Positions 1-64,000 of a DNA stretch of 64,000 nt are shown one piece after another. The position numbers were made by a program, and so were the translations under genes. Source of the DNA: Myxococcales bacterium (lineage in GTDB: Bacteria > Myxococcota_A > UBA9160 > SMWR01); contig JADFQO010000011.1 of assembly GCA_022561775.1 (NCBI GenBank), positions 1 through 64,000 on the forward strand, given 5' to 3'. A model generated the notes under the pieces. The model saw nothing but the letters and a program-made list of their open reading frames with translations. It was not told where the DNA came from and did no database searches. Within the stretch, counting starts at the first letter, position 1, and every line of letters begins with the position of its first letter.

Positions 1-594
1 GACGAGGGTGCGGCCTTCGTGTTCCTGGGCAGCGCCACCGGCATTGCCGATGGGAATCCCGCCACCGCGCACGCACAGCTGGAGTCAAACCAGGCCGGCG
101 CGTACCTGGGCTGGTCCGTCTCTGGCGCCGGGGACGTCAACGGCGACGGCTTTGCCGACGTGATTGTCGGCGCCCGGCTCTACGACGCGGGTCAATCGGA
201 CGAGGGCGCGGCCTTCGTGTTCCTGGGCAGCGCCGCCGGCATTGCCGATGGGAATCCCTCCACCGCACACGCGCAGCTCGAGTCGAACCAGGCCATCGCG
301 CGCCTGGGCAGCTCTGTCTCTGGCGCCGGGGACGTCAACGGCGACGGCTTCGCCGACGTGATCGTCGGCGCCCGGCTCTACGACGCGGGTCAATCGGACG
401 AGGGCGCGGCCTTCGTGTTTCTGGGCAGCGCCGCCGGCATTGCCGATGGGAATCCCTCCACCGCACACGCTCAGCTGGAGTCGAACCAGCAAAGCGCGCA
501 ACTGGGCCAGTCCGTCTCTAGCGCCGGGGACGTCAACGGCGACGGCTTCGCCGATGTGATCGTCGGCGCCTTTAGCTACGACGCGCCCGAGATC
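1..594 (+). repeat. Three 198-bp tandem coding repeats
   Basis: The unit starting GACGAGGG.GCGGCC recurs at positions 1, 199 and 397, exactly 198 bp apart, which is 66 codons. The copies are nearly identical at the DNA level, including many synonymous positions, and differ mainly around the variable segment after AQLESNQ. The array continues beyond the left edge. The high identity points to recent duplication or gene conversion. Confidence 0.85.
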
Positions 595-705
595 AGCGAG
601 GGCGCGGCCTTTGTGTTTCTGCCGGAGCCGGCCGCAACCGCCTCGCTGGTGTCGGGGTTGGCACTGCTCAGCTGGCTGCACCGGCGGCGCCGAAGTCCGA
701 TGTAG
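1..705 (+). CDS. FG-GAP repeat surface protein with PEP-CTERM anchor (5' end outside window)
   Basis: The reading frame is open from the first base, so the N-terminus lies upstream and only the last 234 codons are present. Three consecutive 66-residue repeats each carry the FG-GAP/integrin-like calcium loop DVNGDGFADVIVGA, preceded by a stretch with FVFLGSA.GIADGNP. In this family each repeat forms one blade of an extracellular beta-propeller. The tail is a PEP-CTERM sorting signal: FLPEP, a short hydrophobic helix, then an RRRR cluster five residues before the end. Such tails are recognised by an exosortase that sorts the protein to the surface. The stop is followed by convergent genes on the minus strand. 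The ligand or role of the propeller cannot be inferred. Confidence 0.85.
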   Translation, partial: DEGAAFVFLGSATGIADGNPATAHAQLESNQAGAYLGWSVSGAGDVNGDGFADVIVGARLYDAGQSDEGAAFVFLGSAAGIADGNPSTAHAQLESNQAIARLGSSVSGAGDVNGDGFADVIVGARLYDAGQSDEGAAFVFLGSAAGIADGNPSTAHAQLESNQQSAQLGQSVSSAGDVNGDGFADVIVGAFSYDAPEISEGAAFVFLPEPAATASLVSGLALLSWLHRRRRSPM

Positions 706-810
706 CTGGCGAGCCAGGGCGAAAGCATTCCCCGGCGCTCATCTAGCTACACCGACCCCCGTGTGGGGAAACTGTGGGGGATTTGCACGGGCGCGCGCCG
801 TGTCCCTCGT

Positions 811-3231
811 TCAGCCCAGCAGGCGCTCGTTCTTCGCGTCGTAGAGCGGCTGTTCGACGACTGTTGCAGCGCGTTTTTCACCGAGTATCGCGACTTCGAG
901 TTCGGTACCCGGCTCGCTGTGGGCGACGGGCAGATACGAGAACGCGATCGACTTCTGCAGCGTGTGTCCGTACCCGCCGGACGCCGCGTAGGCAATCGCC
1001 TCACCGTTCGCGAAGATCGGCTCGAAGCCACGGGCGTCGGCGTCTTTGGCGTCGATCACCAGGCAGCTGAGCGTGCGCTCGACGCCCGCTTCCTTCTGGC
1101 GCAACAGTGCGTCGCGGCCGATGAAGTCGCCCTTGTTGAAATCGACGAAGCGCTCCATGCCGGCTTCCAGGGGCGTCCAGTCCGCGGACATGTCGGAGCC
1201 CCAGAGCCGGTACGCCTTCTCGAGGCGCATCGAGTCGAGGGCCCGATATCCCCAGTCGACGATCCCGTACTGCTCGCCCTCTTGCATCAAGAGGTCGTAG
1301 AGATAACGCTGGTACTCCATCGGGTGGTGTAGCTCGTAACCGAGTTCCCCCACGAACGAGACCCGAAGCGTGCGAACCGGTGCCATCCCCACGCGCAGAT
1401 CCCTGCAGCGGAAGAACCGAAACGCCTGGTTCGAGATGTCGGTGTCCGTCTGCGCCTGCAGCAGATCACGCGAGTGCGGTCCCGCGAGTGTCAAGGTCGC
1501 GACTCGGCTGGTGGTGTTCTCGAGTCGGACGCTGCCGTCTTCGGGTAGGTGTCGCTCGATCCACGCGTAGTCGTGCAATTCGGTCGCCGCTGCGGAGACG
1601 AGGTAGTAGTGGTTCTCGCCGAGCTTGGTGACGGTGATGTCGCACTCGATTCCGCCTCGCGGAGTACACATCTGTGTCAGTGAGATTCGACCGGTGGACT
1701 TCGGGAGCTTGTTCGCGCACAGGGTGTCGAGAAAACGCTCCGCACCGGGCCCGGAGACTTGATATTTTGCGAAACTCGACTGGTCGAGCACGCCGAGCGA
1801 TGATCGGACGGCGCGGCACTCTTCACCGACGGCGTCATGCCAATTGGATCGACGAAACGAGTACTCGTCTTCCGCGGGGCCCTGTTTGGCGAACCAGAGC
1901 GGTCGCTCCCAACCAAAGCGCGCACCGTAGACGGCGCCCTTCGCGAGCAGCTTGTCGTAGAGCGGTCCGGTCTTCAGTGGACGCCCGGCCGGGAGTTCTT
2001 CTTCCGGGTAGTGGATCGCGTACTCGCGCTCGTAGATCTCGGTTCCGCGGGCGACCACGTACGTCGCCGAACTCGCGTAGTCGTCGAAGCGGCGAACGTC
2101 GAGTTCCCACATGTTGTCGCTCGGCTGCCCGTCGATGATCCATTCCGCCCCGTACTTTCCCGCGCCTCCGCTGAAGACGATGCCGAAGATGCTGAAGCCC
2201 GCGAGGACGTGAAAATTCTTCAGGCCCGGGGCGGCGCCCATCAGACAGTGCCCATCTGGCGTGTAGCCGTCCGGTCCGTTGACGATCGTGCGGATCGGCG
2301 CATCCGCAAATGCGGGCACCCGCTCCGCGCAGCCCGCGAGCGACTCCTCGAGCCGCTCCATCGCGGGTTCGAGCAGACTGCTGTGAAAGTTTTCGGGGAT
2401 TCCGTCTACCGCCCACGCCACGGTATTGCGCTCGAAGGGGCCGACGAGCAGGCCACCGCCCTCTTCGCGGATGTAGTACGAGCAATCCGGATCTCGCAGC
2501 ACCGGTAACTCGACTTCCAGATCCTGCACGACTTTCAGCGGTTCGGTGATCAGGTAGTGGTGCTCGAGAGGGATGATCGGAAGTTCGAGCCCGACCATCC
2601 GCCCGATCTGCCTCGCCCATTGACCCGCGGCATTCACGACGACGTCCGCGCGAATGTCGCCCTTGTCGGTCTTGACGATCCAGCTGTCACCGGATCGCTC
2701 GATCGCCTTCACGCTCGTGTTGCGGTTGATCTCTGCTCCACGGGAGGTGGCTCCCTTCGCGAGAGCGTGCGTGACGCCGGTCGGATCGACGTAACCGTCT
2801 GTGGGGATGTAAGCGATCGCCTTGGCGTCGTCGAAGTTGGCAAGCGGGTGGAGTTCACGTGCGCGATCGGGGGTGATGACCTCGAACGGAAGGCCGAGTG
2901 TCTCGGCGATTCCCTTGCGGTTGTGGAATTCGTCGACGCGATCCTGCGAGGTTCCGATCCGCAGGCTCCCGCACGCGTGGAAGTCTACGGCCTGCCCGGT
3001 CTCGGCCTCGAGCGTGTTGAAGAGCTCGAGGCTGTACTGGAGAACCTTCATCAGGTTCCAGCTCGAAATCATCTGCGTGCACAGGCCCGCCGCGTGCCAC
3101 GTCGAGCCACTCGTGAGTTCGTTTTCCTCGACGAGCGTGACGTCGCTCCAACCGAGCTTGGTCAGGTGGTAGAGGATGCTGCAGCCGGCGACGCCACCGC
3201 CGATGACGACGACTTTCGATTGACTTCGCAT
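811..3231 (-). CDS. Dimethylglycine/sarcosine dehydrogenase-like FAD and folate enzyme
   Basis: The 806-residue protein has the DMGDH/sarcosine dehydrogenase architecture: an N-terminal DAO-type FAD domain (dinucleotide motif VVVIGGGVAGCS, residues 7-18), a central FAO_M-like segment, and a C-terminal GcvT aminomethyltransferase pair from about residue 430. The motif STWHAAGL contains the histidine (H46) that carries FAD covalently in DMGDH. Enzymes of this family oxidatively remove an N-methyl group and pass it to tetrahydrofolate. The substrate (dimethylglycine, sarcosine or another secondary or tertiary amine) is not decided by sequence. It lies downstream of, and in the same direction as, another FAD amine oxidase (91-bp gap), so the two are probably co-transcribed. 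Length is normal for the family. Confidence 0.85.
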   Translation of the reverse strand: MRSQSKVVVIGGGVAGCSILYHLTKLGWSDVTLVEENELTSGSTWHAAGLCTQMISSWNLMKVLQYSLELFNTLEAETGQAVDFHACGSLRIGTSQDRVDEFHNRKGIAETLGLPFEVITPDRARELHPLANFDDAKAIAYIPTDGYVDPTGVTHALAKGATSRGAEINRNTSVKAIERSGDSWIVKTDKGDIRADVVVNAAGQWARQIGRMVGLELPIIPLEHHYLITEPLKVVQDLEVELPVLRDPDCSYYIREEGGGLLVGPFERNTVAWAVDGIPENFHSSLLEPAMERLEESLAGCAERVPAFADAPIRTIVNGPDGYTPDGHCLMGAAPGLKNFHVLAGFSIFGIVFSGGAGKYGAEWIIDGQPSDNMWELDVRRFDDYASSATYVVARGTEIYEREYAIHYPEEELPAGRPLKTGPLYDKLLAKGAVYGARFGWERPLWFAKQGPAEDEYSFRRSNWHDAVGEECRAVRSSLGVLDQSSFAKYQVSGPGAERFLDTLCANKLPKSTGRISLTQMCTPRGGIECDITVTKLGENHYYLVSAAATELHDYAWIERHLPEDGSVRLENTTSRVATLTLAGPHSRDLLQAQTDTDISNQAFRFFRCRDLRVGMAPVRTLRVSFVGELGYELHHPMEYQRYLYDLLMQEGEQYGIVDWGYRALDSMRLEKAYRLWGSDMSADWTPLEAGMERFVDFNKGDFIGRDALLRQKEAGVERTLSCLVIDAKDADARGFEPIFANGEAIAYAASGGYGHTLQKSIAFSYLPVAHSEPGTELEVAILGEKRAATVVEQPLYDAKNERLLG

Positions 3232-3321
3232 TTTCGAGGAACCTCTACTAACTCCGCCAAGGGCGGGGGAGTGTACGTGGAATCTCGAGGGCTCCCAAGG
3301 GCTGTTCGCTGCGGGTGGGGA

Positions 3322-4815
3322 TCACGAGTCGAATCCGAGGCCCGCGAAATCGAGCATGCGCAGCCAGAGGCCGCGCCGCCCCTCGTTCTCGTCCGCGCGC
3401 GCGAGTCCGCGCTGGGTGAGCCGGACTGCGATGGAGCGGATCGGCTCGGGGGGCCACGGGAAGGGCCGTTTGCGCAAGAAGTCCAGCGCGAGATGGGGCA
3501 GGTCGGGGGAATCGAGCAGGTCGAGCGCCACCCGTGCGCCAAATCGGGATGCGAAGACGCCGAGCCCTGTGTAACCGATCGCCCAGGAGACGCGGCGCTC
3601 GTAGGCGGTCCCCACGTCCATGCAGAAGCGGGTGGTGGTCGAGATCGGCCCGCCCCATCGGTGGCTGAAGCGGAGCCCCTCGAGTTGGGGAAAGGTTTGG
3701 AAGAAGCGCCGAGAGAGGCCCTCGAAGCTTTCGGATCGCTGCTGGAAACGATCGTCCGTGCGGCCGCCGTAGTGGTAGATGGCGTCGTAGCCGCCCCAGA
3801 GGATTCGGTTGTCGCTCGTGAGTCGGTAGTAGTGGAATTGATTCGCGCTGTCGCCGACACCCTGGCGGTTGCGCCACCCGACGCGCTCGAGCTGGGCTTC
3901 CGACAGCGGTTCCGTCATCAGCACGTAGTCCCAGATCGGGATCGAAGCCCGTCGCATGCGGCGCAGCGGGCTGCGAAAAGCGTTCGTGGCGAGCACTGCC
4001 TTGCGCGCGCGGACACTGCCCGACGCGCCGCGCAATTCGATTCCGGCACCAAAGCGAGCAATGCGATCGACAGAACTCTGCTCGTACAGACGAACGCCGA
4101 GGCGCAAGACGCTGTCGCGCAGTCCCCAGGTGAGACGAGCCGGATCGAGGATGGCCCCGCAGCGGCGCCAGACCCCCGCGCAGTAGGTGTGAGAGTCGAG
4201 TTCCTCGCGGACCGCGTCGCGATCGAGCCACTCCACGTCGTACCCGAAATGCTCGAGATCGGCGCAGTGCTCGCGCAGATCCTCGACCTGGTAGGGAGCC
4301 GTCGCGACCGCAAGGACTCCATTCTCTTCGACATCCGCTTCGATCTTGTGCCGCTTCAATGAAGCGAGCAGCTCCCGGTAGTTTTCGAGGCCGAGTTTCT
4401 CGAGCATTTCGATCTCGTCGGGAAAATGGCTGAGCCCGTTGAAGAGACCATGGGTGAGGGACGGGTCCGCGAAGCCTCCATTGCGCCCGGAGGCACCTTC
4501 CCCGACAGACTTTGCTTCCAGGAGTACGACGTCTCGGTCGGGGTCGGTTTCCTTCGCTTGCAGTGCAGCCCAGAGTCCGGTGAAACCTCCGCCCACAACG
4601 ACGAGATCGGTTTCTTCGCGGCAGCTCAGGGCCGGGCTGGGAGTGGGTCGTTCGGGTCGGTCGAGCCAAAAACAGCTGGGGCTTGCGTCGACGAGCGCCA
4701 GTAAGTGGGGTTCGATGGGTAGCTCCTTCCGGCGGCGCGATTTCCCCCGCCGGTCGGCACCTTGGAGCGAGCCGCTCCCGATGCGGAGGCGGGAGTATAT
4801 GGTCGTTGGTCGCAT
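3322..4815 (-). CDS. FAD-dependent amine oxidoreductase (gamma-glutamylputrescine oxidase-like)
   Basis: This is a DAO-family flavoprotein with dinucleotide motif DLVVVGGGFTGLWAA and the GRNGGF motif typical of the PuuB/OrdL subgroup, which oxidises gamma-glutamylputrescine or similar secondary amines. The last ~380 residues match the family throughout (for example IGYTGLGVFASRFGA near the FAD C-terminal contact). The start is uncertain. The coordinates use an in-frame ATG at 4815 without a clear ribosome-binding site, and the open frame reaches a GTG at 4884. The only strong Shine-Dalgarno (GGAAGGAG, minus strand near 4730) sits before an ATC codon at 4716, exactly where family homology begins. 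It probably forms an operon with the DMGDH-like gene downstream and is divergent from a sodium:solute symporter. Confidence 0.75.
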   Translation of the reverse strand: MRPTTIYSRLRIGSGSLQGADRRGKSRRRKELPIEPHLLALVDASPSCFWLDRPERPTPSPALSCREETDLVVVGGGFTGLWAALQAKETDPDRDVVLLEAKSVGEGASGRNGGFADPSLTHGLFNGLSHFPDEIEMLEKLGLENYRELLASLKRHKIEADVEENGVLAVATAPYQVEDLREHCADLEHFGYDVEWLDRDAVREELDSHTYCAGVWRRCGAILDPARLTWGLRDSVLRLGVRLYEQSSVDRIARFGAGIELRGASGSVRARKAVLATNAFRSPLRRMRRASIPIWDYVLMTEPLSEAQLERVGWRNRQGVGDSANQFHYYRLTSDNRILWGGYDAIYHYGGRTDDRFQQRSESFEGLSRRFFQTFPQLEGLRFSHRWGGPISTTTRFCMDVGTAYERRVSWAIGYTGLGVFASRFGARVALDLLDSPDLPHLALDFLRKRPFPWPPEPIRSIAVRLTQRGLARADENEGRRGLWLRMLDFAGLGFDS

Positions 4816-5169
4816 TGACAATGGGATCGGCGGCTTCGAACCCGCAGCCCGCAGCTCCGAGGTGGTTTTCGTCTCGTAGAACACCGGGGCCGGGCGTCCA
4901 GCCGATCCAGCATGACGCGGGCTACAGAGGGTCTTCGAGCAGCCGATAAGCGACGCTGGCGGATCGCGGAGAGAGAGGCTACGGGTGCCGTTTGATTTCG
5001 TCGTTCACAATGATTTCCAGGGAGTTTGTACCATCTTCTGCCGACGCCCGTGACGCCGTGGGTGCGGCAGTCGGTGGGGGGCCCAGCGGTCGCCGGGGTG
5101 CCGGACCCGATCGGTGTCGACCCCCCAACGGCTGACATCGGATAGTTCGAGGATTCGAGTCGGAGGGTC
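4816..5169. other. Divergent intergenic region between amine oxidase and symporter
   Basis: About 350 bases separate the assumed start of the minus-strand oxidoreductase from the symporter start. The region must hold promoters for both directions, but I could not identify a convincing -35/-10 pair, operator dyad or RNA element. GGAGGGTC directly before the ATG at 5170 is the symporter ribosome-binding site. Confidence 0.4.
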
Positions 5170-6663
5170 ATGGACCACCCCTATCTCTCGTGGATCGATT
5201 ACGCGGTGCTCGGCGCCTACCTGCTGGGCATGCTCGGCGTCGGCTACTACATCCTGCGCAAGGTCCCCAGCTTCGAGGAATTCCTCGTCGCCGGGCGCTC
5301 GATGACAACTCCGATCCTCGTCTGCACGCTCGCTTCCACCTACTACGGGCTCGACGTCCTCTTCGGAACCTCCGAGATGTCTTTCAACAACGGGGTGGTC
5401 GCCTTCTTCGGCTACTCGCAGCTCTCGCTCGGCTTCTATTTTTTTGCCGCGATTGCGCTTAGCGAGAGGCTGCGCGCTGCAAAATTCACGTCGCTGCCCG
5501 AGATCCTCGAAAGACATTACGGGCTGACAGCCGGGATCTTGGGTGGCTTCGCGTCGCTCTTCTATTCGCTCCCGGCGCTGGCACTCTTCGGGCTCGGGCG
5601 GCTGTGCGAAGTGGTGTTCGGGTTCGACGCGCGGCTCGGCGCACTCCTGCTCGGAGGCGTCGCACTTCTCTACACGCTGTGGGGCGGCCTCTGGGCTGTC
5701 GCGATCACGGACACCATCCAATTCGTCCTGATGTGCGTGACCCTCGCGATCGCGATCCCGATTCTGATGGCGAATATCGGCGGTTTCGACGCGGTGGCGT
5801 CGGCGGTCCCTGTCGGCCATTTCGCGATTTTCGGCGACATGCCGGTCTGGCTGATGCTGGCCTATGCGGCCACCGGAATCAGCATCCTGGTCGACCCCGG
5901 TTTCTACCAGCGCATCTTCGCCGCAAAATCCGCCCGCCAGGCGCGCAACGGGATGCTGCTGAGCCTGCTCATCTGGTTCGCCTACGACTGGCTGGTGGTC
6001 GCGGGAGGCATGCTCGCGGCTGCGGGAGTCAATTCCGGGACCCTGCCCGCGCAGCTTCATTCGAACGACGCACTGCTGACGGCGGTGGTGTACGCGCTGC
6101 CGGCGGGCCTCGCCGGCTTGTTTCTGGCGGGTGTCCTGGCCACCGCGATGTCGACGATCGACAGCTACTCGCTGGTCGCCGGCGCCAACCTCTCCTACGA
6201 CCTCTATCGCCCTCTGGCGAGGCATCGGGTGACCGATCGCGAACTCGTTCGCTTGACGAAGTGGGGGATCGTTCTCTCCTGGACGCTCGGCTACTTGCTC
6301 GCCTACGTGTTCGACAAGTTGATGGCGCTATGGGTCTTCCAGGCGACCGCACTGACCTCCACGGTCCTGGTTCCGATCTTCGCCTGTCTGTTCTGGAAGG
6401 GGAAGAAGACGCCGACGGCGTGCCTGTTGAGCTTCGCCTTGGGCCTGGTCAGCGTGATCGCGTTCTACTCCACGATCAAGTTCTTCGGCGAACCGAATTC
6501 GTTATACGGCACCTACATCTGGTCGTTTTCACTCTGGGGTTCGAGATACGAGATCTGGCAGGAGTACGCGCTCTTCTTCACGCTCCCGCTGAGCGCAATC
6601 GGATTTCTGATCGGAAACTGTTTTGGGAACAACTACGTGCCACCCGAGCGAGGGGCTGCTTGA
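5170..6663 (+). CDS. Sodium:solute symporter (SSS family)
   Basis: The 497-residue, very hydrophobic protein has about 13 predicted transmembrane segments. It shows SSS family features: an N-terminal YxxxGxxxxGYYILRKVPSFEEFLVAGRS-like opening (helix, basic loop, then the AGR motif), a TLASTYYG sodium-site region in TM1-2, and LATAMSTIDSYSLVAGANLSYDLY in the region equivalent to TM8. SSS carriers use the sodium gradient to import small solutes such as proline, pantothenate, choline or other organic cations. The adjacent amine-oxidising enzymes suggest an amine or amino-acid substrate, but that is inference. The ATG is preceded by GGAGGGTC. A 57-residue membrane protein follows two bases after the stop. 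Confidence 0.88.
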   Translation: MDHPYLSWIDYAVLGAYLLGMLGVGYYILRKVPSFEEFLVAGRSMTTPILVCTLASTYYGLDVLFGTSEMSFNNGVVAFFGYSQLSLGFYFFAAIALSERLRAAKFTSLPEILERHYGLTAGILGGFASLFYSLPALALFGLGRLCEVVFGFDARLGALLLGGVALLYTLWGGLWAVAITDTIQFVLMCVTLAIAIPILMANIGGFDAVASAVPVGHFAIFGDMPVWLMLAYAATGISILVDPGFYQRIFAAKSARQARNGMLLSLLIWFAYDWLVVAGGMLAAAGVNSGTLPAQLHSNDALLTAVVYALPAGLAGLFLAGVLATAMSTIDSYSLVAGANLSYDLYRPLARHRVTDRELVRLTKWGIVLSWTLGYLLAYVFDKLMALWVFQATALTSTVLVPIFACLFWKGKKTPTACLLSFALGLVSVIAFYSTIKFFGEPNSLYGTYIWSFSLWGSRYEIWQEYALFFTLPLSAIGFLIGNCFGNNYVPPERGAA

Positions 6664-6665
6664 CG

Positions 6666-6839
6666 ATGAACGGATGGGATCTCTTTACCTGGTTCAACAG
6701 CGCGCTGCTGGCCGGAGCCGCTGTGGTCATCTTCGTTCTCTTTCTCAAAGACGCCCGTGGCATCCTCTCGGGCAAGGGACGGGAGGGCGACAGCGGGCAA
6801 GGCGACGCGCAAGCTGGCGCAGATCCAGATCGCTCCTAG
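6666..6839 (+). CDS. Small single-pass membrane protein paired with the SSS symporter
   Basis: A 57-codon ORF starts two bases after the symporter stop, so the two are probably translationally coupled. Residues 1-13 are aromatic and polar (MNGWDLFTWF), residues 14-28 form one hydrophobic helix (ALLAGAAVVIFVLFL), and the rest is a charged Gly/Asp/Gln-rich tail. Tiny membrane partners directly behind SSS and NSS carriers are known as small accessory subunits. The arrangement supports such a role, but the sequence is too short for a firm family call. Its TAG stop lies inside the first copy of a 63-bp repeat. Confidence 0.6.
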   Translation: MNGWDLFTWFNSALLAGAAVVIFVLFLKDARGILSGKGREGDSGQGDAQAGADPDRS

Positions 6840-6966
6840 CGGGCGAATCCTTTGGATTCGCTTGCGTCGTCGCGCACCCCCATTCTGGGGTCACGCTCCT
6901 AGCGGGCGAATCCTTTGGATTCGCTTGCGGCGTCGCGCGACCCCCATTCTGGGGTCACGCTCCTAG
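6831..6966. repeat. 63-bp tandem repeat with two hairpins per unit (REP-like, between converging genes)
   Basis: Unit 1 (6831-6893) and unit 2 (6894-6957) differ by one substitution and one inserted G, and a third copy begins at 6958 (CGCTCCTAG). Each unit carries two perfect inverted repeats: GCGAATCC-TTT-GGATTCGC and CCCC-ATTCT-GGGG. CGCTCCTAG contains the palindrome CTAG, which supplies TAG on both strands: the plus-strand 57-aa gene stops in the first CTAG, and the minus-strand permease gene stops in the third. The element is probably a bidirectional terminator or REP-like element. Confidence 0.8.
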
Positions 6967-8438
6967 ACGTTGGGCGAGATCAGCCGACGGCCGCCGGGTC
7001 CTTCGGGGGCGGTCGGACCGCGGGGGCTCGCGCTCTCGCGCAGAGCCAGCAGGCGCATACCGATCCCATAGACCAGCGCCGGCAAGATACTTGCGGCCAC
7101 GGATGCGGGTAGGTACCGGGAGAGCTGGTGGATTTCGCCGCTGATCGGGTTGTACATCACGACGTAGACAACCTGCCCGAGCAGCAGCGATCCGAGCGCG
7201 ACCCAATTGTAGCCCCGGTGAAAGTAATACTCGCCGCTCGGGTCGTCCTCGAAGAGGGCCCGCAGATTCAGCTTCTGCTTGCGCAGGAAGAAATAGTCGG
7301 TGAGCAGGATGCCCGAAATCGGCGCATACATGGTGCCGTTGTAGGCGAGAAAGGCGTCACCCAGGCTGAAGAGTTGGTGGGGCCAAAACACGAACGGAAG
7401 GCACGGAACGATCAGCAGCAGCATGAGTTGCCACCACGGCGTCGCGCGAAACCGCTTGACGTGTCGCATCGCGAGGCCACTGGCAAAAAGCGAGACAGCG
7501 GTCGACGTGACGTTGGCGAGTGCAACGAAGGCCAGCGCAAGAATTCCCATGACGACTCCACCGAGGGGGATCATCCACTCGGTGGGATCATTGGACCCCA
7601 CGACTAGCGCGGAAAACAGCCCAATGCAGCACGCGACGGCGCCGGAAAATCCCAGCTGGATGATCTCGGGATAGATCGCGTTGCGCTGGCTGCGGGTATT
7701 GCGCGCGAGAAATCCCACCCCACCCCACCACGAGATCCCCGAAGCGATGCCGAGTTCGACGGCGATCACGTAATTGGTGGTCGGATTGGGTCCGGGGTCG
7801 AGCGGAGGAGCCGCGGCGATCGCTTCCCAGCCGTAGTCGTGAAACAACGTGTAGAACAGGAACGCGATCAGGATTCCGATTCCCGGGGCGATGATCGAAT
7901 TCGCCACGCTCAACAGGTGCACGCCGCGCGTGACGATCAGATACGAGAGCCAGAGGCCAAGCGCGACGCCTGCACCGACGATCCAATTGCCGGTCTGGTA
8001 TCCAAGTGCTTCCACGATGTTTCGGATGCCGTTTCCGAACATCACGAGCAGCAACCCCGACCAGCCGATCATGTTGATCAGGTAGAAAAGCAGCGGGATC
8101 TTGACGCCGCGCTGGCCGAAGGCCGGCTTGCAGCAGTCGATCTGTTCGATCCCGTAGCGCTGACAACCGAGGCCGAGCGCCATCGTGGTGATGAAGATGC
8201 CGATCAGGTTTCCGGCGATCAGACAGACGATGCCTTGAACCGCGCCGACGAGTTCGGCCACGAAGCTGCCCGTTAGGAAACACCAGGTCGCGATCGAGTA
8301 GGCGAAACAAGTGGTGTGTGCGCTCGCCGTCCCGTACTCGCGCTCGCCGATCAACAGGGGCAGGCGCCCGAAGGCGCTGTCCTCCTGGGTTGGCGAATCG
8401 GAGCGGTCCGCTTCGGAGTCGAAGGCGTCGGCGCTCAT
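6963..8438 (-). CDS. NCS1-type nucleobase/hydantoin:cation symporter
   Basis: The 491-residue polytopic protein (about 12 helices) resembles the nucleobase:cation symporter-1 family. Clues are a hydrophilic N-terminus, the GxxSxxWWGGxGFLARN-like region, TDYFFLRKQKLNLRALFE in the loop typical of the family's second half, and a soluble tail. NCS1 carriers import cytosine, purines, uracil, hydantoins or allantoin with H+ or Na+. An M20 amidohydrolase that could act on ureido compounds lies 9.5 kb away, which fits but does not prove such a substrate. The ATG at 8438 was chosen because the preceding 20 codons look non-coding and a weak AAAGGA lies upstream. A 68-aa membrane protein ends 19 bases before this start. 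The stop lies at the edge of the 63-bp repeat array. Confidence 0.82.
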   Translation of the reverse strand: MSADAFDSEADRSDSPTQEDSAFGRLPLLIGEREYGTASAHTTCFAYSIATWCFLTGSFVAELVGAVQGIVCLIAGNLIGIFITTMALGLGCQRYGIEQIDCCKPAFGQRGVKIPLLFYLINMIGWSGLLLVMFGNGIRNIVEALGYQTGNWIVGAGVALGLWLSYLIVTRGVHLLSVANSIIAPGIGILIAFLFYTLFHDYGWEAIAAAPPLDPGPNPTTNYVIAVELGIASGISWWGGVGFLARNTRSQRNAIYPEIIQLGFSGAVACCIGLFSALVVGSNDPTEWMIPLGGVVMGILALAFVALANVTSTAVSLFASGLAMRHVKRFRATPWWQLMLLLIVPCLPFVFWPHQLFSLGDAFLAYNGTMYAPISGILLTDYFFLRKQKLNLRALFEDDPSGEYYFHRGYNWVALGSLLLGQVVYVVMYNPISGEIHQLSRYLPASVAASILPALVYGIGMRLLALRESASPRGPTAPEGPGGRRLISPNV

Positions 8439-8457
8439 CGGCGGTTTCGCGGTCCTT

Positions 8458-8664
8458 TCACCCGGCAAACCACCACAGCGCGATCGCCGGTATGACAACC
8501 GAACCCACGATGCAGAAAAACCAGTCCAGGGCTGTGAAACCGCCGATGTCCGAATCGTCGAGCGCTTCGAGTTCTTCGATTCTGCGCTCGAGATCCTCGA
8601 CGAGTCGCTCGCGGTCTGCTTGCTCCGCGCTCGTGTGGAAATCGGTTCGGGGCTGGTCGGACAT
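8458..8664 (-). CDS. Small coiled-coil membrane protein preceding the NCS1 permease
   Basis: This 68-residue ORF has a hydrophilic N-terminal half with a heptad-like acidic/basic helix (REDLERRIEEL-type, about residues 18-36) and a C-terminal hydrophobic segment (about residues 47-65, ending LWWFAG). The ATG at 8664 has GCGGAG four bases upstream, and the longer open frame upstream looks non-coding. It lies 19 bases before the NCS1 permease on the same strand, so the two are probably co-transcribed. By analogy with small accessory subunits of other carriers it may modulate the permease. No family was recognised. Confidence 0.6.
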   Translation of the reverse strand: MSDQPRTDFHTSAEQADRERLVEDLERRIEELEALDDSDIGGFTALDWFFCIVGSVVIPAIALWWFAG

Positions 8665-9274
8665 GTCGCTCCGCTGGCAGGGGGCCCGCTCGAAAGTGGC
8701 GCCCATCCTAAGTCGATAGGAGTCGATGCTCAAGTAGCGGCTCTCCCAAAGTTTGATAGGGGCCGATGCTCGCGGTTCGGCTCCCCGCATCAGCGAATTC
8801 ATCTGAGATGACCCGCGGGGCTCGAGGTCCCCGACCGCGAATGTGCCTCGTTCGCCCTCCGACCCGCACAGCCGCCTGGACCGGGATGGGTTCGGAAGCG
8901 GGATCGGGGTCGGCGAGGCATCCAACCGGGTTCGCGCTCCGAACCGGGCTGATCACGCGAGATCCGCTAGGCGTCGCCGTGATCGGTCGGCCGCCCCGCA
9001 ATCCGCCGCCGGAGGCGGGCAGTTCTGCAACTTGGCGAGGTAAACCGGCGTGAAAACAACTATCTGTCCAGGGCGACCGCCTCGGCGCCAGCCTCCGCAA
9101 GGCCCAAATCGCTCGATTCCCGAAATTGCTCGAAATTGGGAGAAACTCCGGGTTGCAATATCATCCCGAGCCGGAATAATGTGCAGCTTCCCACCCGGTG
9201 TTTTGGTCGACTTCGGAGGGTGACTGGTCGGGCAAAAGATCTCGGAGAAATCAGAACGACGCGAGCGTTGCACG
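8665..9274. other. Gene-poor divergent region upstream of the TonB operon
   Basis: About 600 bases without a credible gene. It contains an imperfect direct repeat (GTCGATAGGAGTCGATGCTC and GATAGGGGCCGATGCTC near 8710-8770) and the duplicated CGAAATTG near 9120-9137. The right part holds a promoter candidate for the TonB operon, listed separately. The remaining frames are compositional and resemble no protein. Confidence 0.5.
9153..9180 (+). promoter_or_regulatory. Candidate sigma-70 promoter for the TonB operon
   Basis: TTGCAA (9153-9158) and AATAAT (9175-9180) are separated by 16 bases. This would give a leader of roughly 140 nucleotides that ends in the hairpin at 9275-9310. Two direct copies of CGAAATTG lie just upstream. 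Motif match only. Confidence 0.4.
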
Positions 9275-9310
9275 AGGGCCCCGATGCGTGGAAGATGGGG
9301 CCCTTCTTTT
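9275..9310 (+). terminator. Terminator-like hairpin (possible attenuator) abutting the TonB-operon Shine-Dalgarno
   Basis: AGGGCCCC (9275-9282) pairs perfectly with GGGGCCCT (9297-9304) across a 14-base loop and is followed by TCTTTT (9305-9310). The GAGGAG ribosome-binding site of the first gene begins at 9311. A strong GC stem plus a T-run has the form of an intrinsic terminator. Its position in the leader, with no upstream plus-strand gene ending nearby, suggests attenuation or accessibility control rather than ordinary termination. Confidence 0.6.
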
Positions 9311-9325
9311 GAGGAGAACTGCTTG

Positions 9326-10111
9326 ATGATCCGCAAAATTCGAAACGAGGTTGGCGGCCTCGCGGTTGCCATGGCGGCTGCATGCGCCGTCATGGGCTCG
9401 GGCACCGCGGTCGCGGTCGATCTCGATCAGCTGGTCGCCCAGCGCATGGATGTCAACACTGACGGCGCCAAGAGCCAGGTGCGGATCGACAAGCTCAGCG
9501 ATGATACCGACAGGCTCACCGCCGAGTTTCGAGTCCTCCTTCAGCGTATCGACGCGCTGCGCGTCTACAATAAGCAGGTCAGCGACCTGATCGTCTCGCA
9601 GCAAGCCGAAATGGCGTCCCTGCGAAGGCAGATCGATGACGTCGAGTTGGTGGGTCGCGAAGTCACGCCGCTGATGCTCGGAATGCTCGACGCGGTCGAG
9701 AATTTCGTCGAAATCGACGTGCCCTTTCTGCCAGAAGAGCGCTCGGAGCGAATTGCGGGTCTTCACGACGTGATGGCTCGTGCCGACGTCACCGACGCCG
9801 AGCGGTACCGACGCATCATGGAGGCCTACCAGATCGAAAATGAATTCGGGCGAACCATCGAGGCCTATCAGGGCGAATTGAATCTCGATGGGTCGACTCG
9901 TCAGGTGGACTTCCTGCGCTTCGGCCGCGTGGCATTCCTCTATCAGACGCTCGATGGAAGCGAAACGGGCGTTTGGGATCAAAAGAAACGGGCGTGGCTG
10001 GATGCGTCGGACTCTGCCAGCGCAGTCCGCTTGGGGATTCGCATGGCGCGTAAACAGGTGGCACCGGACTTGTTGAGACTTCCCATACCGACCGCGGAGG
10101 CGGCGCAATGA
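9326..10111 (+). CDS. DUF3450-family periplasmic protein of the TonB2 system
   Basis: The 261-residue protein starts with a signal peptide (basic MIRKIRNE, then a hydrophobic Ala/Gly/Val stretch ending near AVAVD at residue 31). Next comes a long helical region with coiled-coil character (about residues 35-110), then a globular tail. Size, helix pattern and genome position match DUF3450 proteins, which are encoded first in TonB2/TtpC-ExbB-ExbD-TonB operons of gammaproteobacteria and relatives. They are thought to act in the periplasm with the TtpC-like ExbB. GAGGAG lies nine bases before the ATG at 9326. The stop overlaps the next start by four bases (ATGA). Confidence 0.8.
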   Translation: MIRKIRNEVGGLAVAMAAACAVMGSGTAVAVDLDQLVAQRMDVNTDGAKSQVRIDKLSDDTDRLTAEFRVLLQRIDALRVYNKQVSDLIVSQQAEMASLRRQIDDVELVGREVTPLMLGMLDAVENFVEIDVPFLPEERSERIAGLHDVMARADVTDAERYRRIMEAYQIENEFGRTIEAYQGELNLDGSTRQVDFLRFGRVAFLYQTLDGSETGVWDQKKRAWLDASDSASAVRLGIRMARKQVAPDLLRLPIPTAEAAQ

Positions 10112-11523
10112 AGTGGTTGGGAGCAACGCTGGTTTGTCTGATGATTTTCGTGGCTGCTCACGGCGTCTTTGCGCAGCAACCCTCCGCTGAAGAGGCGGCG
10201 GCCGATGAGGCTGCGGCCAATACGCCGCCCCCCCCGCCGCCCCCCAAGTCCATCACGATGGGCGAACTCCTCCAACGGGTGAAGAAGGGCTGGAGCGGAG
10301 AGCGCAAGGAGAACCGCGCGCGCGAGGCGGCCTTTGCGAAGGCGAAGGCCGACCAGCAGCGCCTGCTCAACGAAGCGAAGGCGACCCGCGCTGCGCTCGA
10401 GCGGCGCAGTGAAGTGCTCGAGAGTGAGTTCGAAGCCAATGAAATCGCGCTGACCACTCTCGAAGACACGCTGGACAAGCGACTCGGTGCCCTCGGCGAA
10501 CTCTTTGGTGTCGTGCGTCAGGTCAGCGGTGATACGAGGAGCCTGTTGGAGGGTTCACTGGTCAGCGCCCAGATCCCCGGGCGAGTCGAATTTCTCATGG
10601 AACTCGGCAAGAACAAGAGTCTGCCATCGATCGAATCGCTCGAGAAGCTGTGGTTCATCCTCCATCAGGAGATGACCGAACTCGGCAGGGTGGTGCGCTT
10701 CTCGGCGACTGTCATCAACATCGACGGCGAGCAGAATCAGCGCGACGTCATCCGCGTAGGCGGCTTCAACGCGCTTTCGGAAGGGGTCTACCTGATTTAC
10801 GAGGAGAGCAAACTCCAGGAGCTTCCCAAGCAGCCCGCAGGCACTTATCTCGACACGGTTTCGCGCTTTGAGTCCGCCACGGGAGATATGGCAAGGCTGG
10901 CGGTGGATCCCTCCGGCGGTGCAATCTTGAAGGTGCTGATCCAGACACCAGGCTTCATTGAACGAATCAAACTCGGCGGCGGGGTCGGCTACGCGATCAT
11001 CGTGCTCGGTCTGCTGGCCGGGACGTTGGCGATCGTCCGCTGGGTCATCGTGTTCGGGACCGGTCGCAAGGTCGCGGTGCAGAAGAAGAGCGACCGGGTG
11101 AGCGACGGCAATCCGCTGGGACGCGTGCTGGGGATCTACGAAGCCAACCGGACTACCGATGTCGAGACTCTCGAACTCAAGCTTGACGAAGTCATCATGA
11201 GGGAATCCGCGAGCCTCGATAAAATGCTGTGGGCGGTCAAGGTGGTCTCGGTCGTGGCACCGTTGATGGGACTGCTGGGTACCGTGACAGGTATGATCCG
11301 GACCTTCCAGGCGATCACGCTGTTTGGAACCGGTGACCCCAAGATGATGGCCAGCGGTATCTCCGAAGCCCTCGTCACCACCATGCTCGGTCTCTATGTC
11401 GCGATCCCGTTGGTACTGCTACACGCCCTTGTCTCCAACACCAGCAAGGGCGTGGTGGAGATTCTCGAAGAACAGGCTGCGGGTCTGATCGCTCGCCGAG
11501 CGGAACAGGCCGATGCTTCTTGA
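10108..11523 (+). CDS. TtpC-like MotA/TolQ/ExbB proton-channel protein with large periplasmic domain
   Basis: The protein has 471 residues: a signal peptide (through VFAQQ, about residue 23), an Ala/Pro-rich linker with a run of prolines, an extended coiled-coil periplasmic domain (about 55-270), a first membrane helix (GYAIIVLGLLAGTLAIVRW) and the ExbB/TolQ channel core near the C-terminus. The core holds the conserved APLMGLLGTVTGMI and ISEALVTTMLGLYVAIP stretches. ExbB proteins form the proton-conducting pentamer that energises TonB. The long extra N-terminal domain is the hallmark of TtpC. It overlaps both the DUF3450 gene and the following ExbB gene. Confidence 0.88.
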   Translation: MKWLGATLVCLMIFVAAHGVFAQQPSAEEAAADEAAANTPPPPPPPKSITMGELLQRVKKGWSGERKENRAREAAFAKAKADQQRLLNEAKATRAALERRSEVLESEFEANEIALTTLEDTLDKRLGALGELFGVVRQVSGDTRSLLEGSLVSAQIPGRVEFLMELGKNKSLPSIESLEKLWFILHQEMTELGRVVRFSATVINIDGEQNQRDVIRVGGFNALSEGVYLIYEESKLQELPKQPAGTYLDTVSRFESATGDMARLAVDPSGGAILKVLIQTPGFIERIKLGGGVGYAIIVLGLLAGTLAIVRWVIVFGTGRKVAVQKKSDRVSDGNPLGRVLGIYEANRTTDVETLELKLDEVIMRESASLDKMLWAVKVVSVVAPLMGLLGTVTGMIRTFQAITLFGTGDPKMMASGISEALVTTMLGLYVAIPLVLLHALVSNTSKGVVEILEEQAAGLIARRAEQADAS

Positions 11524-12043
11524 TTTCGAGCCCATCGCGGCCGTGCGCGCATTTATCGAGCGCGGGGGCGACGTCCTGCTCCTGATCGCCGCGGTGACAT
11601 TCCTGATGTGGACCTTGATGCTCGAGCGCCTCTGGTACTTCAAGGTCCTACAGCCGCGAGAGGCCAAGCGAGTGGAGGATATCTGGCGGGCACGCAGCGA
11701 TCACGAGTCGTGGTTCGCCGATCAGGCGCGACGACTGCTGGTGTCGGAAGTGCGGCTCGAACTTCACCACTCGGTTCGCACGATCAAGACCTTGGTAGCT
11801 ATATGTCCGATGCTGGGCCTGCTAGGGACCGTGACCGGTATGATCGAGGTCTTCGACGTGATGGCGATCTCGGGAAGTGGAAATGCCCGTGCCATGGCGT
11901 CCGGAGTCTCGAAGGCGACGATTCCGACGATGGCCGGCATGGTGGCCGCGCTATCGGGAATGATCCTGAGCGTCCAGATTGAACGTTTTGCCAATCACGA
12001 AACGGAACGCGTGGCGGATCACCTGACCCACGCGCACGACTAG
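11513..12043 (+). CDS. exbB: ExbB-type biopolymer transport proton-channel protein
   Basis: The 176-residue protein is a compact TolQ/ExbB subunit with three membrane helices and the signature CPMLGLLGTVTGMIEVFD followed by SKATIPTMAGMVAALSGM. Its start lies 11 bases inside the end of the TtpC-like gene, indicating coupling. As the second ExbB homologue in the operon it probably builds the core proton channel with ExbD, while the longer paralogue links it to the periplasm. Length is typical for ExbB2. Confidence 0.88.
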   Translation: MLLDFEPIAAVRAFIERGGDVLLLIAAVTFLMWTLMLERLWYFKVLQPREAKRVEDIWRARSDHESWFADQARRLLVSEVRLELHHSVRTIKTLVAICPMLGLLGTVTGMIEVFDVMAISGSGNARAMASGVSKATIPTMAGMVAALSGMILSVQIERFANHETERVADHLTHAHD

Positions 12044-12053
12044 AGGATTCGAA

Positions 12054-12458
12054 ATGCGTCGACAGCGTAGAGCGAGCGCAGAAGAGGCAGAGGTTGACCT
12101 CACACCCATGCTGGACGTGGTATTCATCATGCTCATCTTCTTCATCGTAACAGCCTCCTTCGTGAAAGAATCTGGCATTGATGTCAACCGCCCGGATGCC
12201 GCTACGGCTGTGGTGAAACCTCGCGGCAACATTCTGGTAGCGATCACACCGTCCGGCCAGATCTGGATCGATAAGCGGGTGGTCGATGTCCGCTCCATCC
12301 GCGCCAACCTGGAACGCCTCCACGCCGAAAATCCGCAAGGTGCCGTCGTCATACAGGCGGATACGGATTCGAAGAACGGCCTGCTGGTGGCGGTCATGGA
12401 TGCCGCGAAGCTGGCTAAAATCGAGAACATTTCGATTGCCGCAGAAATCATCGACTGA
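12054..12458 (+). CDS. exbD: ExbD/TolR family biopolymer transport protein
   Basis: The 134-residue protein has one N-terminal membrane helix preceded by the family motif VDLTPMLDVVFIMLIFF. D21 within it is the conserved membrane aspartate that carries protons in ExbD/TolR. The periplasmic domain (about residues 45-134) has the expected alpha/beta fold pattern with a QADxxSKNG-like turn. The gene lies 10 bases after exbB and overlaps the TonB gene by one base. Confidence 0.9.
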   Translation: MRRQRRASAEEAEVDLTPMLDVVFIMLIFFIVTASFVKESGIDVNRPDAATAVVKPRGNILVAITPSGQIWIDKRVVDVRSIRANLERLHAENPQGAVVIQADTDSKNGLLVAVMDAAKLAKIENISIAAEIID

Positions 12459-13063
12459 TGGCGCGTCACCTCAACGCGGCAGGCCTCGCGATCCTCGTGA
12501 CGTTTGGCCTGTTTTATCTCATGCAGGCGCTGATCCTCGGAAAAGACACAAAGCTGGGTGATCCGGGCGGAACCATGATCGATTTCATTCGACTCAAGAA
12601 GGAGTCCGAAACCGAGACCAAGAAGCGGAAGATGCCAGACAAGACGGAGCCCGAGGAGCCGCCGCCGCCGCCGGATCTGAGCTTGGCCAAGTCGAACAAA
12701 CCCAACCAGAATCTCGGGGATATGGCGTTTGCGATCGACGTCGATATCGATATGGGCGGGGCGAACATCGCAATCGCCGCGGCCGACACCGACGTCGTTC
12801 CGATCGTGCGAGTCCAACCCCAGTATCCGTTGCGGGCCTCCGAGCGCGGCATCGAAGGATGGGTCGAAGTGTCGTTCACCATCAGCAAGGCCGGAACCGT
12901 CAAGGATCCGCTGGTGACCAATTCACATCCCAGCTCCATCTTCGATCGCTCGGCTCTCAAGGCGATTCGAAAGTGGAAATACAATCCGAAGATCGAGGAC
13001 GGCGAGCCGGTAGAGCGCCCCGGCGTCAGGGTCAGACTCAAATTCGATTTGAGCAATCTATAG
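12458..13063 (+). CDS. tonB: TonB-family energy transducer
   Basis: The 201-residue protein is organised as TonB: N-terminal membrane anchor (residues 9-27), a charged and proline-rich periplasmic linker (Lys/Glu-rich, then seven consecutive prolines near 68-74), and a C-terminal TonB domain (about 115-201) with QPQYPLRASERGIEGWVEVS and ALKAIRKWKYNP. TonB carries the energy of the ExbB/ExbD channel to outer-membrane receptors. The short linker resembles TonB2-type proteins. No TonB-dependent receptor gene was found in the window. Confidence 0.88.
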   Translation: MARHLNAAGLAILVTFGLFYLMQALILGKDTKLGDPGGTMIDFIRLKKESETETKKRKMPDKTEPEEPPPPPDLSLAKSNKPNQNLGDMAFAIDVDIDMGGANIAIAAADTDVVPIVRVQPQYPLRASERGIEGWVEVSFTISKAGTVKDPLVTNSHPSSIFDRSALKAIRKWKYNPKIEDGEPVERPGVRVRLKFDLSNL

Positions 13064-13076
13064 AGTGGCTAGTAAA

Positions 13077-14558
13077 ATGTTCTCGGGTCAAATCTCACGC
13101 ATCCATCGAGCTTGCCTCTTCCTTCTGACGCTGGTCTTCGCGCTGGGCGTAGCTGGCAGCGCCGAGGCGGCCAGGAGGAAGAAGAAGGACGACAAGGATG
13201 CGGGCAAGAGCTTCACCGTCAGCGAGCAGATGTACAAGAAGCTGACGAAAGTGCATGAGGCCCTGGAAGCCGACCAGTACCCAGAGGCTGCCGTGTTGCT
13301 CAAGGAACTCGAAAAGAGGGCGCAACGCCTGAATCCCTACGAGCGAGCGCTCGTCTATCAAATGCTCGGTCTATCGCAAGCGGGACAAGAACGATACGAG
13401 GCGGCTCTCGTCTACTTTGAAAAGTGTCTTGTCGACGATGCGCTACCGCACGGCGCGATCGTGAGTACCCGTTATACGATCGCTCAGCTCTACATGGCGA
13501 CCGATCAATTTGAAGAGGCGGTCGTCGCGTTGGAAAAGTGGTTGAAAGAAGTCGAGAAGCCCAACTCGAACGCCTATTATCTTCTCGCGGCTGCCTACTA
13601 CCAACTCGACCGGATCGATCAGGCGATCGGTCCCGCCGAAACCGCCATAAAGCTCGCAAAAAAGCCAAAGCCGCCGTGGCTGCAACTGCTGGTCGGTCTG
13701 TACTACGAGACCAAGCAGTACCCGAAGGCCGTCGGTCCTCTCGAAACGCTGATCATGATCGACCCCAAGAAGGCCTACTGGACGCAGCTCTCCTCGCTCT
13801 ACGCGCATCTGGAGCAGGAAGGCAAGTCGCTGGCGGTCATGCAGCTCGCCTACGCCCAGGATTACCTCACGAAGAACAACGATCTGCGCGCCCTCGCGCA
13901 GCTCTTTCTCTATCACTCCCTGCCGTATCGGGCGGGATTGGTGCTCGAGAAGGCCGGTAAAGACGAGCTCATCGACGAGGATGCCGCTTACTGGGAGATG
14001 CTCGCGAACAGCTGGCTGCTCGCTCGCGAGATGGATCGCGCGTTTGGGCCGCTGCAGACGGGAGCGAAGATTTCGGAAGAAGGCAATCTCTACGCGAGAT
14101 TGGGGCAGCTGTTTCTCGAGCGCGAGGAATGGGCGAAAGCCGCCGATGCGCTGAAAAGCGCGATCGAAAAAGGCGGTCTCAACGACGACGCCACCACGCA
14201 TCTGCTGCTGGCCATCTCGTTCTACCACCAGGAGCAATACCAGAATGCGATCAGGAATCTGAAGGTGGCGCGCTCGAGCGAATCAGAGCCGATCCGCAAG
14301 TCTGCAAACCAGTGGCTGGTGTTGGTCGACCGCGATGCCGAGGCCTTACGAGAAGCGCGGGCCGAGGAAGCATTGCGGGCCGAGGAAGCATTGCGAGCCG
14401 AGGAAGCATTGCGGGCCGAGGAAGCATTGCGGGCCGAAGAAGCATCGCAAACCGAGGAAGCGCCGCAGGCCGAGCAGGTGCTGCAACCGGAGCAGGTCGC
14501 CCAGCCCGAGGGAGCGCCGCAGGTCGAGCACGTCTCGCAAACAGCGCAAGCGCCGTAG
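13077..14558 (+). CDS. Secreted TPR-repeat protein of the TonB2 operon
   Basis: The protein has about 493 residues: a signal peptide (hydrophobic LFLLTLVFALGVAGSAEA, then a RRKKK cluster), multiple tetratricopeptide-like helical repeats through about residue 410, and a low-complexity tail built from ALRAEE hexads decaying into Glu/Gln/Ala/Pro-rich sequence. TPR proteins end TonB2-type operons in other bacteria and are thought to assist the TtpC-ExbB-ExbD-TonB complex in the periplasm. ATG 13077 is preferred because GAGTGG lies eight bases upstream. An in-frame GTG at 13065 is possible. Confidence 0.78.
   Translation: MFSGQISRIHRACLFLLTLVFALGVAGSAEAARRKKKDDKDAGKSFTVSEQMYKKLTKVHEALEADQYPEAAVLLKELEKRAQRLNPYERALVYQMLGLSQAGQERYEAALVYFEKCLVDDALPHGAIVSTRYTIAQLYMATDQFEEAVVALEKWLKEVEKPNSNAYYLLAAAYYQLDRIDQAIGPAETAIKLAKKPKPPWLQLLVGLYYETKQYPKAVGPLETLIMIDPKKAYWTQLSSLYAHLEQEGKSLAVMQLAYAQDYLTKNNDLRALAQLFLYHSLPYRAGLVLEKAGKDELIDEDAAYWEMLANSWLLAREMDRAFGPLQTGAKISEEGNLYARLGQLFLEREEWAKAADALKSAIEKGGLNDDATTHLLLAISFYHQEQYQNAIRNLKVARSSESEPIRKSANQWLVLVDRDAEALREARAEEALRAEEALRAEEALRAEEALRAEEASQTEEAPQAEQVLQPEQVAQPEGAPQVEHVSQTAQAP
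14349..14470 (+). repeat. 18-bp coding minisatellite (ALRAEE hexads)
   Basis: Consecutive 18-base units of the form GCATTGCGGGCCGAGGAA encode ALRAEE four times almost perfectly and then degenerate towards the 3' end of the TPR gene. Near-identity at the DNA level indicates slippage-type expansion. Copy number is likely to vary between strains. Confidence 0.8.
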
Positions 14559-14640
14559 GCCGGCGAGGCGAAGGCCCCACCAGCGATCGCGTCTGCAGCT
14601 CGACTGATCCACCGGATCCAACGGGTACACGCAACGCGGG

Positions 14641-15804
14641 CTAGCCGCCGAGCATGCGGTTCAGGTCGCGCTTCATTACTCCGTTGACGATGACGGCGCG
14701 CATGATCTCGGAAGTGCCCTCCCAGATGCGATCCACCCGCACGTCGCGGTACAAGCGCTCCGCCGCGTAGTCCGCGCAATAGCCGCGCCCTCCGAAGATC
14801 TGCACGACCCGGTCCGCGACCCGCCCCACCATCTCGGAGGCGTAGAGTTTGCACATCGACGTCTTGGTGTGCAGTTCTTTGGGATTGGCCCGGCCGGCAT
14901 CTTCTTCCCAGGACGTCGCGTAGACCATCAGGCGCGCCGCGTAGAGTTCCGTCGCAGAATCAGCGAGCATCCAACCGATACCCTGGTGTTCGTGGAGCTT
15001 GCTGCCGAATGATTCGCGCTCCGCACACCACACCTTGGCTTCTTCGAGCAACCGCTGTGCGGCGCCGAGGCAGCGGGCGGCGATGTGCAGGCGCTCCTCG
15101 CGGAACCAGGATTTGCTGATGTTGTTGGCCTCGCCGACGCCGCCGAGGATCTGCTCTTCTTCCACTTCGCAATCTTCGAACGCCATCTCGGGATGGCGAT
15201 CCTCTTGACGGTGCATGAAGCGTGGAGTGCGCACGATGCGCATACCCGGTGTTCCATGATCGACGAAGAAAAGCGTCTCTTCGCCAGGGCCCGTGACCGT
15301 GTGCACCAGGACCGCGAGCCCTTCGTGGCCACCGCTCACGAACCACTTCGTGCCGTTGATCACCCAGCGGTCGCCCTTCTTCACCGCAGTGGTCTGGAGA
15401 TTGGTGGTGTCGGAGCCGGCATCGGGTTCGGTCACCGCGTAGGCCACGGTAAACTCCCCGCGCATCGCGGGCTCCAAATACTTCTTTCGCTGCGCTTCGT
15501 TGCCACGCATCAGGGCGTTGTACGGGCCGCCCACGTGGGCCCAAAGACCGTTCGTCGCGCGGCCGGCCTGCTCCTGCACGATCGTCTGCTCGATCACCGA
15601 TGAGCCCAGCCCCCCCATCTTCTTGGGCACGTTCATCGGCCAGAGTCCGTGGTCGAGCGCCTTCTGCTGGATTCGGGCGCGGACCTCTTTGGGGAGTGCC
15701 TCCGTGGTGTCGACGGTCATCTCGTGGGGGATCAGCTCCTGCTCGACGAAATGGCGGGCTCGCTGCTGCAGTTCCACCAGCTCGGGGGTCAGTTCGAATT
15801 CCAA
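14641..15804 (-). CDS. Acyl-CoA dehydrogenase
   Basis: The 387-residue protein is a full-length acyl-CoA dehydrogenase: helical N-terminal domain, the FAD and substrate motif YAVTEPDAGSDTTNLQT, the middle beta domain, and the C-terminal QIFGGRGYCADYAAERLYR and WEGTSEIMR motifs, in which the glutamate region forms the acyl-CoA active site. It would catalyse alpha,beta-desaturation of an acyl-CoA with electrons passed to ETF. Start codon is TTG at 15804 with a strong AGGAGGAAGG upstream. It is divergent from the TetR-Rieske fusion and may share the AT-rich dyad at 15919-15954. Chain length or branch specificity cannot be read. Confidence 0.88.
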   Translation of the reverse strand: MEFELTPELVELQQRARHFVEQELIPHEMTVDTTEALPKEVRARIQQKALDHGLWPMNVPKKMGGLGSSVIEQTIVQEQAGRATNGLWAHVGGPYNALMRGNEAQRKKYLEPAMRGEFTVAYAVTEPDAGSDTTNLQTTAVKKGDRWVINGTKWFVSGGHEGLAVLVHTVTGPGEETLFFVDHGTPGMRIVRTPRFMHRQEDRHPEMAFEDCEVEEEQILGGVGEANNISKSWFREERLHIAARCLGAAQRLLEEAKVWCAERESFGSKLHEHQGIGWMLADSATELYAARLMVYATSWEEDAGRANPKELHTKTSMCKLYASEMVGRVADRVVQIFGGRGYCADYAAERLYRDVRVDRIWEGTSEIMRAVIVNGVMKRDLNRMLGG

Positions 15805-15918
15805 AGCCCTTCCTCCTGGGTGGCAGCAGCTGCGGGCATCCCGTTCGGGGAAAGCGCTCGTGGCCGGGACCGCTTCGGCAACCTCTTGATAAACACGGTG
15901 CGTCTTTGATTTCTCGAT

Positions 15919-15954
15919 ATTGAATGCTTCACTAATATTGGTGATCTATTCAAT
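15919..15954. promoter_or_regulatory. 36-bp AT-rich dyad, candidate operator of the BetI-Rieske protein
   Basis: The outer arms are ATTGAAT (15919-15925) and its exact reverse complement ATTCAAT (15948-15954). The inner arms are TCAC (15929-15932) and GTGA (15941-15944). AATATT lies at the centre (15934-15939). Fourteen of 18 positions are symmetric about 15936.5. It lies 48 bases before the TetR-Rieske start and about 115 bases before the divergent acyl-CoA dehydrogenase start. ATTGA/TCAAT half-sites recall the known BetI operator. No binding data exist. Confidence 0.6.
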
Positions 15955-16001
15955 CATCCACTACGATCCCGCCATCATACAGCTTTTTCGAGACGAGCAA
16001 G

Positions 16002-17867
16002 ATGGCTTCGGCGAATCATTACCCCAATTTCCACACTGAGCCCGATGCGCGCGAGCCGCGCGATGCCCGCCGCCGCCGAGAGTTGATCGAGGCCACCATC
16101 GAGTCGATCGCCCGAAACGGCCTATCCGGAACGACCATCGCAAAGGTCGCCGAGATCGCCAATCTCTCCGCGGGAATCGTCAGCTTCTATTTTCGAACCA
16201 AGGACGCGCTCCTTCTGGCGACTCTCGAGCACATCGATTCAGCATTCGAACGACGCCGTCTCGAAGTACTCGACCGCGCTGGGGACGATCCGGTGCGCCA
16301 ACTCGAGGCCATGATCGAGGTCTACTTCGACCCCGCCGTCTCCGATGCGGGCCGGGTCGCGGTCTGGGCAGCCTTCTGGGGCGAGGCCCGAGCCCGCGAG
16401 TCCTACCAACGCGTCTGCGGCGCCCGGCATGCCTGCGAGGAAGATCAACTGGTGGCTCTCTTCGAAGAGGTCGCCAACCAGGGTGGCTATGACCACATCG
16501 ACCCCAGCGCTCTCGGCAGCGCCTTCCACCACCTGCTGTCTTCCCTTCCGGAGGCCATGCTCGAAGACGGTCGTTGCTTCGATTACGAGAAAGCGAAGTC
16601 GACCTGCCGCAGTTTCCTTGCGAGCATTTTTCCCGCCGAGTTTTCACGCGCTGGCGTCGCGAAGAGCGGCACCGCGCGGGACCCCCGCCCGGCCGGGGCT
16701 TCGTCCGAGCTGCCGGCTGAAACCCTTCCTGCCTGGGTCTACCGAAATCCCGAGTTCTACGAACTCGAACGGGAGCAGATTTTCAAGCGCGGCTGGCTGA
16801 TGGTCGGCCACAAAAGCCAGGCGCCCAATCCCGGCGACTACATGACACTCGATGCAGTCGGTGAGCGAGCCGTCGTGATACGGGGCAAGGATGGCGTGCT
16901 GCGGGCGTTCCACAATGTTTGTAGGCATCGGGCGTCACGCGTCGTTCGAGACGAGACTGGCAACTGTCCGGGCGCCATCGTCTGCCCTTACCACGGTTGG
17001 AGCTATGGCTTCGATGGAAGGCTGCGCGGAGTTCCCGCGGAGGAGACCTTCGCGCGCCTCGACAAAGAGAAAATGGGCTTGATCGAACTCGAACTCGAGC
17101 AATGGATGGGTGTCGTATTCGTGCGCTTCGGGGGTGATGGCCCGAGCGTGGCTTCTGCGATGCAGGGTTTCGAAGAAGAGGCTCGCCTGTACCGGATCGA
17201 AGAGATGAAACCGTGGGGCAAGCCGATTTCCCTGATCGAGAATTTCAACTGGAAGTTCTTCGTCGAGAATGATTCGGAGGGCTACCACATCCCGAAGGGC
17301 CACCCCGGGCTAAGACGGCTTTTCGGTGCGACCTATGCGGACTCCGAACCGGGTTCGGCGGGCACTCGTTCCTGCGCGATGCTGCAGGAGCGAGAGTCCA
17401 CCCACTGGACCGAGCGCGCCTACCAGCGCCTTCTTCCCCAAGTTGCGCATCTCCCAGAGAGCCATCGACGCAGCTGGGTATACTACGGGCTGTTTCCCAG
17501 CGTCGCCTTTCAGGTGGCGCCCGATCGGGTGGATTGCTACCAGGTCCTGCCGTTGGGATCCGGCCAGTGCAGGATCCACGGTTTCGCCGTTGCTCTCGAA
17601 GATGATCGCCGGGAGATGCGCGCTGCGCGCTACCTCAATCAGCGTCTGACCCGTCAAATCTTCAAAGAGGATCTAGACTTCTGCTACTGGACGGACGCCG
17701 GGGTTCGTACCGATGGGTATCCAGGGGGCTTGCTGTCGGAACTGGAGTCCGGGGTGCGTAAATTCCAGGATCGCGTCCGCAAGCTGCTCCCCGTGGCCGG
17801 CTGCGCGGAAGCGCCGTCGAACGACCGGGTTGCCGCTGTGAACGACGAGATGAAAAGAGAGCATTGA
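16002..17867 (+). CDS. Fusion of a BetI-like TetR repressor and a Rieske oxygenase alpha subunit
   Basis: One uninterrupted 621-codon frame encodes two complete proteins. Residues about 20-215 are a TetR repressor closest to BetI: helix-turn-helix at 42-65 (TTIAKVAEIANLSAGIVSFYF), then a ligand-domain-like helical bundle. After a linker (216-237) with no in-frame ATG, GTG or TTG, residues 238-595 form a Rieske non-haem iron oxygenase. It has the [2Fe-2S] ligands C307, H309, C328 and H331, a bridging-type E426 three residues before the iron ligand H429, then H434 and a likely D557. A glutamate at the bridge position is a feature of quaternary-ammonium oxygenases such as carnitine monooxygenase. 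No ferredoxin or reductase partner is encoded nearby. Whether it regulates, oxidises, or does both is unknown. M20 hydrolase and aminotransferase genes follow on the same strand. Confidence 0.85.
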   Translation: MASANHYPNFHTEPDAREPRDARRRRELIEATIESIARNGLSGTTIAKVAEIANLSAGIVSFYFRTKDALLLATLEHIDSAFERRRLEVLDRAGDDPVRQLEAMIEVYFDPAVSDAGRVAVWAAFWGEARARESYQRVCGARHACEEDQLVALFEEVANQGGYDHIDPSALGSAFHHLLSSLPEAMLEDGRCFDYEKAKSTCRSFLASIFPAEFSRAGVAKSGTARDPRPAGASSELPAETLPAWVYRNPEFYELEREQIFKRGWLMVGHKSQAPNPGDYMTLDAVGERAVVIRGKDGVLRAFHNVCRHRASRVVRDETGNCPGAIVCPYHGWSYGFDGRLRGVPAEETFARLDKEKMGLIELELEQWMGVVFVRFGGDGPSVASAMQGFEEEARLYRIEEMKPWGKPISLIENFNWKFFVENDSEGYHIPKGHPGLRRLFGATYADSEPGSAGTRSCAMLQERESTHWTERAYQRLLPQVAHLPESHRRSWVYYGLFPSVAFQVAPDRVDCYQVLPLGSGQCRIHGFAVALEDDRREMRAARYLNQRLTRQIFKEDLDFCYWTDAGVRTDGYPGGLLSELESGVRKFQDRVRKLLPVAGCAEAPSNDRVAAVNDEMKREH

Positions 17868-17963
17868 ACGCGAAGCCGGCTGAAAAGAGGCCTCGTGTCC
17901 CGGTTGACCGGACCGACATCCGACGGCGATGAGCCTCGGGGCTTTCGATCGAGAGGATCGCAG

Positions 17964-19199
17964 ATGACCATCAAGATCAACCCCGCTCGGCTGTGGAACG
18001 ACATCATCGAGAGCGGGAAGATCGGGGCTACCGAAAAGGGTGGCTTATGCCGTCTCGCATTGAGTGAGGAGGATCGCCGTGTCCGCGAGTGGTTCGTCGA
18101 AGCGTGCCGCGCCGAGGGATGTGAAGTTCGCTTCGACGAATTGGGAAACCTATTTGCCCGACGGGCGGGTCACCGTACCGATCTACACCCGATCGCGATC
18201 GGAAGCCATCTGGACTCGCAACCAACCGGGGGTAAGTTCGACGGCATCCTGGGAGTCCTTGCTGGGCTCGAAGTGGTTCGCACATTCAACGAGCACGGAA
18301 TCAAGACCGAGCACCCCATCGAAATCATCGATTGGACGAACGAAGAGGGAGCGCGCTTCGCGCCAGCCATGCAAGGCTCGGGAGTCTTTGCGGGCGTACT
18401 CGACAAGGAGACGATTCTCTCCTGTCAGGATCGAGAGGGCCGGGTATTTGGCGAGGAACTCGAGAGGATCGGATTCCGAGGTGATGACGCCTGTGGCGAC
18501 CATCCACTCGACTCGTACTTCGAGCTTCACATTGAGCAGGGCCCCATTCTCGAGGCCGAGGAGAAAGTGATCGGAGTCGTCGGGGGTGTGCAGGGAATGC
18601 GGTGGTACGACATCACGCTGAAAGGTCGCGCGAGTCACGCGGGCACGACACCGATGAAGATGCGCCGCGACGCGTCTGTGGCGGCCGCCGAAATCATCGT
18701 CGCCGTGAATCGTCTCGCTCAAGAGATCGGCGAGGGTGCTCTGACCACGACGGGCGTGATCGAAGCGTATCCAAACTCGCGCAACGTCGTGCCGAGCCGA
18801 GTGTTCATGACCGCCGATCTACGGCACACCAGAGTCGATGCGCTTGATCGGATGGAAGAGAGACTGAAGGAAGTCGTCGCCGCAATCTGTTTGCAGCACC
18901 AGGTTTCCGAAACGCTCGATCGCCTCTGGGATTCGCCACCCGTCCAATTCGACGTCGAATGCGTCGATGCGGTCCGAGAGGCTGCGAAAAGAGGCCACCA
19001 TCCACTGCGAGAAATTACGTCCGGCGCGGGACACGATGCCGTCCATGTTTCGCGGGTCGCTCCAACGGCGATGATCTTCATCCCCTGCAAGGACGGGATC
19101 AGCCATAATGAAATCGAAAGTGCGACGCCCGAACACGTGGGTGCCGGCGCTTCCGTTTTGTTGGAAGCGGTTCTCGAACGCGACCACCATGGGAGCTGA
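17964..19199 (+). CDS. M20-family Zn hydrolase (N-carbamoyl-amino-acid / ureidopropionase type)
   Basis: The 411-residue protein belongs to the HyuC/AllC/beta-ureidopropionase branch of peptidase family M20. Metal and catalytic residues are visible: GSHLDSQPTGGKFDG (H82, D93), WTNEEGARF (E127/E128), HIEQGP, GAGHDA and GISHNE. These enzymes hydrolyse the C-N bond of ureido acids or allantoate, or sometimes amides, in the cytoplasm. ATG 17964 has GAGAGGATC just upstream. The 96-base gap after the TetR-Rieske gene and common direction suggest one operon. Substrate is uncertain within the family. Confidence 0.85.
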   Translation: MTIKINPARLWNDIIESGKIGATEKGGLCRLALSEEDRRVREWFVEACRAEGCEVRFDELGNLFARRAGHRTDLHPIAIGSHLDSQPTGGKFDGILGVLAGLEVVRTFNEHGIKTEHPIEIIDWTNEEGARFAPAMQGSGVFAGVLDKETILSCQDREGRVFGEELERIGFRGDDACGDHPLDSYFELHIEQGPILEAEEKVIGVVGGVQGMRWYDITLKGRASHAGTTPMKMRRDASVAAAEIIVAVNRLAQEIGEGALTTTGVIEAYPNSRNVVPSRVFMTADLRHTRVDALDRMEERLKEVVAAICLQHQVSETLDRLWDSPPVQFDVECVDAVREAAKRGHHPLREITSGAGHDAVHVSRVAPTAMIFIPCKDGISHNEIESATPEHVGAGASVLLEAVLERDHHGS

Positions 19200-19253
19200 A
19201 GGTGCTCGAAGCAGCCTTTTCGGATCCGCTATCGAGTTTGCGATCATCAATGA

Positions 19254-19262
19254 ATTCAATCA
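19254..19262 (+). promoter_or_regulatory. Repeat of the operator half-site ATTCAATCA
   Basis: ATTCAATCA here is identical to the right arm of the dyad at 15948-15956. It lies inside TGAATTCA, an 8-bp palindrome, about 50 bases before the aminotransferase start. It could be a second weaker site for the same regulator or a chance match. Confidence 0.25.
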
Positions 19263-19310
19263 GTGTAGAAACACAAGAAGCGCATCAACCCAAAATGAAA
19301 GAAGGAGCCT

Positions 19311-20630
19311 ATGTCCCACCGATCGCTGAAAAAATCCAATGAATATTTCAAGCGCGCCCTGAAGAGCATGCCACTGGGTGTTTCCTCCAACTTCCGCTAC
19401 TGGGGAGAAGAAAGGACGCTCTACATCAAGAGGGCCAAGGGGCCGCGAATCTGGGATATCGATGACAATGAGTACATCGACTATCGGTTGGGTTATGGGC
19501 CGGCCATCCTCGGCTATGCGGACGACCGCGTCGATGCTGCTGCCCGCGAGGGAATGGAAGTAGGTGGCGTATTTGCGCTGGCGACTGAACTCGAGGCTGT
19601 CGTTGCGGAGCGCATCCAGAAGATGGTGCCCTCGGCGGAACTCGTTCGCTATTCGAACTCGGGTACAGAGGCGGTCATGGCCGCACTGCGGTTGGCGCGC
19701 GGTTATACGGGCAAAGACTCCTACATCCTGGTCGAAGGGGGCTATCACGGCCTACACGATGCGACGCTCTGGCAGGCCGCAGTCGACAAGATGCGTCCGG
19801 GCGACACGGTCCCCCCCCTTGAGCCGTACGGCGAGGGCGTCCCGAAGATCGTCAAGCAACTCATCCACTGCGTTCCGTTGAACGACGCCAATTTTCTGGA
19901 AGATGTACTCAGGAAGAATGCCGATCAGATCGGCGCGTTTCTGATCGAGCCGATCATGGGCAACTGCTGTGGAATTCCCGCCCAGGCCGACTACGTCAAG
20001 GCGGCTCGGGAACTCTGCGATCGCCACGGTGTCATGATGATCATCGACGAGGTCAAGACGGGCTTCCGGGTCGCTCGCGGTGGTGTCCAGGAGCTGATGG
20101 ACGTGAAGGCGGATCTGTGCACGTTCGCGAAGGCGCTCGCCAATGGTTATCCGATCTCGGTCGTTGCGGGCCGAGAGGAAATCATGCGCAAGATCGGCAA
20201 CGGTGTCGTGCACGGCGGAACCTACACCGCTCACTCGGTTTCGATTGCGGCCGCGAACAAGACGCTGGAGATCCTCGACGAGACAGACGCACTCGAGACG
20301 ATCGAGACCTACGGGAAGAATCTGCAGGCGGGATTTGCGAAGATCCTCGACGCGCGCGGCATCGCGCACAACTTCGTCGGACATGCGTCGATGGGTGGCC
20401 TGTTTTTCGCCGAGAACGCACCGACGAACTACCGAGACTGGGTAAAGCACGACAGCACGCTCTACGAGGCGCTGGCGCTGCATCTGCACGATCTGGGTAT
20501 TCTCTGCGAGCAGGACTGCCGCGAACCCTGGTTCATCGCGGAATCCCACGACGATGCGTGTCTGAAGGAGACGATCGAAAAATTCGAGATCGCACTCGAT
20601 GCCACGCTGAAGCAACTCGGCCGGAGCTAG
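19311..20630 (+). CDS. Class III PLP aminotransferase, glutamate-1-semialdehyde aminomutase-like
   Basis: The 439-residue protein is a fold-type I class III aminotransferase close to the GSAM subgroup: SNSGTEAVMAALRLAR binds the cofactor phosphate, DEVKTGFR (D246) contacts the pyridine nitrogen, and K274 in TFAKALANGYP is the Schiff-base lysine. Such homologues outside haem clusters often transaminate omega-amino or beta-amino acids. AAGGAG lies six bases before the ATG. It is the third plus-strand gene after the TetR-Rieske fusion (111-base gap after the M20 gene), and no haem genes are nearby, so a catabolic role is more likely than haem synthesis. Confidence 0.82.
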   Translation: MSHRSLKKSNEYFKRALKSMPLGVSSNFRYWGEERTLYIKRAKGPRIWDIDDNEYIDYRLGYGPAILGYADDRVDAAAREGMEVGGVFALATELEAVVAERIQKMVPSAELVRYSNSGTEAVMAALRLARGYTGKDSYILVEGGYHGLHDATLWQAAVDKMRPGDTVPPLEPYGEGVPKIVKQLIHCVPLNDANFLEDVLRKNADQIGAFLIEPIMGNCCGIPAQADYVKAARELCDRHGVMMIIDEVKTGFRVARGGVQELMDVKADLCTFAKALANGYPISVVAGREEIMRKIGNGVVHGGTYTAHSVSIAAANKTLEILDETDALETIETYGKNLQAGFAKILDARGIAHNFVGHASMGGLFFAENAPTNYRDWVKHDSTLYEALALHLHDLGILCEQDCREPWFIAESHDDACLKETIEKFEIALDATLKQLGRS

Positions 20631-20665
20631 TGGTGCGCTAGACGAGTTCTCAAAATAGGCCCCAG

Positions 20666-22783
20666 TTAGTTCGTTTCTTTGGGGATGATCAGCGCGTCTA
20701 CTACGACGGCTTGATCGGGTAGGGCGACCAGCGGGTTGACGTCGATCTCGGAGATCGACTCGCCGAGGTCCTCGGCGAGTGCCGAGAGGCCCATTACGGC
20801 GTCGACGATCGCCTCGATGTCGGCGGGCGGCCTGCCGCGTGCGCCCTTCAGCAGTGCGGCTCCACGCAGACGCATCAGGATCTTGCGAACGGCGCCTGGC
20901 GTGGTCGGGACCGTCAGCATCGAGACATCGGCGAGCACCTCGACGAAGATTCCGCCTGTTCCGAGGGTGAGCATCGGGCCGAACTGGGGATCGTTGACGA
21001 CACCGAGGATCAACTCGGTTCCCTGCGGGACCATCTGCTGGACGAGCACCTCCGCGCCCAGTCGCTTCTCGAAGTCCGTGTAGGCTTCGGAGAGTTCTTC
21101 GCGGCTGGCGAGCCCGAGGCGGACGCCACCGCGCTCGGTCTTGTGCAGGTCCTCGCAGGTCTTGAGCGCGACGGGGTAACCGATCTCGTCTGCCGCATCC
21201 AAGGCGCCCGCGAGCGTTTCGGTGCGGATTTCGCGCGTCGTGGTGAGCCCGTAGGCGGCGAGGAACTGCTTGCTCTCGTGTTCGCCGAGCGCACCCGAAG
21301 CGCTGCGAAGGCGGTCGCGCAGCTCCTGAACATCAGCCGGGCGCGGGACTTTGCAGGGCTTTTCACTTGCGCGGGCGGTGCGGTCGCGCTGGTAGGCGCT
21401 GTACTCGACGACGTGGCGCGCAGCGCGCAATCCCGTTTCGGTGCCCATCAAGACCGGAATGCCCAGCGCTCTCAATTCGCCGGCCTGTTTGGCGCTCGTC
21501 GAGGCACTCAGATGGACGAGAACGGCGAGTGGATTGCGCAGCTCGCTCAACATTGGGCCGACGATGTTCGCGTACCAGGAGTGGTCGTCATCCATCGGAA
21601 CCAGGTCGACCGCCAGCAAGGTGATTCCGGTCGAGGGATCGGCGTCGAGCGCGTGGATGCCCTTCGCGTAGATGTCTTCCGCGCCGTGTCCCGTTCCCCA
21701 CGCATCGAGGGGGTTGACCGGATCGAGTCCCGGCTCGAGGATTTCGCTGAGCTTCTTCTGGGTTTCTTCGGCAATCGGAGTGAAGTCGATGCCCTCGGCT
21801 TCGCCCAGGTCGACCAACAACGCGCGCTCCCCACCCGAGTCGAGTATGGCCGACACGAAGCGAGTCTTCGCTCGCATTCCCGTGGCGAAGAGTTCGAGCG
21901 CATCCAACATCTCGTCGATCGATCGTGCGCGACGTACCCCATAATGCTCGAAGAGCGCATCGTAGGCGCCGTCTTCGCCAGCGAGCGCACCGCTGTGCGC
22001 CCGGGCGAGCTGTGCGCCGCGCTCGCTTCGACCGGTCTTCAAGGCGACGATCGGGATATCTCGTTCCGCTGCTTCTACGAGCGCGGCCCTGAAAGTCTCC
22101 GGGTCGCGAACGGTTTCGAGAAAGAGGCCGATCACTCGCGTCGATTCATCCTCGAGCACAAACTGCATGTAGTCCGACATCGTCGTTGCGGCTTCGCTGC
22201 CGGTCGAGATGATGTAGTTGAAATTCACGCCGCGTTGATTCTGGAGAAAAGCCTCCCAGACGGAGCCGCTGTGGCAGATCATCGCGGTATTACCCTTTGG
22301 TGTTTTCGGGTTCACCCGATAACCCGATACCGCGAGCCGATGGCACGGCGCAACGAACCCCATGCCGTTCGGGCCGCAAAGGACGATGTTGTTCTCCTCC
22401 GCGATCTTTCCGAGTTGATCCTTCAGCGAGAGCTCGCCTTCGACGGGCTCCGAGTAGGCGCTCGCGAAGATGACTGCGGCGGGAATCCCGCACTCCGCGG
22501 CTTCCTCGAGCGAAGCGACCAGCCCGCCATTGGGCACCGCGAGGATGGCGAGGTCTGGCCGCTGAGGTAGATCGCGCAGCGACGCATAACAGGGGCGATC
22601 GTAGAGCGAGTCGTAGCGCGGATTGACGCCGTAGATCGTACCCTCGTATCCGAACTGGCTGATGTTCTGCGCGAGTATTCCACCGAAACGGCCCGGCTGG
22701 CTGATCCCGACGATCGCGACGGACTCCGGATGAAGGAGAGGCGTAAGGTTCTGACGGTGACTCGCCTGTGTGGTGGTGCTCAT
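20666..22783 (-). CDS. ADP-forming acyl-CoA synthetase (fused alpha-beta subunits)
   Basis: The 705-residue protein has the acetyl/acyl-CoA synthetase (NDP-forming) layout. An N-terminal CoA-binding Rossmann domain opens with SVAIVGISQPGRFGG. A succinyl-CoA-synthetase-like flavodoxin region carries the AHSGALAGEDGAY motif, whose histidine is the phosphorylated residue in this family. A C-terminal ATP-grasp domain starts about residue 490. It interconverts acyl-CoA plus ADP and Pi with acid plus ATP. It converges with the aminotransferase gene and is divergent from the TPR lipoprotein. Acyl specificity is not determinable. Confidence 0.85.
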   Translation of the reverse strand: MSTTTQASHRQNLTPLLHPESVAIVGISQPGRFGGILAQNISQFGYEGTIYGVNPRYDSLYDRPCYASLRDLPQRPDLAILAVPNGGLVASLEEAAECGIPAAVIFASAYSEPVEGELSLKDQLGKIAEENNIVLCGPNGMGFVAPCHRLAVSGYRVNPKTPKGNTAMICHSGSVWEAFLQNQRGVNFNYIISTGSEAATTMSDYMQFVLEDESTRVIGLFLETVRDPETFRAALVEAAERDIPIVALKTGRSERGAQLARAHSGALAGEDGAYDALFEHYGVRRARSIDEMLDALELFATGMRAKTRFVSAILDSGGERALLVDLGEAEGIDFTPIAEETQKKLSEILEPGLDPVNPLDAWGTGHGAEDIYAKGIHALDADPSTGITLLAVDLVPMDDDHSWYANIVGPMLSELRNPLAVLVHLSASTSAKQAGELRALGIPVLMGTETGLRAARHVVEYSAYQRDRTARASEKPCKVPRPADVQELRDRLRSASGALGEHESKQFLAAYGLTTTREIRTETLAGALDAADEIGYPVALKTCEDLHKTERGGVRLGLASREELSEAYTDFEKRLGAEVLVQQMVPQGTELILGVVNDPQFGPMLTLGTGGIFVEVLADVSMLTVPTTPGAVRKILMRLRGAALLKGARGRPPADIEAIVDAVMGLSALAEDLGESISEIDVNPLVALPDQAVVVDALIIPKETN

Positions 22784-22870
22784 GTCGGTGCCCGTGCTCG
22801 TTGTTGACCGGTCTCACGCCGCCGCTTGATCGCCCGCGCTGCCGGGCCCCATTGGTAACTCAAAACAACG

Positions 22871-22898
22871 TTGACGAGCCACTAGCCCACTGTATTTT
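22871..22898 (+). promoter_or_regulatory. Candidate sigma-70 promoter for the TPR/UnbV pair
   Basis: TTGACG (22871-22876) and TATTTT (22893-22898) are 16 bases apart, about 90 bases before the TPR lipoprotein start. Motif match only. Confidence 0.35.
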
Positions 22899-22985
22899 CT
22901 GGCGGCCTTCTGGCTTCCGGCTCGCGTCATACGAGTCGCGCAGCCTTCTTCAGCTCCGCTGGCGGAGATCGAGAGTGGATCGCCG

Positions 22986-23957
22986 ATGAATACCGCAGTC
23001 GAATTCACTCAGCGGATCTTTCCCCTGGCCTTGCTCTGCGGGGCCCTGGTCGCCGGCACCGGTTGCCCGCAATCGTCCGGCGACCCGCTGGACGAGATCC
23101 GCGGGTTCCACGCTCGGAACCGATACGAAGAGTCTCTCGAGGGCTTGCGGACGCTGATGGACGAGGACCCCACCGATCCCGAAGTGAACTATCTGCTCGG
23201 TAAGACCCTGATGCAGATAGGAGAGCCATCCCTGGCGATCTGGCCGCTGCGAAGAGCGGTGGAATCCCCGGAGTACGCGTTCGACGCCGGCATGATGCTC
23301 GCTCGGGCCACGCTCGACTCGCGAATGCCGGGGGATGCGATTAGTGCGGTCGAACTCGCGCTCGCGGTCGAACCCGACAACGTCGAAGCGCTAGCGCTCC
23401 GCGCACACGCAAACCTCAAGGCCGCTCGCCACGAAGATGCATTGGCTGATATCGAGCGGGCCGTCGAACTCGACCCCGACAACCTCGCGCTTCTGGTACC
23501 ACGCGTTCTCGTACTGCTCGAGTTCGAGCGAGTCGATGAAGCCGAAGCCGCTCTTGATGCCGGCGAGCACACGGTGGAAACCACCGAAGAGCAGGTGAGC
23601 GACGAAATCCAGGCGAGGCTGTGTCTCACCAACGCCGCGTTCGCCTTCGAAAACGGAGATCACAAGAGCGCCGAGGTCATGTTCGCGGACTGTTTGGACG
23701 CGTATCCGACCGATCCGCTCGTCGTGCTTCAGGCCGTCGATTTCTATGACGCCATCGATCAGCAAGAGCGCGCCACGGCTCTGCTGCGGCGAACCTTCGA
23801 GGAGACGCGTGCGCCGCATTTCGGGTACGCGCTCTCGCGGCGCGTGAGAAACTCTCGGACCGGCGGGCCTGATCCGGAATGGCTCCTGTACACTTCCCCA
23901 AACGGCAGCTCGCCGAATCGGGTTCCGAGAGTTCTGGAGCCGCTGGAGAAGAGGTAG
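22986..23957 (+). CDS. TPR-repeat exported protein, probable lipoprotein
   Basis: The 323-residue protein begins with a hydrophobic leader (FPLALLCGALVAGTGC) ending in a cysteine near residue 28, an imperfect lipobox. About six tetratricopeptide-like helical hairpins follow (YLLGKTLMQIGEPSLAIWPL, EDALADIERAVELDPDN and similar). TPR proteins act as scaffolds. The stop lies eight bases before the GTG of the FG-GAP/UnbV gene, whose ribosome-binding site overlaps this stop, so the two are an operon and may form a surface complex. Confidence 0.75.
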   Translation: MNTAVEFTQRIFPLALLCGALVAGTGCPQSSGDPLDEIRGFHARNRYEESLEGLRTLMDEDPTDPEVNYLLGKTLMQIGEPSLAIWPLRRAVESPEYAFDAGMMLARATLDSRMPGDAISAVELALAVEPDNVEALALRAHANLKAARHEDALADIERAVELDPDNLALLVPRVLVLLEFERVDEAEAALDAGEHTVETTEEQVSDEIQARLCLTNAAFAFENGDHKSAEVMFADCLDAYPTDPLVVLQAVDFYDAIDQQERATALLRRTFEETRAPHFGYALSRRVRNSRTGGPDPEWLLYTSPNGSSPNRVPRVLEPLEKR

Positions 23958-23964
23958 CGGGATC

Positions 23965-26310
23965 GTGGTTATTGGCAGATTCAATTTTCGAAATTCGTGC
24001 AGCTTTGGAAGTCCTCGTCTCGCGCGGCTGGCACTCGTGATTGGATGGCTTGGACTCGCTCCGTTGGGATGTGGCGACGGCGACCGACCCGAGGGTAGGC
24101 CGAAGTCGTTGGGGGAGTGGAAGGCGCTGCGCGCGTACCACGACGAAAACGTCTGGGCAAACGAGACGCTTGCCCAGGAGTACGAACTGACGCTGGTCGC
24201 CATCTGGGACACGCTGCTCGGCGTCGATGACGATACCTACCGGAAGGTTGCGATCCTGTCCTCGATCCAGTTTGACGAGGTGACGCTCGGGAAGCCGAAG
24301 CTCGTCGAAGAACTCGATCACGGCATCGAGAGCTTCATCCTCGAGCGGCCCGGCACGACGCTCACCCACGAGGAGTGGGGGAGATTCCTCCGCGAGCTTG
24401 CGAGCGGGGGGTATCGACTGATCCAATCCGAGTTCCACCACACGCGTTTCGTCCCAGCAACCGAAGATTCGCCCGCGCGATCGCTCGTCAAGATCGTATT
24501 TCACGCCATTGAAGACGGCGCCGATCGGCGCATCATCGTCAACGGTGAGGTCGGCGTAGAGTGGTCGGGGCTCCGCGACGAGAGCGGTAACCCGATCGCC
24601 GCGAACCTCGATGCCACGGGTTTGCGGATGCTGACCCGAACCGGGCCCCCGATCTTCAAGCAGATACTCGGCTTTGGGCTCAGGGACGGGGAGAACCTGT
24701 CTCGCCTGCACCCGATTCTCGTCTACGACCTCGACAAGGACGGCTATCCCGAGGTGGTCATGATCGGTGGCGGCCGCGTGCTCTGGAACCTGGGCGAGCG
24801 AGGATTCAACGACGGACCTCTCACCGAGCAGGGCTACCTGCTGACGGAAACCGGGGTGATCGCCGATCTCAATGGCGACGGCAATCCAGATCTGGTGTCG
24901 ACTCGTGCGCGCGGAGATTTGGTGGTCTATCTCGGAAACGACAAGGGACGCTTTACCGGCGAGCCGATCGTGACGCCTAGGTTCGATCGCCCCCTGCGCG
25001 CCCCATCGACACTCACGGTTGGAGATATAGACGGCGATCGCGACCTCGACCTCTGGCTCGGGCAGTACAAGCGCGCCTATGACGCGGGGCAGATGCCCTC
25101 CCCGTATTACGACGCCAACGACGGGTATCCCGGATACCTCCTGGCGAACGATGGAGCGGCTCATTTTTCGGACGTGACCGTCGAGGCCGGACTCGCGGAA
25201 AAGAGATTTCGGCGGAGCTACGCGAGTAGCTTCTTCGATCTCGACGACGACGGCGACCTGGACCTCCTCGTCGTGAGTGACTTCTCGGGGATAGACCTCC
25301 ACCACAACGACGGAGCCGGCCACTTTAGCGATGCCAACCACACGCTCGATTCCGACCGCCACCTCTTTGGGATGTCGTCATCGTTTGGTGATTACGACAT
25401 GGACGGCCGGCTGGATTTCTTCGTCGCGGGGATGGCTTCGACGACCGCGCGCCGCCTCGAAGCGCTTGGGTTGGGTCGTGACGACCGACCCGATATGCAG
25501 GAGATGAGGATGCGCATGGCGTTCGGAAATCGCATGTATCTCGCTGCGGATAGCGGTTGGCGGGAGCCCGAGTTTCGCGAGGAGATCGCGCGCACCGGGT
25601 GGACGTGGGGGACTACCGCATTCGATTTCGACAACGACGGTGACCCCGACATCTTTGCCGCGAACGGGCATGAGAGCGGCGAGAGCACCAAGGACTACTG
25701 CACGAACTTCTGGACGCACGACATCTTCGATGGACAATCCGAGCCGGACCCGGCGTTGAACAGCATGTTCGGAGAAATGATCGAAGGCTTCGCCCAAGGC
25801 AAGGAGTCCTGGGACGGTTACCAGAAGAACCATCTGCTGATGAATCGAAGCGGCGAGGGATTCGTGAACATCGCATTTCTGATGGGACTGGCGGACGAAT
25901 TCGACAGCCGTTCCGCGGTCAGCGCTGATCTGGATCTCGATGGCCGGGTCGACGTAATCGTCGTGGAAGACCGGGGTATCAAGGGTCAGAAACTCCACAT
26001 CTATCGCAATCAGATCGAGACGGAGAACCATTGGATCGGCGTTCAATTGCAGGAAGAGGGGGGTGGATTGTCGCCGGTGGGCGCCTCGGTAACCGTGCGC
26101 ACGGTCGATCGGACCCATGTCGGACGCGTGGTTACCGGCGAGACGCTGATGGGACAGCATCCGACGACGTTGCACTTCGGGCTGGCTGGATCGGAGCAGG
26201 TGAAATCCATTGAAGTCCAATGGGTTGGCGGTGTGAAGCGGATCATCGAAAATCCGGAGATCGACCGGTATCACCTGATCTTCGGTCGGGCCCCGACCGG
26301 GGCCTATTGA
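23965..26310 (+). CDS. FG-GAP/VCBS and ASPIC/UnbV repeat exported protein
   Basis: The 781-residue protein has a hydrophobic leader ending in PLGCGDGD (probable lipoprotein) and a unique N-terminal segment of about 200 residues. It then has at least five VCBS/FG-GAP calcium loops (DLNGDGNPDLV, DIDGDRDLDLW, DLDDDGDLDLL, DFDNDGDPDIF, DLDLDGRVDVI) and a C-terminal ASPIC/UnbV domain (HWIGVQLQ through VQWVGG). This is the architecture of CRTAC/UnbV-type surface propellers. GTG start with GAAGAGG upstream. Function is unknown. The tight linkage to a TPR partner is common for UnbV proteins. Confidence 0.8.
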   Translation: MVIGRFNFRNSCSFGSPRLARLALVIGWLGLAPLGCGDGDRPEGRPKSLGEWKALRAYHDENVWANETLAQEYELTLVAIWDTLLGVDDDTYRKVAILSSIQFDEVTLGKPKLVEELDHGIESFILERPGTTLTHEEWGRFLRELASGGYRLIQSEFHHTRFVPATEDSPARSLVKIVFHAIEDGADRRIIVNGEVGVEWSGLRDESGNPIAANLDATGLRMLTRTGPPIFKQILGFGLRDGENLSRLHPILVYDLDKDGYPEVVMIGGGRVLWNLGERGFNDGPLTEQGYLLTETGVIADLNGDGNPDLVSTRARGDLVVYLGNDKGRFTGEPIVTPRFDRPLRAPSTLTVGDIDGDRDLDLWLGQYKRAYDAGQMPSPYYDANDGYPGYLLANDGAAHFSDVTVEAGLAEKRFRRSYASSFFDLDDDGDLDLLVVSDFSGIDLHHNDGAGHFSDANHTLDSDRHLFGMSSSFGDYDMDGRLDFFVAGMASTTARRLEALGLGRDDRPDMQEMRMRMAFGNRMYLAADSGWREPEFREEIARTGWTWGTTAFDFDNDGDPDIFAANGHESGESTKDYCTNFWTHDIFDGQSEPDPALNSMFGEMIEGFAQGKESWDGYQKNHLLMNRSGEGFVNIAFLMGLADEFDSRSAVSADLDLDGRVDVIVVEDRGIKGQKLHIYRNQIETENHWIGVQLQEEGGGLSPVGASVTVRTVDRTHVGRVVTGETLMGQHPTTLHFGLAGSEQVKSIEVQWVGGVKRIIENPEIDRYHLIFGRAPTGAY

Positions 26311-26392
26311 TTTCGCGATGCCCCTGCGCCGAGATCCGCTCTGAATCCGTTGGTGAGTCGTTCGAAGATGACAACGGGTGAACACTTTTTAC

Positions 26393-26421
26393 TTGCGGTC
26401 GAGGGGCGAAACGAGTATAAG
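26393..26421 (+). promoter_or_regulatory. Sigma-70-type promoter for the PYROXD2-like gene
   Basis: TTGCGG (26393-26398) and TATAAG (26416-26421) are separated by exactly 17 bases, giving a leader of about 70 bases before the strong CAGGAGG ribosome-binding site. It is the best -35/-10 match seen in the window. Confidence 0.5.
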
Positions 26422-26497
26422 GCTCCGGTTCGGCCTCAGATCCACGACGGGCGCTGTTTTCGCAGCGTCGCCAGAATCTGATTTCAGGAGGTATCCA

Positions 26498-28075
26498 ATG
26501 GCAACCAGATACGACGCCATCGTTATTGGGGCCGGTCACAACGGATTGATTTGCGCCGCCTATCTCTCCAAGGCCGGTAGGAAGGTGCTGGTCGTCGAGC
26601 GCCGCAGCATTATCGGCGGTGCGACAGCAACCGAGGAGGTCTGGCCCGGCTATCGAGTCTCCACCGCATCCTACGTGATGAGCATGATGCAGAAGAAGGT
26701 GATCGCTGATCTCGAGCTTCCGAAATACGGCTGGAAAATGATCCCGATGGACTGCCTCTTCACGCCGTTCGAAGACGGCCGCTCGATCGCGATGTGGGGT
26801 GACCACCGGAAGACCCAGGCCGAAATCGCCAAGTTCTCGAAAAAAGACGCCGAGATATATCCGGTCTTCGAAGCATTTCTCGAGGATTCGGCCAAATTCG
26901 TTCGCAAGATGCTGTTCATGACGCCTCCGAACCCGACCTCGCGCAAACTGCGTGACCTCAAGTCGATGCTCCAGCACGCCAATGCGGTCCGCAAATTGGG
27001 CACCAAGATCTTCCGGATCGCCGATCTGATGACCATGAGCGTCTCCGAATTCCTCGACATGTACTTTGAGTCGGACCAGATCAAGGTCGTCAAGGCCTAC
27101 TACGGCTCGATCGGCACCTTCCTCGGGCCTCGCTCGCCGGGGACCGCCTACGTGCTCCTGCACCACGTGATGGGCGACCTCGGCGGCGCGGGTGGCTGGG
27201 GGTTCATGAAGGGCGGAATGGGTGCGGTGCCGCAGTCGATCGCGGGCTGTGCGACCGCGCACGGTTGCGAAATCCGCACCGACGCGGAAGTTGCCCAGAT
27301 CCTGACCGAGAACGGTCGGGTGACGGGTGTCGCGCTCCAATCGGGCGAGGAGATCTTCGCGAATACCGTTGTCACGGGCGCGGACGCGAAGACCTCGTTT
27401 CTCAAACTGCTCGACAGCAAGCAGCTCCCGAGTGATTTCGTCGAGGCAATTCAGAACCTGCGCACGTTCAGCACGGCGTTCAAGATCAATCTCGCCGTCG
27501 AGACGCCGCCGGCCTACAAGGCTTTCAAAGCCGAGCAGGTGGGTGTCGACTACCCGAGCTACGTGCACATCGGGCCGACGATGGAATACCTCGAGAGGGC
27601 CTATGACGACGCCAAGTACGGGCGCCCGTCGACCCGGCCATTCTTCACCCCGTGTATGCCGACGATCGTCGATCCGGATCTCGCGCCTCCCGGAAAGCAC
27701 ATCATCAACATCTTCGGTGGTCATGCTCCGTACGAACTCAAGGACGCGAGCTGGGAGCAGGAGCGCGAGAAGTTCGCGGACCGGGTTCTCGATGTGTTCG
27801 AGGAATTCGCACCGGGTGTGAAGGATTCGGTCATCGAGCGCCAGATCCTGATGCCGCCCGATCTGGAGCGCATCTTCGCGCTGCCGCAGGGTCACATCTT
27901 CCACGGCGAGCTGAGCTTGGATCAGCTCGCCTTCATGCGGCCGGCCCCCGGTTATGCGGATTACCGAACGCCGATCCGCAACCTCTGGCAATGCGGCTCC
28001 AGCACGCACCCGGGTGGCGGTGTGATGGGGATGGGCGGCCACAACGCGTCCCGCGAGATACTCAAGGGTTGGTGA
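26498..28075 (+). CDS. FAD/NAD(P)-binding oxidoreductase, phytoene-desaturase/PYROXD2-like
   Basis: The 525-residue flavoprotein has the N-terminal dinucleotide motif AIVIGAGHNGLICAAYLSKAG, ERR at the ribose-binding strand end, and the C-terminal HPGGGVMGMGGHNASREIL motif typical of CrtI-related PYROXD2 proteins. The absence of carotenoid genes and the GHNG motif favour the PYROXD2 group, whose substrates are mostly unknown. The ATG at 26498 has CAGGAGGTATCCA directly upstream, so the longer open frame is not used. It is followed 99 bases later by a GcvT-fold gene, suggesting joint action in one-carbon or amine oxidation. Confidence 0.82.
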   Translation: MATRYDAIVIGAGHNGLICAAYLSKAGRKVLVVERRSIIGGATATEEVWPGYRVSTASYVMSMMQKKVIADLELPKYGWKMIPMDCLFTPFEDGRSIAMWGDHRKTQAEIAKFSKKDAEIYPVFEAFLEDSAKFVRKMLFMTPPNPTSRKLRDLKSMLQHANAVRKLGTKIFRIADLMTMSVSEFLDMYFESDQIKVVKAYYGSIGTFLGPRSPGTAYVLLHHVMGDLGGAGGWGFMKGGMGAVPQSIAGCATAHGCEIRTDAEVAQILTENGRVTGVALQSGEEIFANTVVTGADAKTSFLKLLDSKQLPSDFVEAIQNLRTFSTAFKINLAVETPPAYKAFKAEQVGVDYPSYVHIGPTMEYLERAYDDAKYGRPSTRPFFTPCMPTIVDPDLAPPGKHIINIFGGHAPYELKDASWEQEREKFADRVLDVFEEFAPGVKDSVIERQILMPPDLERIFALPQGHIFHGELSLDQLAFMRPAPGYADYRTPIRNLWQCGSSTHPGGGVMGMGGHNASREILKGW

Positions 28076-28174
28076 TGGCTTCGGCGCCCTGACCAGGGGT
28101 GCCGAAATACCGCGAATCGCACGCTCGAAGGCGAATCGACCGGCGAGAAGGGGCCGGTAAGAAGGAGAAGTGAG

Positions 28175-29287
28175 ATGAAGCTCACGCCGCTCTATCAAAC
28201 CCATCTTGACCTCGGTGCAACGATGTACACGACGGGTATGGGGTACGAGATGCCCGCCTACTACTCGAACGTGGAGGAGGAGGCCAAGAACGTCCGCGAG
28301 CGAGTCGGCATGAACGATGTCTCGCTGATGGGTCGGCTGGACGTCAAGGGCAAGGATGCGCTTACCCTTTCCCAATACCTGATCGTCAACGATGCCGCCC
28401 GATTGTCGGATGGACAGGCCCTCTATTCGGTCATGTGCAACGAAGAAGGCCTGATCGTAGACGACGTTATCGTCCTGCGTTTCAGCGCCGAGCACATGCG
28501 CATCATCACCTCGTCGATGTACCGAGCGAGAACGCTCGCCTGGATCCAGAAGCACATCGGCGAAAAGAACATCAGCGCATACGTGACGGACATCAGCTCC
28601 TACTTCACCATGATCGGCGTCCAGGGGCCGAAGTCACGAGAAGTGCTGAGCGGCATTACAGACATCGATCTCTCGAAGCTGAAATTCTTCCGTTTTGCCT
28701 TCGGAAAGTTTGGGGATATTCCCTGCATGATCGCCCGACTCGGGTTTTCGGGCGAGCTCGGCTACGAGTGCTATGTGAACGTGGAAGACGCTCATGCGAC
28801 ATGGGACTTGATCATGGCGGCCGGCAAGCCACACGGGATCCTTCCCTACGGGATGGACACGCTCGACGCCTTGCGCTGGGAGAAGGGATTCATCTTCTAC
28901 GGTTTCGACGCGACGGACGAACACAACCCCTACGAGTGCAGGGTTTCCGAGTTCATCCGCTACGACTGCGGTGATTTCCTCGGACGCGAGGCGCTGTTGA
29001 AGATCCAGGAGCGCGGTCCGGCCAAGAAACTGATGGGCCTGGAGGTCGGCGGCGACAAACTGGCCCCCGGTGATCAGCCGCTCAAGATCGGAGCGGAGAG
29101 CGTTGGCCACGTCGTGGCTGGGTTTCACTCGCCGAACCTCGATCGAAATCTTGGGTATGCCTACGTGAACGCACCGCACTTCGAAGACGGCACCAAGGTC
29201 AGCCTGGAAATCGACGGCACCGAGACGCCCGCCACCGTCGTAGAGATGCCATTCCTGGACCCCGCTGGAAAACGCATGAGAATGTAG
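28175..29287 (+). CDS. GcvT-fold aminomethyltransferase/demethylase family protein
   Basis: The 370-residue protein is a single-domain GcvT/DmdA-like folate enzyme: GCV_T domain from about residue 10 to 270 (DVSLMGRLDVKGKDAL, FTMIGVQGPKSREVL, GFSGELGYECYV) and a C-terminal barrel from about 280. These proteins move methyl or methylene groups to tetrahydrofolate from glycine, DMSP, dimethylglycine or similar compounds. It has no attached FAD domain, and the oxidoreductase gene just upstream may supply that activity. GAAGGAG lies eight bases before the ATG. Glycine-cleavage T protein is less likely, since no gcvH or gcvP is nearby. Confidence 0.82.
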   Translation: MKLTPLYQTHLDLGATMYTTGMGYEMPAYYSNVEEEAKNVRERVGMNDVSLMGRLDVKGKDALTLSQYLIVNDAARLSDGQALYSVMCNEEGLIVDDVIVLRFSAEHMRIITSSMYRARTLAWIQKHIGEKNISAYVTDISSYFTMIGVQGPKSREVLSGITDIDLSKLKFFRFAFGKFGDIPCMIARLGFSGELGYECYVNVEDAHATWDLIMAAGKPHGILPYGMDTLDALRWEKGFIFYGFDATDEHNPYECRVSEFIRYDCGDFLGREALLKIQERGPAKKLMGLEVGGDKLAPGDQPLKIGAESVGHVVAGFHSPNLDRNLGYAYVNAPHFEDGTKVSLEIDGTETPATVVEMPFLDPAGKRMRM

Positions 29288-29338
29288 GCTGGCGTTTTCG
29301 GGGTTCTCTTTTTCGCCACGAGCCAATGGAGGGATACA

Positions 29339-29791
29339 ATGCGTCTGAACATTTCCCGCCGTCTAACACTATTTTGTGGGTTGATGAGTATCGCGTTGCT
29401 CGCCGCGACCGCACCAGCGCAGCAGCGTTCCGGGCGATCCAATACCCCCGGCGGTTTCGCCGAGGGTCGCCTGATGAAGAAGAACGCAAAGGAACTCGGT
29501 CTGAGCGAGGACGATGTTACGAAAATCGACGCTGTAATCAAAGTGGGAAGGGGCGAAGAGGAGAAACTTCGCGAGCAGAACAAGGCCGCCATTGGCGAGC
29601 TGAACAAGATCCTCGCGCAGAATCTCCCGAACGAGAAGGAGTTGATGGCCGCGTCCAACAAAGTCGGAGAGCTCGCTTCGAAGTCACGAGTGCTCAAGAT
29701 GAAATCCGTGATCGAGATGCGTTCGCTCCTCACGGCCGAACAGCTCGAAAAATTCATGGAGCTTCGCCAGAAGGCCACCGCTCGCCGCTGA
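29339..29791 (+). CDS. Small secreted helical protein, Spy/CpxP-like
   Basis: The 150-residue protein has a signal peptide (RRLTLFCGLMSIALLAATAPAQQ) and a helical body rich in Lys, Glu and Leu, with the pattern ELGLSEDDVTKID and a late LLTAEQLEKFMELRQK that recalls the LTxxQ repeats of periplasmic Spy/CpxP chaperones and metal sensors. GGAGGG lies before the ATG. It follows the GcvT-fold gene by 51 bases. The family call rests on these short motifs and on size. Confidence 0.6.
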   Translation: MRLNISRRLTLFCGLMSIALLAATAPAQQRSGRSNTPGGFAEGRLMKKNAKELGLSEDDVTKIDAVIKVGRGEEEKLREQNKAAIGELNKILAQNLPNEKELMAASNKVGELASKSRVLKMKSVIEMRSLLTAEQLEKFMELRQKATARR

Positions 29792-30160
29792 GCCCGATTC
29801 GCTGGCTCGGCTCGTTTTGCCCTCAAGTTGCCGGATGGGTCCGGCCGAGATATCCTCGAGAGCTGACGTCGCGGCCATCTGCTGCGACCCTGGAGGCCGG
29901 GTATGCCCGCCCGAATGATGAGACGGCACCGCCGCCCACGTATTCGCTCCGCCATCGCCGAGGCGGAGGACGTTCAACACCAGCGCGGACTGGGCTGACG
30001 ACTCTACAACCCCGCACTCCACATTCCATTTGAATGCGCGTCTCCGTGCGCCGTGCGAAGCGCACGCGCAGCGAGACCGCCAATCGTTGCAGATAGACGC
30101 TCGCCGCGTGCGGTGGGCGCAAACCTCCCGGGCCAAACGCCCAAGGGAGCGAGGAAATCC
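29792..30160. other. Intergenic region before the omega-aminotransferase
   Basis: About 370 bases with no credible gene. A 7-bp hairpin (CTCCGCC 29947-29953 with GGCGGAG 29962-29968) and a weak TTGCAG at about 30087 are the only signals seen. GCGAGGAA at the right end is the ribosome-binding site of the next gene. Confidence 0.4.
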
Positions 30161-31573
30161 ATGACGGACCCAATGCCGACCCAACCACGTTACGACGCCA
30201 AGGTGCTGTGGCGTCAAGATAAAGACCATTGCATCCACCCATTTACCCACTTCCCGAGTTTCGAGAAGGAAGGCGCTCTCGTCATCGCGGAGGGCAGGGG
30301 TGCCTATGTGTTCGACGTGGATGGCAGGCGCTACCTGGACGGAATTGCAGGCCTCTGGTGCGTCAACATTGGCCATGGGAACGCCGAGATGGCCGATACG
30401 CTGGCCGAGCAAGCCAGGCGTCTGTCGTTCTTCAACACGTTCGTCGACACGACGAATCCCCCGGCCGCCCAGTTGGCCGCCAAGCTCGCGGATCTGGCCC
30501 CAGCCCATCTGAATCGGGTCTTCTTCGATACCGGTGGTTCCGCTGCAAACGACTCGACGGTGCGAACCATCCACTACTATTTCAACCGGCTGGGGATGCA
30601 CGCGAAGAAGAAACTCATTTCGCGTGTCGACGCGTACCACGGCAGCTCCTACCTCACGATGGCGCTCACGGGCAAGCGTGAGGACCACGAGGGCTTTGAT
30701 CTACCGGAAGGCCTTGTCGACTATGTCTCGTGCCCCAACCCGTACAGGCGCCCGGCCGGGATGACGATCGACGAGTACTGCGATCAGCTGGTTGACGAAC
30801 TCGAGGCGAAGATCCTCGAACTCGGACCGGAGAATGTCGCGGCTTTCTTCGCCGAGCCGATTATGGGAGCCGGTGGGGTGATCGTTCCGCCCGCTGGCTA
30901 TCACCGTCGAACCCAAGATGTGTGTCGCCGCTACGGGGTCCTCACCGTTTCTGATGAAGTGGTGACGGGCTTCGGGCGCCTGGGTCACATGTTCGCCTCG
31001 GAACCGACGTTCGATCTGTCTCCCGACGTGATCACGTCCGCCAAGGGGATCACCTCGGGTTATGTCCCGCTGGGTGCTTCGATCTTCAGTGATCAGATCT
31101 ACGAGGTGATCAGCAGATCCGAGCCGGGGCGAGATTCGTTCAACCACGGCTTCACGTACTCCGGGCATCCCATCTGCTGCGCGGCTGCGCTCAAGAACAT
31201 CGAGATCATCGAGCGCGATCGCATCTGCGAACATGTCCGGGAGGTCGGTCCGTATTTCGAAAAGCGGCTCTCGCGTCTCGAGTCGTTGCCGCTCGTGGGA
31301 GACGTGCGCGGAAGCCACTTCATGCTCTGCGTCGAGAACGTTGCCAATAAGCAGACCAAGGCACTCCTCCCGGAAGAGGTCGCAATCGGAGACCGGATTT
31401 CGGATCACTGCGAGAAGAGAGGTCTCATCGTGCGCCCGCTGGGCCACCTGAACGTCATCTCACCGCCGCTGATCATGACACGGGACGAGATCGACGAGTT
31501 GGTGGAGATTCTCGGAGCGAGTATCGAAGCTACCGCCGACGATCTCACCCGCGAAGGCATCCGGATCGACTAG
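30161..31573 (+). CDS. Class III omega-amino-acid aminotransferase
   Basis: The 470-residue protein belongs to the beta-alanine:pyruvate / putrescine aminotransferase subgroup. It has an N-terminal HPFTHFPSFEKEG segment and LDGIAGLWCVNIGHGN, typical of omega-transaminases, then GGSAANDSTVR for phosphate binding, DEVVTGFGR (D265) and the Schiff-base lysine K295 in SAKGITSGY. It would transfer an amino group from an omega-amino acid, polyamine or related amine to pyruvate or a keto acid. The ATG at 30161 has GAGCGAGGAAATCC upstream. A strong hairpin lies after the stop. Confidence 0.85.
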   Translation: MTDPMPTQPRYDAKVLWRQDKDHCIHPFTHFPSFEKEGALVIAEGRGAYVFDVDGRRYLDGIAGLWCVNIGHGNAEMADTLAEQARRLSFFNTFVDTTNPPAAQLAAKLADLAPAHLNRVFFDTGGSAANDSTVRTIHYYFNRLGMHAKKKLISRVDAYHGSSYLTMALTGKREDHEGFDLPEGLVDYVSCPNPYRRPAGMTIDEYCDQLVDELEAKILELGPENVAAFFAEPIMGAGGVIVPPAGYHRRTQDVCRRYGVLTVSDEVVTGFGRLGHMFASEPTFDLSPDVITSAKGITSGYVPLGASIFSDQIYEVISRSEPGRDSFNHGFTYSGHPICCAAALKNIEIIERDRICEHVREVGPYFEKRLSRLESLPLVGDVRGSHFMLCVENVANKQTKALLPEEVAIGDRISDHCEKRGLIVRPLGHLNVISPPLIMTRDEIDELVEILGASIEATADDLTREGIRID

Positions 31574-31611
31574 AATCCGACAGCGCCCGATTGCGGCGCG
31601 AGCGACTGGCT

Positions 31612-31639
31612 GGCCCGGGCCCAAATTTGGGTCCGGGCC
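31612..31639 (+). terminator. Strong GC hairpin after the aminotransferase
   Basis: GGCCCGGGCCCAAA (31612-31625) is followed immediately by TTTGGGTCCGGGCC (31626-31639), a 14-bp dyad with one mismatch, 38 bases after the stop. The downstream T-tract is poor (GTATTTCG). A terminator is the simplest reading. An operator is the alternative. Confidence 0.55.
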
Positions 31640-31730
31640 GTATTTCGTGCGTTGGGCGGGGCGTTTCCCGAACGCATATGGCAATCTGGGCCGCTGAACG
31701 GGATGCGCCGCGGAGTGTGCTTTGGTTGAA

Positions 31731-32546
31731 ATGCCCTTTGAGATGATTCGATACCAGACCGATGGCCCTATTGCGGTCATCACGCTCGATCGCCCCGACA
31801 AACTGAACGCGATCAATGCACAGATGATCCGGGAGCTCAACCGGGCGCTCGATCTCGCCGAGGGAGATTTTGATGTGCGCGTCATCGTGCTCCGCGGAGA
31901 GGGCAAGGCCTTCTCCGCGGGATTCGACCTCGGCGGCGGAGAAAGAAAAGGTGAGGATCGAATCGAGGCTCTACGCGCCAATCTCCAGCTCGATTTCGAC
32001 GTCATCATGCGTTTTTGGGATTCTCCAAAAACCACGATCTCAGCAGTTCACAAATACTGCTTCGGTAGCGCGCTCGAGATGGCGGTAGCGTGCGACATCA
32101 CCGTGGCAGCCGAGGGCTGCCGCTTCGGTGAGCCGGAGGTCAAGTTCGGCAGCGGGATCGTGACGATGATCCTGCCCTGGTTGATCGGCCCGAAGCGAAC
32201 GAAGGAGTTGCTGCTAACGGGAAACGACGAGGTGACCGCCGAGCGCGCGCTCGAGATGGGCCTCGTCAATCGAGTGGTTCCCGCCGAGGATTGCTACGCT
32301 GAGGCCCTGCGCCTTGCACGCACGATTGCTGTCAACGACCGCGTGGCCGTCACGCTTACCAAGAAGGCGATCAATCGCAGTTATGAGGTGATGGGTATGC
32401 GGCAGGCCCTGCTCCAGAGCCTCGAATTGGACGTCAGCATCGAGGCCAGTGAGACGCCCGAATCGCGTGAATTCGAGCGGATCATCGCAGAAGACGGCAT
32501 CAAGGCGGCGCTCGCCTGGCAAGAGGCGCGGCTGCTCAAGAGGTGA
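31731..32546 (+). CDS. Enoyl-CoA hydratase/isomerase family protein
   Basis: The 271-residue crotonase-fold protein has the family landmarks: VITLDRPDKLNAI near the N-terminus, the oxyanion-hole segments GKAFSAGFDLGG and FGSALEMAVACDI, and RFGEPEVKFG. Crotonases hydrate or isomerise acyl-CoA thioesters. The catalytic glutamates of true hydratases cannot be assigned with certainty here. Candidate starts are TTG 31722, ATG 31731 and ATG 31743, none with a strong ribosome-binding site. It may serve the same acyl-CoA route as the acyl-CoA dehydrogenase at 14641-15804. Confidence 0.8.
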   Translation: MPFEMIRYQTDGPIAVITLDRPDKLNAINAQMIRELNRALDLAEGDFDVRVIVLRGEGKAFSAGFDLGGGERKGEDRIEALRANLQLDFDVIMRFWDSPKTTISAVHKYCFGSALEMAVACDITVAAEGCRFGEPEVKFGSGIVTMILPWLIGPKRTKELLLTGNDEVTAERALEMGLVNRVVPAEDCYAEALRLARTIAVNDRVAVTLTKKAINRSYEVMGMRQALLQSLELDVSIEASETPESREFERIIAEDGIKAALAWQEARLLKR

Positions 32547-32646
32547 CGCGGCCGGTGTCCGGATCCTCTCGATGCCGCCTCAACGGCAATGTGGTCGTCC
32601 TTCGGTGGCTACTCTCGCGGTTCGCCTGAAAATGGAGGCCTGATAC

Positions 32647-35580
32647 TTGACCCGGTTCGCGGCGATCATCCTGACGATTCTCACGGGTTTCAGCGGCCTG
32701 GTGTACGAGGTGGCGTGGCAGAAATACCTGGCGACGCTGCTCGGTTCACATGGCGAAGCGACCGCCGCGACACTCGCCATCTTCCTCGGCGGTCTTTCCG
32801 TTGGCTACTCGCTATTTGGTAGGGCGACGCGACGACTCGTCGAGCGTTCGCGGCAGCGTCGAAAATTGCCCAGGCTGCTTCTCTTTTACGGTCTGATCGA
32901 GGCTGGTATCGGTGTCTACGCGTTGCTCTTTCCGCTGTTGTTCGGTGTTGCGCAAAAGTTCTCACTGCTGATTCCGATCGACACGGCTGGCTTCGCGTTC
33001 GGATTCGATGTGCTGCTATCAGCCCTGCTGATCGGGCCCCCGGCCGTCTTGATGGGCGGCACGATTCCGATCCTCACGCTGGGTCTCGCCGGAAGCCGGG
33101 AGCGCGCGACCCGGGTCCACGCGCTGATCTACGGATGCAATACGCTGGGCGCTTTTATCGGAGCGCTGGCCAGCGCGTTCATCTTGATACCGCGTCTGGG
33201 TCTCGACGGTGTACTCTATGCGATGGGTTCACTGAACATAATCGCGGGTTTCATCTTCCTATTGATCGATCGCTTCGGCGAGCGCGTTGCCCCGGATCTC
33301 GAGCACGGACCGCCAGTGACAACGGGTTCGATCGAGCGTTTCAGAGTGTATGCAGCAGTCGCATTGCTGGCAGGCTTTGCGATGATGGCACTTCAAACGA
33401 CCTTCAATCGAATCGGAGCTCTGGCATTCGGTTCGTCCCACTTTACCTTCGCGATCGTCGTCGCAGTCTTCGTACTCTGCATTGCCCTGGGGAGCTTCGC
33501 GGTCTCCCAATTTCGCAACATTCCGCGCATAGCGATCGCGATCACCCAGTGGGCGCTCGTGATTTACCTCCTGGTCCTCTACCAGCACGTCGAAAATGCT
33601 CCCTATTGGGCGCATACCATCCGCGTGATGTTCCGCGATCTGGATCAGGTTTTCTATCCTTTCTACATCGCGTCGTTTGCGTGTATTTTTCTCGTACTCG
33701 TGATTCCGATCGGCCTTTCGGGTGCGCTGCTTCCCCTGCTGTTCCACCACCTCCGAGGTGAAGTAGGAGACCTCGGTTCCGTAGCGGGTCGGCTCTACAG
33801 CTGGAATACGGTGGGTTCGTTGCTCGGCGCGTTGTTTGGCGGATACGTGCTGCTCTTCTGGCTCGACCTTCATCATATCTACCGACTCGCGTTGGCCGCA
33901 TTACTACTGGAATCGGCGCTCTTGACGGGACTTCTGCTTCGCATTTCGAATAGAATGGTCATTGCGCTCGTTCTGCTTCCCGCGTTGATCGGTTTCTACG
34001 CTCTTCCCGACTGGGCGCCTGAACGGCTCAGTGCGGGATTGTTTCGCCGCCGAACGCCCCAACCGACCAGCTTTTCCGGACCAGACGCCCATTTCGGTAC
34101 CAAGAACCGAAACGTCGTGATCGATTATAATGATGGGCCCACGGCCACTGTTACGGTCCGCGAAAGGACGGGGAAAGCTCCTCGGCCGGATCGATCGATC
34201 TACGTCAACGGAAAGTCGGACGGGAATCTGATCGCCGATTACCCGACAATGTCGCTGCTCGCGCTGATTCCGGCGTTGATGGCCGAGAAGGTGGAGCGGT
34301 GTTTCGTGATCGGTTTCGGGACCGGTGTGAGCACCGGTGAACTCGCCGCTCTCGAGTGGGTGCAGGAGGTCGATGTCGCCGAGATTTCTCAGGCAGTGAT
34401 CGAAGCAGCGCCGCTATTTGATAAAGGCAATCTCGGAGCGTCGAAGAATCCAAAAGTGACGATCCGTCGCGGAGACGCCTATCGGACACTGATGAGATCC
34501 GATGGAAAGTACGATGTCATCGTATCCGAACCCAGCAATCCATGGGTTACGGGCGTCGAGATGCTCTATAGCATCGAGTTCCTGGAGGCCGCTCGGTCGC
34601 ATCTGTCACGCGGTGGCGTCTACGCGCAGTGGATGCATCTATACGCGCTCGATGCCGAGACGATCGAACTCGTGCTGCGCAATTACACCGAAGTCTTTCC
34701 TCACGTATCGGTCTGGATCACGCAGCCAAGAGATCTTGTCTTGTTGGGATTTGACACACCCGAACGCGCACTCGACCTCGCGACGATCGAGGCTCGTTTT
34801 GAGCGGGTGGATTTCGCAGCGGGACTGAAGCGGGCGGGTGTCGAGAGTATCCCCGCTTTGCTCGCCCACGAACTGCTCCCGCTCGGAGTACTGCACGCTT
34901 CCGACCTCGACGGTCCATTCCACACTCTCCGTCATCCGCGTTTGAGCGATCTGGCGGCGCGTGCCTTCCTGACCGGAAACAACACGACGCTGCCGAAGTT
35001 TCCAACCCCTGAGGGTGCCGAGGTTGGCACTCAGAACTCCTTGCTTCGACGTTATGTCGGTGAGAAAGGCCCCCTACCGGAAGAGATCTCAGAGGCCGCG
35101 GTGCGGGTGACGTGTGCTCTCCAACTCGTCGAATGTACGACTCTGCTGGCTGACTGGCGGCGCGTCGATCCCAGATCAGAAGCCTTGAATGCGCTGATCG
35201 AGGAGTTTCGAAGTCATCCAGCGCTCGCAGGCCTGGTGGCCCGCGAGAAGCTCGCGGCCCTGGAGAGACTCTTTGGCGGGCGAACCCTGATCACTCTAGA
35301 AGGCCCCCGATCCCTGGCGCGCGCAAAACGGCTCAGCGGGCTCTACCTGACCTATTACCATCACGCAGTTCCTTTTGATCGGGAGATGCTCCGCGTCGCT
35401 TGGGGGAATTGCTCCGCCAGGGGCTGCGAGAGCGCTCAACATCGGGTCGAAAGGCAACTTGGGAAAATCGACGCGCCAAGGCAAAGCGCTGTTTCGCGGC
35501 GAAGGATTAGAGCAGGCAGTCCCGTGCCGAACGAAGAAACCGAAAGCACGGATCGCCTTCATTTGCCAGCAAGCGGCTGA
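32647..35580 (+). CDS. Polytopic membrane protein fused to a spermidine synthase-like domain
   Basis: The 977-residue protein has about 12 transmembrane helices in residues 1-470 (opening ILTGFSGLVYEVAWQKYLATLLG, a hallmark of these fusions). A spermidine-synthase/methyltransferase-like Rossmann domain spans about 500-720, with VIGFGTGVSTGELAAL for the cofactor, acidic VDVAEIS, and VSEPSNPWVTG at the active site. A further ~250-residue C-terminal extension is mostly helical. Such fused proteins are widespread and uncharacterised. Aminopropyl transfer is not proven, and the usual aspartate is Glu in SEPSNPW. TTG start with GGAGG eight bases upstream. Confidence 0.78.
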   Translation: MTRFAAIILTILTGFSGLVYEVAWQKYLATLLGSHGEATAATLAIFLGGLSVGYSLFGRATRRLVERSRQRRKLPRLLLFYGLIEAGIGVYALLFPLLFGVAQKFSLLIPIDTAGFAFGFDVLLSALLIGPPAVLMGGTIPILTLGLAGSRERATRVHALIYGCNTLGAFIGALASAFILIPRLGLDGVLYAMGSLNIIAGFIFLLIDRFGERVAPDLEHGPPVTTGSIERFRVYAAVALLAGFAMMALQTTFNRIGALAFGSSHFTFAIVVAVFVLCIALGSFAVSQFRNIPRIAIAITQWALVIYLLVLYQHVENAPYWAHTIRVMFRDLDQVFYPFYIASFACIFLVLVIPIGLSGALLPLLFHHLRGEVGDLGSVAGRLYSWNTVGSLLGALFGGYVLLFWLDLHHIYRLALAALLLESALLTGLLLRISNRMVIALVLLPALIGFYALPDWAPERLSAGLFRRRTPQPTSFSGPDAHFGTKNRNVVIDYNDGPTATVTVRERTGKAPRPDRSIYVNGKSDGNLIADYPTMSLLALIPALMAEKVERCFVIGFGTGVSTGELAALEWVQEVDVAEISQAVIEAAPLFDKGNLGASKNPKVTIRRGDAYRTLMRSDGKYDVIVSEPSNPWVTGVEMLYSIEFLEAARSHLSRGGVYAQWMHLYALDAETIELVLRNYTEVFPHVSVWITQPRDLVLLGFDTPERALDLATIEARFERVDFAAGLKRAGVESIPALLAHELLPLGVLHASDLDGPFHTLRHPRLSDLAARAFLTGNNTTLPKFPTPEGAEVGTQNSLLRRYVGEKGPLPEEISEAAVRVTCALQLVECTTLLADWRRVDPRSEALNALIEEFRSHPALAGLVAREKLAALERLFGGRTLITLEGPRSLARAKRLSGLYLTYYHHAVPFDREMLRVAWGNCSARGCESAQHRVERQLGKIDAPRQSAVSRRRIRAGSPVPNEETESTDRLHLPASG

Positions 35581-35593
35581 CTCCCCGCTTCTG

Positions 35594-36082
35594 TCAGCCC
35601 TGAATCTTCCAGGATCCGTCAGGCTGCCGACACGCCGTTCCGTAACTCTTGTGGACCTCGCCACCGATGACGATGTCGTGCTGATACTCGCGGCAGTGCT
35701 GACCGCTCGGGGCCTGGTAGGTACGGGTCGGCGTAACGCTACCCGAGTTCCCCGAATCGGGATTTCGCCATGCCGAGGATTCGCCAGTACGCGAGTTTTC
35801 GAACGCGCGCTGCGCGGCCTGTGCGGCCATCTCCTTGTCCTTCTGATCGAGTGCGTTGCCGACCGCCCCGCCCACGAGGCCGCCGAGCAAGACGCCGCCG
35901 AGGATGCCTGCGGTACCGCCTCCTGCTGCCGCAGCGATCAATCCACCGCTGGCCGCTCCGAGCATCCCACCCATGGTGGTCTTGGGGTTGTTCCGCACCG
36001 TCTCACCGGTCTGCGCGCAGGCGCTGAGTCCCAGCGCGATGATGACGATTGGGGCGATTGTTCTCAGGATCGTTAGCGACAT
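35594..36082 (-). CDS. Glycine-zipper outer-membrane lipoprotein (17-kDa antigen-like)
   Basis: The 162-residue protein starts at an ATG preceded by AAGGAGGAATTC. It has a lipoprotein signal peptide with a good lipobox (LSAC, Cys about residue 21). Next comes a Gly/Ala-rich glycine-zipper double helix (MLGAASGGLIAAAAGGG, VLLGGLVGGAVGNALD) and a C-terminal domain with the CREYQHDIVIGGEVHKSYGT pattern of the rickettsial 17-kDa surface antigen family. These lipoproteins sit at the outer membrane. It converges with the spermidine synthase-like gene 14 bases away. Confidence 0.82.
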   Translation of the reverse strand: MSLTILRTIAPIVIIALGLSACAQTGETVRNNPKTTMGGMLGAASGGLIAAAAGGGTAGILGGVLLGGLVGGAVGNALDQKDKEMAAQAAQRAFENSRTGESSAWRNPDSGNSGSVTPTRTYQAPSGQHCREYQHDIVIGGEVHKSYGTACRQPDGSWKIQG

Positions 36083-36450
36083 GAATTCCTCCTTGTTCCG
36101 ACACAACCGAGCCCGAGGTCGGAATCGAGACCTCCGTCCGAGAGTCACTCGGCTTGCGGTTTTCGAACTCCTCGACGGTAACGAAATACACGCCCGCGCT
36201 GTCAACATCCGGGCTCTCGTCCGATACCGCATCCATTCGCGTTGTCCTCGCGTCGGTAGCCACACGAGCATAGACCATGCCGATGAATCTGGTGCGGGGC
36301 TTGGTGTCGAATGCCCGGGTGTCGAGCACTGTGCCGATGAGGCCCTTCCGAGGATCCAGGGCCAAAGGGCCGTGCGGGAGCGCCTCGGCTCTGTGCCCTC
36401 AGAATGCGAGGGAACCGCTCATCGGAAAGTGGGGCAGAGTCAGCCCTTTC
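36083..36450. other. Intergenic region between lipoprotein and PilZ genes
   Basis: About 370 bases upstream of the minus-strand lipoprotein. It holds that gene's promoter, which I could not define. No gene, RNA or repeat was recognised. Confidence 0.4.
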
Positions 36451-38277
36451 TCAGGCCTGGTTCGAGACGACGCCCGCTGGGACCACCCCCGCGTCGCCAT
36501 GTGGATCGATCGACTCGACTGCGGGTAGTTGGGAGACGATCGCTTCGATGCGGGCTGTCATCTCCGGCGAAAGATCGACGAAGTGCAGGAACAGCCCGCT
36601 TCCACCCTCGTCGCTGGAAACCTCTGCACTCAGGATCAGCGGCTCTTGCTGCGACGTATCGAACAGCGCGAGTCGGAGCTGGTTGCCGAGGTCGAGGCCT
36701 AGCTGTCGCACCACTCGAATCCCATCGACCGAAAGGTCGCGACCGAGCAGCGCTTGAACGACGCTTGCTTCCTCGTCGACCTGGATGATTTCCTGTTCGA
36801 ATACACCGCGGCGCGTCGGTCGTTGGAGGGCGGCCGAGGAGGGATCTTGCAATTCGGTGGTAGTCGGACCCTCCGCCCTGGTTTTGGAGGGAGCCTCCAC
36901 GTGGGTCTGGGAATCTTCGGCTTGCGGTCCCGATGCGGGGGCTTCTTCTTCGTGCGCTTCGACTGCCGGAGTCGCGGCTTGGGAGCGCTCGCTGCGCGGT
37001 AGCATCGGCGGGCTCTCGCTCCATCTCTCGCAGAGATCCACGAGAACCTTGCGTGCCGCGGGCGTGATGTCGTCCAGAGTCACTCCGAGCGCAGTGCGTT
37101 CGTTTCCGCTGTGCGCCGCGTTGGGTGTGCTGCGGAGTACTTTTCCGCGAAGCTTGAGCGCCTTCCCACCGACAGTTTCGGCCGGGATCTTGATCGCGAT
37201 GCTCGCGCCCACTTGCGGGCTGTTCCTCACCAACAGGCAGCACCCCGCCCGGGAAATATCCAGCAAGCGACCACGGCTCCGCCTCCAGCCGACCCGCCAG
37301 CTCACCTCGCACCCGACGGGGTGGCGAACCCGCCCGCGTCGATCGCGCTCCGCGTAGACCGCGTAGCGGAGCAGGAGTCGCAGCGCTTCGGGGTGCACGT
37401 GCGGGCGGAGCAGATAGCGGAAACCCTGCTGACGGATCTGCGAGCGCATGGTTTCCGAGATGTCTCCACAGACCGCGATTCCGACCAGCAGGTCGGTGTC
37501 GACCGGAATCGGATCCGACATCGCGATCTCCGCGGAGACGACGAGGAGCCTGGCGTCGTCGAGCGCCGCGAGCTGGGGATCGTAGGGTCCACACTGAATG
37601 GTCTCGACTCCCAGATCGCCGAGGATCTCGGCGATCTCGTCCAGGCCGGAACCTCCCACGAGCACCGCGATGAGCGGGCGCGGCGGCTTGGGTCTATTGG
37701 TTCGCTTGCTCCGCTGGGGTTCGCGTTTCTCGCCCTTCTTCGCTGACGGGCGCGCCGCCTTGGATCGTCTCTTTTCGGTGTCGTTGGAAACGTCCCTCGT
37801 CGTTGCGGCGTTTGCCTGCGGGGCCGGCTCCGGCCGTCGATCGCGGTCGCCGCCGTCAGCCCCTGGATCCGCTTCCGCAGCTGGTGCGCTCGCCTGCCCA
37901 TTCGGGTCGGTGTCCGGCGCCTGCGTGAAGTCGTAGTCGCTTTGGATCGCTTCATCGAGCGCACAATCAGCCGTGAGAAGCCCGTATTCGCGCGGCGCAT
38001 CGAGGATCTTCACACCGATCCCGGGCTGGATCACCGTGGTGAGCGTGGCCGGCACGGACCGGCGACGCACCACACAGCCGCGCAGGGTCATGGCCGGCGC
38101 TGACACCGAGACCGCCAGATGAATGTCGATCTCCGCTCCGGGCGAGAGCGTCGCGTTGGTCCGGATGAAGATTCCCAAGGGGCCGATGTCGAGGATGATC
38201 CCGCGGTGGGCGCTCGTCCCGTGAAAGAACTCGCAGGTGAGCCTGCGCTTGATTCTCCGGCCTTCTCGTCGCTCCAT
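36451..38277 (-). CDS. Triple PilZ-domain protein with a receiver-like middle domain
   Basis: The 608-residue protein has three PilZ-like regions. PilZ-1 (residues 1-100) has the RxxxR-type start MERREGRRIKRR but DIGPLG in place of DxSxxG. PilZ-2 (about 311-425) has RRGRVRHP and a canonical DISRAG. PilZ-3 (about 490-595) has RRGVF and DLSVDG. Residues 200-305 resemble a degenerate response-regulator fold (IAVLVGGSGLDEIAEIL, ending RYLLRPHVHPEAL). Disordered Lys/Pro/Glu-rich linkers separate the parts. PilZ domains bind cyclic di-GMP. It is divergent from the pilY1-minor pilin cluster, so control of pilus output is a reasonable inference. Confidence 0.75.
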   Translation of the reverse strand: MERREGRRIKRRLTCEFFHGTSAHRGIILDIGPLGIFIRTNATLSPGAEIDIHLAVSVSAPAMTLRGCVVRRRSVPATLTTVIQPGIGVKILDAPREYGLLTADCALDEAIQSDYDFTQAPDTDPNGQASAPAAEADPGADGGDRDRRPEPAPQANAATTRDVSNDTEKRRSKAARPSAKKGEKREPQRSKRTNRPKPPRPLIAVLVGGSGLDEIAEILGDLGVETIQCGPYDPQLAALDDARLLVVSAEIAMSDPIPVDTDLLVGIAVCGDISETMRSQIRQQGFRYLLRPHVHPEALRLLLRYAVYAERDRRGRVRHPVGCEVSWRVGWRRSRGRLLDISRAGCCLLVRNSPQVGASIAIKIPAETVGGKALKLRGKVLRSTPNAAHSGNERTALGVTLDDITPAARKVLVDLCERWSESPPMLPRSERSQAATPAVEAHEEEAPASGPQAEDSQTHVEAPSKTRAEGPTTTELQDPSSAALQRPTRRGVFEQEIIQVDEEASVVQALLGRDLSVDGIRVVRQLGLDLGNQLRLALFDTSQQEPLILSAEVSSDEGGSGLFLHFVDLSPEMTARIEAIVSQLPAVESIDPHGDAGVVPAGVVSNQA

Positions 38278-38669
38278 GGCTCCGCCACCCGAAGAGGGAA
38301 GATTCAGCCTCTACGGGCACTTCGGTTATCGGTTCCCGGGGTCTGCGAGTTGACGCCCGCGTGCGTCGGCGGCAGGCGGCGAGCAGGACCGCCCCCAGTC
38401 CCTCGACAGCAAGAGCGAACCGCAGATGCGCAACTCGAGCCCACGACAGCATGGGTGAACCGCAGATGCGCAACTCAAGCGCGAGACGGTGATGGACGAT
38501 GAACTTCGTGCAGTTTTTACTCAAGTGGCTAGTCGAGAAATCCGATGTGGGTATTGCACCACAATATCTGCAGGACGCCGCTGGGTCGAGCGGATGCCCG
38601 AACCCCACTGCGGTGTCGCGCGCGACTCGCCGGGCGCTGACAGGGCCGGACGATGCTCGAGGTAAACGA
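38278..38669. other. Divergent region between the PilZ gene and pilY1
   Basis: About 390 bases with promoters expected for both directions. A perfect 20-bp direct repeat (listed separately) is the main structure. I found no clear sigma-54 or sigma-70 promoter. The frame open upstream of pilY1 (from 38499) has no signal peptide and looks non-coding. Confidence 0.45.
38417..38476 (+). repeat. Direct repeat of 20 bp with 40-bp period upstream of pilY1
   Basis: GAACCGCAGATGCGCAACTC occurs at 38417-38436 and again at 38457-38476, followed in both by a matching AGC after one base. The 40-bp period is close to four helical turns, which would put two bound proteins on the same face. Candidate activator sites for the pilus cluster or the divergent PilZ gene. 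Confidence 0.6.
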
Positions 38670-41600
38670 ATGACCGCACTGCCCCATTCGACGAAAAGTG
38701 TTCTTGCGCATTTCCTGGCGGCGTTCGCTTGCCTGCTGATGCCCGCGTCAGCGAGCGCGCAGAGCGGCGATGACCTGTTTCTCCTGCAGTCCGCGGTGGC
38801 GCCCAACGTGATTCTGTTCATGGACAATTCCGACTCGATGAACCACATCGAGTGGCATCGGGCGTTCGACATCGAGATGGCGCCCGACGCTAGCTATTGC
38901 ACCAACTCTTCGGACTTCGGTGGCGTTCTCGATCCCGATTTGGTGTATTCGATCGGAGCCACCGTAAACGACGCCAATTGCGATAGCCCGGCGCGTGCCG
39001 ATCGAAAGGTCTACGGCGTTCGAAATCCCCTACCGACCTACTGGAGCGGCCGCTACCTGATGTGGTACCTCGGTCTCGACCAGGGCGACGCTGGTGACGC
39101 GGCGATTCTCGCCGAGATCGCTACCGCGAAAGCCAATGTCGCGGGCTGCACCGAGGCGGGCGCCGCGAAATTCTTGGCCGAGAAGTACCGGCGCACGCGC
39201 TTTGAAGCCAGCAAACAGGTTCTGTTGGACCTGCTCTGCGTCGCGGAGACCAAGAACGTCCGATTCGGGTCCGCGGAGTTCCGCGTGCCGGCTGACGTCG
39301 GCAGCGTCGACCCCAACGGCGGGTTTCTCACGTCGGACCTCGGTCGATCCAATCCGAACCACGCCGCCGAACTCGAATCGTCGATCAAGACTTCCGCCAC
39401 GGCGTCGGACGGCACGCCGCTCGCGGAGACGCTGTTCCAGATCTACACCTACTGGATGCCGCGCGTCGCGGCGGATATGCCGCTCGGCGAAGACGGCAAT
39501 CCATTTCCAATCTACGAGTACGACAAGTTCGGCAACCGCTCCGCAGCGATTGGTTGGTTCGAAGACGCGATGCTCTTCGACTGCGAGAAGGCCTTCGTGA
39601 TCATCGTGACCGACGGCCTTCCCAGCCGGGACGACTTCGACTCCGACCCCGTCGATACTGCACTCGGATTCTCCGGTTTTGGTACCGGCGGCGCGACCGG
39701 CCTGATCGGCAACTACTACGCCGACGCGGAGGCCGAAGAGCCCGGCGGCGCCGACGAGGCCGCATTCTACCTCGATGACCTTGCGAAGTACATGTACGAC
39801 AAGGACTTCCGCCCCGATCTCGCGGGCGACCAGACCATCGATACCTACACGGTTGGTTTCGCGACGGATAGCGCCACGGACGATTACCTCGGCCGAACGG
39901 CCGTACTGGGCAACGGCACCTTCTACAAGGTCACGGACGGCGACGAGTTGACCGCTGCGCTGCTCGCGGCGTTGAACGACATCATTGAAAAATCGGCTTC
40001 CTTCACCGCGGCCACGGTACCTTCGGCTCGGACCGCGTCAGGCGCCGATTTCTACCAGAGTTTCTTCTTCCCGCGCGCCAAGAGCGCGTTCTGGGAGGGT
40101 CACGTCCGCGCCTGGACGATCGACGCGCTCGGCGCGATTCGCGACCAGAACGGCGATTGCGCGCTCGACGACCCCACGCCCCTTGAGTGCAACAGCGGAC
40201 CCTTCAAGCCGGGAGCCGTCTTCTACTGGGATGCCGCAGACGAGATCCCACTGCCCGATTCGCGCAATCTCTACGTCTCGAAGTCCGGCGTCGCGAGCGG
40301 CTCGATCCCCCCAGACTTCGTTTATACGAACATCGCCTCCACCGACCTGCTGCTCGACCCGTTTGCAGCGCCCCCGGACCCGGCGCCCAATAGCCCGCTC
40401 TACGCCATCGCCGGGAGCACCGCAACCAGCGAAGAGGGGCTGGCGGACGAGATCGTTCAACACGCGAGGGGTTGCTTCTTCGGCACGGGCGTCCCGAGCG
40501 ACGTCACGACTCCGCTGCCCTGCTTGGAGCGCCCCGCCCGCCTGGGAGACATCTTCCATTCGAACGCCATCGCAATCCGGCAACCCTCGCTGCGGCTCAA
40601 CGATCCGGGCTACGGCCCCTTCAAGGCCTTCTACTCGAGTCGCGATCGGGTCTTCTACGCCGGCACGAATGCGGGCTTCCTCGAGGCGCTCGACACCGGC
40701 TCGTGGATCGTGCCGTCTCCTCCTGCACTGCCCTACTACAGCAAGGGGACGGGTAGGGAGCTCTTCGGCTTCATGCCGTGGCAGGCTCGGCAGACCATCA
40801 AGAACCTCACGATCGACTCCCCGACCAACCGTCATCACTACGTCGACGGCGACGTGAACTCGGCGGATGTCTGGATCGACGCCCAGAATCCGGGGAGTCT
40901 GGGTTACAACGTGAGCCCGACCAACGGCAGCGAGTGGCACACCTTGCTCGTGGGCGCCCTGCGCGAAGGGGGAAACCACTTTTACGCGTTGGATGTCACC
41001 AATCCCAACGGGCCCAGTGGGTTCAATCCGCTCGATGGAGGCAATCGCGATTTTCCGCGCTACGCGTGGGAGTTCCCGGCTGAGGGCAATCTCTTCGATC
41101 AGTTCTTCATGGGAGAGACCTGGTCGAAACCCATCATCACGAAAGTCAAACTGAAGAATACGGCGGTGATCGGTCAGACCGTGAATCGTTGGGTCGCGAT
41201 CGTGACCGGTGGCTACGACGCGACGAGTGATCCCAATCCCGATGAGGTCACCGGCCTCAGCACCACCTACAACGCCTCTTCCCTCAAGGGGCGCGGCATC
41301 TACATCATCGACCTGAAGACCGGCCTTGTGATCGCAGAAAAGAAATTCGGATCCTTCACGGACCACCAGGCGTCCATGCTCTACTCCGTAGTCGGTACCC
41401 CTGCCGTCCTCGATCTCAATTTCGACGGTGTTGCCGATGTGATCTACGCAGGAGACATGGGTGGGAATCTCTGGAAATGGGCGATCCACGATGCCGGAGA
41501 GGATCGAATCAACGACGGCAGTGGCCTTCGAACCCAGCCGAATTGGCCCTTCAAGGCGTTCTTCGCCGCTGGGCCGGTGACTGTCGGAGGCGGGGTCAAC

Positions 41601-42227
41601 GCAGTGACCTACTACAAGAACTTGATGTTTCCGCCGGCGGCCGCTTTCTCCAATGGCCAGCTCTTTCTCGCCTTCGGGAGCGGCGAGCGTCGCAATCTTC
41701 AATTCGAGGGCGATGACAGAAAACCATGGGAGAACAACCGCTTCTACGTGATGATCGATTCGGACCCTTTCGAGATCGCATCACCGGCGCTCGCCACGAT
41801 TACCGAGGCCGACCTGACGGATTTCAGCGGAAGCGCAGCGGTTCAGAGCTTTAGCAACAAGGGTTTCTACATCATCGTCGCGGATGGCGAAAAATTCGTG
41901 ACCAACGTCGAACTCTTCAGCGGCGAGGTGATCGCAGCGACCTTCACACCAACCCCAGGTGCCGATCCCTGCACGGCCCGCGGTTTCGGCAACCTCTACA
42001 TCTTCGACGTCGAGACCGGAGAGGGCCATTTCACCGACGCATTCGGTGACCCGGAGCGCGGCCTCACGCTCGGGCCCGGCCTGCCGACAGATCCGAAGAT
42101 ATCGATCGGTGTGGGCGGCAAGGAAAATCGGATCGTGATCGAGAAGAGCGGTTCGGACATCGAGATCATCGAAGCCCCCAACGTCGATCTCAACGGCGCG
42201 ACACTCTTCTGGCGGGAGAACGACTGA
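38670..42227 (+). CDS. pilY1: PilY1-like type IV pilus adhesin/assembly factor
   Basis: The 1185-residue protein has a signal peptide (FLAAFACLLMPASASAQ), then a von Willebrand A-like region opening with VILFMDNSDSM, where DNSDS (52-56) is the metal-binding DxSxS. The C-terminal half is a PilY1-type beta-propeller with a calcium loop DLNFDGVADVIYAGDMGG. PilY1 sits at the pilus tip, primes assembly with the minor pilins, and can act in adhesion and surface sensing. ATG 38670 has GAGG seven bases upstream. It is first in a row with fimT, pilV, pilW and pilX, whereas pilY1 is usually placed after them. Confidence 0.85.
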   Translation: MTALPHSTKSVLAHFLAAFACLLMPASASAQSGDDLFLLQSAVAPNVILFMDNSDSMNHIEWHRAFDIEMAPDASYCTNSSDFGGVLDPDLVYSIGATVNDANCDSPARADRKVYGVRNPLPTYWSGRYLMWYLGLDQGDAGDAAILAEIATAKANVAGCTEAGAAKFLAEKYRRTRFEASKQVLLDLLCVAETKNVRFGSAEFRVPADVGSVDPNGGFLTSDLGRSNPNHAAELESSIKTSATASDGTPLAETLFQIYTYWMPRVAADMPLGEDGNPFPIYEYDKFGNRSAAIGWFEDAMLFDCEKAFVIIVTDGLPSRDDFDSDPVDTALGFSGFGTGGATGLIGNYYADAEAEEPGGADEAAFYLDDLAKYMYDKDFRPDLAGDQTIDTYTVGFATDSATDDYLGRTAVLGNGTFYKVTDGDELTAALLAALNDIIEKSASFTAATVPSARTASGADFYQSFFFPRAKSAFWEGHVRAWTIDALGAIRDQNGDCALDDPTPLECNSGPFKPGAVFYWDAADEIPLPDSRNLYVSKSGVASGSIPPDFVYTNIASTDLLLDPFAAPPDPAPNSPLYAIAGSTATSEEGLADEIVQHARGCFFGTGVPSDVTTPLPCLERPARLGDIFHSNAIAIRQPSLRLNDPGYGPFKAFYSSRDRVFYAGTNAGFLEALDTGSWIVPSPPALPYYSKGTGRELFGFMPWQARQTIKNLTIDSPTNRHHYVDGDVNSADVWIDAQNPGSLGYNVSPTNGSEWHTLLVGALREGGNHFYALDVTNPNGPSGFNPLDGGNRDFPRYAWEFPAEGNLFDQFFMGETWSKPIITKVKLKNTAVIGQTVNRWVAIVTGGYDATSDPNPDEVTGLSTTYNASSLKGRGIYIIDLKTGLVIAEKKFGSFTDHQASMLYSVVGTPAVLDLNFDGVADVIYAGDMGGNLWKWAIHDAGEDRINDGSGLRTQPNWPFKAFFAAGPVTVGGGVNAVTYYKNLMFPPAAAFSNGQLFLAFGSGERRNLQFEGDDRKPWENNRFYVMIDSDPFEIASPALATITEADLTDFSGSAAVQSFSNKGFYIIVADGEKFVTNVELFSGEVIAATFTPTPGADPCTARGFGNLYIFDVETGEGHFTDAFGDPERGLTLGPGLPTDPKISIGVGGKENRIVIEKSGSDIEIIEAPNVDLNGATLFWREND

Positions 42228-42229
42228 CG

Positions 42230-42928
42230 ATGAGAGCCTCGCAGCCGGTTCCGAGGAAGCATCGAGCCGGGTTCACCTTGATCGAGGTGGTCACCGTGAT
42301 GGGGATCATCGGGGTATTGGCGGCGATCGCGATCCCCAACATCCAGCAGATGCTCGAACGGCGCCGCCTGCAGGGCGCCGCGCGCGACCTCGCCAACACC
42401 TTCCAGATCGCGCGCAGCCAGGCGATTCGAACCGGCAATAATCATATCGTGTTCTTCGGACCGCCGGGAACCACCGATCCGGCAGGTACCGTGCTCACCG
42501 ACACGATCGGGGTTTCGGTTCCGGTCCTGATTCTCGACGATGGGCCACCGGCGACCGCGAACTGCCATATCGACGTCGCTGAAGATCGGGAAACCCTGGC
42601 CGCCCAGAATACGATCGGCTGGGGGGTCTCGGAAGCCACCGTCAGGGTGCCGGCCGACACCGGCGCCGCGACCTTCAGCTCGCCCCAGTTGAGCGGGACC
42701 ACCGCCGCGGATCCGAACAACAACCCGACCAACTGGGTGCTGTTTCGTCCCGACGGCATTCCGGTGGGTTTCTCACAGAACGCGACGACCTGTGGAACCA
42801 TCGGCGACACCGGAACCGGGGCAGCGGGGCTCTACATCACGAGTGGCGGCCGCGACTACGCGGTGACGCTGGCACCCCTGGGTAGCGTGCGCGTACACAC
42901 CTGGGGTGGTGCGGGTTGGACGGAATGA
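42230..42928 (+). CDS. FimT/GspH-type minor pilin
   Basis: The 232-residue pseudopilin has a short basic leader ending in G, the prepilin motif G-FTLIE, and a hydrophobic helix (VVTVMGIIGVLAAIAIP). A GspH/FimT-type globular domain follows. It begins two bases after the pilY1 stop and overlaps pilV by four bases. Minor pilins of this type help start pilus assembly. Longer than most FimT proteins (about 165 residues), with an extended C-terminal domain. Confidence 0.82.
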   Translation: MRASQPVPRKHRAGFTLIEVVTVMGIIGVLAAIAIPNIQQMLERRRLQGAARDLANTFQIARSQAIRTGNNHIVFFGPPGTTDPAGTVLTDTIGVSVPVLILDDGPPATANCHIDVAEDRETLAAQNTIGWGVSEATVRVPADTGAATFSSPQLSGTTAADPNNNPTNWVLFRPDGIPVGFSQNATTCGTIGDTGTGAAGLYITSGGRDYAVTLAPLGSVRVHTWGGAGWTE

Positions 42929-43371
42929 TGGAACCGACCACCGCGCGAACCCGTCGGGCTGCTGGCGGCTTCACCCTGATCGAGGTGATGATCGTGATCG
43001 TCGTCCTGACCTTCGGTCTGCTGTCGCTGGCGGCCGTGCAGATCCAAGCCATGCGGGGAAGCGAACGGGGCCGGCATGCGACCAACGCCGCCGCGATCGC
43101 CGAAAACAAGATGGAGCTGCTCCAGCAGGACGCCTGGGCGACGATCGGCGTCACCGGCGGGTTCGTCGCCGATCCGGCCGCGGAGAGCAGAATTCAGCTC
43201 GATGGCGGCGCTACCAGCCTCGAAAGGTCCTACAGCGTCTCCTATCAGGTGACGGATCTGCAAGCGACCTTCACGCGCGCGCTCGACGTGCAGGTGTCGT
43301 GGACCGAGGAGAATGGCAAAGCCCGATCGATCACGCTTTCGAGCATTCGGTACAACCGCGAGGGGACCTAG
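42925..43371 (+). CDS. pilV: PilV-type minor pilin
   Basis: The 148-residue protein has a basic leader, the prepilin site GG-FTLIEVMIVIVVLTFGLL, and the PilV pattern in which the helix continues into SLAAVQIQAMRGSERGRHATNAA and then IAENKMELL. ATG 42925 overlaps the fimT stop (ATGA). PilV forms part of the minor pilin priming complex with PilW, PilX and PilY1. Confidence 0.8.
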   Translation: MMEPTTARTRRAAGGFTLIEVMIVIVVLTFGLLSLAAVQIQAMRGSERGRHATNAAAIAENKMELLQQDAWATIGVTGGFVADPAAESRIQLDGGATSLERSYSVSYQVTDLQATFTRALDVQVSWTEENGKARSITLSSIRYNREGT

Positions 43372-43377
43372 CTGAGG

Positions 43378-44355
43378 ATGCGGAACTCCGGATTCACCAT
43401 TATCGAGTTGATGATCGCCAGCGCGATCATGGCGATCGTGATGGTTTTCACGATGGAGATCTTCATAGTCAACAATCGCACCTACATCAAGATCGACTCC
43501 GTGGTCGATACGCAGCAGGGCCTTCGTGCGATCGCGAGCCTTCTCGAGCGCGACCTGAGGCACGCGGGGATGATGGTGCCCGAGGCTGCTGCGATCTGTG
43601 GCATCGACAACACCGATGCTCCCGATCTCCTCTACATCAGCGATTACACGGCCATCAATCCCGTGGACGCGATCGGATCCTTCGATGGCGCCCGGGTCCA
43701 GGGCGGGGTGACGAATGTGAATAACGGCCCCGGCACCACGCTGGCTCTGGACTCCCTCACGATCGAACCGGACACGCCGGACCCGTCGTATGACACCGAT
43801 AGCAATGGGGTCAATGACAGCGATTTCCGCGTAAACGGCGGCGTGATCATCGTCGACCTGACGAACCCCGGTCGCGGGTCCGTCTGCGGGATCGTCACGA
43901 ATGTCAACCTTGGCACGGACTCGATTACGATCGATATCAAGACGGCTAGCATGCCAGCTTCGGCCTCCGGCACGTTGATTGCGGTTCCGGCCCTCGAATA
44001 CCGCATCGATTCCAACACGCTCTTCCGCAACAACCTCCGCCTGGCGGACGGTGTCGAGGATCTACAGGTTGTCTACTTCCTCGACTCGAACGGCAACAGC
44101 GATCTCGACGCGGGCGAATTGTGGGGAATTACGGGCAAAGACTACCTCGCTGCGGATAGAGACGCGAGAGAGCTTCGCGCGGTCCGCTTCAACGTCGTCG
44201 CCCGCACCCGCTCCGAAGACGAAAGGTTCACCGACGGCTTCTTCCAGGCCACGGAGAATCGCGACGCAGGCACCACCTCGGATGGCTACCGGCGGCGAGT
44301 CCACACGGCCATCGTGCGGACGAGAAACGTCGGCGATCGCGTGGAGGGCACATGA
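43378..44355 (+). CDS. pilW: PilW-type minor pilin
   Basis: The 325-residue protein has a very short leader (MRNSG), the prepilin motif G-FTIIELM, and the PilW signature after the helix (TQQGLRAIASLLERDLRHAG). The large globular domain ends with a region typical of PilW (VRFNVVARTR). Its stop overlaps the pilX start by four bases. Confidence 0.82.
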   Translation: MRNSGFTIIELMIASAIMAIVMVFTMEIFIVNNRTYIKIDSVVDTQQGLRAIASLLERDLRHAGMMVPEAAAICGIDNTDAPDLLYISDYTAINPVDAIGSFDGARVQGGVTNVNNGPGTTLALDSLTIEPDTPDPSYDTDSNGVNDSDFRVNGGVIIVDLTNPGRGSVCGIVTNVNLGTDSITIDIKTASMPASASGTLIAVPALEYRIDSNTLFRNNLRLADGVEDLQVVYFLDSNGNSDLDAGELWGITGKDYLAADRDARELRAVRFNVVARTRSEDERFTDGFFQATENRDAGTTSDGYRRRVHTAIVRTRNVGDRVEGT

Positions 44356-44822
44356 GGATGCATTCGCGCAAGCACCAGCAGGGATCGGCGCTTCTGATCG
44401 TCATGCTCGTGATGGCGATGATGGGACTGATCGGCTTTGCGGCGCTCGAGGCCGTCACGCGGGATCAGCGTGTCGCCGGGTTCATGAAGCGCAAGAAGAT
44501 CGCGTTCTTTGCAGCGGAGGCCGGAGTCTCTACGGCGCTTCACGCGCTGCGGATCAACGAGGATCCGACGTTCCCCTCATCCACGGTCGGAGACGCGTCG
44601 TGGTTCGCGCAGGGGCTTCCGACCTACTCACTGGATACGAGCGGCGGAGCCGCGTCGAAGGATCTCGGGACCGGAGCGCTCCCCGGCATGAATTTGCAGA
44701 TCGGGCAAAATGGCGCGCCGAAGTTCACCATTCGCTACTGGGAGGTGAATGTGAAAGGGGAAGCGGTCGGAGGGACCATTTCACGGATCCAAATTGCGAG
44801 TGGCACGATCGAGGCGAATTAG
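44352..44822 (+). CDS. pilX: PilX-type minor pilin
   Basis: The 156-residue protein has an N-terminal QQG-SALLIVMLVMAMMGLIG segment and the PilX_N pattern in which the helix runs into EAVTRDQRVAGFMKRKKIAFFAAEAG. Glu at position +5 of classical pilins is absent, which is common in PilX. It is the last pilin of the cluster. Confidence 0.78.
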   Translation: MRMHSRKHQQGSALLIVMLVMAMMGLIGFAALEAVTRDQRVAGFMKRKKIAFFAAEAGVSTALHALRINEDPTFPSSTVGDASWFAQGLPTYSLDTSGGAASKDLGTGALPGMNLQIGQNGAPKFTIRYWEVNVKGEAVGGTISRIQIASGTIEAN

Positions 44823-44931
44823 AACAAGACGGTACCGGGACATCGGACGATTCAACCATTGCTCCCGAATGACTCGGATGTCTGCGTAGATCTTGAGAAG
44901 AGTGCTTGACGCATTGAGGAGGGGTGAGCCG

Positions 44932-45918
44932 ATGCGGATCATCGGGTGGATTGCGACAGCGATTCTCGTTGCGGCCGGGACGGCCTGCGGGGGAAACGAC
45001 GAGGCGGCCGAGCTCGCAGCGCCGATGAAGGTCGAGCGAGCGGCCACTCCCGCAGCAAACCGCGCACCCGCGATCCGGAGCGTGCGCCTGGATCCCGCTG
45101 CACCGATCAACGGCGACCGCGTTCACGCAAACGTGTCCGTCGAAGACCAGGACGGCGATCCGATCGAGCTCGGGTTCGAGTGGCGGATCTCGGGCCGCCT
45201 GGTTCCGGGCGGCGAAGCCTCCATCGAATTGAAAGGCGTCACGAAGCGAGACCGGATCGAAGTGAAGGTGACAGCCAGCGATGGAAGGCTGTTGAGCGAA
45301 CCGGCGCGGGCCGAGGCGCGGGTCCGGAACCGGCGCCCCACGTTGGTCGGTATCGCGGTTCGCCCCCAACCCGAAGTGTTGCCCGGTGAGGAGTTGGTGG
45401 CGACCGCCCTGGCCAACGACCCCGATGGAGATCCGATCGCATATCGCTACCGCTGGCGGGTCAATGGGGAGCTGCAAATCGACACGGGGGATACCTTCGA
45501 GACCGACGGTCTCGTAAAGGGTGACGAAATCCAGGCGTTCGTCGTCGCGAGCGATGGGTCCGCCGACAGCGACGATCTAGCGAGCGTCGTCGTGCGCGTC
45601 GGCAATTCCCATCCCGAGATCGTTTCGGTTCCCGATGGCAATTGGACGACCGAGGGGTTCAGTTACAAGATCCAGGCGCGCGATCCCGACGGTGACGGGC
45701 CCCTGCGTTACTCGTTGAAGGTGGGCCCCAAGGGTATGCGGGTCGATTCCGTGCTCGGCAAGGTCTTCTGGCAGCCGACGCCCGATCAGACGGGCGTACA
45801 CCCGATCGAAATCGCGGTCTCGGATGCGTTGGGCGCTACATCGGTCCAGATCTTCGAGATCACCGTGAAGGCCGAGGTTGAGAAATCCGCAGCGCCCGTG
45901 GCTTCCGCTCGGCGCTGA
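44932..45918 (+). CDS. Exported protein with Ig-like/cadherin-like repeats, probable lipoprotein
   Basis: The 328-residue protein has a hydrophobic leader ending AAGTACGGNDE (probable lipobox Cys about residue 20) and three beta-sandwich repeats. The first two contain VSVEDQDGDPIE and ANDPDGDPIAYRY and resemble PKD or cadherin-like modules. The third (ARDPDGDGPLRY to GVHPIEIAVSD) matches a putative Ig (He_PIG) domain. GAGGAGGGG precedes the ATG. It follows pilX by 109 bases on the same strand and may be a surface partner of the pilus. Function unknown. Confidence 0.7.
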   Translation: MRIIGWIATAILVAAGTACGGNDEAAELAAPMKVERAATPAANRAPAIRSVRLDPAAPINGDRVHANVSVEDQDGDPIELGFEWRISGRLVPGGEASIELKGVTKRDRIEVKVTASDGRLLSEPARAEARVRNRRPTLVGIAVRPQPEVLPGEELVATALANDPDGDPIAYRYRWRVNGELQIDTGDTFETDGLVKGDEIQAFVVASDGSADSDDLASVVVRVGNSHPEIVSVPDGNWTTEGFSYKIQARDPDGDGPLRYSLKVGPKGMRVDSVLGKVFWQPTPDQTGVHPIEIAVSDALGATSVQIFEITVKAEVEKSAAPVASARR

Positions 45919-45919
45919 T

Positions 45920-47473
45920 TCAGCCCGGTCCGTGCTGTCGATCGATCCAGCCGTGGATTTCGAGATACGCGCGGAGCCGCTCGTTGTCGACCGATAGCGG
46001 CGCGATGTAATCGCGAATCCGCTGCCGTTTCCACCAGGCATCCGGCTCGTCTCCCCAATCCGTGAACTCGTAGCGGTAGAGTTCGGCTCGCACGAATCTT
46101 GGTGGGTCGCCTGGGAACGGATTCCCGGCCAACAGGCTGAGAGCACCGGGGTCGTTGTGGAGCAGTTTCCAGATCAGGTGAACGACCCAGGGGTGGCGGT
46201 CGTAGTTCGACATCGCCGCGAACCAGATCAACCAGTCGAGTCGGTAATGGTAGGGCGTTACGAGACACGGTCTTCGCTGCGGATCTCCCGGCTTGCATTT
46301 CCACTCGTATTCACGCCAACTCGTTTCTGCTGTGATGACGTCATCTCGGGTTCCTTCCAGGATCAGTTCGTCGCGATGCCGTCCCACGCTACCAAAGGCA
46401 CCGTAGGTGTTGACGAGCCGGAGCCGGTCGAACGAGGTGTTCATGATCTGTCGGTCCGAGAGCAGATTTGCGACGGGGCCCACGCTGAGTACGACGATCA
46501 GCACGAGAAGTGCGGTGATCGCTACCGATCCCGCTCGCGATCTTCGCGATGACCGTGCTGCGCGCTCGCTGAACCCGACCAGCTGCGATGGCGTGACTCG
46601 CCGCCAGAGGGTGTCGTCGAAGCAAGCCAAAGCGGAAACGAGTGTGATCCAATTGAGAAACGAGAGGTTTCCGCTCGAGATCAGGACGATCTGGAGGGCG
46701 ACGATCAGTGCACCAGCAATGTGGCGGGCGATCCTGGGGCCGAAGACGAAGAAGGGAGCGACGACTTCTACGAGGTGGTTGAAGACCACACCGGTCCGAT
46801 GCATCCAGTCGGGCAGGTTGTGGTAGAGCCAGCTACCCGGATGGGGAATCGGCTGGGTCTCGAAATGAAAATCGAGGCAGGTGAGTTCGGTCCAGCAGGG
46901 GTCGCCTCGTAGTTTGATCAGGCCTGCGCCGAGCATCACTCGGAAGAGCAGCCAGCGCAGCAGCCAGAGTACGACGATCGGAGGCGGTGTTCGCGGGAAG
47001 GGGCGCGCGTCGAGGAGCGGGCAGAGGAAGATCGCGAGAAAGCCCGTCTCGAGCAGCTGATATTCCCAGCCGAACGCGTACCAGGTCTGCCCAATCTGAA
47101 CGAAGGAGAGGTAGAGGAACCACAGCGCAGTCATCATGATCGCGTTCGCGTAGCCGAGGAGGACGGCGGCCGAGAGCGCGACCCCGACCCAACAGCTCGT
47201 GATTAGAAAAGCGTCCGTGCAGCGGAACCAGAAGAGCGTGGGATAGTCCAAAAAAGCAGCGATGCGGGTCGGATGCCGGGGGCCGAGCTCCAGTAGATCG
47301 ACTGCGGGCAGCAGTCCCTGCGAGCCAATCAGCGGCAGCAACTGGTAGGCGAGCGAGAGAAAGGCGATCAGATAGACGAAGGCCAAGGCGCGCAGCAGGG
47401 CGAAGCGCGTCAACCAATAGGGCGAGGTCTCGGCAGGTTGCGCGCGAAGCTGTCGGACCCATTCGGTCAACAC
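45920..47473 (-). CDS. Lipase maturation factor family membrane protein
   Basis: The 517-residue protein has multiple N-terminal transmembrane helices and the strongly conserved LMF1 core MLGAGLIKLRGDPCW followed by LTCLDFHFETQPIP. In animals LMF1 assists folding of secreted lipases in the ER. Bacterial homologues are uncharacterised, and no lipase gene is adjacent here. It converges with the Ig-like lipoprotein one base apart. The region 47474-47687 upstream is intergenic. Confidence 0.82.
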   Translation of the reverse strand: MLTEWVRQLRAQPAETSPYWLTRFALLRALAFVYLIAFLSLAYQLLPLIGSQGLLPAVDLLELGPRHPTRIAAFLDYPTLFWFRCTDAFLITSCWVGVALSAAVLLGYANAIMMTALWFLYLSFVQIGQTWYAFGWEYQLLETGFLAIFLCPLLDARPFPRTPPPIVVLWLLRWLLFRVMLGAGLIKLRGDPCWTELTCLDFHFETQPIPHPGSWLYHNLPDWMHRTGVVFNHLVEVVAPFFVFGPRIARHIAGALIVALQIVLISSGNLSFLNWITLVSALACFDDTLWRRVTPSQLVGFSERAARSSRRSRAGSVAITALLVLIVVLSVGPVANLLSDRQIMNTSFDRLRLVNTYGAFGSVGRHRDELILEGTRDDVITAETSWREYEWKCKPGDPQRRPCLVTPYHYRLDWLIWFAAMSNYDRHPWVVHLIWKLLHNDPGALSLLAGNPFPGDPPRFVRAELYRYEFTDWGDEPDAWWKRQRIRDYIAPLSVDNERLRAYLEIHGWIDRQHGPG

Positions 47474-47687
47474 CGGTTCCTGCTCTCCGATCGAACGCCG
47501 CCTTGCGCAGCCCGCCTCGCCAACGGCACGTCCATGAAAGAGTACCCTTCGGAAGGTAGGATTGCGGCCTGCTGGGGTTGGATCGAGTGGTGACAGGACT
47601 TGCGGTTCCGTTGGCTCCGCATAAGCTCCTGCGCGTTTGCCAAGCTGCCGGACGTCATCCCCTCACCCGCCCGGAGGAAAGTGGCCG

Positions 47688-49010
47688 TTGAATTCCCATT
47701 TCAGACTCACCGTTCCGGCGATGGTGGTGGTCGTGCTCCTCGTTTGGACCAGGTCGGCCTCTGCGGTGGCGGACGAGAGCATCACGCCTGTCGACGCTTC
47801 GCCTGCTGCCGAACAATCGGCAGCCGATGACTGGAATTTCTACTGGGACAACGGATTCCGCCTCGATCGCGAAGACGGTGCATTCCGTCTGAAGTTTGGC
47901 GGTCGCATCCAAGCCGACTGGGCGACCATTCACGCGGCCGACGAAATCGACAATGCGCTCGGCTCCGACGGAACCGGAACCGAGATTCGACGCGCGCGGA
48001 TCTTTTTCAACGGCGTTTTGTGGGAGGATCTGTTCTTCAAATTCCAACTCGAGTTTGCCAATACGGGCAGTGACACCGTTAATTTGAAGGATATGTTGAT
48101 CGGGTTGCACAACCTGGGCCCGGTCGGAACCGTGGCGATCGGCCACATGAAGGAGCCCTTTTCGCTCGAGCAACAGACGAGCAGTAACTATCTTACTTTC
48201 ATGGAGAGATCCCTGGCCAACGCGTTTTCGCCTGCGCGCAACGTCGGTATCCTGGCGTTCAATCCGGTACTCGATCGACGCCTGCTCTGGCAAGTCGGAG
48301 TTTTCGAGCGAACCAACCCCTCGGGCTTTTCATTCGATGACGACAAGGATTGGCGCGTGACGGGCCGGCTGGTCGCTGTGCCGCTCTACGAAGACGAAGG
48401 TGAACGGGTCGTCCACCTGGGTTTTTCCTACTCTCATCGGTTCCAGGATCGCGATTTGATGCAGCGCTTTTCCCAGCGCCCCGAGGCCCACCTCGCCTCG
48501 TTTTTTGCCGATACCGGAACCACCATCCCCGCCGACAATATGGATATCCTGGTCTCGGAATTGGCGGTGGTATGGGGGCCGGCTTCGATCCAGGGATCCT
48601 ATCACCACGCGTTCGTGGACGCGTACGCGGGTGACGACCTGGATTTCTGGGGCGCCTATGCCCAGGTCAGCTTCTTCCTCACCGGCGAACACCGCAACTA
48701 CCTGTTGGGCCAGGGCAAATTCGGTCGCTTGGCGCCGCGAGCCCGATTCAACCTCGCGACGGGCGACTGGGGGGCGTGGGAAGTCGCGGTGCGCTTTGCG
48801 TACGTCGATCTCAACGACTCGATGATCCGGGGCGGTGAGCTCTGGTCGATCACCGCGGGCCTCGGCTGGTACCTCTACCCGAACGCGCGGGTGACGTTCA
48901 ACTACGTACATTCCAGTCTGCGAGATCGGACCGTGCTCGGCCCGCCAATCATCATGGATGTAGACGGCGACTCGGATATCGCGGAGATACGATTCCAGCT
49001 CGACTTCTGA
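47688..49010 (+). CDS. Phosphate-selective porin O/P family outer-membrane porin
   Basis: The 440-residue protein has a signal peptide (VVVVLLVWTRSASA) and then an outer-membrane beta-barrel of the OprP/OprO family. Its opening FYWDNGFRLDREDGAFRLKFGGRIQADW is characteristic and it ends on the aromatic strand IRFQLDF. Such porins pass anions, often phosphate or polyphosphate. Start TTG 47688 was chosen because GGAGG lies ten bases upstream. An open frame extends to 47637. Confidence 0.8.
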   Translation: MNSHFRLTVPAMVVVVLLVWTRSASAVADESITPVDASPAAEQSAADDWNFYWDNGFRLDREDGAFRLKFGGRIQADWATIHAADEIDNALGSDGTGTEIRRARIFFNGVLWEDLFFKFQLEFANTGSDTVNLKDMLIGLHNLGPVGTVAIGHMKEPFSLEQQTSSNYLTFMERSLANAFSPARNVGILAFNPVLDRRLLWQVGVFERTNPSGFSFDDDKDWRVTGRLVAVPLYEDEGERVVHLGFSYSHRFQDRDLMQRFSQRPEAHLASFFADTGTTIPADNMDILVSELAVVWGPASIQGSYHHAFVDAYAGDDLDFWGAYAQVSFFLTGEHRNYLLGQGKFGRLAPRARFNLATGDWGAWEVAVRFAYVDLNDSMIRGGELWSITAGLGWYLYPNARVTFNYVHSSLRDRTVLGPPIIMDVDGDSDIAEIRFQLDF

Positions 49011-49030
49011 CGGAAGCGCAAGCCCCCCGA

Positions 49031-50182
49031 TCAGTTGGCACCCTTGATCTCCGCGTACGCCCAATCGAGCCACGGGAGTAGGGCCTCCAGGTCGCTCCTC
49101 TCGATGGTCGCTCCGGCCCAGATCCGCAGCCCGGGAGGTGCGTCCCGATGGGAGCCAAGGTCGAACGCGATCGCCTCTTCATCCAATTTCTGCGCGACGC
49201 TCTTGGCCGTCGCGACCTGTTCGTCCGGTTCGAGCGCGTGAAACCACGGATCGACGATTTGCAGGCAGACCGACGTGCACGAGCGAATCTCCGGCCGGCT
49301 CGCGAGAAAGCCCGCCCACGGGCTCCGATCGACCCACTCGGCGATCACGTCGAGATTCATCTCCGAGCGCTTGCGAACCTCGTCGCGCCCGCCGATCGAT
49401 TCCACCCAGCGCAGCGCGTCGATGGCATCCTCGACGCAGAGCATCGAGGGCGTGTTGATGGTGTCGCCGCGGAAGATTCCCTCGAGGAGCTTACCGGCCT
49501 TGGTCAGGCGAAAGATCTTGGGCAAGGGCCGCGGCGGCTTGAAGCTCGCGAGCCGCTCGGCCGCTCGAGGCGAAAGTGACAACATTCCGTGTCCCGCTTC
49601 GCCGCCCAGCGCCTTCTGCCACGACCATGTAACGACGTCGAGCTTCTCCCACGGGAGCTCCATCGAAAATACTGCCGATGTCGCGTCGCAGATTGTCAAG
49701 CCGGCGCGGTCTTCGGGGATCCAATCTCCGTTGGGAACCCGCACTCCCGAAGTGGTTCCGTTCCAGGTGAACACCACGTCGTTGTCAAAGTCGACCTGGT
49801 CCAGATCCGGGAGTTCACCGTAATCTGCAATTCGCGCCTTCGCGTCGTGAAGTTCGAGTTGGGTGATGACGTCGTCGACCCATTGCGATCCGAAACTCTC
49901 CCAGGCGAGGATCTCCACACCCCGGGCGCCGAGCATCGACCAGAGCACCATTTCCACGGCGCCCGTATCCGAAGCGGGTACGATCCCGACGCGATGGTCG
50001 TCGGGGATGCCGAGCACGCGACGAGAGCGTTCGATGACTTCCAGGAGCTTCGCCCGGCCGGGCTTCGATCGGTGAGATCGTCCCAGTGTGGCGCCGGACA
50101 GAAGGTCCGGCGTCCAACCCGGGCGTTTCGCGCAAGGCCCTGAAGAAAAATGTGGCCTCTTCGGGCGCTGATTCGGCTTCAT
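49031..50182 (-). CDS. serC: Phosphoserine aminotransferase
   Basis: The 383-residue class V aminotransferase matches the SerC branch found in alphaproteobacteria and archaea. It has [12 protein letters not shown] at the N-terminus, [15 protein letters not shown], and the PLP lysine in [15 protein letters not shown]. It converts 3-phosphohydroxypyruvate and glutamate to phosphoserine in serine synthesis. SerA and SerB are not in the window. It converges with the porin gene and is divergent from egtB (115-base gap). Confidence 0.88.
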
Positions 50183-50297
50183 CGTAGATCCCCTGCGTGG
50201 TCGATTCGGAGAGTGTCCGTTGGGCCCTGAAGTTTAGGCAAAATCGGGCGAGACCCCGAGCTTTGCTAGCTTTCGAGACTGCGAGCTGGGAGCTGCT

Positions 50298-51605
50298 ATG
50301 GAATCGGCGGTCGACTCGGGACTTCCCGCCACATCTGCCTCGAGCGAGGTGATTGCCGAGCGCTATCGCGCGGTCCGCGGGGCGACTGAGCAGCTCTGTG
50401 CGCCACTCAGCCCGGAGGATTGCGGCGCGCAGTCGATGCCCGATGCGAGCCCTGCGAAGTGGCACCTCGCCCACACGACCTGGTTCTTCGAAACCTTCGT
50501 GCTCGAGCAGGCCCTGGAGGGGTTCGATCCCTTTCACGCCAATTTCCGAGTCCTCTTCAATTCCTACTACAACGCGGTGGGCGATCAGCATCCCCGACCC
50601 GAGCGCGGTCTCTTGACCCGCCCGTCTCTCGATCGGATCTTCGAGTATCGGGCGCACGTCGACCGGAGTGTTCTCGCGTTGCTCGACGCCGAAGACTCCC
50701 GGGAGTTTCTGGGTGCGATCGAACTCGGGCTCGAGCACGAGTGCCAACATCAGGAGCTGATCCTGACGGACCTCAAACACCTGCTGTCGCGCAATCCGCT
50801 CCACCCCGCCTATCGCCCGGAGGTCGCTCAGCGCGCGTCGACCAATAAGCCGCTGGCATGGATCGGCTTCGAGGAACATTTGGGCTGGATCGGGCACGCG
50901 GGCGAAGGATTCAGCTTTGACAACGAACGCCCCCGACATCGGGTTTTCATCGACGCCTTCGAGCTGGCGACGCGGCTCTGCACGAACGCCGAGTACGCGG
51001 CCTTCATCGAAGACGGCGGCTACCGACGGCCGGAGCTGTGGATTTCGGACGGCTGGGCGACGGCGTCGAGCCGTGGATGGGAAGCGCCTCTTTACTGGCA
51101 GCGCGATTCGGGCGATTGGATGACCATGACGTTGGCGGGGTATCGGGAGCTGCGCACCAGCGAGCCCGTCTGCCACGTGAGCTACTACGAGGCCGACGCC
51201 TTCGCACGCTGGATGTGTGCCCGTTTGCCGACCGAGGCCGAGTGGGAGACGGCGGCGGCCGGGCTTCGGGTCGAGGGAAACTTCGCCGAGACCGGGCTAC
51301 TCCACCCCGCACCGATCTCCAACGCGCGCACCTCGGATGAGCGCGGCGAGCCGAGCGCGTTGAGCCAGATGTTCGGCGACGTTTGGGAGTGGACGCAGAG
51401 CGATTACGCCGCCTACCCTGGCTTCCGCCCGCTCGCGGTCGGTTTCGGCGAGTACAACGGCAAGTTCATGTGCAACCAGCGCGTCTTGAGGGGCGGGTCC
51501 TGTACGACCCCGCGCTCTCATGTGCGGTCGACCTATCGGAACTTTTTCCCCCCGGATGTCCGCTGGCAATTCAGCGGCATCCGATTGGCTCGGGACGCCG
51601 GCTGA
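50298..51605 (+). CDS. egtB: EgtB-type sulfoxide synthase (ergothioneine biosynthesis)
   Basis: The 435-residue protein fuses an N-terminal DinB-like domain with a C-terminal FGE-sulfatase domain, as in EgtB. The iron-binding histidines are visible as H59 (KWHLAHT) and the HX3HXE motif H147-ECQ-H151-Q-E153. The FGE part ends in the family block FMCNQRVLRGGSCTTPRSHVRSTYRNFF. EgtB couples hercynine with a thiol using oxygen and iron. EgtD, which makes hercynine, is not in the window. A selenoneine-synthase-type relative cannot be excluded by inspection. Confidence 0.85.
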   Translation: MESAVDSGLPATSASSEVIAERYRAVRGATEQLCAPLSPEDCGAQSMPDASPAKWHLAHTTWFFETFVLEQALEGFDPFHANFRVLFNSYYNAVGDQHPRPERGLLTRPSLDRIFEYRAHVDRSVLALLDAEDSREFLGAIELGLEHECQHQELILTDLKHLLSRNPLHPAYRPEVAQRASTNKPLAWIGFEEHLGWIGHAGEGFSFDNERPRHRVFIDAFELATRLCTNAEYAAFIEDGGYRRPELWISDGWATASSRGWEAPLYWQRDSGDWMTMTLAGYRELRTSEPVCHVSYYEADAFARWMCARLPTEAEWETAAAGLRVEGNFAETGLLHPAPISNARTSDERGEPSALSQMFGDVWEWTQSDYAAYPGFRPLAVGFGEYNGKFMCNQRVLRGGSCTTPRSHVRSTYRNFFPPDVRWQFSGIRLARDAG

Positions 51606-51747
51606 GGCGCCCGCGCGGTTTCGGAGCGCCGAAAATCACAAAATCATCACCAGGACGACAAGTTCACCCAACCCTCTGCGTCTCGGCTGCCGCTCTATGT
51701 CGAGTGACGCTCTCAAAGGAGCGCGTGATTTTTCCGAGACGTGAAAC

Positions 51748-52437
51748 ATGCGACGCCGGATCTGCGAATCCATGACGCTGCCGATTGCGATCGCATGGGT
51801 CTTCTTTCTCGCTTCGAACGGGGCGGCCGAACCGCGGGATTTCGAACCGTCGCGAGCGGATCGGCTCGCGAGTGCCATCTATTTCGAAGGCGTCCCCTTC
51901 GAAGAGGCCAGCGATCTCTCGGACGGTGATGTTGCGCGCCTGATCGAGTTGCTGAGCGACCCGGCGGAGATCCGCGAGCATCCCAACATCCTCGTGGCGC
52001 TCGGAATGAGTGGTTCGCCCGCGGCGTTCGACGCGATCGCCGATTACGCGCTGCGCGGTTCGAGTGGCGAACTCGACCGCCTCGAGTTTCGCGCCCGGCG
52101 TTCCATCGCCTACGGGATGGGTCACCTCGCGCGCGTCGACGGTCGAGCACTCGCCTGGCTGATCCAGACCGCAACGCACCAGAACGTCGGACCGCAGCAG
52201 TCTTTTCGACAGATGGATCCCGATCGCGTCGCCGGATTGCTGCGGGAAGGAGCGATCAGCGGACTCGCGCTCTCCGGCCGGCCCGATGCCGCTCGTGTCC
52301 TCGCCGAGATCATCGCGGCTCCGGGCGCGGACCCGGAAATCGTCGAGTACAGCAGCGAGGCCCTCCTTCTGCACGAAAGAATGTCCCGCGATGGCCCCGC
52401 CTCGGCGCTCCGAAATGAATTCGGATCTGACCGATGA
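51748..52437 (+). CDS. Exported HEAT-like repeat protein
   Basis: The 229-residue protein begins with a signal peptide (LPIAIAWVFFLASNGAAE) and consists of alpha-helical pairs resembling HEAT repeats (LVALGMSGSPAAFDAIADYAL, AISGLALSGRPDAARVLAEII). Its stop overlaps the start of the metzincin-like gene (ATGA), so the two are translationally coupled and may form a periplasmic or surface pair. No specific family was recognised. Confidence 0.65.
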   Translation: MRRRICESMTLPIAIAWVFFLASNGAAEPRDFEPSRADRLASAIYFEGVPFEEASDLSDGDVARLIELLSDPAEIREHPNILVALGMSGSPAAFDAIADYALRGSSGELDRLEFRARRSIAYGMGHLARVDGRALAWLIQTATHQNVGPQQSFRQMDPDRVAGLLREGAISGLALSGRPDAARVLAEIIAAPGADPEIVEYSSEALLLHERMSRDGPASALRNEFGSDR

Positions 52438-54041
52438 GGACGCTCGTTGCGTGGTCGGCGGCGTGTTTCTTTTGGGTTCCGCTCGATGCATTTGCAGTGG
52501 CACCGACGACGAATCTGCACGAATTGAAATGGCTCGTTCACGTCGACATGATCGACGCTGGAGCGGGCCGTGACTTCGCCTTCTACGAAGCGATCATCCA
52601 TCAGGCGGTGGCCGATGCGACGATTCTGATCGAGGGAGACCAGGGACCCGCCGACTCACCCTGCTGCGACGTGATCACGGTGCTCTCCATCGACACTTTC
52701 GGGACTCACGGCGATGGTCTGGACGTGCCGAGTAGCGCCGCCGACCAGGCGGCTCTCGACGTGATCGTCGGTTCGAGCGGTTCGACAGCTTTCCTCGTCG
52801 ACAGCCTCGGCTACTGCGGTGGACCGACCTCGACCGCGATCGGCTGCGCGAGCGTTTCGTCGTGCACGGGTGACCCCGACGACGACCCCGGGCTGAAGCT
52901 GATCGTGACCATGGAAGCCCACGAAGTCTACGACGCGTTGGGCAAGACCCTGGCCCACGAGCGGGGTCACAACAGCTGTCTCAGCCATCTGGCGCCCGGC
53001 GAACCATGCCTGCTCATGACGTCGTCTGTGGGTGGCGGCTGTCTCACGGCAAGTGGCTGCACGGCCTTCGACAACGGCCGCAACAACAGCGGTGGCTCGT
53101 GCGCGTGCCACGACGGTAGCGGGGGCACCGAAGGCGACGGATCGGCCTGTACGGAAGCTGCCGTGACGGGCCTCTGCTCTGGTGGATTGTGCGGTGAGGT
53201 GGGCTCCGACGCGTCCGTTCAGCTGATGGCGGCGGGCGGACCGGAGTCCGCCGAGGACGCCGCCACCGACGACGCGCTGCTCATCAGCGGATTGTCCGGC
53301 GGCTGGGTCAACCTCGGTCCGATCGGAAGCGCCACGGCTCCGACCGGGCTGGCGTACGCTCCGCTTCGGGGTGTGCTCTACGCCATCAATCCCCTCGTCG
53401 GCGACGACGAGCTGATCACGCTGGACCCGTCGACGGGCAGCCCGGCGGGCAGCGTCGGGACGCTGACCGGTAAGGAGAACGTCATCGCCTTGGCCTTCGA
53501 TCCGGGTGAGACCGAAGCGGAGAGTGACGATCGACTTCTCGCTCTCGTTCGGGTGGGCGATTTCGAGGACCTGTTCGAGATCGATCCCGACGACGCGTTG
53601 GTCAACGATCTCGGCCCGCTCAGCGTCAGAGTCACCGATGGTTTCCAGGGGCTCGCCTACGACAGCGTCAACGACAAGCTCTACGCCTCGGGATTTGCGA
53701 ACGGCGGCATCTATGAGATTGGTCTCGCCTGCCCGACGTTTTGTTTCGCGACCCCGGTTTCGAGCGTCGACGTTCCGCGCCGCGCGTCGAGCCTCGCCTA
53801 TTCCGAAGAGACCGGACGCCTCTACCTATCGGGCAGCGAATCCGGCCTGCGGACCCTGTTCGACTCAATCGATGCGACCACTTTCGAGAGGTTCCAGACC
53901 ATCGGGATCGACGACTACACACCCGGCGGTCTCGCGGCGATCCCCGTACCCGAGCCCCATCTCTTGATTCTCCAGATGGTGGGTGGCCTGGTCGTTGCAG
54001 GTCTCGCGCGACGCCGCGGCCTCAGGAGAATGGGGGAGTAG
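52434..54041 (+). CDS. PEP-CTERM surface protein with metzincin-like metalloprotease motif
   Basis: The 535-residue protein has a signal peptide (to about residue 21). Next is a Cys-rich domain with HERGHNSCLSH (H175 to H185), which fits the zinc motif HExxHxxxxxH. A methionine ten residues later in CLLMTSS matches a Met-turn, so it looks like a metzincin protease although Gly at the eighth position is replaced by Cys. Residues about 290-495 look like a beta-propeller or repeat domain. The tail VPEP, a hydrophobic helix, then RRRGLRR is a PEP-CTERM exosortase signal. It overlaps the end of moeA on the opposite strand by 20 bases. Confidence 0.7.
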   Translation: MRTLVAWSAACFFWVPLDAFAVAPTTNLHELKWLVHVDMIDAGAGRDFAFYEAIIHQAVADATILIEGDQGPADSPCCDVITVLSIDTFGTHGDGLDVPSSAADQAALDVIVGSSGSTAFLVDSLGYCGGPTSTAIGCASVSSCTGDPDDDPGLKLIVTMEAHEVYDALGKTLAHERGHNSCLSHLAPGEPCLLMTSSVGGGCLTASGCTAFDNGRNNSGGSCACHDGSGGTEGDGSACTEAAVTGLCSGGLCGEVGSDASVQLMAAGGPESAEDAATDDALLISGLSGGWVNLGPIGSATAPTGLAYAPLRGVLYAINPLVGDDELITLDPSTGSPAGSVGTLTGKENVIALAFDPGETEAESDDRLLALVRVGDFEDLFEIDPDDALVNDLGPLSVRVTDGFQGLAYDSVNDKLYASGFANGGIYEIGLACPTFCFATPVSSVDVPRRASSLAYSEETGRLYLSGSESGLRTLFDSIDATTFERFQTIGIDDYTPGGLAAIPVPEPHLLILQMVGGLVVAGLARRRGLRRMGE

Positions 54042-55281
54042 GCGCGGCCAAGAAGTCCTCATCGAGGATCTGTACGGTCGCGGTGTCGCCTTCGCGAAGT
54101 TCACTGGCTTCGGCGGGGAAGATCAGCAGTGCCCGCGCGAGAAGCATCGAGCGCAAGACCCCGGAGCCCTGATTGCCGGTGCTTCGCGCGATGATCTCAT
54201 CCCCATCTCGTTCGAGATCCACACGCACGAAGTGGAGTCGACCGACCTGTTTCTGGAGCCTCTCCGCGAGTCGGGCGCGGACCGTCGGCCGGAAGAGTGA
54301 TTGGCGTCCCGCCATCTTGCGCAGCGCGGGCCTGACGAATTGCTCGAAGGTTACCATTGCGGATACCGGATTACCGGGAAGGCCGAATACGAGCGGGCCG
54401 TCTCCGGCTTCGAAGCGACCAAAGGCGAGCGGGTAACCCGGTTTCATTTCCACGCCCCAGAAGAGCAGCGAACAACCGAGTTTATCGAGAACGCCGCGCA
54501 CGTAATCCCGGTCGCCGACCGAAACGCCCGCAGAGCTGACGAGCACGTCTGCGCGTAGACCCGCCCTCAACCGCTTCTCGATGTCGTCAGGCGTGTCTCG
54601 CGCGATTCCCAGATAGATGGGTTCCGCGCCGACCTCCAGACATTGCGCGGCGATCGAATACGAATTCGACGATACGATTCGACCCCCGCTGGTATCTCCG
54701 TCGGGTTCGACCAATTCGTCACCGCCCGATAGAATGGCAACACGGGGGCGCTGGTGGACAGCGACAACACTGCGGCCGAGAGACGCGAGCATCCCGATTT
54801 CTGCGGGCCCGACCACCGCGCCTGGATCGAGCACCTGATCTCCGAGATCGACATCTTCTCCAGCGTCACGAATGTGCGTACGCGGTTCGGGAGAGACAAA
54901 GATCTTCACGCGGTCGCCGTCGCGCGTGGTGTCCTCCTGTCTGACGACGGCGTCGCTGCCCGGCGGAATGGGTGCGCCGGTCAGCACCCGAGCGGCCTCA
55001 CCGGCTCGCAGCGCCTGCTCGCTCGATCCGCCGGCGGGAATTTCGTAGATCACTTCGAGCGCGACCGGATGGTCGGCGGACGCCGAGACCAGGTCCTCGC
55101 TGCGGACCGCGAAGCCGTCCATCGCGGAATTGTCGGAGGGGGGGAGCCGGCGGTTCGAGCGGACGCCCGCAGCGAGCACCCGCCCGCGGGCGTCCGCGAC
55201 CGCGATAGTCTCCGCGCCGAGCAGCGGCGCGTGCTCGAGGACGATCTGCAGCGCCTCGGCCGGTGTGATCCCCGTGCGCAC
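54022..55281 (-). CDS. moeA: Molybdopterin molybdenumtransferase
   Basis: The 419-residue protein matches MoeA over its whole length: PPSDNSAMDGFAV in domain I, VLTGAPIPPGSDAVVRQE, the MoCF_biosynth domain with AILSGGDELVEPD and SNSYSIAAQCLE, and GLPGNPVSAMVTFEQFVRP. MoeA inserts molybdenum into adenylated molybdopterin. GTG 55281 is chosen as start because family homology begins there with TGITPAEALQIV. The upstream 34 codons to 55383 are Arg/Lys-rich and unlike MoeA. No other molybdenum cofactor gene is in the window. Confidence 0.86.
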   Translation of the reverse strand: MRTGITPAEALQIVLEHAPLLGAETIAVADARGRVLAAGVRSNRRLPPSDNSAMDGFAVRSEDLVSASADHPVALEVIYEIPAGGSSEQALRAGEAARVLTGAPIPPGSDAVVRQEDTTRDGDRVKIFVSPEPRTHIRDAGEDVDLGDQVLDPGAVVGPAEIGMLASLGRSVVAVHQRPRVAILSGGDELVEPDGDTSGGRIVSSNSYSIAAQCLEVGAEPIYLGIARDTPDDIEKRLRAGLRADVLVSSAGVSVGDRDYVRGVLDKLGCSLLFWGVEMKPGYPLAFGRFEAGDGPLVFGLPGNPVSAMVTFEQFVRPALRKMAGRQSLFRPTVRARLAERLQKQVGRLHFVRVDLERDGDEIIARSTGNQGSGVLRSMLLARALLIFPAEASELREGDTATVQILDEDFLAAPTPPFS

Positions 55282-55451
55282 GACCGCAACCTTAGCCCGA
55301 GCCCGGCCGCGCTCACGCTTTTTCTGTTTAAAATTCGGGCCTCTTCGCGCTCGACGCGCCGGCCCTCGCTCGCTAGGCTGCACATTAATTAGGCAGTATT
55401 CTGGCGATTCCGCGCTGTGACCGATCGCTGACGGCGATCCCGAGACTTCGC

Positions 55452-56495
55452 GTGACCCAACCGCCCATCGACCGCAGCGCCATCCATCCGATCCAGCTCG
55501 GCCGATTGCGGTTGGAGAGCAATCTCGTGCTCGCCCCGCTGGCCGGCGTGTCGAACTTCCCGTTCCGGCTGATTTCGCGGGAGGCGGGCGCCGCGCTGAG
55601 TTTTACGGAGACCGTCAGCGCCAAGGGTCTGGTGATGGGCGGCGCAAAGACCCGCCGACTGCTGGAGACGAGTCCGCGAGAAGCCCCGGTCGCCTTCCAG
55701 CTGTTCGGATCGGACCCCGAGGTTCTCGGTGAGGCCTGCCGAATGCTCGACGCCGAGGGCGCAGCCTGGGTGGACCTGAATGTGGGCTGTCCGGTGAAAA
55801 AGTTCATCAAGAACCGAGCGGGTTCGTCGTTGCTGCGCGATCTGCCGCACGCCGGCCGGATCGTCCGCGCCATGCGGAAGAATTTCTCGGGGACCCTATC
55901 GGTCAAGATGCGGACCGGCTGGGACGCGGAGTCAATCGTCGCGCCGGAATTCGCGCGCATCGCGGTCGACGAGGGCGCCGAGTTGCTTTCGGTTCACGGT
56001 CGCACCCGCGCCCAGCAGTACAGCGGGCGGGCGGATCGGAGCATCATCCGTCGCGTCGCCGAGGCGGTACCCGAAGTGCCGGTCCTCGCCAACGGCGACA
56101 TCGTCACGCCCGCCGACGTCTTCGAGATGCTCGCGGATACCGGGGCCGCGGGCGTGATGATTGGTCGAGGAGCGATGGGAAATCCGTGGATCTTCGAGCA
56201 GACGCTGTCGCTTGCGAGAGGGGGGCGCGCGCGCGGACCGACTCGCGCCGAGAGGTTCGCCACCATCGAGAAGCACATCGGCTGGATCCAGCGCGCCTTC
56301 ACGGATCCCAGGGCGCTGTCGACCAACCTGAAAAAATACCTTTCCGCGTATTCGTGCGGTTTGAGCGGTAGCGCGAAGTTCCGGCAGCAGACGCTGGAAT
56401 CGCAGGATGTCGATGAGATTCTCGAATTGACACGCAACTATTTCGCCGTGGTGAAGCGCGCGCCCGCGCTGCGCGACGAGGAGCGGGCGGCCTGA
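55452..56495 (+). CDS. dusB: tRNA-dihydrouridine synthase (DusB/NifR3 type)
   Basis: The 347-residue FMN enzyme has the Dus signature LNVGCPVKK with catalytic C113, opening VLAPLAGVSNFPFR, and SVHGRTRAQQYSG followed by ANGDI and GVMIGRGAMGNPWIF for flavin binding. It reduces uridine in tRNA. GTG start. Its position directly before ntrB and ntrC is the classical nifR3-ntrB-ntrC order known from alphaproteobacteria. Confidence 0.9.
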   Translation: MTQPPIDRSAIHPIQLGRLRLESNLVLAPLAGVSNFPFRLISREAGAALSFTETVSAKGLVMGGAKTRRLLETSPREAPVAFQLFGSDPEVLGEACRMLDAEGAAWVDLNVGCPVKKFIKNRAGSSLLRDLPHAGRIVRAMRKNFSGTLSVKMRTGWDAESIVAPEFARIAVDEGAELLSVHGRTRAQQYSGRADRSIIRRVAEAVPEVPVLANGDIVTPADVFEMLADTGAAGVMIGRGAMGNPWIFEQTLSLARGGRARGPTRAERFATIEKHIGWIQRAFTDPRALSTNLKKYLSAYSCGLSGSAKFRQQTLESQDVDEILELTRNYFAVVKRAPALRDEERAA

Positions 56496-56496
56496 A

Positions 56497-57573
56497 GTGG
56501 CGCGCGATCTGGAGAGCATGCTCGACGCCATGCTCGACGGAGTCGTCCTGCTCGACGCCAGGGGCGAGGTGGAATCACTGAACTCCGAAGCTTGTCGCAT
56601 CCTCGAGACTTCGACCGAGGCCGCGGTCGGCCGACCGATCGAGGATCTGTTCGGAGAAGATCAATCGACTGCCAAGCTGTCGCGGGCCGTGCTCGCTGAC
56701 GGACGCGCGGTAATCGAGCGGGAACATGCCGTCGAGGGACGTCAGGGTGACGATCTCGTCATTGACGTCTCCGCATCCCCTTTGTTCGACGGAGACGAGC
56801 TCGACGGCGTCGCGCTGCTGCTCCGGGATTGCGCGATTCAAAAAAGCCTGCGAGATGTCGTGAGTCAACGCGAGGCGCTCGCCTCCTTCGGTTGCATCGC
56901 GGCGGGGATCGCCCACGAGATCAAGAACCCGCTCGGCGGAATCCGAGGTGCCGCGGAGATTCTCGGCGCTCGCGCCAGTGACGACAAGTCGCGCAGCGCC
57001 GCCGAATTGATCGTTCGCGAGGTCGATCGCATCGCCTTGCTCGTCGACGATTTCATGGTCTTTACACCAGGAGAAGATCTGCGAGTCGCTCCGGTCAACA
57101 TCCACCGCGTGCTCGATGGCGTTCTCGCGGTCACCGCTCACGAGAAGATCGGCGCCAACGTCGAGGTGGAACGAGTGTTCGATCCATCGATTCCCGACCT
57201 GATCGCCGACGCAGATCGACTCTCACAGGTCTTTCTCAATCTGGTCCGGAACGCACTACAGGCGATGGAGGGCGAGGGAGGGAAGATCGTGATCACCACG
57301 CGGATGGCTTTCGATCGCCATCTCTCGCTTCCGCATGGCCAACTCGGCCCTTCGCTGATCGTCGAGTTGGCGGACACCGGGCCGGGTATCGAGGCGGCGG
57401 TCCTGGACGAGGTCGCCACGCCGTTTTTTACCACGCGCCCGGAGGGAACGGGGTTGGGGCTTGCGGTCGCGCGACATTGGATCACGCGCCATGATGGGAC
57501 GTTGCGTCTCGAGAGCACGCCGGGGGTCGGGACGACTGTTCGCATCGCACTGCCACTGTCGAGGCCGAAATGA
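56497..57573 (+). CDS. ntrB: NtrB-like sensor histidine kinase
   Basis: The 358-residue soluble kinase has an N-terminal PAS domain (about 5-110) and a DHp helix with GIAHEIKNPLGG and phospho-accepting H140. Its ATPase carries QVFLNLVRNALQAM (N box), ELADTGPGIEA (G1) and GTGLGLAVARHW (G2). This is NtrB architecture: nitrogen status, normally signalled through PII, would control phosphorylation of the adjacent NtrC. GTG start one base after the dusB stop. Stop overlaps ntrC (ATGA). Confidence 0.86.
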   Translation: MARDLESMLDAMLDGVVLLDARGEVESLNSEACRILETSTEAAVGRPIEDLFGEDQSTAKLSRAVLADGRAVIEREHAVEGRQGDDLVIDVSASPLFDGDELDGVALLLRDCAIQKSLRDVVSQREALASFGCIAAGIAHEIKNPLGGIRGAAEILGARASDDKSRSAAELIVREVDRIALLVDDFMVFTPGEDLRVAPVNIHRVLDGVLAVTAHEKIGANVEVERVFDPSIPDLIADADRLSQVFLNLVRNALQAMEGEGGKIVITTRMAFDRHLSLPHGQLGPSLIVELADTGPGIEAAVLDEVATPFFTTRPEGTGLGLAVARHWITRHDGTLRLESTPGVGTTVRIALPLSRPK

Positions 57574-59006
57574 CCGCCGCGACTCCCGCGCGGGTCCTGA
57601 TTGCCGACGACGAAGAATCGATCCGCTTCGTGCTGCGCGAAGCACTCGAAGAAGACGGCTGTGAGGTCACCGACGTAGACAACGGTGATTCGGCCTTCGA
57701 GGCGCTCGCCGCGGAAGAATTCCAGATCGCATTCATCGATATCCGCATGCCCGGTTTGACGGGCCTCGAGTTGTTGGATCGTCTAAAGGCGGTGGGATCT
57801 CAGACTGCGGTCGTGATCATTACCGCGCAGAACACCTTCGAAAACGCCGTGGAAGCGATGCGCCGAGGCGCATTCGAATATCTCGTCAAGCCCTTTGGGA
57901 TCGCCGACGTGAAGGCGCTCACCGGCAAGGCGCTGCGCACCTGTCAGCTGCGCGATGAAGCGCGGGCAGTGCGCCGAGAAGCTGGGGACCGCCGCGTGCC
58001 CGATGATCGAATCGTCGGCAGGAGCGCGGTGATGCTCGAAATCTTCAAGACCATCGGACGCGTCGCCGGCCGCGACGTCTCCGTGCTCATCACGGGAGAA
58101 AGCGGGACGGGTAAAGAACTCGTCGCCCGGGCAATTCACGCGGCGAGCCCGCGAAGCTCGGGAGCTTTCGTTCCGGTGAATACCACCGCAATCCCCCGGG
58201 ATCTCCTCGAGAGCGAACTCTTTGGCCACGAACGCGGAGCTTTCACAGGCGCGCTGGCGTCTCGGATCGGCCGCTTCAGTGAAGCCTCGGGCGGAACCCT
58301 CTTTCTCGACGAAATCGGTGACATGCCCGCTGATCTGCAGTCCAAATTGCTGCGGGTGTTGCAGGACCAGGTCGTGACCCCAGTCGGCGCCGAACATACG
58401 CAACAGGTCGATGTGCGGATCATTGCCGCGACCCATCGGGATCTCGACGTCCTCGTCTCGACCGGTTCGTTTCGTGAGGATCTCCTGTATCGGTTGCGGG
58501 TGATGCCCATCCACATGCCTGCGCTTCGCGAGCGCCACGAAGATGTCGAGGTGCTTGCCGAGTACTTCATCGCGCGTTACGCCGATGATCTGTCGGGTGG
58601 CGCGCGTTTTCTGACCGGTTCAGCGGTCGAGTCTCTGAGCCGGCATCCTTGGCCGGGCAATGTTCGAGAGCTCGAAAACGCGATCAAGCGCGCACTGGTG
58701 CTCTCGACGGGAGAAGTTCTCACACGAGAGGACTTCGCGTTTCTCGAAAGTGGGCTTGCGGAACCCGCCTCCGCCGACTCGCTCCGGAGACTCGTCGAGC
58801 GCGACGTGCAAAACGCGCTGGAGAATCATGAGACCGGCGAACTCTATCGGGCGTGGCTCGAGCGTCTCGAACGGCCCTTGCTGGAGACTGTGCTCTCCCA
58901 TACCGATGGCAATCAGATTCGCGCCGCAGCCCTGCTCGGCATCAATCGTAATACGTTGCGCAAGAAAATCGCGGATCTCGACATCGTGTTACCGGGTCGA
59001 AAATGA
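57570..59006 (+). CDS. ntrC: NtrC-like sigma-54-dependent response regulator
   Basis: The 478-residue regulator has a receiver domain (acidic pair at 13-14, phospho-acceptor D57 in FIDIRMPG). Its AAA+ domain has Walker A GESGTGK (176-182), the sigma-54 contact loop GAFTGA (223-228) and Walker B LFLDEIGD. The C-terminal Fis-type helix-turn-helix is NQIRAAALLGINRNTLRKKI. It should activate sigma-54 promoters under nitrogen limitation, plausibly including the amine-catabolism genes in this window. It overlaps both ntrB and thiE. Confidence 0.88.
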   Translation: MTAATPARVLIADDEESIRFVLREALEEDGCEVTDVDNGDSAFEALAAEEFQIAFIDIRMPGLTGLELLDRLKAVGSQTAVVIITAQNTFENAVEAMRRGAFEYLVKPFGIADVKALTGKALRTCQLRDEARAVRREAGDRRVPDDRIVGRSAVMLEIFKTIGRVAGRDVSVLITGESGTGKELVARAIHAASPRSSGAFVPVNTTAIPRDLLESELFGHERGAFTGALASRIGRFSEASGGTLFLDEIGDMPADLQSKLLRVLQDQVVTPVGAEHTQQVDVRIIAATHRDLDVLVSTGSFREDLLYRLRVMPIHMPALRERHEDVEVLAEYFIARYADDLSGGARFLTGSAVESLSRHPWPGNVRELENAIKRALVLSTGEVLTREDFAFLESGLAEPASADSLRRLVERDVQNALENHETGELYRAWLERLERPLLETVLSHTDGNQIRAAALLGINRNTLRKKIADLDIVLPGRK

Positions 59007-59644
59007 TTGTCCCGCTCCGCGGGCTGATGTTCCTCTCTGACGACGCGCCGAACTGGAAGATCGACCCGATCGATCAGGCGCGGGCCGCCTGCGAGGGCGG
59101 GGCTTCGGTCGTGCAGCTTCGCGCCAAGCGCGCCACGGACCAGGTGGCGCTCGAATGGGCCGAGGCGATTCGAGCGATCACGCGAAAATTCGACGTCGGT
59201 TTTTTCGTGAACGATCGCTTTGATCTGGCGCTTGCAGCAGGGGCAGATGGCGTTCATCTCGGTCAGGATGATATTCCCCCATCGAGGATTCCAATCTCCG
59301 TGCGATCGCGATTGATGGTCGGGCGATCCACACACTCTCTCGAGCAAGCCCGTGAGGCCTGTGAGGAGCGGGTCGACTACATCGCGTTCGGGCCGATCTT
59401 CGCGACGGGATCCGTGGATTTCCCCCGTAAACCCCGAGGTGTCGAACGACTCGCAGAGGTGGTGCGCGCCGTACAGCCGCAGCCGGTCATCGCGATTGGC
59501 GGAATCGATCTCGGAAATGTCGTGCGGGTGGCCGAGGCAGGTGTCGCGGGCATCGCGGTGATCTCCGCGATCGCCGATGCCGCCGATCCCCGTCGCGCTG
59601 CTCGCGCACTCGCCAAGACCCTGCGCGAATGTGGAAGCGCGTAG
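59003..59644 (+). CDS. thiE: Thiamine-phosphate synthase
   Basis: The 213-residue TIM-barrel protein has the ThiE landmarks: QLRAKRATD near the N-terminus, FFVNDRFDLALAAGADGVHL, HLGQDDIPPS, MVGRSTHSLEQA, DYIAFGPIFATGS and IAIGGIDLGNV. It joins the pyrimidine and thiazole moieties of thiamine. Its four-base overlap with ntrC places a vitamin gene under the same transcript as the nitrogen regulators. No TPP riboswitch was seen. Confidence 0.88.
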   Translation: MIVPLRGLMFLSDDAPNWKIDPIDQARAACEGGASVVQLRAKRATDQVALEWAEAIRAITRKFDVGFFVNDRFDLALAAGADGVHLGQDDIPPSRIPISVRSRLMVGRSTHSLEQAREACEERVDYIAFGPIFATGSVDFPRKPRGVERLAEVVRAVQPQPVIAIGGIDLGNVVRVAEAGVAGIAVISAIADAADPRRAARALAKTLRECGSA

Positions 59645-59662
59645 GCGCTCGTCGAGCCGAAG

Positions 59663-59794
59663 TCAGATCCTCCGCGAATCATTCGGATCCTGCTCGCCCC
59701 GATCCGTCAGTTTGCGGCGCTGGCTGTGAATCCAGAGCGCGTAGGCGCCGAGCGATCCGATCACGATTCCGTAGGCGGCGATCACGTAGCCCAA
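59663..59794 (-). CDS. Small CcmD-like membrane protein (orphan)
   Basis: A 43-codon minus-strand ORF reads MGYVIAAYGIVIGSLGAYAL then WIHSQRRKLTDRGE and a short polar tail. The aromatic-Ala-Tyr-Gly start, one hydrophobic helix and immediate Arg/Lys cluster fit CcmD, the small haem-exporter subunit of cytochrome c maturation. TTG start (59794) with GGGAG seven bases upstream. No ccmA, ccmB or ccmC is adjacent, so it is either an orphan or a chance resemblance. Confidence 0.45.
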   Translation of the reverse strand: MGYVIAAYGIVIGSLGAYALWIHSQRRKLTDRGEQDPNDSRRI

Positions 59795-60045
59795 TGCAAT
59801 CTCCCGTCTTCCCGATCATGATCGAACCGCGAGGCCAGTCAATGGCCGGATTCGAGCTGCACCCCACGCCGAGGCAAGCACGGTCCGAGCGATCCCTGAA
59901 CGCGGGCTCGCGCGATGCGTGATTGTGAGCAGGCGGCGCCGATTGCGCAAGCTCGCGCGGTGGGCTCGCCGCTCGAGACCCCGAGGCCTACATTCCGTCG
60001 CCCGCAGCGACGCCTCTCACTCGTTAGCGTGCAGGAGAATCCGTC
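59795..60045. other. Intergenic region before acetoacetyl-CoA synthetase
   Basis: About 250 bases between the CcmD-like ORF and the synthetase (400 bases from thiE). No promoter, RNA or repeat was recognised. GCAGGAG near 60030 is the synthetase ribosome-binding site. Confidence 0.4.
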
Positions 60046-61995
60046 ATGCAGCCGATCTGGCAGCCCAGCCGGCAGCGGGTCGAAGCGGCCAACCTCACTG
60101 CGTTCATCCGCGCGGTAGAAGAGGAATGGCGGATTCCAATCGGCGACTATCCGAGCCTCTATCGCTGGTCGATCGAAGAACCCGAGCAATTCTGGACGTC
60201 GCTGTGGTCGTTCGCCGGGGTTTCCTGCGAGGAGAGAGGCGATTGCGTGCTGCGGGACGGAGACCGGATGCCCGGCGCGAGCTGGTTTCCCGACGCACGC
60301 CTCAATTTCGCCGAAAACCTGCTGCGCAGACGCGATGACAGCCCGGCGCTGATCTTTCGCGGCGAAGATCGCGTTGCCCGATCGCTCTCCTTCGTGGAAC
60401 TCTACAGCGCGGTCTCACGGCTGCGGCAGCAGCTCCGGGCGTGGGGAGTGCGGGCTGGGGATCGGGTTGCCGGGTATCTGCCCAATATGCCCGAGGCCGT
60501 TGTCGCAATGTTGTCGACGACCAGTCTCGGGGCGATCTGGTCGTCGTGCTCGCCGGATTTCGGCGTACAAGGCGCGGTGGATCGCTTCGCCCAGATCGAG
60601 CCGGTGGTTCTGTTTGCCGCCGATGGCTATCGCTACGGTGGCCGGTGGTTGGATTCGACGGAGCGCGTCGAAGGGGTTCGCGAGCAGATTCCTTCGTTGC
60701 GAAAGGTCGTGATCGCATCCTACACCGGATCGGACGCGCCGGCCGAAAGCGTGTCGAACGCGGTCCGCTACTCCGACGCGCTCGATGCCTTTGACTCCGA
60801 GGTGATCGACTTCGAGGCCTTTCCGTTCGATCACCCGCTCACCATTCTCTATTCCTCCGGAACGACCGGGGCTCCGAAATGCATCGTTCACGGCGCTGGA
60901 GGAATCCTGCTCCAGCATCTGAAGGAGCACCGACTGCACGTCGATCTCAAGCCGGGCGATCGGTTCTTCTACTTTACGACTTGTGGTTGGATGATGTGGA
61001 ACTGGTTGGTGTCGGGCCTCGCGTCGGAGGCGACCCTGTTGCTCTACGACGGATCACCCTTTCATCCCGATGGCAACGCGCTGTTTGATTTTGCCGAAAA
61101 TGAGCGGATGAAGGTCTTCGGAACCTCTGCGAGATTCATCGACGCACTCGCCAAGGCCGAACTCGAACCGGCCCGTACGCACGACTTGTCGAGCCTGGAG
61201 ACGATGCTGTCGACGGGCTCTCCGTTGGCCGCCGAGAGTTACGATTACGTCTACTCGAAGATCAAGCGCGATTTGTGTCTCTCATCGATTTCGGGCGGCA
61301 CGGACATCGTTTCTTGCTTCGTGGCTGGAAATCCGATCGGAGCGGTCTGGCGCGGCGAGATCCAGGTACGCTGTCTCGGGGTGAAGGTCGAGATCTACGA
61401 CGGTTCTGGGCGATCTGTCCGCGGCGAGAAGGGCGAGCTCGTCTGCAGCGCGCCGATTCCATCGATGCCGATCGGTTTTTGGAACGATCCGGACGGTGAA
61501 TCCTACCGCGCGGCGTACTTCGAGAGATTTCCCGGTGTGTGGTGCCAGGGGGATTTCGCGGAACTCACTGAGCGCGGAGGGGTCATTCTCTATGGGCGGT
61601 CTGATGCGGTCTTGAATCCCGGTGGTGTGCGAATCGGAACTGCCGAGATCTACCGACAGGTAGAGCAGGTTGACGAAGTCCTCGAAAGTCTCGTGATCGG
61701 TCAGGACTGGCAAGGGGATGTGCGCGTGGTTCTTTTCGTCCGGCTCCGCGACCGCATCGAACTCGACGAGCAGCTGGTCGAGCGGATCCGGACGCGAATC
61801 CGCGAGCAAGCGAGCCCGAGGCACGTCCCGGCGCGTGTGGTCCAGGTGTCGGATATTCCGAGAACCCGCAGTGGAAAGATCGTGGAGCTGGCGGTTCGCG
61901 ACGTCGTCCACGGGCGCGCGGTCATCAACCGCGAAGCTCTCGTCAATCCCGAGGCGCTCGATCTCTTCGCCTCGCTCCCGGAGCTCGAAAGCTAG
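60046..61995 (+). CDS. Acetoacetyl-CoA synthetase
   Basis: The 649-residue adenylate-forming enzyme follows acetoacetyl-CoA synthetase over its full length. It has the family N-terminus ([20 protein letters not shown], then [12 protein letters not shown]), the ATP motif [18 protein letters not shown], then [15 protein letters not shown], and the C-terminal catalytic lysine in [13 protein letters not shown]. It activates acetoacetate (or a related short acid) with ATP and CoA, linking ketone-body or amino-acid carbon to polymer or lipid metabolism. Its stop is 11 bases from that of the convergent propionyl-CoA synthetase. Confidence 0.9.
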
Positions 61996-62006
61996 CGTAC
62001 CATTGC

Positions 62007-63908
62007 TCAGGTCTTCTTCGCGTAACCCAAGGTTTCGAGCGCGGCGCGTATTTCGTCCAGCGAGCTGGGATCGTCGAGGGTCGGCGGGGTTCGATACACC
62101 TCGGAGTCGGCAATCTTTCGCATCGTGCCGCGCAGGATCTTGCCCGATCGGGTCTTCGGAAGACGCGACACCACACACGCCTGCTTGAAGGCCGCGACCG
62201 GGCCGATCTGCTCGCGCACGAGCGCGACGACATCGGCCACGAGGGCCTTCGGGTCAGCGTCCACTCCCACGTTGAGGACGATGAACCCCAGGGGCAGCTG
62301 ACCCTTGAGGGAATCGGCCACTCCGATGACCGCGCACTCCGCGACGTCGGGGTGGTTGGCGATGATCTCCTCGATCGCGCCGGTCGAGAGGCGATGGCCC
62401 GCGACGTTGATGACGTCATCGGTTCTGGACATGACCCAGAGGTAGCCGTCTTGGTCGATGTGGCCCGCATCCGCGGTCTGGTAGTAGCCGGGGAATCGAT
62501 CGAGGTAGGCGCTTTTGAAACCCGCGTCGTTCTGCCAGAGCGTCGTCAGGCATCCCGGGGGCAGCGGCAGCTTGATGACGAGGTGACCGGTCTCTCCGGG
62601 TCCGACTTCACGTCCGTCGTCGTCGAGCACGTGCACGTCGTAACCCGGGACGGCCTTGGTCGGTGAGCCGTGCTTGATGGGCAGCGGAGAGAGTCCCATG
62701 CAATTGGCGGCGATCGCCCAGCCGGTTTCGGTCTGCCACCAATGGTCGATGACCGGCACGCCGAGCGCGCGCTCGCACCACGCCACGGTATCTGGGTCCG
62801 CCCGCTCGCCCGCGAGAAACAGCGCGCGCAGACTCGAGAGGTCGAAATTCTTGGTCAACTCCGCCGAGGGGTCTTCGCGTTTGATCGCGCGCATGGCCGT
62901 TGGCGCGGTGAAGAGCGCGTTGACGCGGTGCTCGGCGATCACGCGCCAGAACGCGCTCGCGTCGGGGGTTCCGACGGGCTTGCCCTCGTAGAGGATCGTC
63001 GTGCAACCCATCAGCAGCGGCGCGTAGACGATGTAGGAGTGCCCGACCACCCAGCCGATGTCAGAAGCCGCCCAGAAGACATCGCCGGGCTCCATCGCGT
63101 AGATGTTCTGCATGCTCCACTTGAGGGCGACCGCGTGGCCGCCGTTGTCGCGCACGACGCCCTTGGGCGCAGCCGTGGTGCCCGAGGTGTAGAGGATGTA
63201 GAGCGGTTCGCTGGCTTGCACGGGAACGCAGGGGTGGGGTTTCGCTGTTCGGGTGATCTCCTCCCAGTCGAGATCGCGGCCCGCGCGTAGCGTCACCATC
63301 TGCTCGGGTCGGTTCAGTACGACGCAATGGGCGGGTTTGTTGCTCACCTTGTCGAGCGCGCTCTCCAGAAGTGGCAGATACGAGATGACGCGACCGGGTT
63401 CGATTCCGCAACTCGCGGTGAGGATCACTTTCGGCGCAGCGTGCTGGATGCGCTGGGCGAGTTCGCTCGCCGCGAATCCGCCGAAGACCACCGAGTGAAT
63501 CGCGCCGAGGCGCGCCGTCGCGAGCATCCCGATCACCGCCTCGGGAATCATCGGCATGTAGATCAGCACGCAATCGCCCCGCTCGACGCCGAGGGCGGCC
63601 AACGCACCCGCCGCGCGGGCGACCTCCGCTTGGAGTTCCCGATAGCTGAAGCTGCGGGTGGTCCCGGTGACCGGGCTGTCGTAGATCAGCGCGGCCTGGT
63701 CGCCGCGCCCCGCCAGCACGTGGAGATCGACGGCGTTGAAGCAGCTGTTGAGCATGCCGCCCGGAAACCAGCGAACCCGCGGTGGCTTCGAGTCGTCGAT
63801 CACCGCCCGCGGCCTGCGCACCCATTCGATGTCCTGGGCGGCGATCGCCCAAAATCGCCGGGGGTCCTCGAGCGATCGCTGGTAGACGTCGTCGTACGCG
63901 TCGGTCAC
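62007..63908 (-). CDS. prpE: Propionyl-CoA synthetase (acetyl-CoA synthetase family)
   Basis: The 633-residue enzyme has the PrpE-type N-terminus (YDDVYQRSLEDPRRFW), ATP motif YTSGTTAAPKGVVRDNGGH, core motif DHWWQTETGW with the tryptophan region that sets acyl-pocket size, and the catalytic lysine in TRSGKILRGTMRKIAD. It converts propionate (possibly acetate) to its CoA ester at the cost of ATP. The segments IYAMEPGDVFWAASDIGWVVGHSY and WVMSRTDDVINVAGHRLSTG are typical of PrpE rather than Acs. The last 92 bases of the window lie upstream and show no further gene. Confidence 0.86.
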   Translation of the reverse strand: MTDAYDDVYQRSLEDPRRFWAIAAQDIEWVRRPRAVIDDSKPPRVRWFPGGMLNSCFNAVDLHVLAGRGDQAALIYDSPVTGTTRSFSYRELQAEVARAAGALAALGVERGDCVLIYMPMIPEAVIGMLATARLGAIHSVVFGGFAASELAQRIQHAAPKVILTASCGIEPGRVISYLPLLESALDKVSNKPAHCVVLNRPEQMVTLRAGRDLDWEEITRTAKPHPCVPVQASEPLYILYTSGTTAAPKGVVRDNGGHAVALKWSMQNIYAMEPGDVFWAASDIGWVVGHSYIVYAPLLMGCTTILYEGKPVGTPDASAFWRVIAEHRVNALFTAPTAMRAIKREDPSAELTKNFDLSSLRALFLAGERADPDTVAWCERALGVPVIDHWWQTETGWAIAANCMGLSPLPIKHGSPTKAVPGYDVHVLDDDGREVGPGETGHLVIKLPLPPGCLTTLWQNDAGFKSAYLDRFPGYYQTADAGHIDQDGYLWVMSRTDDVINVAGHRLSTGAIEEIIANHPDVAECAVIGVADSLKGQLPLGFIVLNVGVDADPKALVADVVALVREQIGPVAAFKQACVVSRLPKTRSGKILRGTMRKIADSEVYRTPPTLDDPSSLDEIRAALETLGYAKKT

Positions 63909-64000
63909 AGTCAGGCAATATATCCGCTCGCCGCGGATGGGCTAGTCTCTGCGGTATCTGAAGACTTGTGCCGACGGGCCTACGACGTACCACGAGGAAC

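Follow-up and report, generated by a model that had tools for sequence, protein, structure and literature searches.

The window considered here, a stretch of 64,000 nucleotides from a Myxococcales bacterium, contains a single reading frame in which a TetR-type repressor is followed by a Rieske oxygenase, which raises the question of whether such a protein is genuine and, if so, what an oxygenase does in the chain of a DNA-binding regulator. The frame starts with ATG, extends from 16002 to 17867 on the forward strand and comprises 621 codons plus stop (Table 1). As the earlier note had stated, both halves are full length: the four Pfam domains TetR_N, TetR_C_6, Rieske and Ring_hydroxyl_A all score above their gathering cut-offs. 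An AlphaFold2 model of the protein (27-sequence alignment) had a mean pLDDT of 87.3 with both halves folded, and the only segments with a pLDDT below 50 were residues 1-16 and residues 217-235, the latter being the linker. Between residues 200 and 275 the sole in-frame ATG, GTG or TTG is ATG267, which lies inside the Rieske domain; the codon scan thus agrees with the linker free of start codons described beforehand, and a hidden separate oxygenase start in the linker is ruled out for the window copy. (Some relatives have scattered start-like codons in the linker, none of them conserved.) The best Foldseek matches of the model were the carnitine monooxygenase CntA and the stachydrine demethylase Stc2 (PDB 6y8j, 6zgp, 4qur and others). 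Regarding equivalog profiles, the protein reached 95.6 bits with TIGR03384 (BetI), under the cut-off of 201.3, and 142.2 bits with NF058607 (GbcA), under the cut-off of 670; BetI is the nearest TetR profile, and the term 'BetI-like' used in the earlier note holds in this sense only. By the features tested, the window protein is classed as a TetR protein joined to a Rieske oxygenase and, by score, as neither BetI nor GbcA.

Table 1. Positions of the fusion gene, its domains, the candidate control elements and the adjoining genes in the window
Feature	Position	Strand	Basis or remark
TetR-Rieske oxygenase fusion gene	16002..17867	+	ORF and Pfam; one of 14 full-length members in the order
TetR_N helix-turn-helix DNA-binding domain, residues 28-73	16083..16220	+	PF00440, 37.3 bits (cut-off 24)
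BetI-type TetR C-terminal domain TetR_C_6, residues 98-210	16293..16631	+	PF13977, 37.9 bits (cut-off 27)
Flexible linker, residues 217-235, without in-frame start codon	16650..16706	+	pLDDT <50, codon scan
Rieske [2Fe-2S] domain, residues 265-349, ligands C307, H309, C328, H331	16794..17048	+	PF00355
Oxygenase catalytic domain Ring_hydroxyl_A, residues 412-596, E426 (bridge), H429, H434, D557	17235..17789	+	PF00848
Putative operator, 36-bp double dyad WTTGRAY-N7-YAATAYTR-N7-RTTCAAW	15919..15954	.	Conserved upstream of fusions
Promoter-like elements TTGGTG (15938-15943, inside the operator) and TACGAT (15962-15967)	15938..15967	+	By eye, weak
Acyl-CoA dehydrogenase-type gene, divergent, possible second operator target	14641..15804	-	Same sequence cluster adjoins the fusion in L036, L038 and L040
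M20 hydantoinase/carbamoylase-type amidohydrolase, start 17895 or 17967	17895..19199	+	NF006769, 605 bits (cut-off 452)
Class III (GSA/GntE-like) aminotransferase	19311..20630	+	GntE, 462.9 bits (below cut-off 525)
ADP-forming acyl-CoA ligase-like gene, convergent with the aminotransferase	20666..22783	-	Profile search

Full-length fusions, 14 in total, were found in 11 of the 79 genomes of the order (the best 16 or fewer candidates scored per genome), and each of the other three genomes in the genus of the window has two fusion paralogues. In a draw from the phylum, 12 of 377 genomes matched at E 1e-100 (best three candidates per genome), namely the same 11 and one with an unfused relative. 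Named genomes were scanned with an alignment query (a single-protein query matched none), and the best 80 of 305 relatives were taken as loci; fused frames among these best 80 came from Myxococcota and 'Deltaproteobacteria' MAGs, Gammaproteobacteria MAGs, Rhodospirillaceae, Hyphomicrobiales, Kiloniellaceae and Inquilinus limosus, and loci in which TetR and oxygenase are separate genes (classified by script) also occur beside the fused ones. After removal of copies of genomes already included (L074-L081 and L083-L087), the full set, with the frames from the best 80 of 305 relatives, comprises 50 fused frames; L097, which is cut at the contig start, was counted and was excluded from the trees. 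The 14 fusions in the order and those in other public assemblies rule out an assembly join or an in-frame error at the linker, and the 50 frames rule out that the window copy is unique. The joint TetR_N and Rieske architecture, for which a search of related genomes had been proposed, therefore recurs, and homologues are not always split, though split neighbours exist. On the TetR and Rieske trees (quick trees with long branches flagged, the Rieske tree excluding group C as defined below) the fused or split state needs five and four changes, respectively. Regarding spread by plasmids, none of the 974 matching PLSDB records had one place covering at least 80% of the query. A more distant two-gene arrangement occurs at L049:2263-4215 and L050:9370-11328 (genomes G076 and G077), where a TetR gene, one stop codon and a Rieske oxygenase gene follow each other in the same frame. 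On a Shinella zoogloeoides plasmid (L165) an unfused oxygenase (42% identity) has an aminotransferase, a separate TetR gene and an ABC transporter in its vicinity. (Note that the record of L100 is named Mycobacterium sp. KBS0706; its fusion is very close to the Inquilinus limosus one, and the record is probably misnamed.)

The oxygenase half of the window copy keeps every metal ligand named in the earlier note (C307, H309, C328, H331, H429, H434 and D557, all present in the alignment), together with a Glu at the bridging position as in quaternary-ammonium oxygenases. This residue, E426, aligns with the bridging Glu that is numbered E205 in a report on CntA (PMC7948474), and its place three residues before the first catalytic His is a group V hallmark. 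In that report, Y203 of CntA (group Va) is the residue that holds the quaternary ammonium group by a cation-pi interaction. The corresponding window residue is Asp424, the aromatic cation-pi residue being absent, and the Cys206/Cys209 pair of CntA is replaced by Gly427/Ile430. By fold and bridge, the window oxygenase is thus assigned to the quaternary-amine kind; because of these replacements its substrate need not be choline-like, and the class of its ligand is uncertain owing to Asp424. The earlier proposal that choline might be the ligand shared by sensor and enzyme finds no support here: Asp takes the place of the tyrosine, and the neighbouring genes do not point to choline either. The window assembly (77% complete) has a single PF00848 match, the fusion, and encodes a GbcB/PaaE-like reductase, scoring below both cut-offs, on contig C28. 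Given an intact active site and a search of the assembly that yielded no second oxygenase catalytic domain, the window copy probably turns its substrate over too.

The putative operator lies between the divergent acyl-CoA dehydrogenase gene and the fusion, ends 47 bp before the start codon of the latter, and is a 36-bp double dyad common to fusion upstream regions that otherwise differ. In the 2.7-Mb window assembly (G000) the double dyad had one match at up to three mismatches, the control pattern none; a further 10 sites, all of them upstream of group A or B fusions (see below), were found in seven of the other 10 genomes with fusions, again with none for the control. All 11 sites in the eight genomes are located 41-100 bp before a fusion start (starts assigned in the analysis), and none was found elsewhere in these genomes. 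A matrix scan of 1.6 Mb of locus sequence likewise yielded sites only upstream of fusions (none in one mononucleotide shuffle), including the site of the L082 fusion, a locus that had no part in building the matrix. The 36-bp pattern had no match in three of the 10 other fusion genomes: the upstream region of G006 has a different dyad (by eye), the contig of G011 begins about 70 bp before the fusion gene, and in G068 one half of the dyad is followed by N (by eye). No common site was seen, by eye, upstream of group C fusions. The binding region 15900-15960 guessed in the earlier note was well placed, as the sole conserved double dyad of the genome, a candidate site, falls within it. A TAnnnT box just after the double dyad is invariant in 12 aligned upstream regions, and a sigma-70 consensus scan found no promoter. 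Because the invariant box follows the site directly, an overlap of operator and promoter is suggested; because the sites lie 41-100 bp before fusions and the site is present in single copy in the assembly, autoregulation of the fusion via the putative operator is likely. Conservation along the protein is highest in the helix-turn-helix region (mean identity 0.97 over residues 22-73 in the four group A copies of the genus), and the DNA-binding half is very probably functional.

Three states of the oxygenase half were distinguished among the 50 fusions. Group A, defined as the fusions with all metal ligands intact, comprises 25 fusions including the window copy. In group B (five fusions) the Rieske ligands, E426 and D557 are kept in 5/5, H434 in 2/5 and H429 in 0/5. 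In group C (20 fusions) C307 and C328 are kept in 20/20, H331 in 18/20 and H309 in 5/20, and of the catalytic ligands H429 is kept in 1/20, H434 in 0/20 and D557 in 6/20; some of these absences are gaps, as L130, L150 and L153 reach the locus end and L148 stops early. In a model of one group C protein (L141, pLDDT 75.8) the match to stachydrine demethylase persists (E 6e-17). A His at column 312, three residues past the canonical H309, was observed in all 20 members of group C (L117-L153), in 9/25 of group A and in 2/51 of the unfused rows; a shifted Cys2His2 metal site in group C is possible. Regarding the unfused relatives, 50 of 51 keep all ligands, and the frame of the exception (L140) is broken before D557. 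(The 51 rows come from loci found via TetR patterns, with a cut at 90 bits; a piece in L103, of 113 bits and cut by the locus end, was dropped, and no unfused oxygenase at 40-90 bits was found in these loci except the second piece of the L140 gene.) Degenerate catalytic sites therefore occur in 25 of 50 fusions versus none of the 50 unfused relatives with complete frames, counts which ignore kinship. For the group B state the trees force at least two (TetR) or at least three (Rieske) changes. A separate oxygenase of the same clade is present in the locus of 14 of the 20 group C fusions versus none of the 30 group A and B fusions (250-bit cut; Fisher 4e-8, which ignores kinship; the L103 piece might pass this cut if whole and would affect the 0/30 count). 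Among these 14 oxygenases, 13 have all ligands and one (L140) has the broken frame; 13 are convergent, tail to tail, with the fusion, and only that of L130 is divergent. Two TetR genes nested in group C, L131:9215-9796 and L133:2869-3450, have frames that end at about 250 codons and seem to have lost the oxygenase half.

The simplest account of groups A, B and C would be that an enzyme came to serve its own regulator as the sensor. The fusion is, with somewhat better than even confidence, an enzyme-derived one-component regulator that works like PutA, active in the window copy and a sensor only in the degenerate relatives; the window copy is probably both autorepressor and oxygenase. When substrate is absent, TetR dimers on the operator would block the promoter of the fusion and perhaps that of the divergent acyl-CoA dehydrogenase gene. 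Binding of an amine-like substrate (methylated or quaternary) by the oxygenase half, or a change in the redox state of its [2Fe-2S] cluster, would be passed on to the TetR half, upon which the DNA would be released. The window copy would convert the substrate with a shared reductase, for which the GbcB/PaaE-like protein of contig C28 is a candidate, and thereby reset the switch. Group B relatives, with the catalytic His lost and the cluster ligands kept, would be sensors only, as would group C relatives, with the catalytic site lost, the Rieske site altered and, mostly, a separate same-clade oxygenase in the locus. Of the three functions guessed in the earlier note, the self-consuming sensor-enzyme and the iron-sulfur input to DNA binding are favoured by the degenerate relatives, and a merely promoter-tethered enzyme is possible; taken as a whole, that interpretation is partly supported.

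No path of coupling between the halves is visible, the linker being disordered in the model and poorly conserved (mean identity 0.18 over residues 215-239 among 10 group A copies). A disordered and variable linker is also compatible with two independent modules that are merely produced together, the TetR half sensing a ligand of its own in its own C-terminal domain and an ordinary oxygenase being loosely tethered to it with no signal in between. The TetR half does possess such a domain, the same clade also includes loci split into two genes, and pure tethering is possible for group A. Co-production would, however, leave unexplained that loss of the catalytic site was seen in fused copies only, and the TetR half, the cluster ligands of group B and the fold of the one group C model persist despite this loss; as an account of the family it is considered unlikely, though credible.

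Regarding the genes around the fusions, at least one amine-type cluster is present in 46 of 50 loci (A 23/25, B 5/5, C 18/20; raw, uncontrolled counts, with neighbour names that rest on one representative per sequence cluster and many loci that are short). Parts of PotABCD-like ABC transporters lie beside 28/50 fusions (A 10/25, B 0/5, C 18/20), class III aminotransferases near 9/25, 1/5 and 13/20, GcvT-like proteins near 7/25, 1/5 and 9/20, and FAD oxidase-like proteins near 7/25, 1/5 and 10/20 fusions of groups A, B and C, respectively. An MttB-like methyltransferase was found near 9/50 fusions (A 5/25, B 4/5, C 0/20), accompanied by a corrinoid protein, DUF1638 and RACo. In the other three genomes of the genus the group B fusion is flanked by the MttB-like gene on one side and the corrinoid protein on the other. 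In several group C loci (L117, L119, L121, L129, L134 and others) the fusion stands head to head with two PotABCD-like permease genes and not with the oxygenase. The window itself also contains an 18-bp tandem repeat (14357-14461, 5.8 copies) that codes for the AEEALR-type tail of the protein at 13065-14558, and a 198-bp tandem repeat (1-621, 3.1 copies).

The MttB-like neighbours bear on a second alternative, in which the [2Fe-2S] cluster would be the main sensor of redox state or oxygen, catalysis would be secondary or absent, and the switch would serve the choice between O2-dependent and corrinoid-dependent demethylation. Such a switch would fit the retention of the cluster ligands in all five group B fusions despite the loss of the catalytic His, the presence of an MttB-like gene in four and of a corrinoid protein in three of their five loci, and the conservation of C307, the column-312 His and C328 throughout group C. 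On the other hand, the canonical His309 is kept in just 5/20 of group C, no member of the MttB cluster was found in the window locus, and the cluster itself is a prediction from its ligands; a switch of this kind is judged improbable.

Selection was estimated with omega (NG86). In group A omega was 0.06-0.20 in both halves for six pairs (dS reaching 1.8, with saturation in a seventh), and both halves are, by these estimates, under purifying selection. The one pair of group B gave 0.10-0.28, and in four pairs of group C omega was 0.03-0.13 for the TetR half versus 0.10-0.59 for the oxygenase-like half. Over 66 pairs from 12 of the 14 group C loci with a separate oxygenase, the TetR halves share a mean identity of 0.69, the oxygenase-like halves of the fusions 0.35 and the separate oxygenases 0.64. 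Between the fusion genes of L036 and L038, synonymous divergence climbs along the gene (0.32, 0.70 and 1.56), as if parts had recombined. Because the oxygenase-like half of group C evolves fast and two TetR genes nested in that group have no detected oxygenase half, it may be decaying rather than sensing. The general claim that the fused oxygenase half no longer matters and the TetR half alone does is very improbable, as the rapid evolution of this half in group C and the TetR-only genes of L131 and L133, which would agree with it, stand against a window copy that keeps all ligands and the low omega of both halves of group A where dS is usable.

The proposed enzyme-derived regulator is of interest since the path from enzyme to regulator is generally reconstructed from its end points. 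In the present case split loci, intact fusions, fusions without catalytic iron ligands and fusions in which the Rieske site is altered too coexist in one family, and each state has a recognisable context, so that the order of the evolutionary steps is directly testable. If the cluster gates DNA binding, the fusion would be an iron-sulfur transcription factor of Rieske type and would tie amine catabolism and redox together in one molecule; literature searches of titles and the starts of abstracts found no precedent for such a factor. A still bolder proposal is a transcription factor family with a Rieske-type (Cys2His2) [2Fe-2S] sensory cofactor, in which one chain would sense redox state as well as a methylated-amine substrate and in which repeated loss of the catalytic iron would have produced a dedicated sensor that helps to choose between O2-dependent and corrinoid-dependent demethylation; taken as a whole this is tentative and rather doubtful. 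No description of the TetR-Rieske oxygenase architecture was found in literature searches that covered titles and the starts of abstracts and, thinly, subscription journals.

Regarding known systems, PutA (proline utilisation A) is a trigger enzyme in which a ribbon-helix-helix domain is joined to proline-oxidising enzymes. The window protein has this trigger-enzyme architecture, with regulator and enzyme domains in one chain, and resembles PutA in combining a DNA-binding repressor domain with a catabolic redox enzyme for the operon controlled, whereas its parts are a TetR domain and a Rieske non-haem iron oxygenase. BetI is the TetR-family choline repressor; its profile is the nearest one and the C-terminal domain is of BetI type, but the window protein falls far below the BetI cut-off and is fused to an oxygenase. 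With CntA and Stc2 it shares the fold, the Rieske ligands, the 2-His-1-carboxylate site and the bridging Glu, whereas these enzymes are without a DNA-binding domain and Y203, Cys206 and Cys209 of CntA correspond to D424, G427 and I430. BzdR, according to its description (PMC3602430), consists of a DNA-binding domain, a linker and a shikimate-kinase-like effector domain that descends from an enzyme and has lost catalysis. The likeness to BzdR lies in a DNA-binding domain linked to an enzyme-descended effector domain and in the loss of catalysis as a regulator arose; the difference lies in the kind of effector and in the occurrence here of intact and degenerate catalytic sites within one family, in which metal cofactors are expected. 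By analogy, the TetR-Rieske fusion is thus best regarded as working like PutA and BzdR and as belonging to neither.
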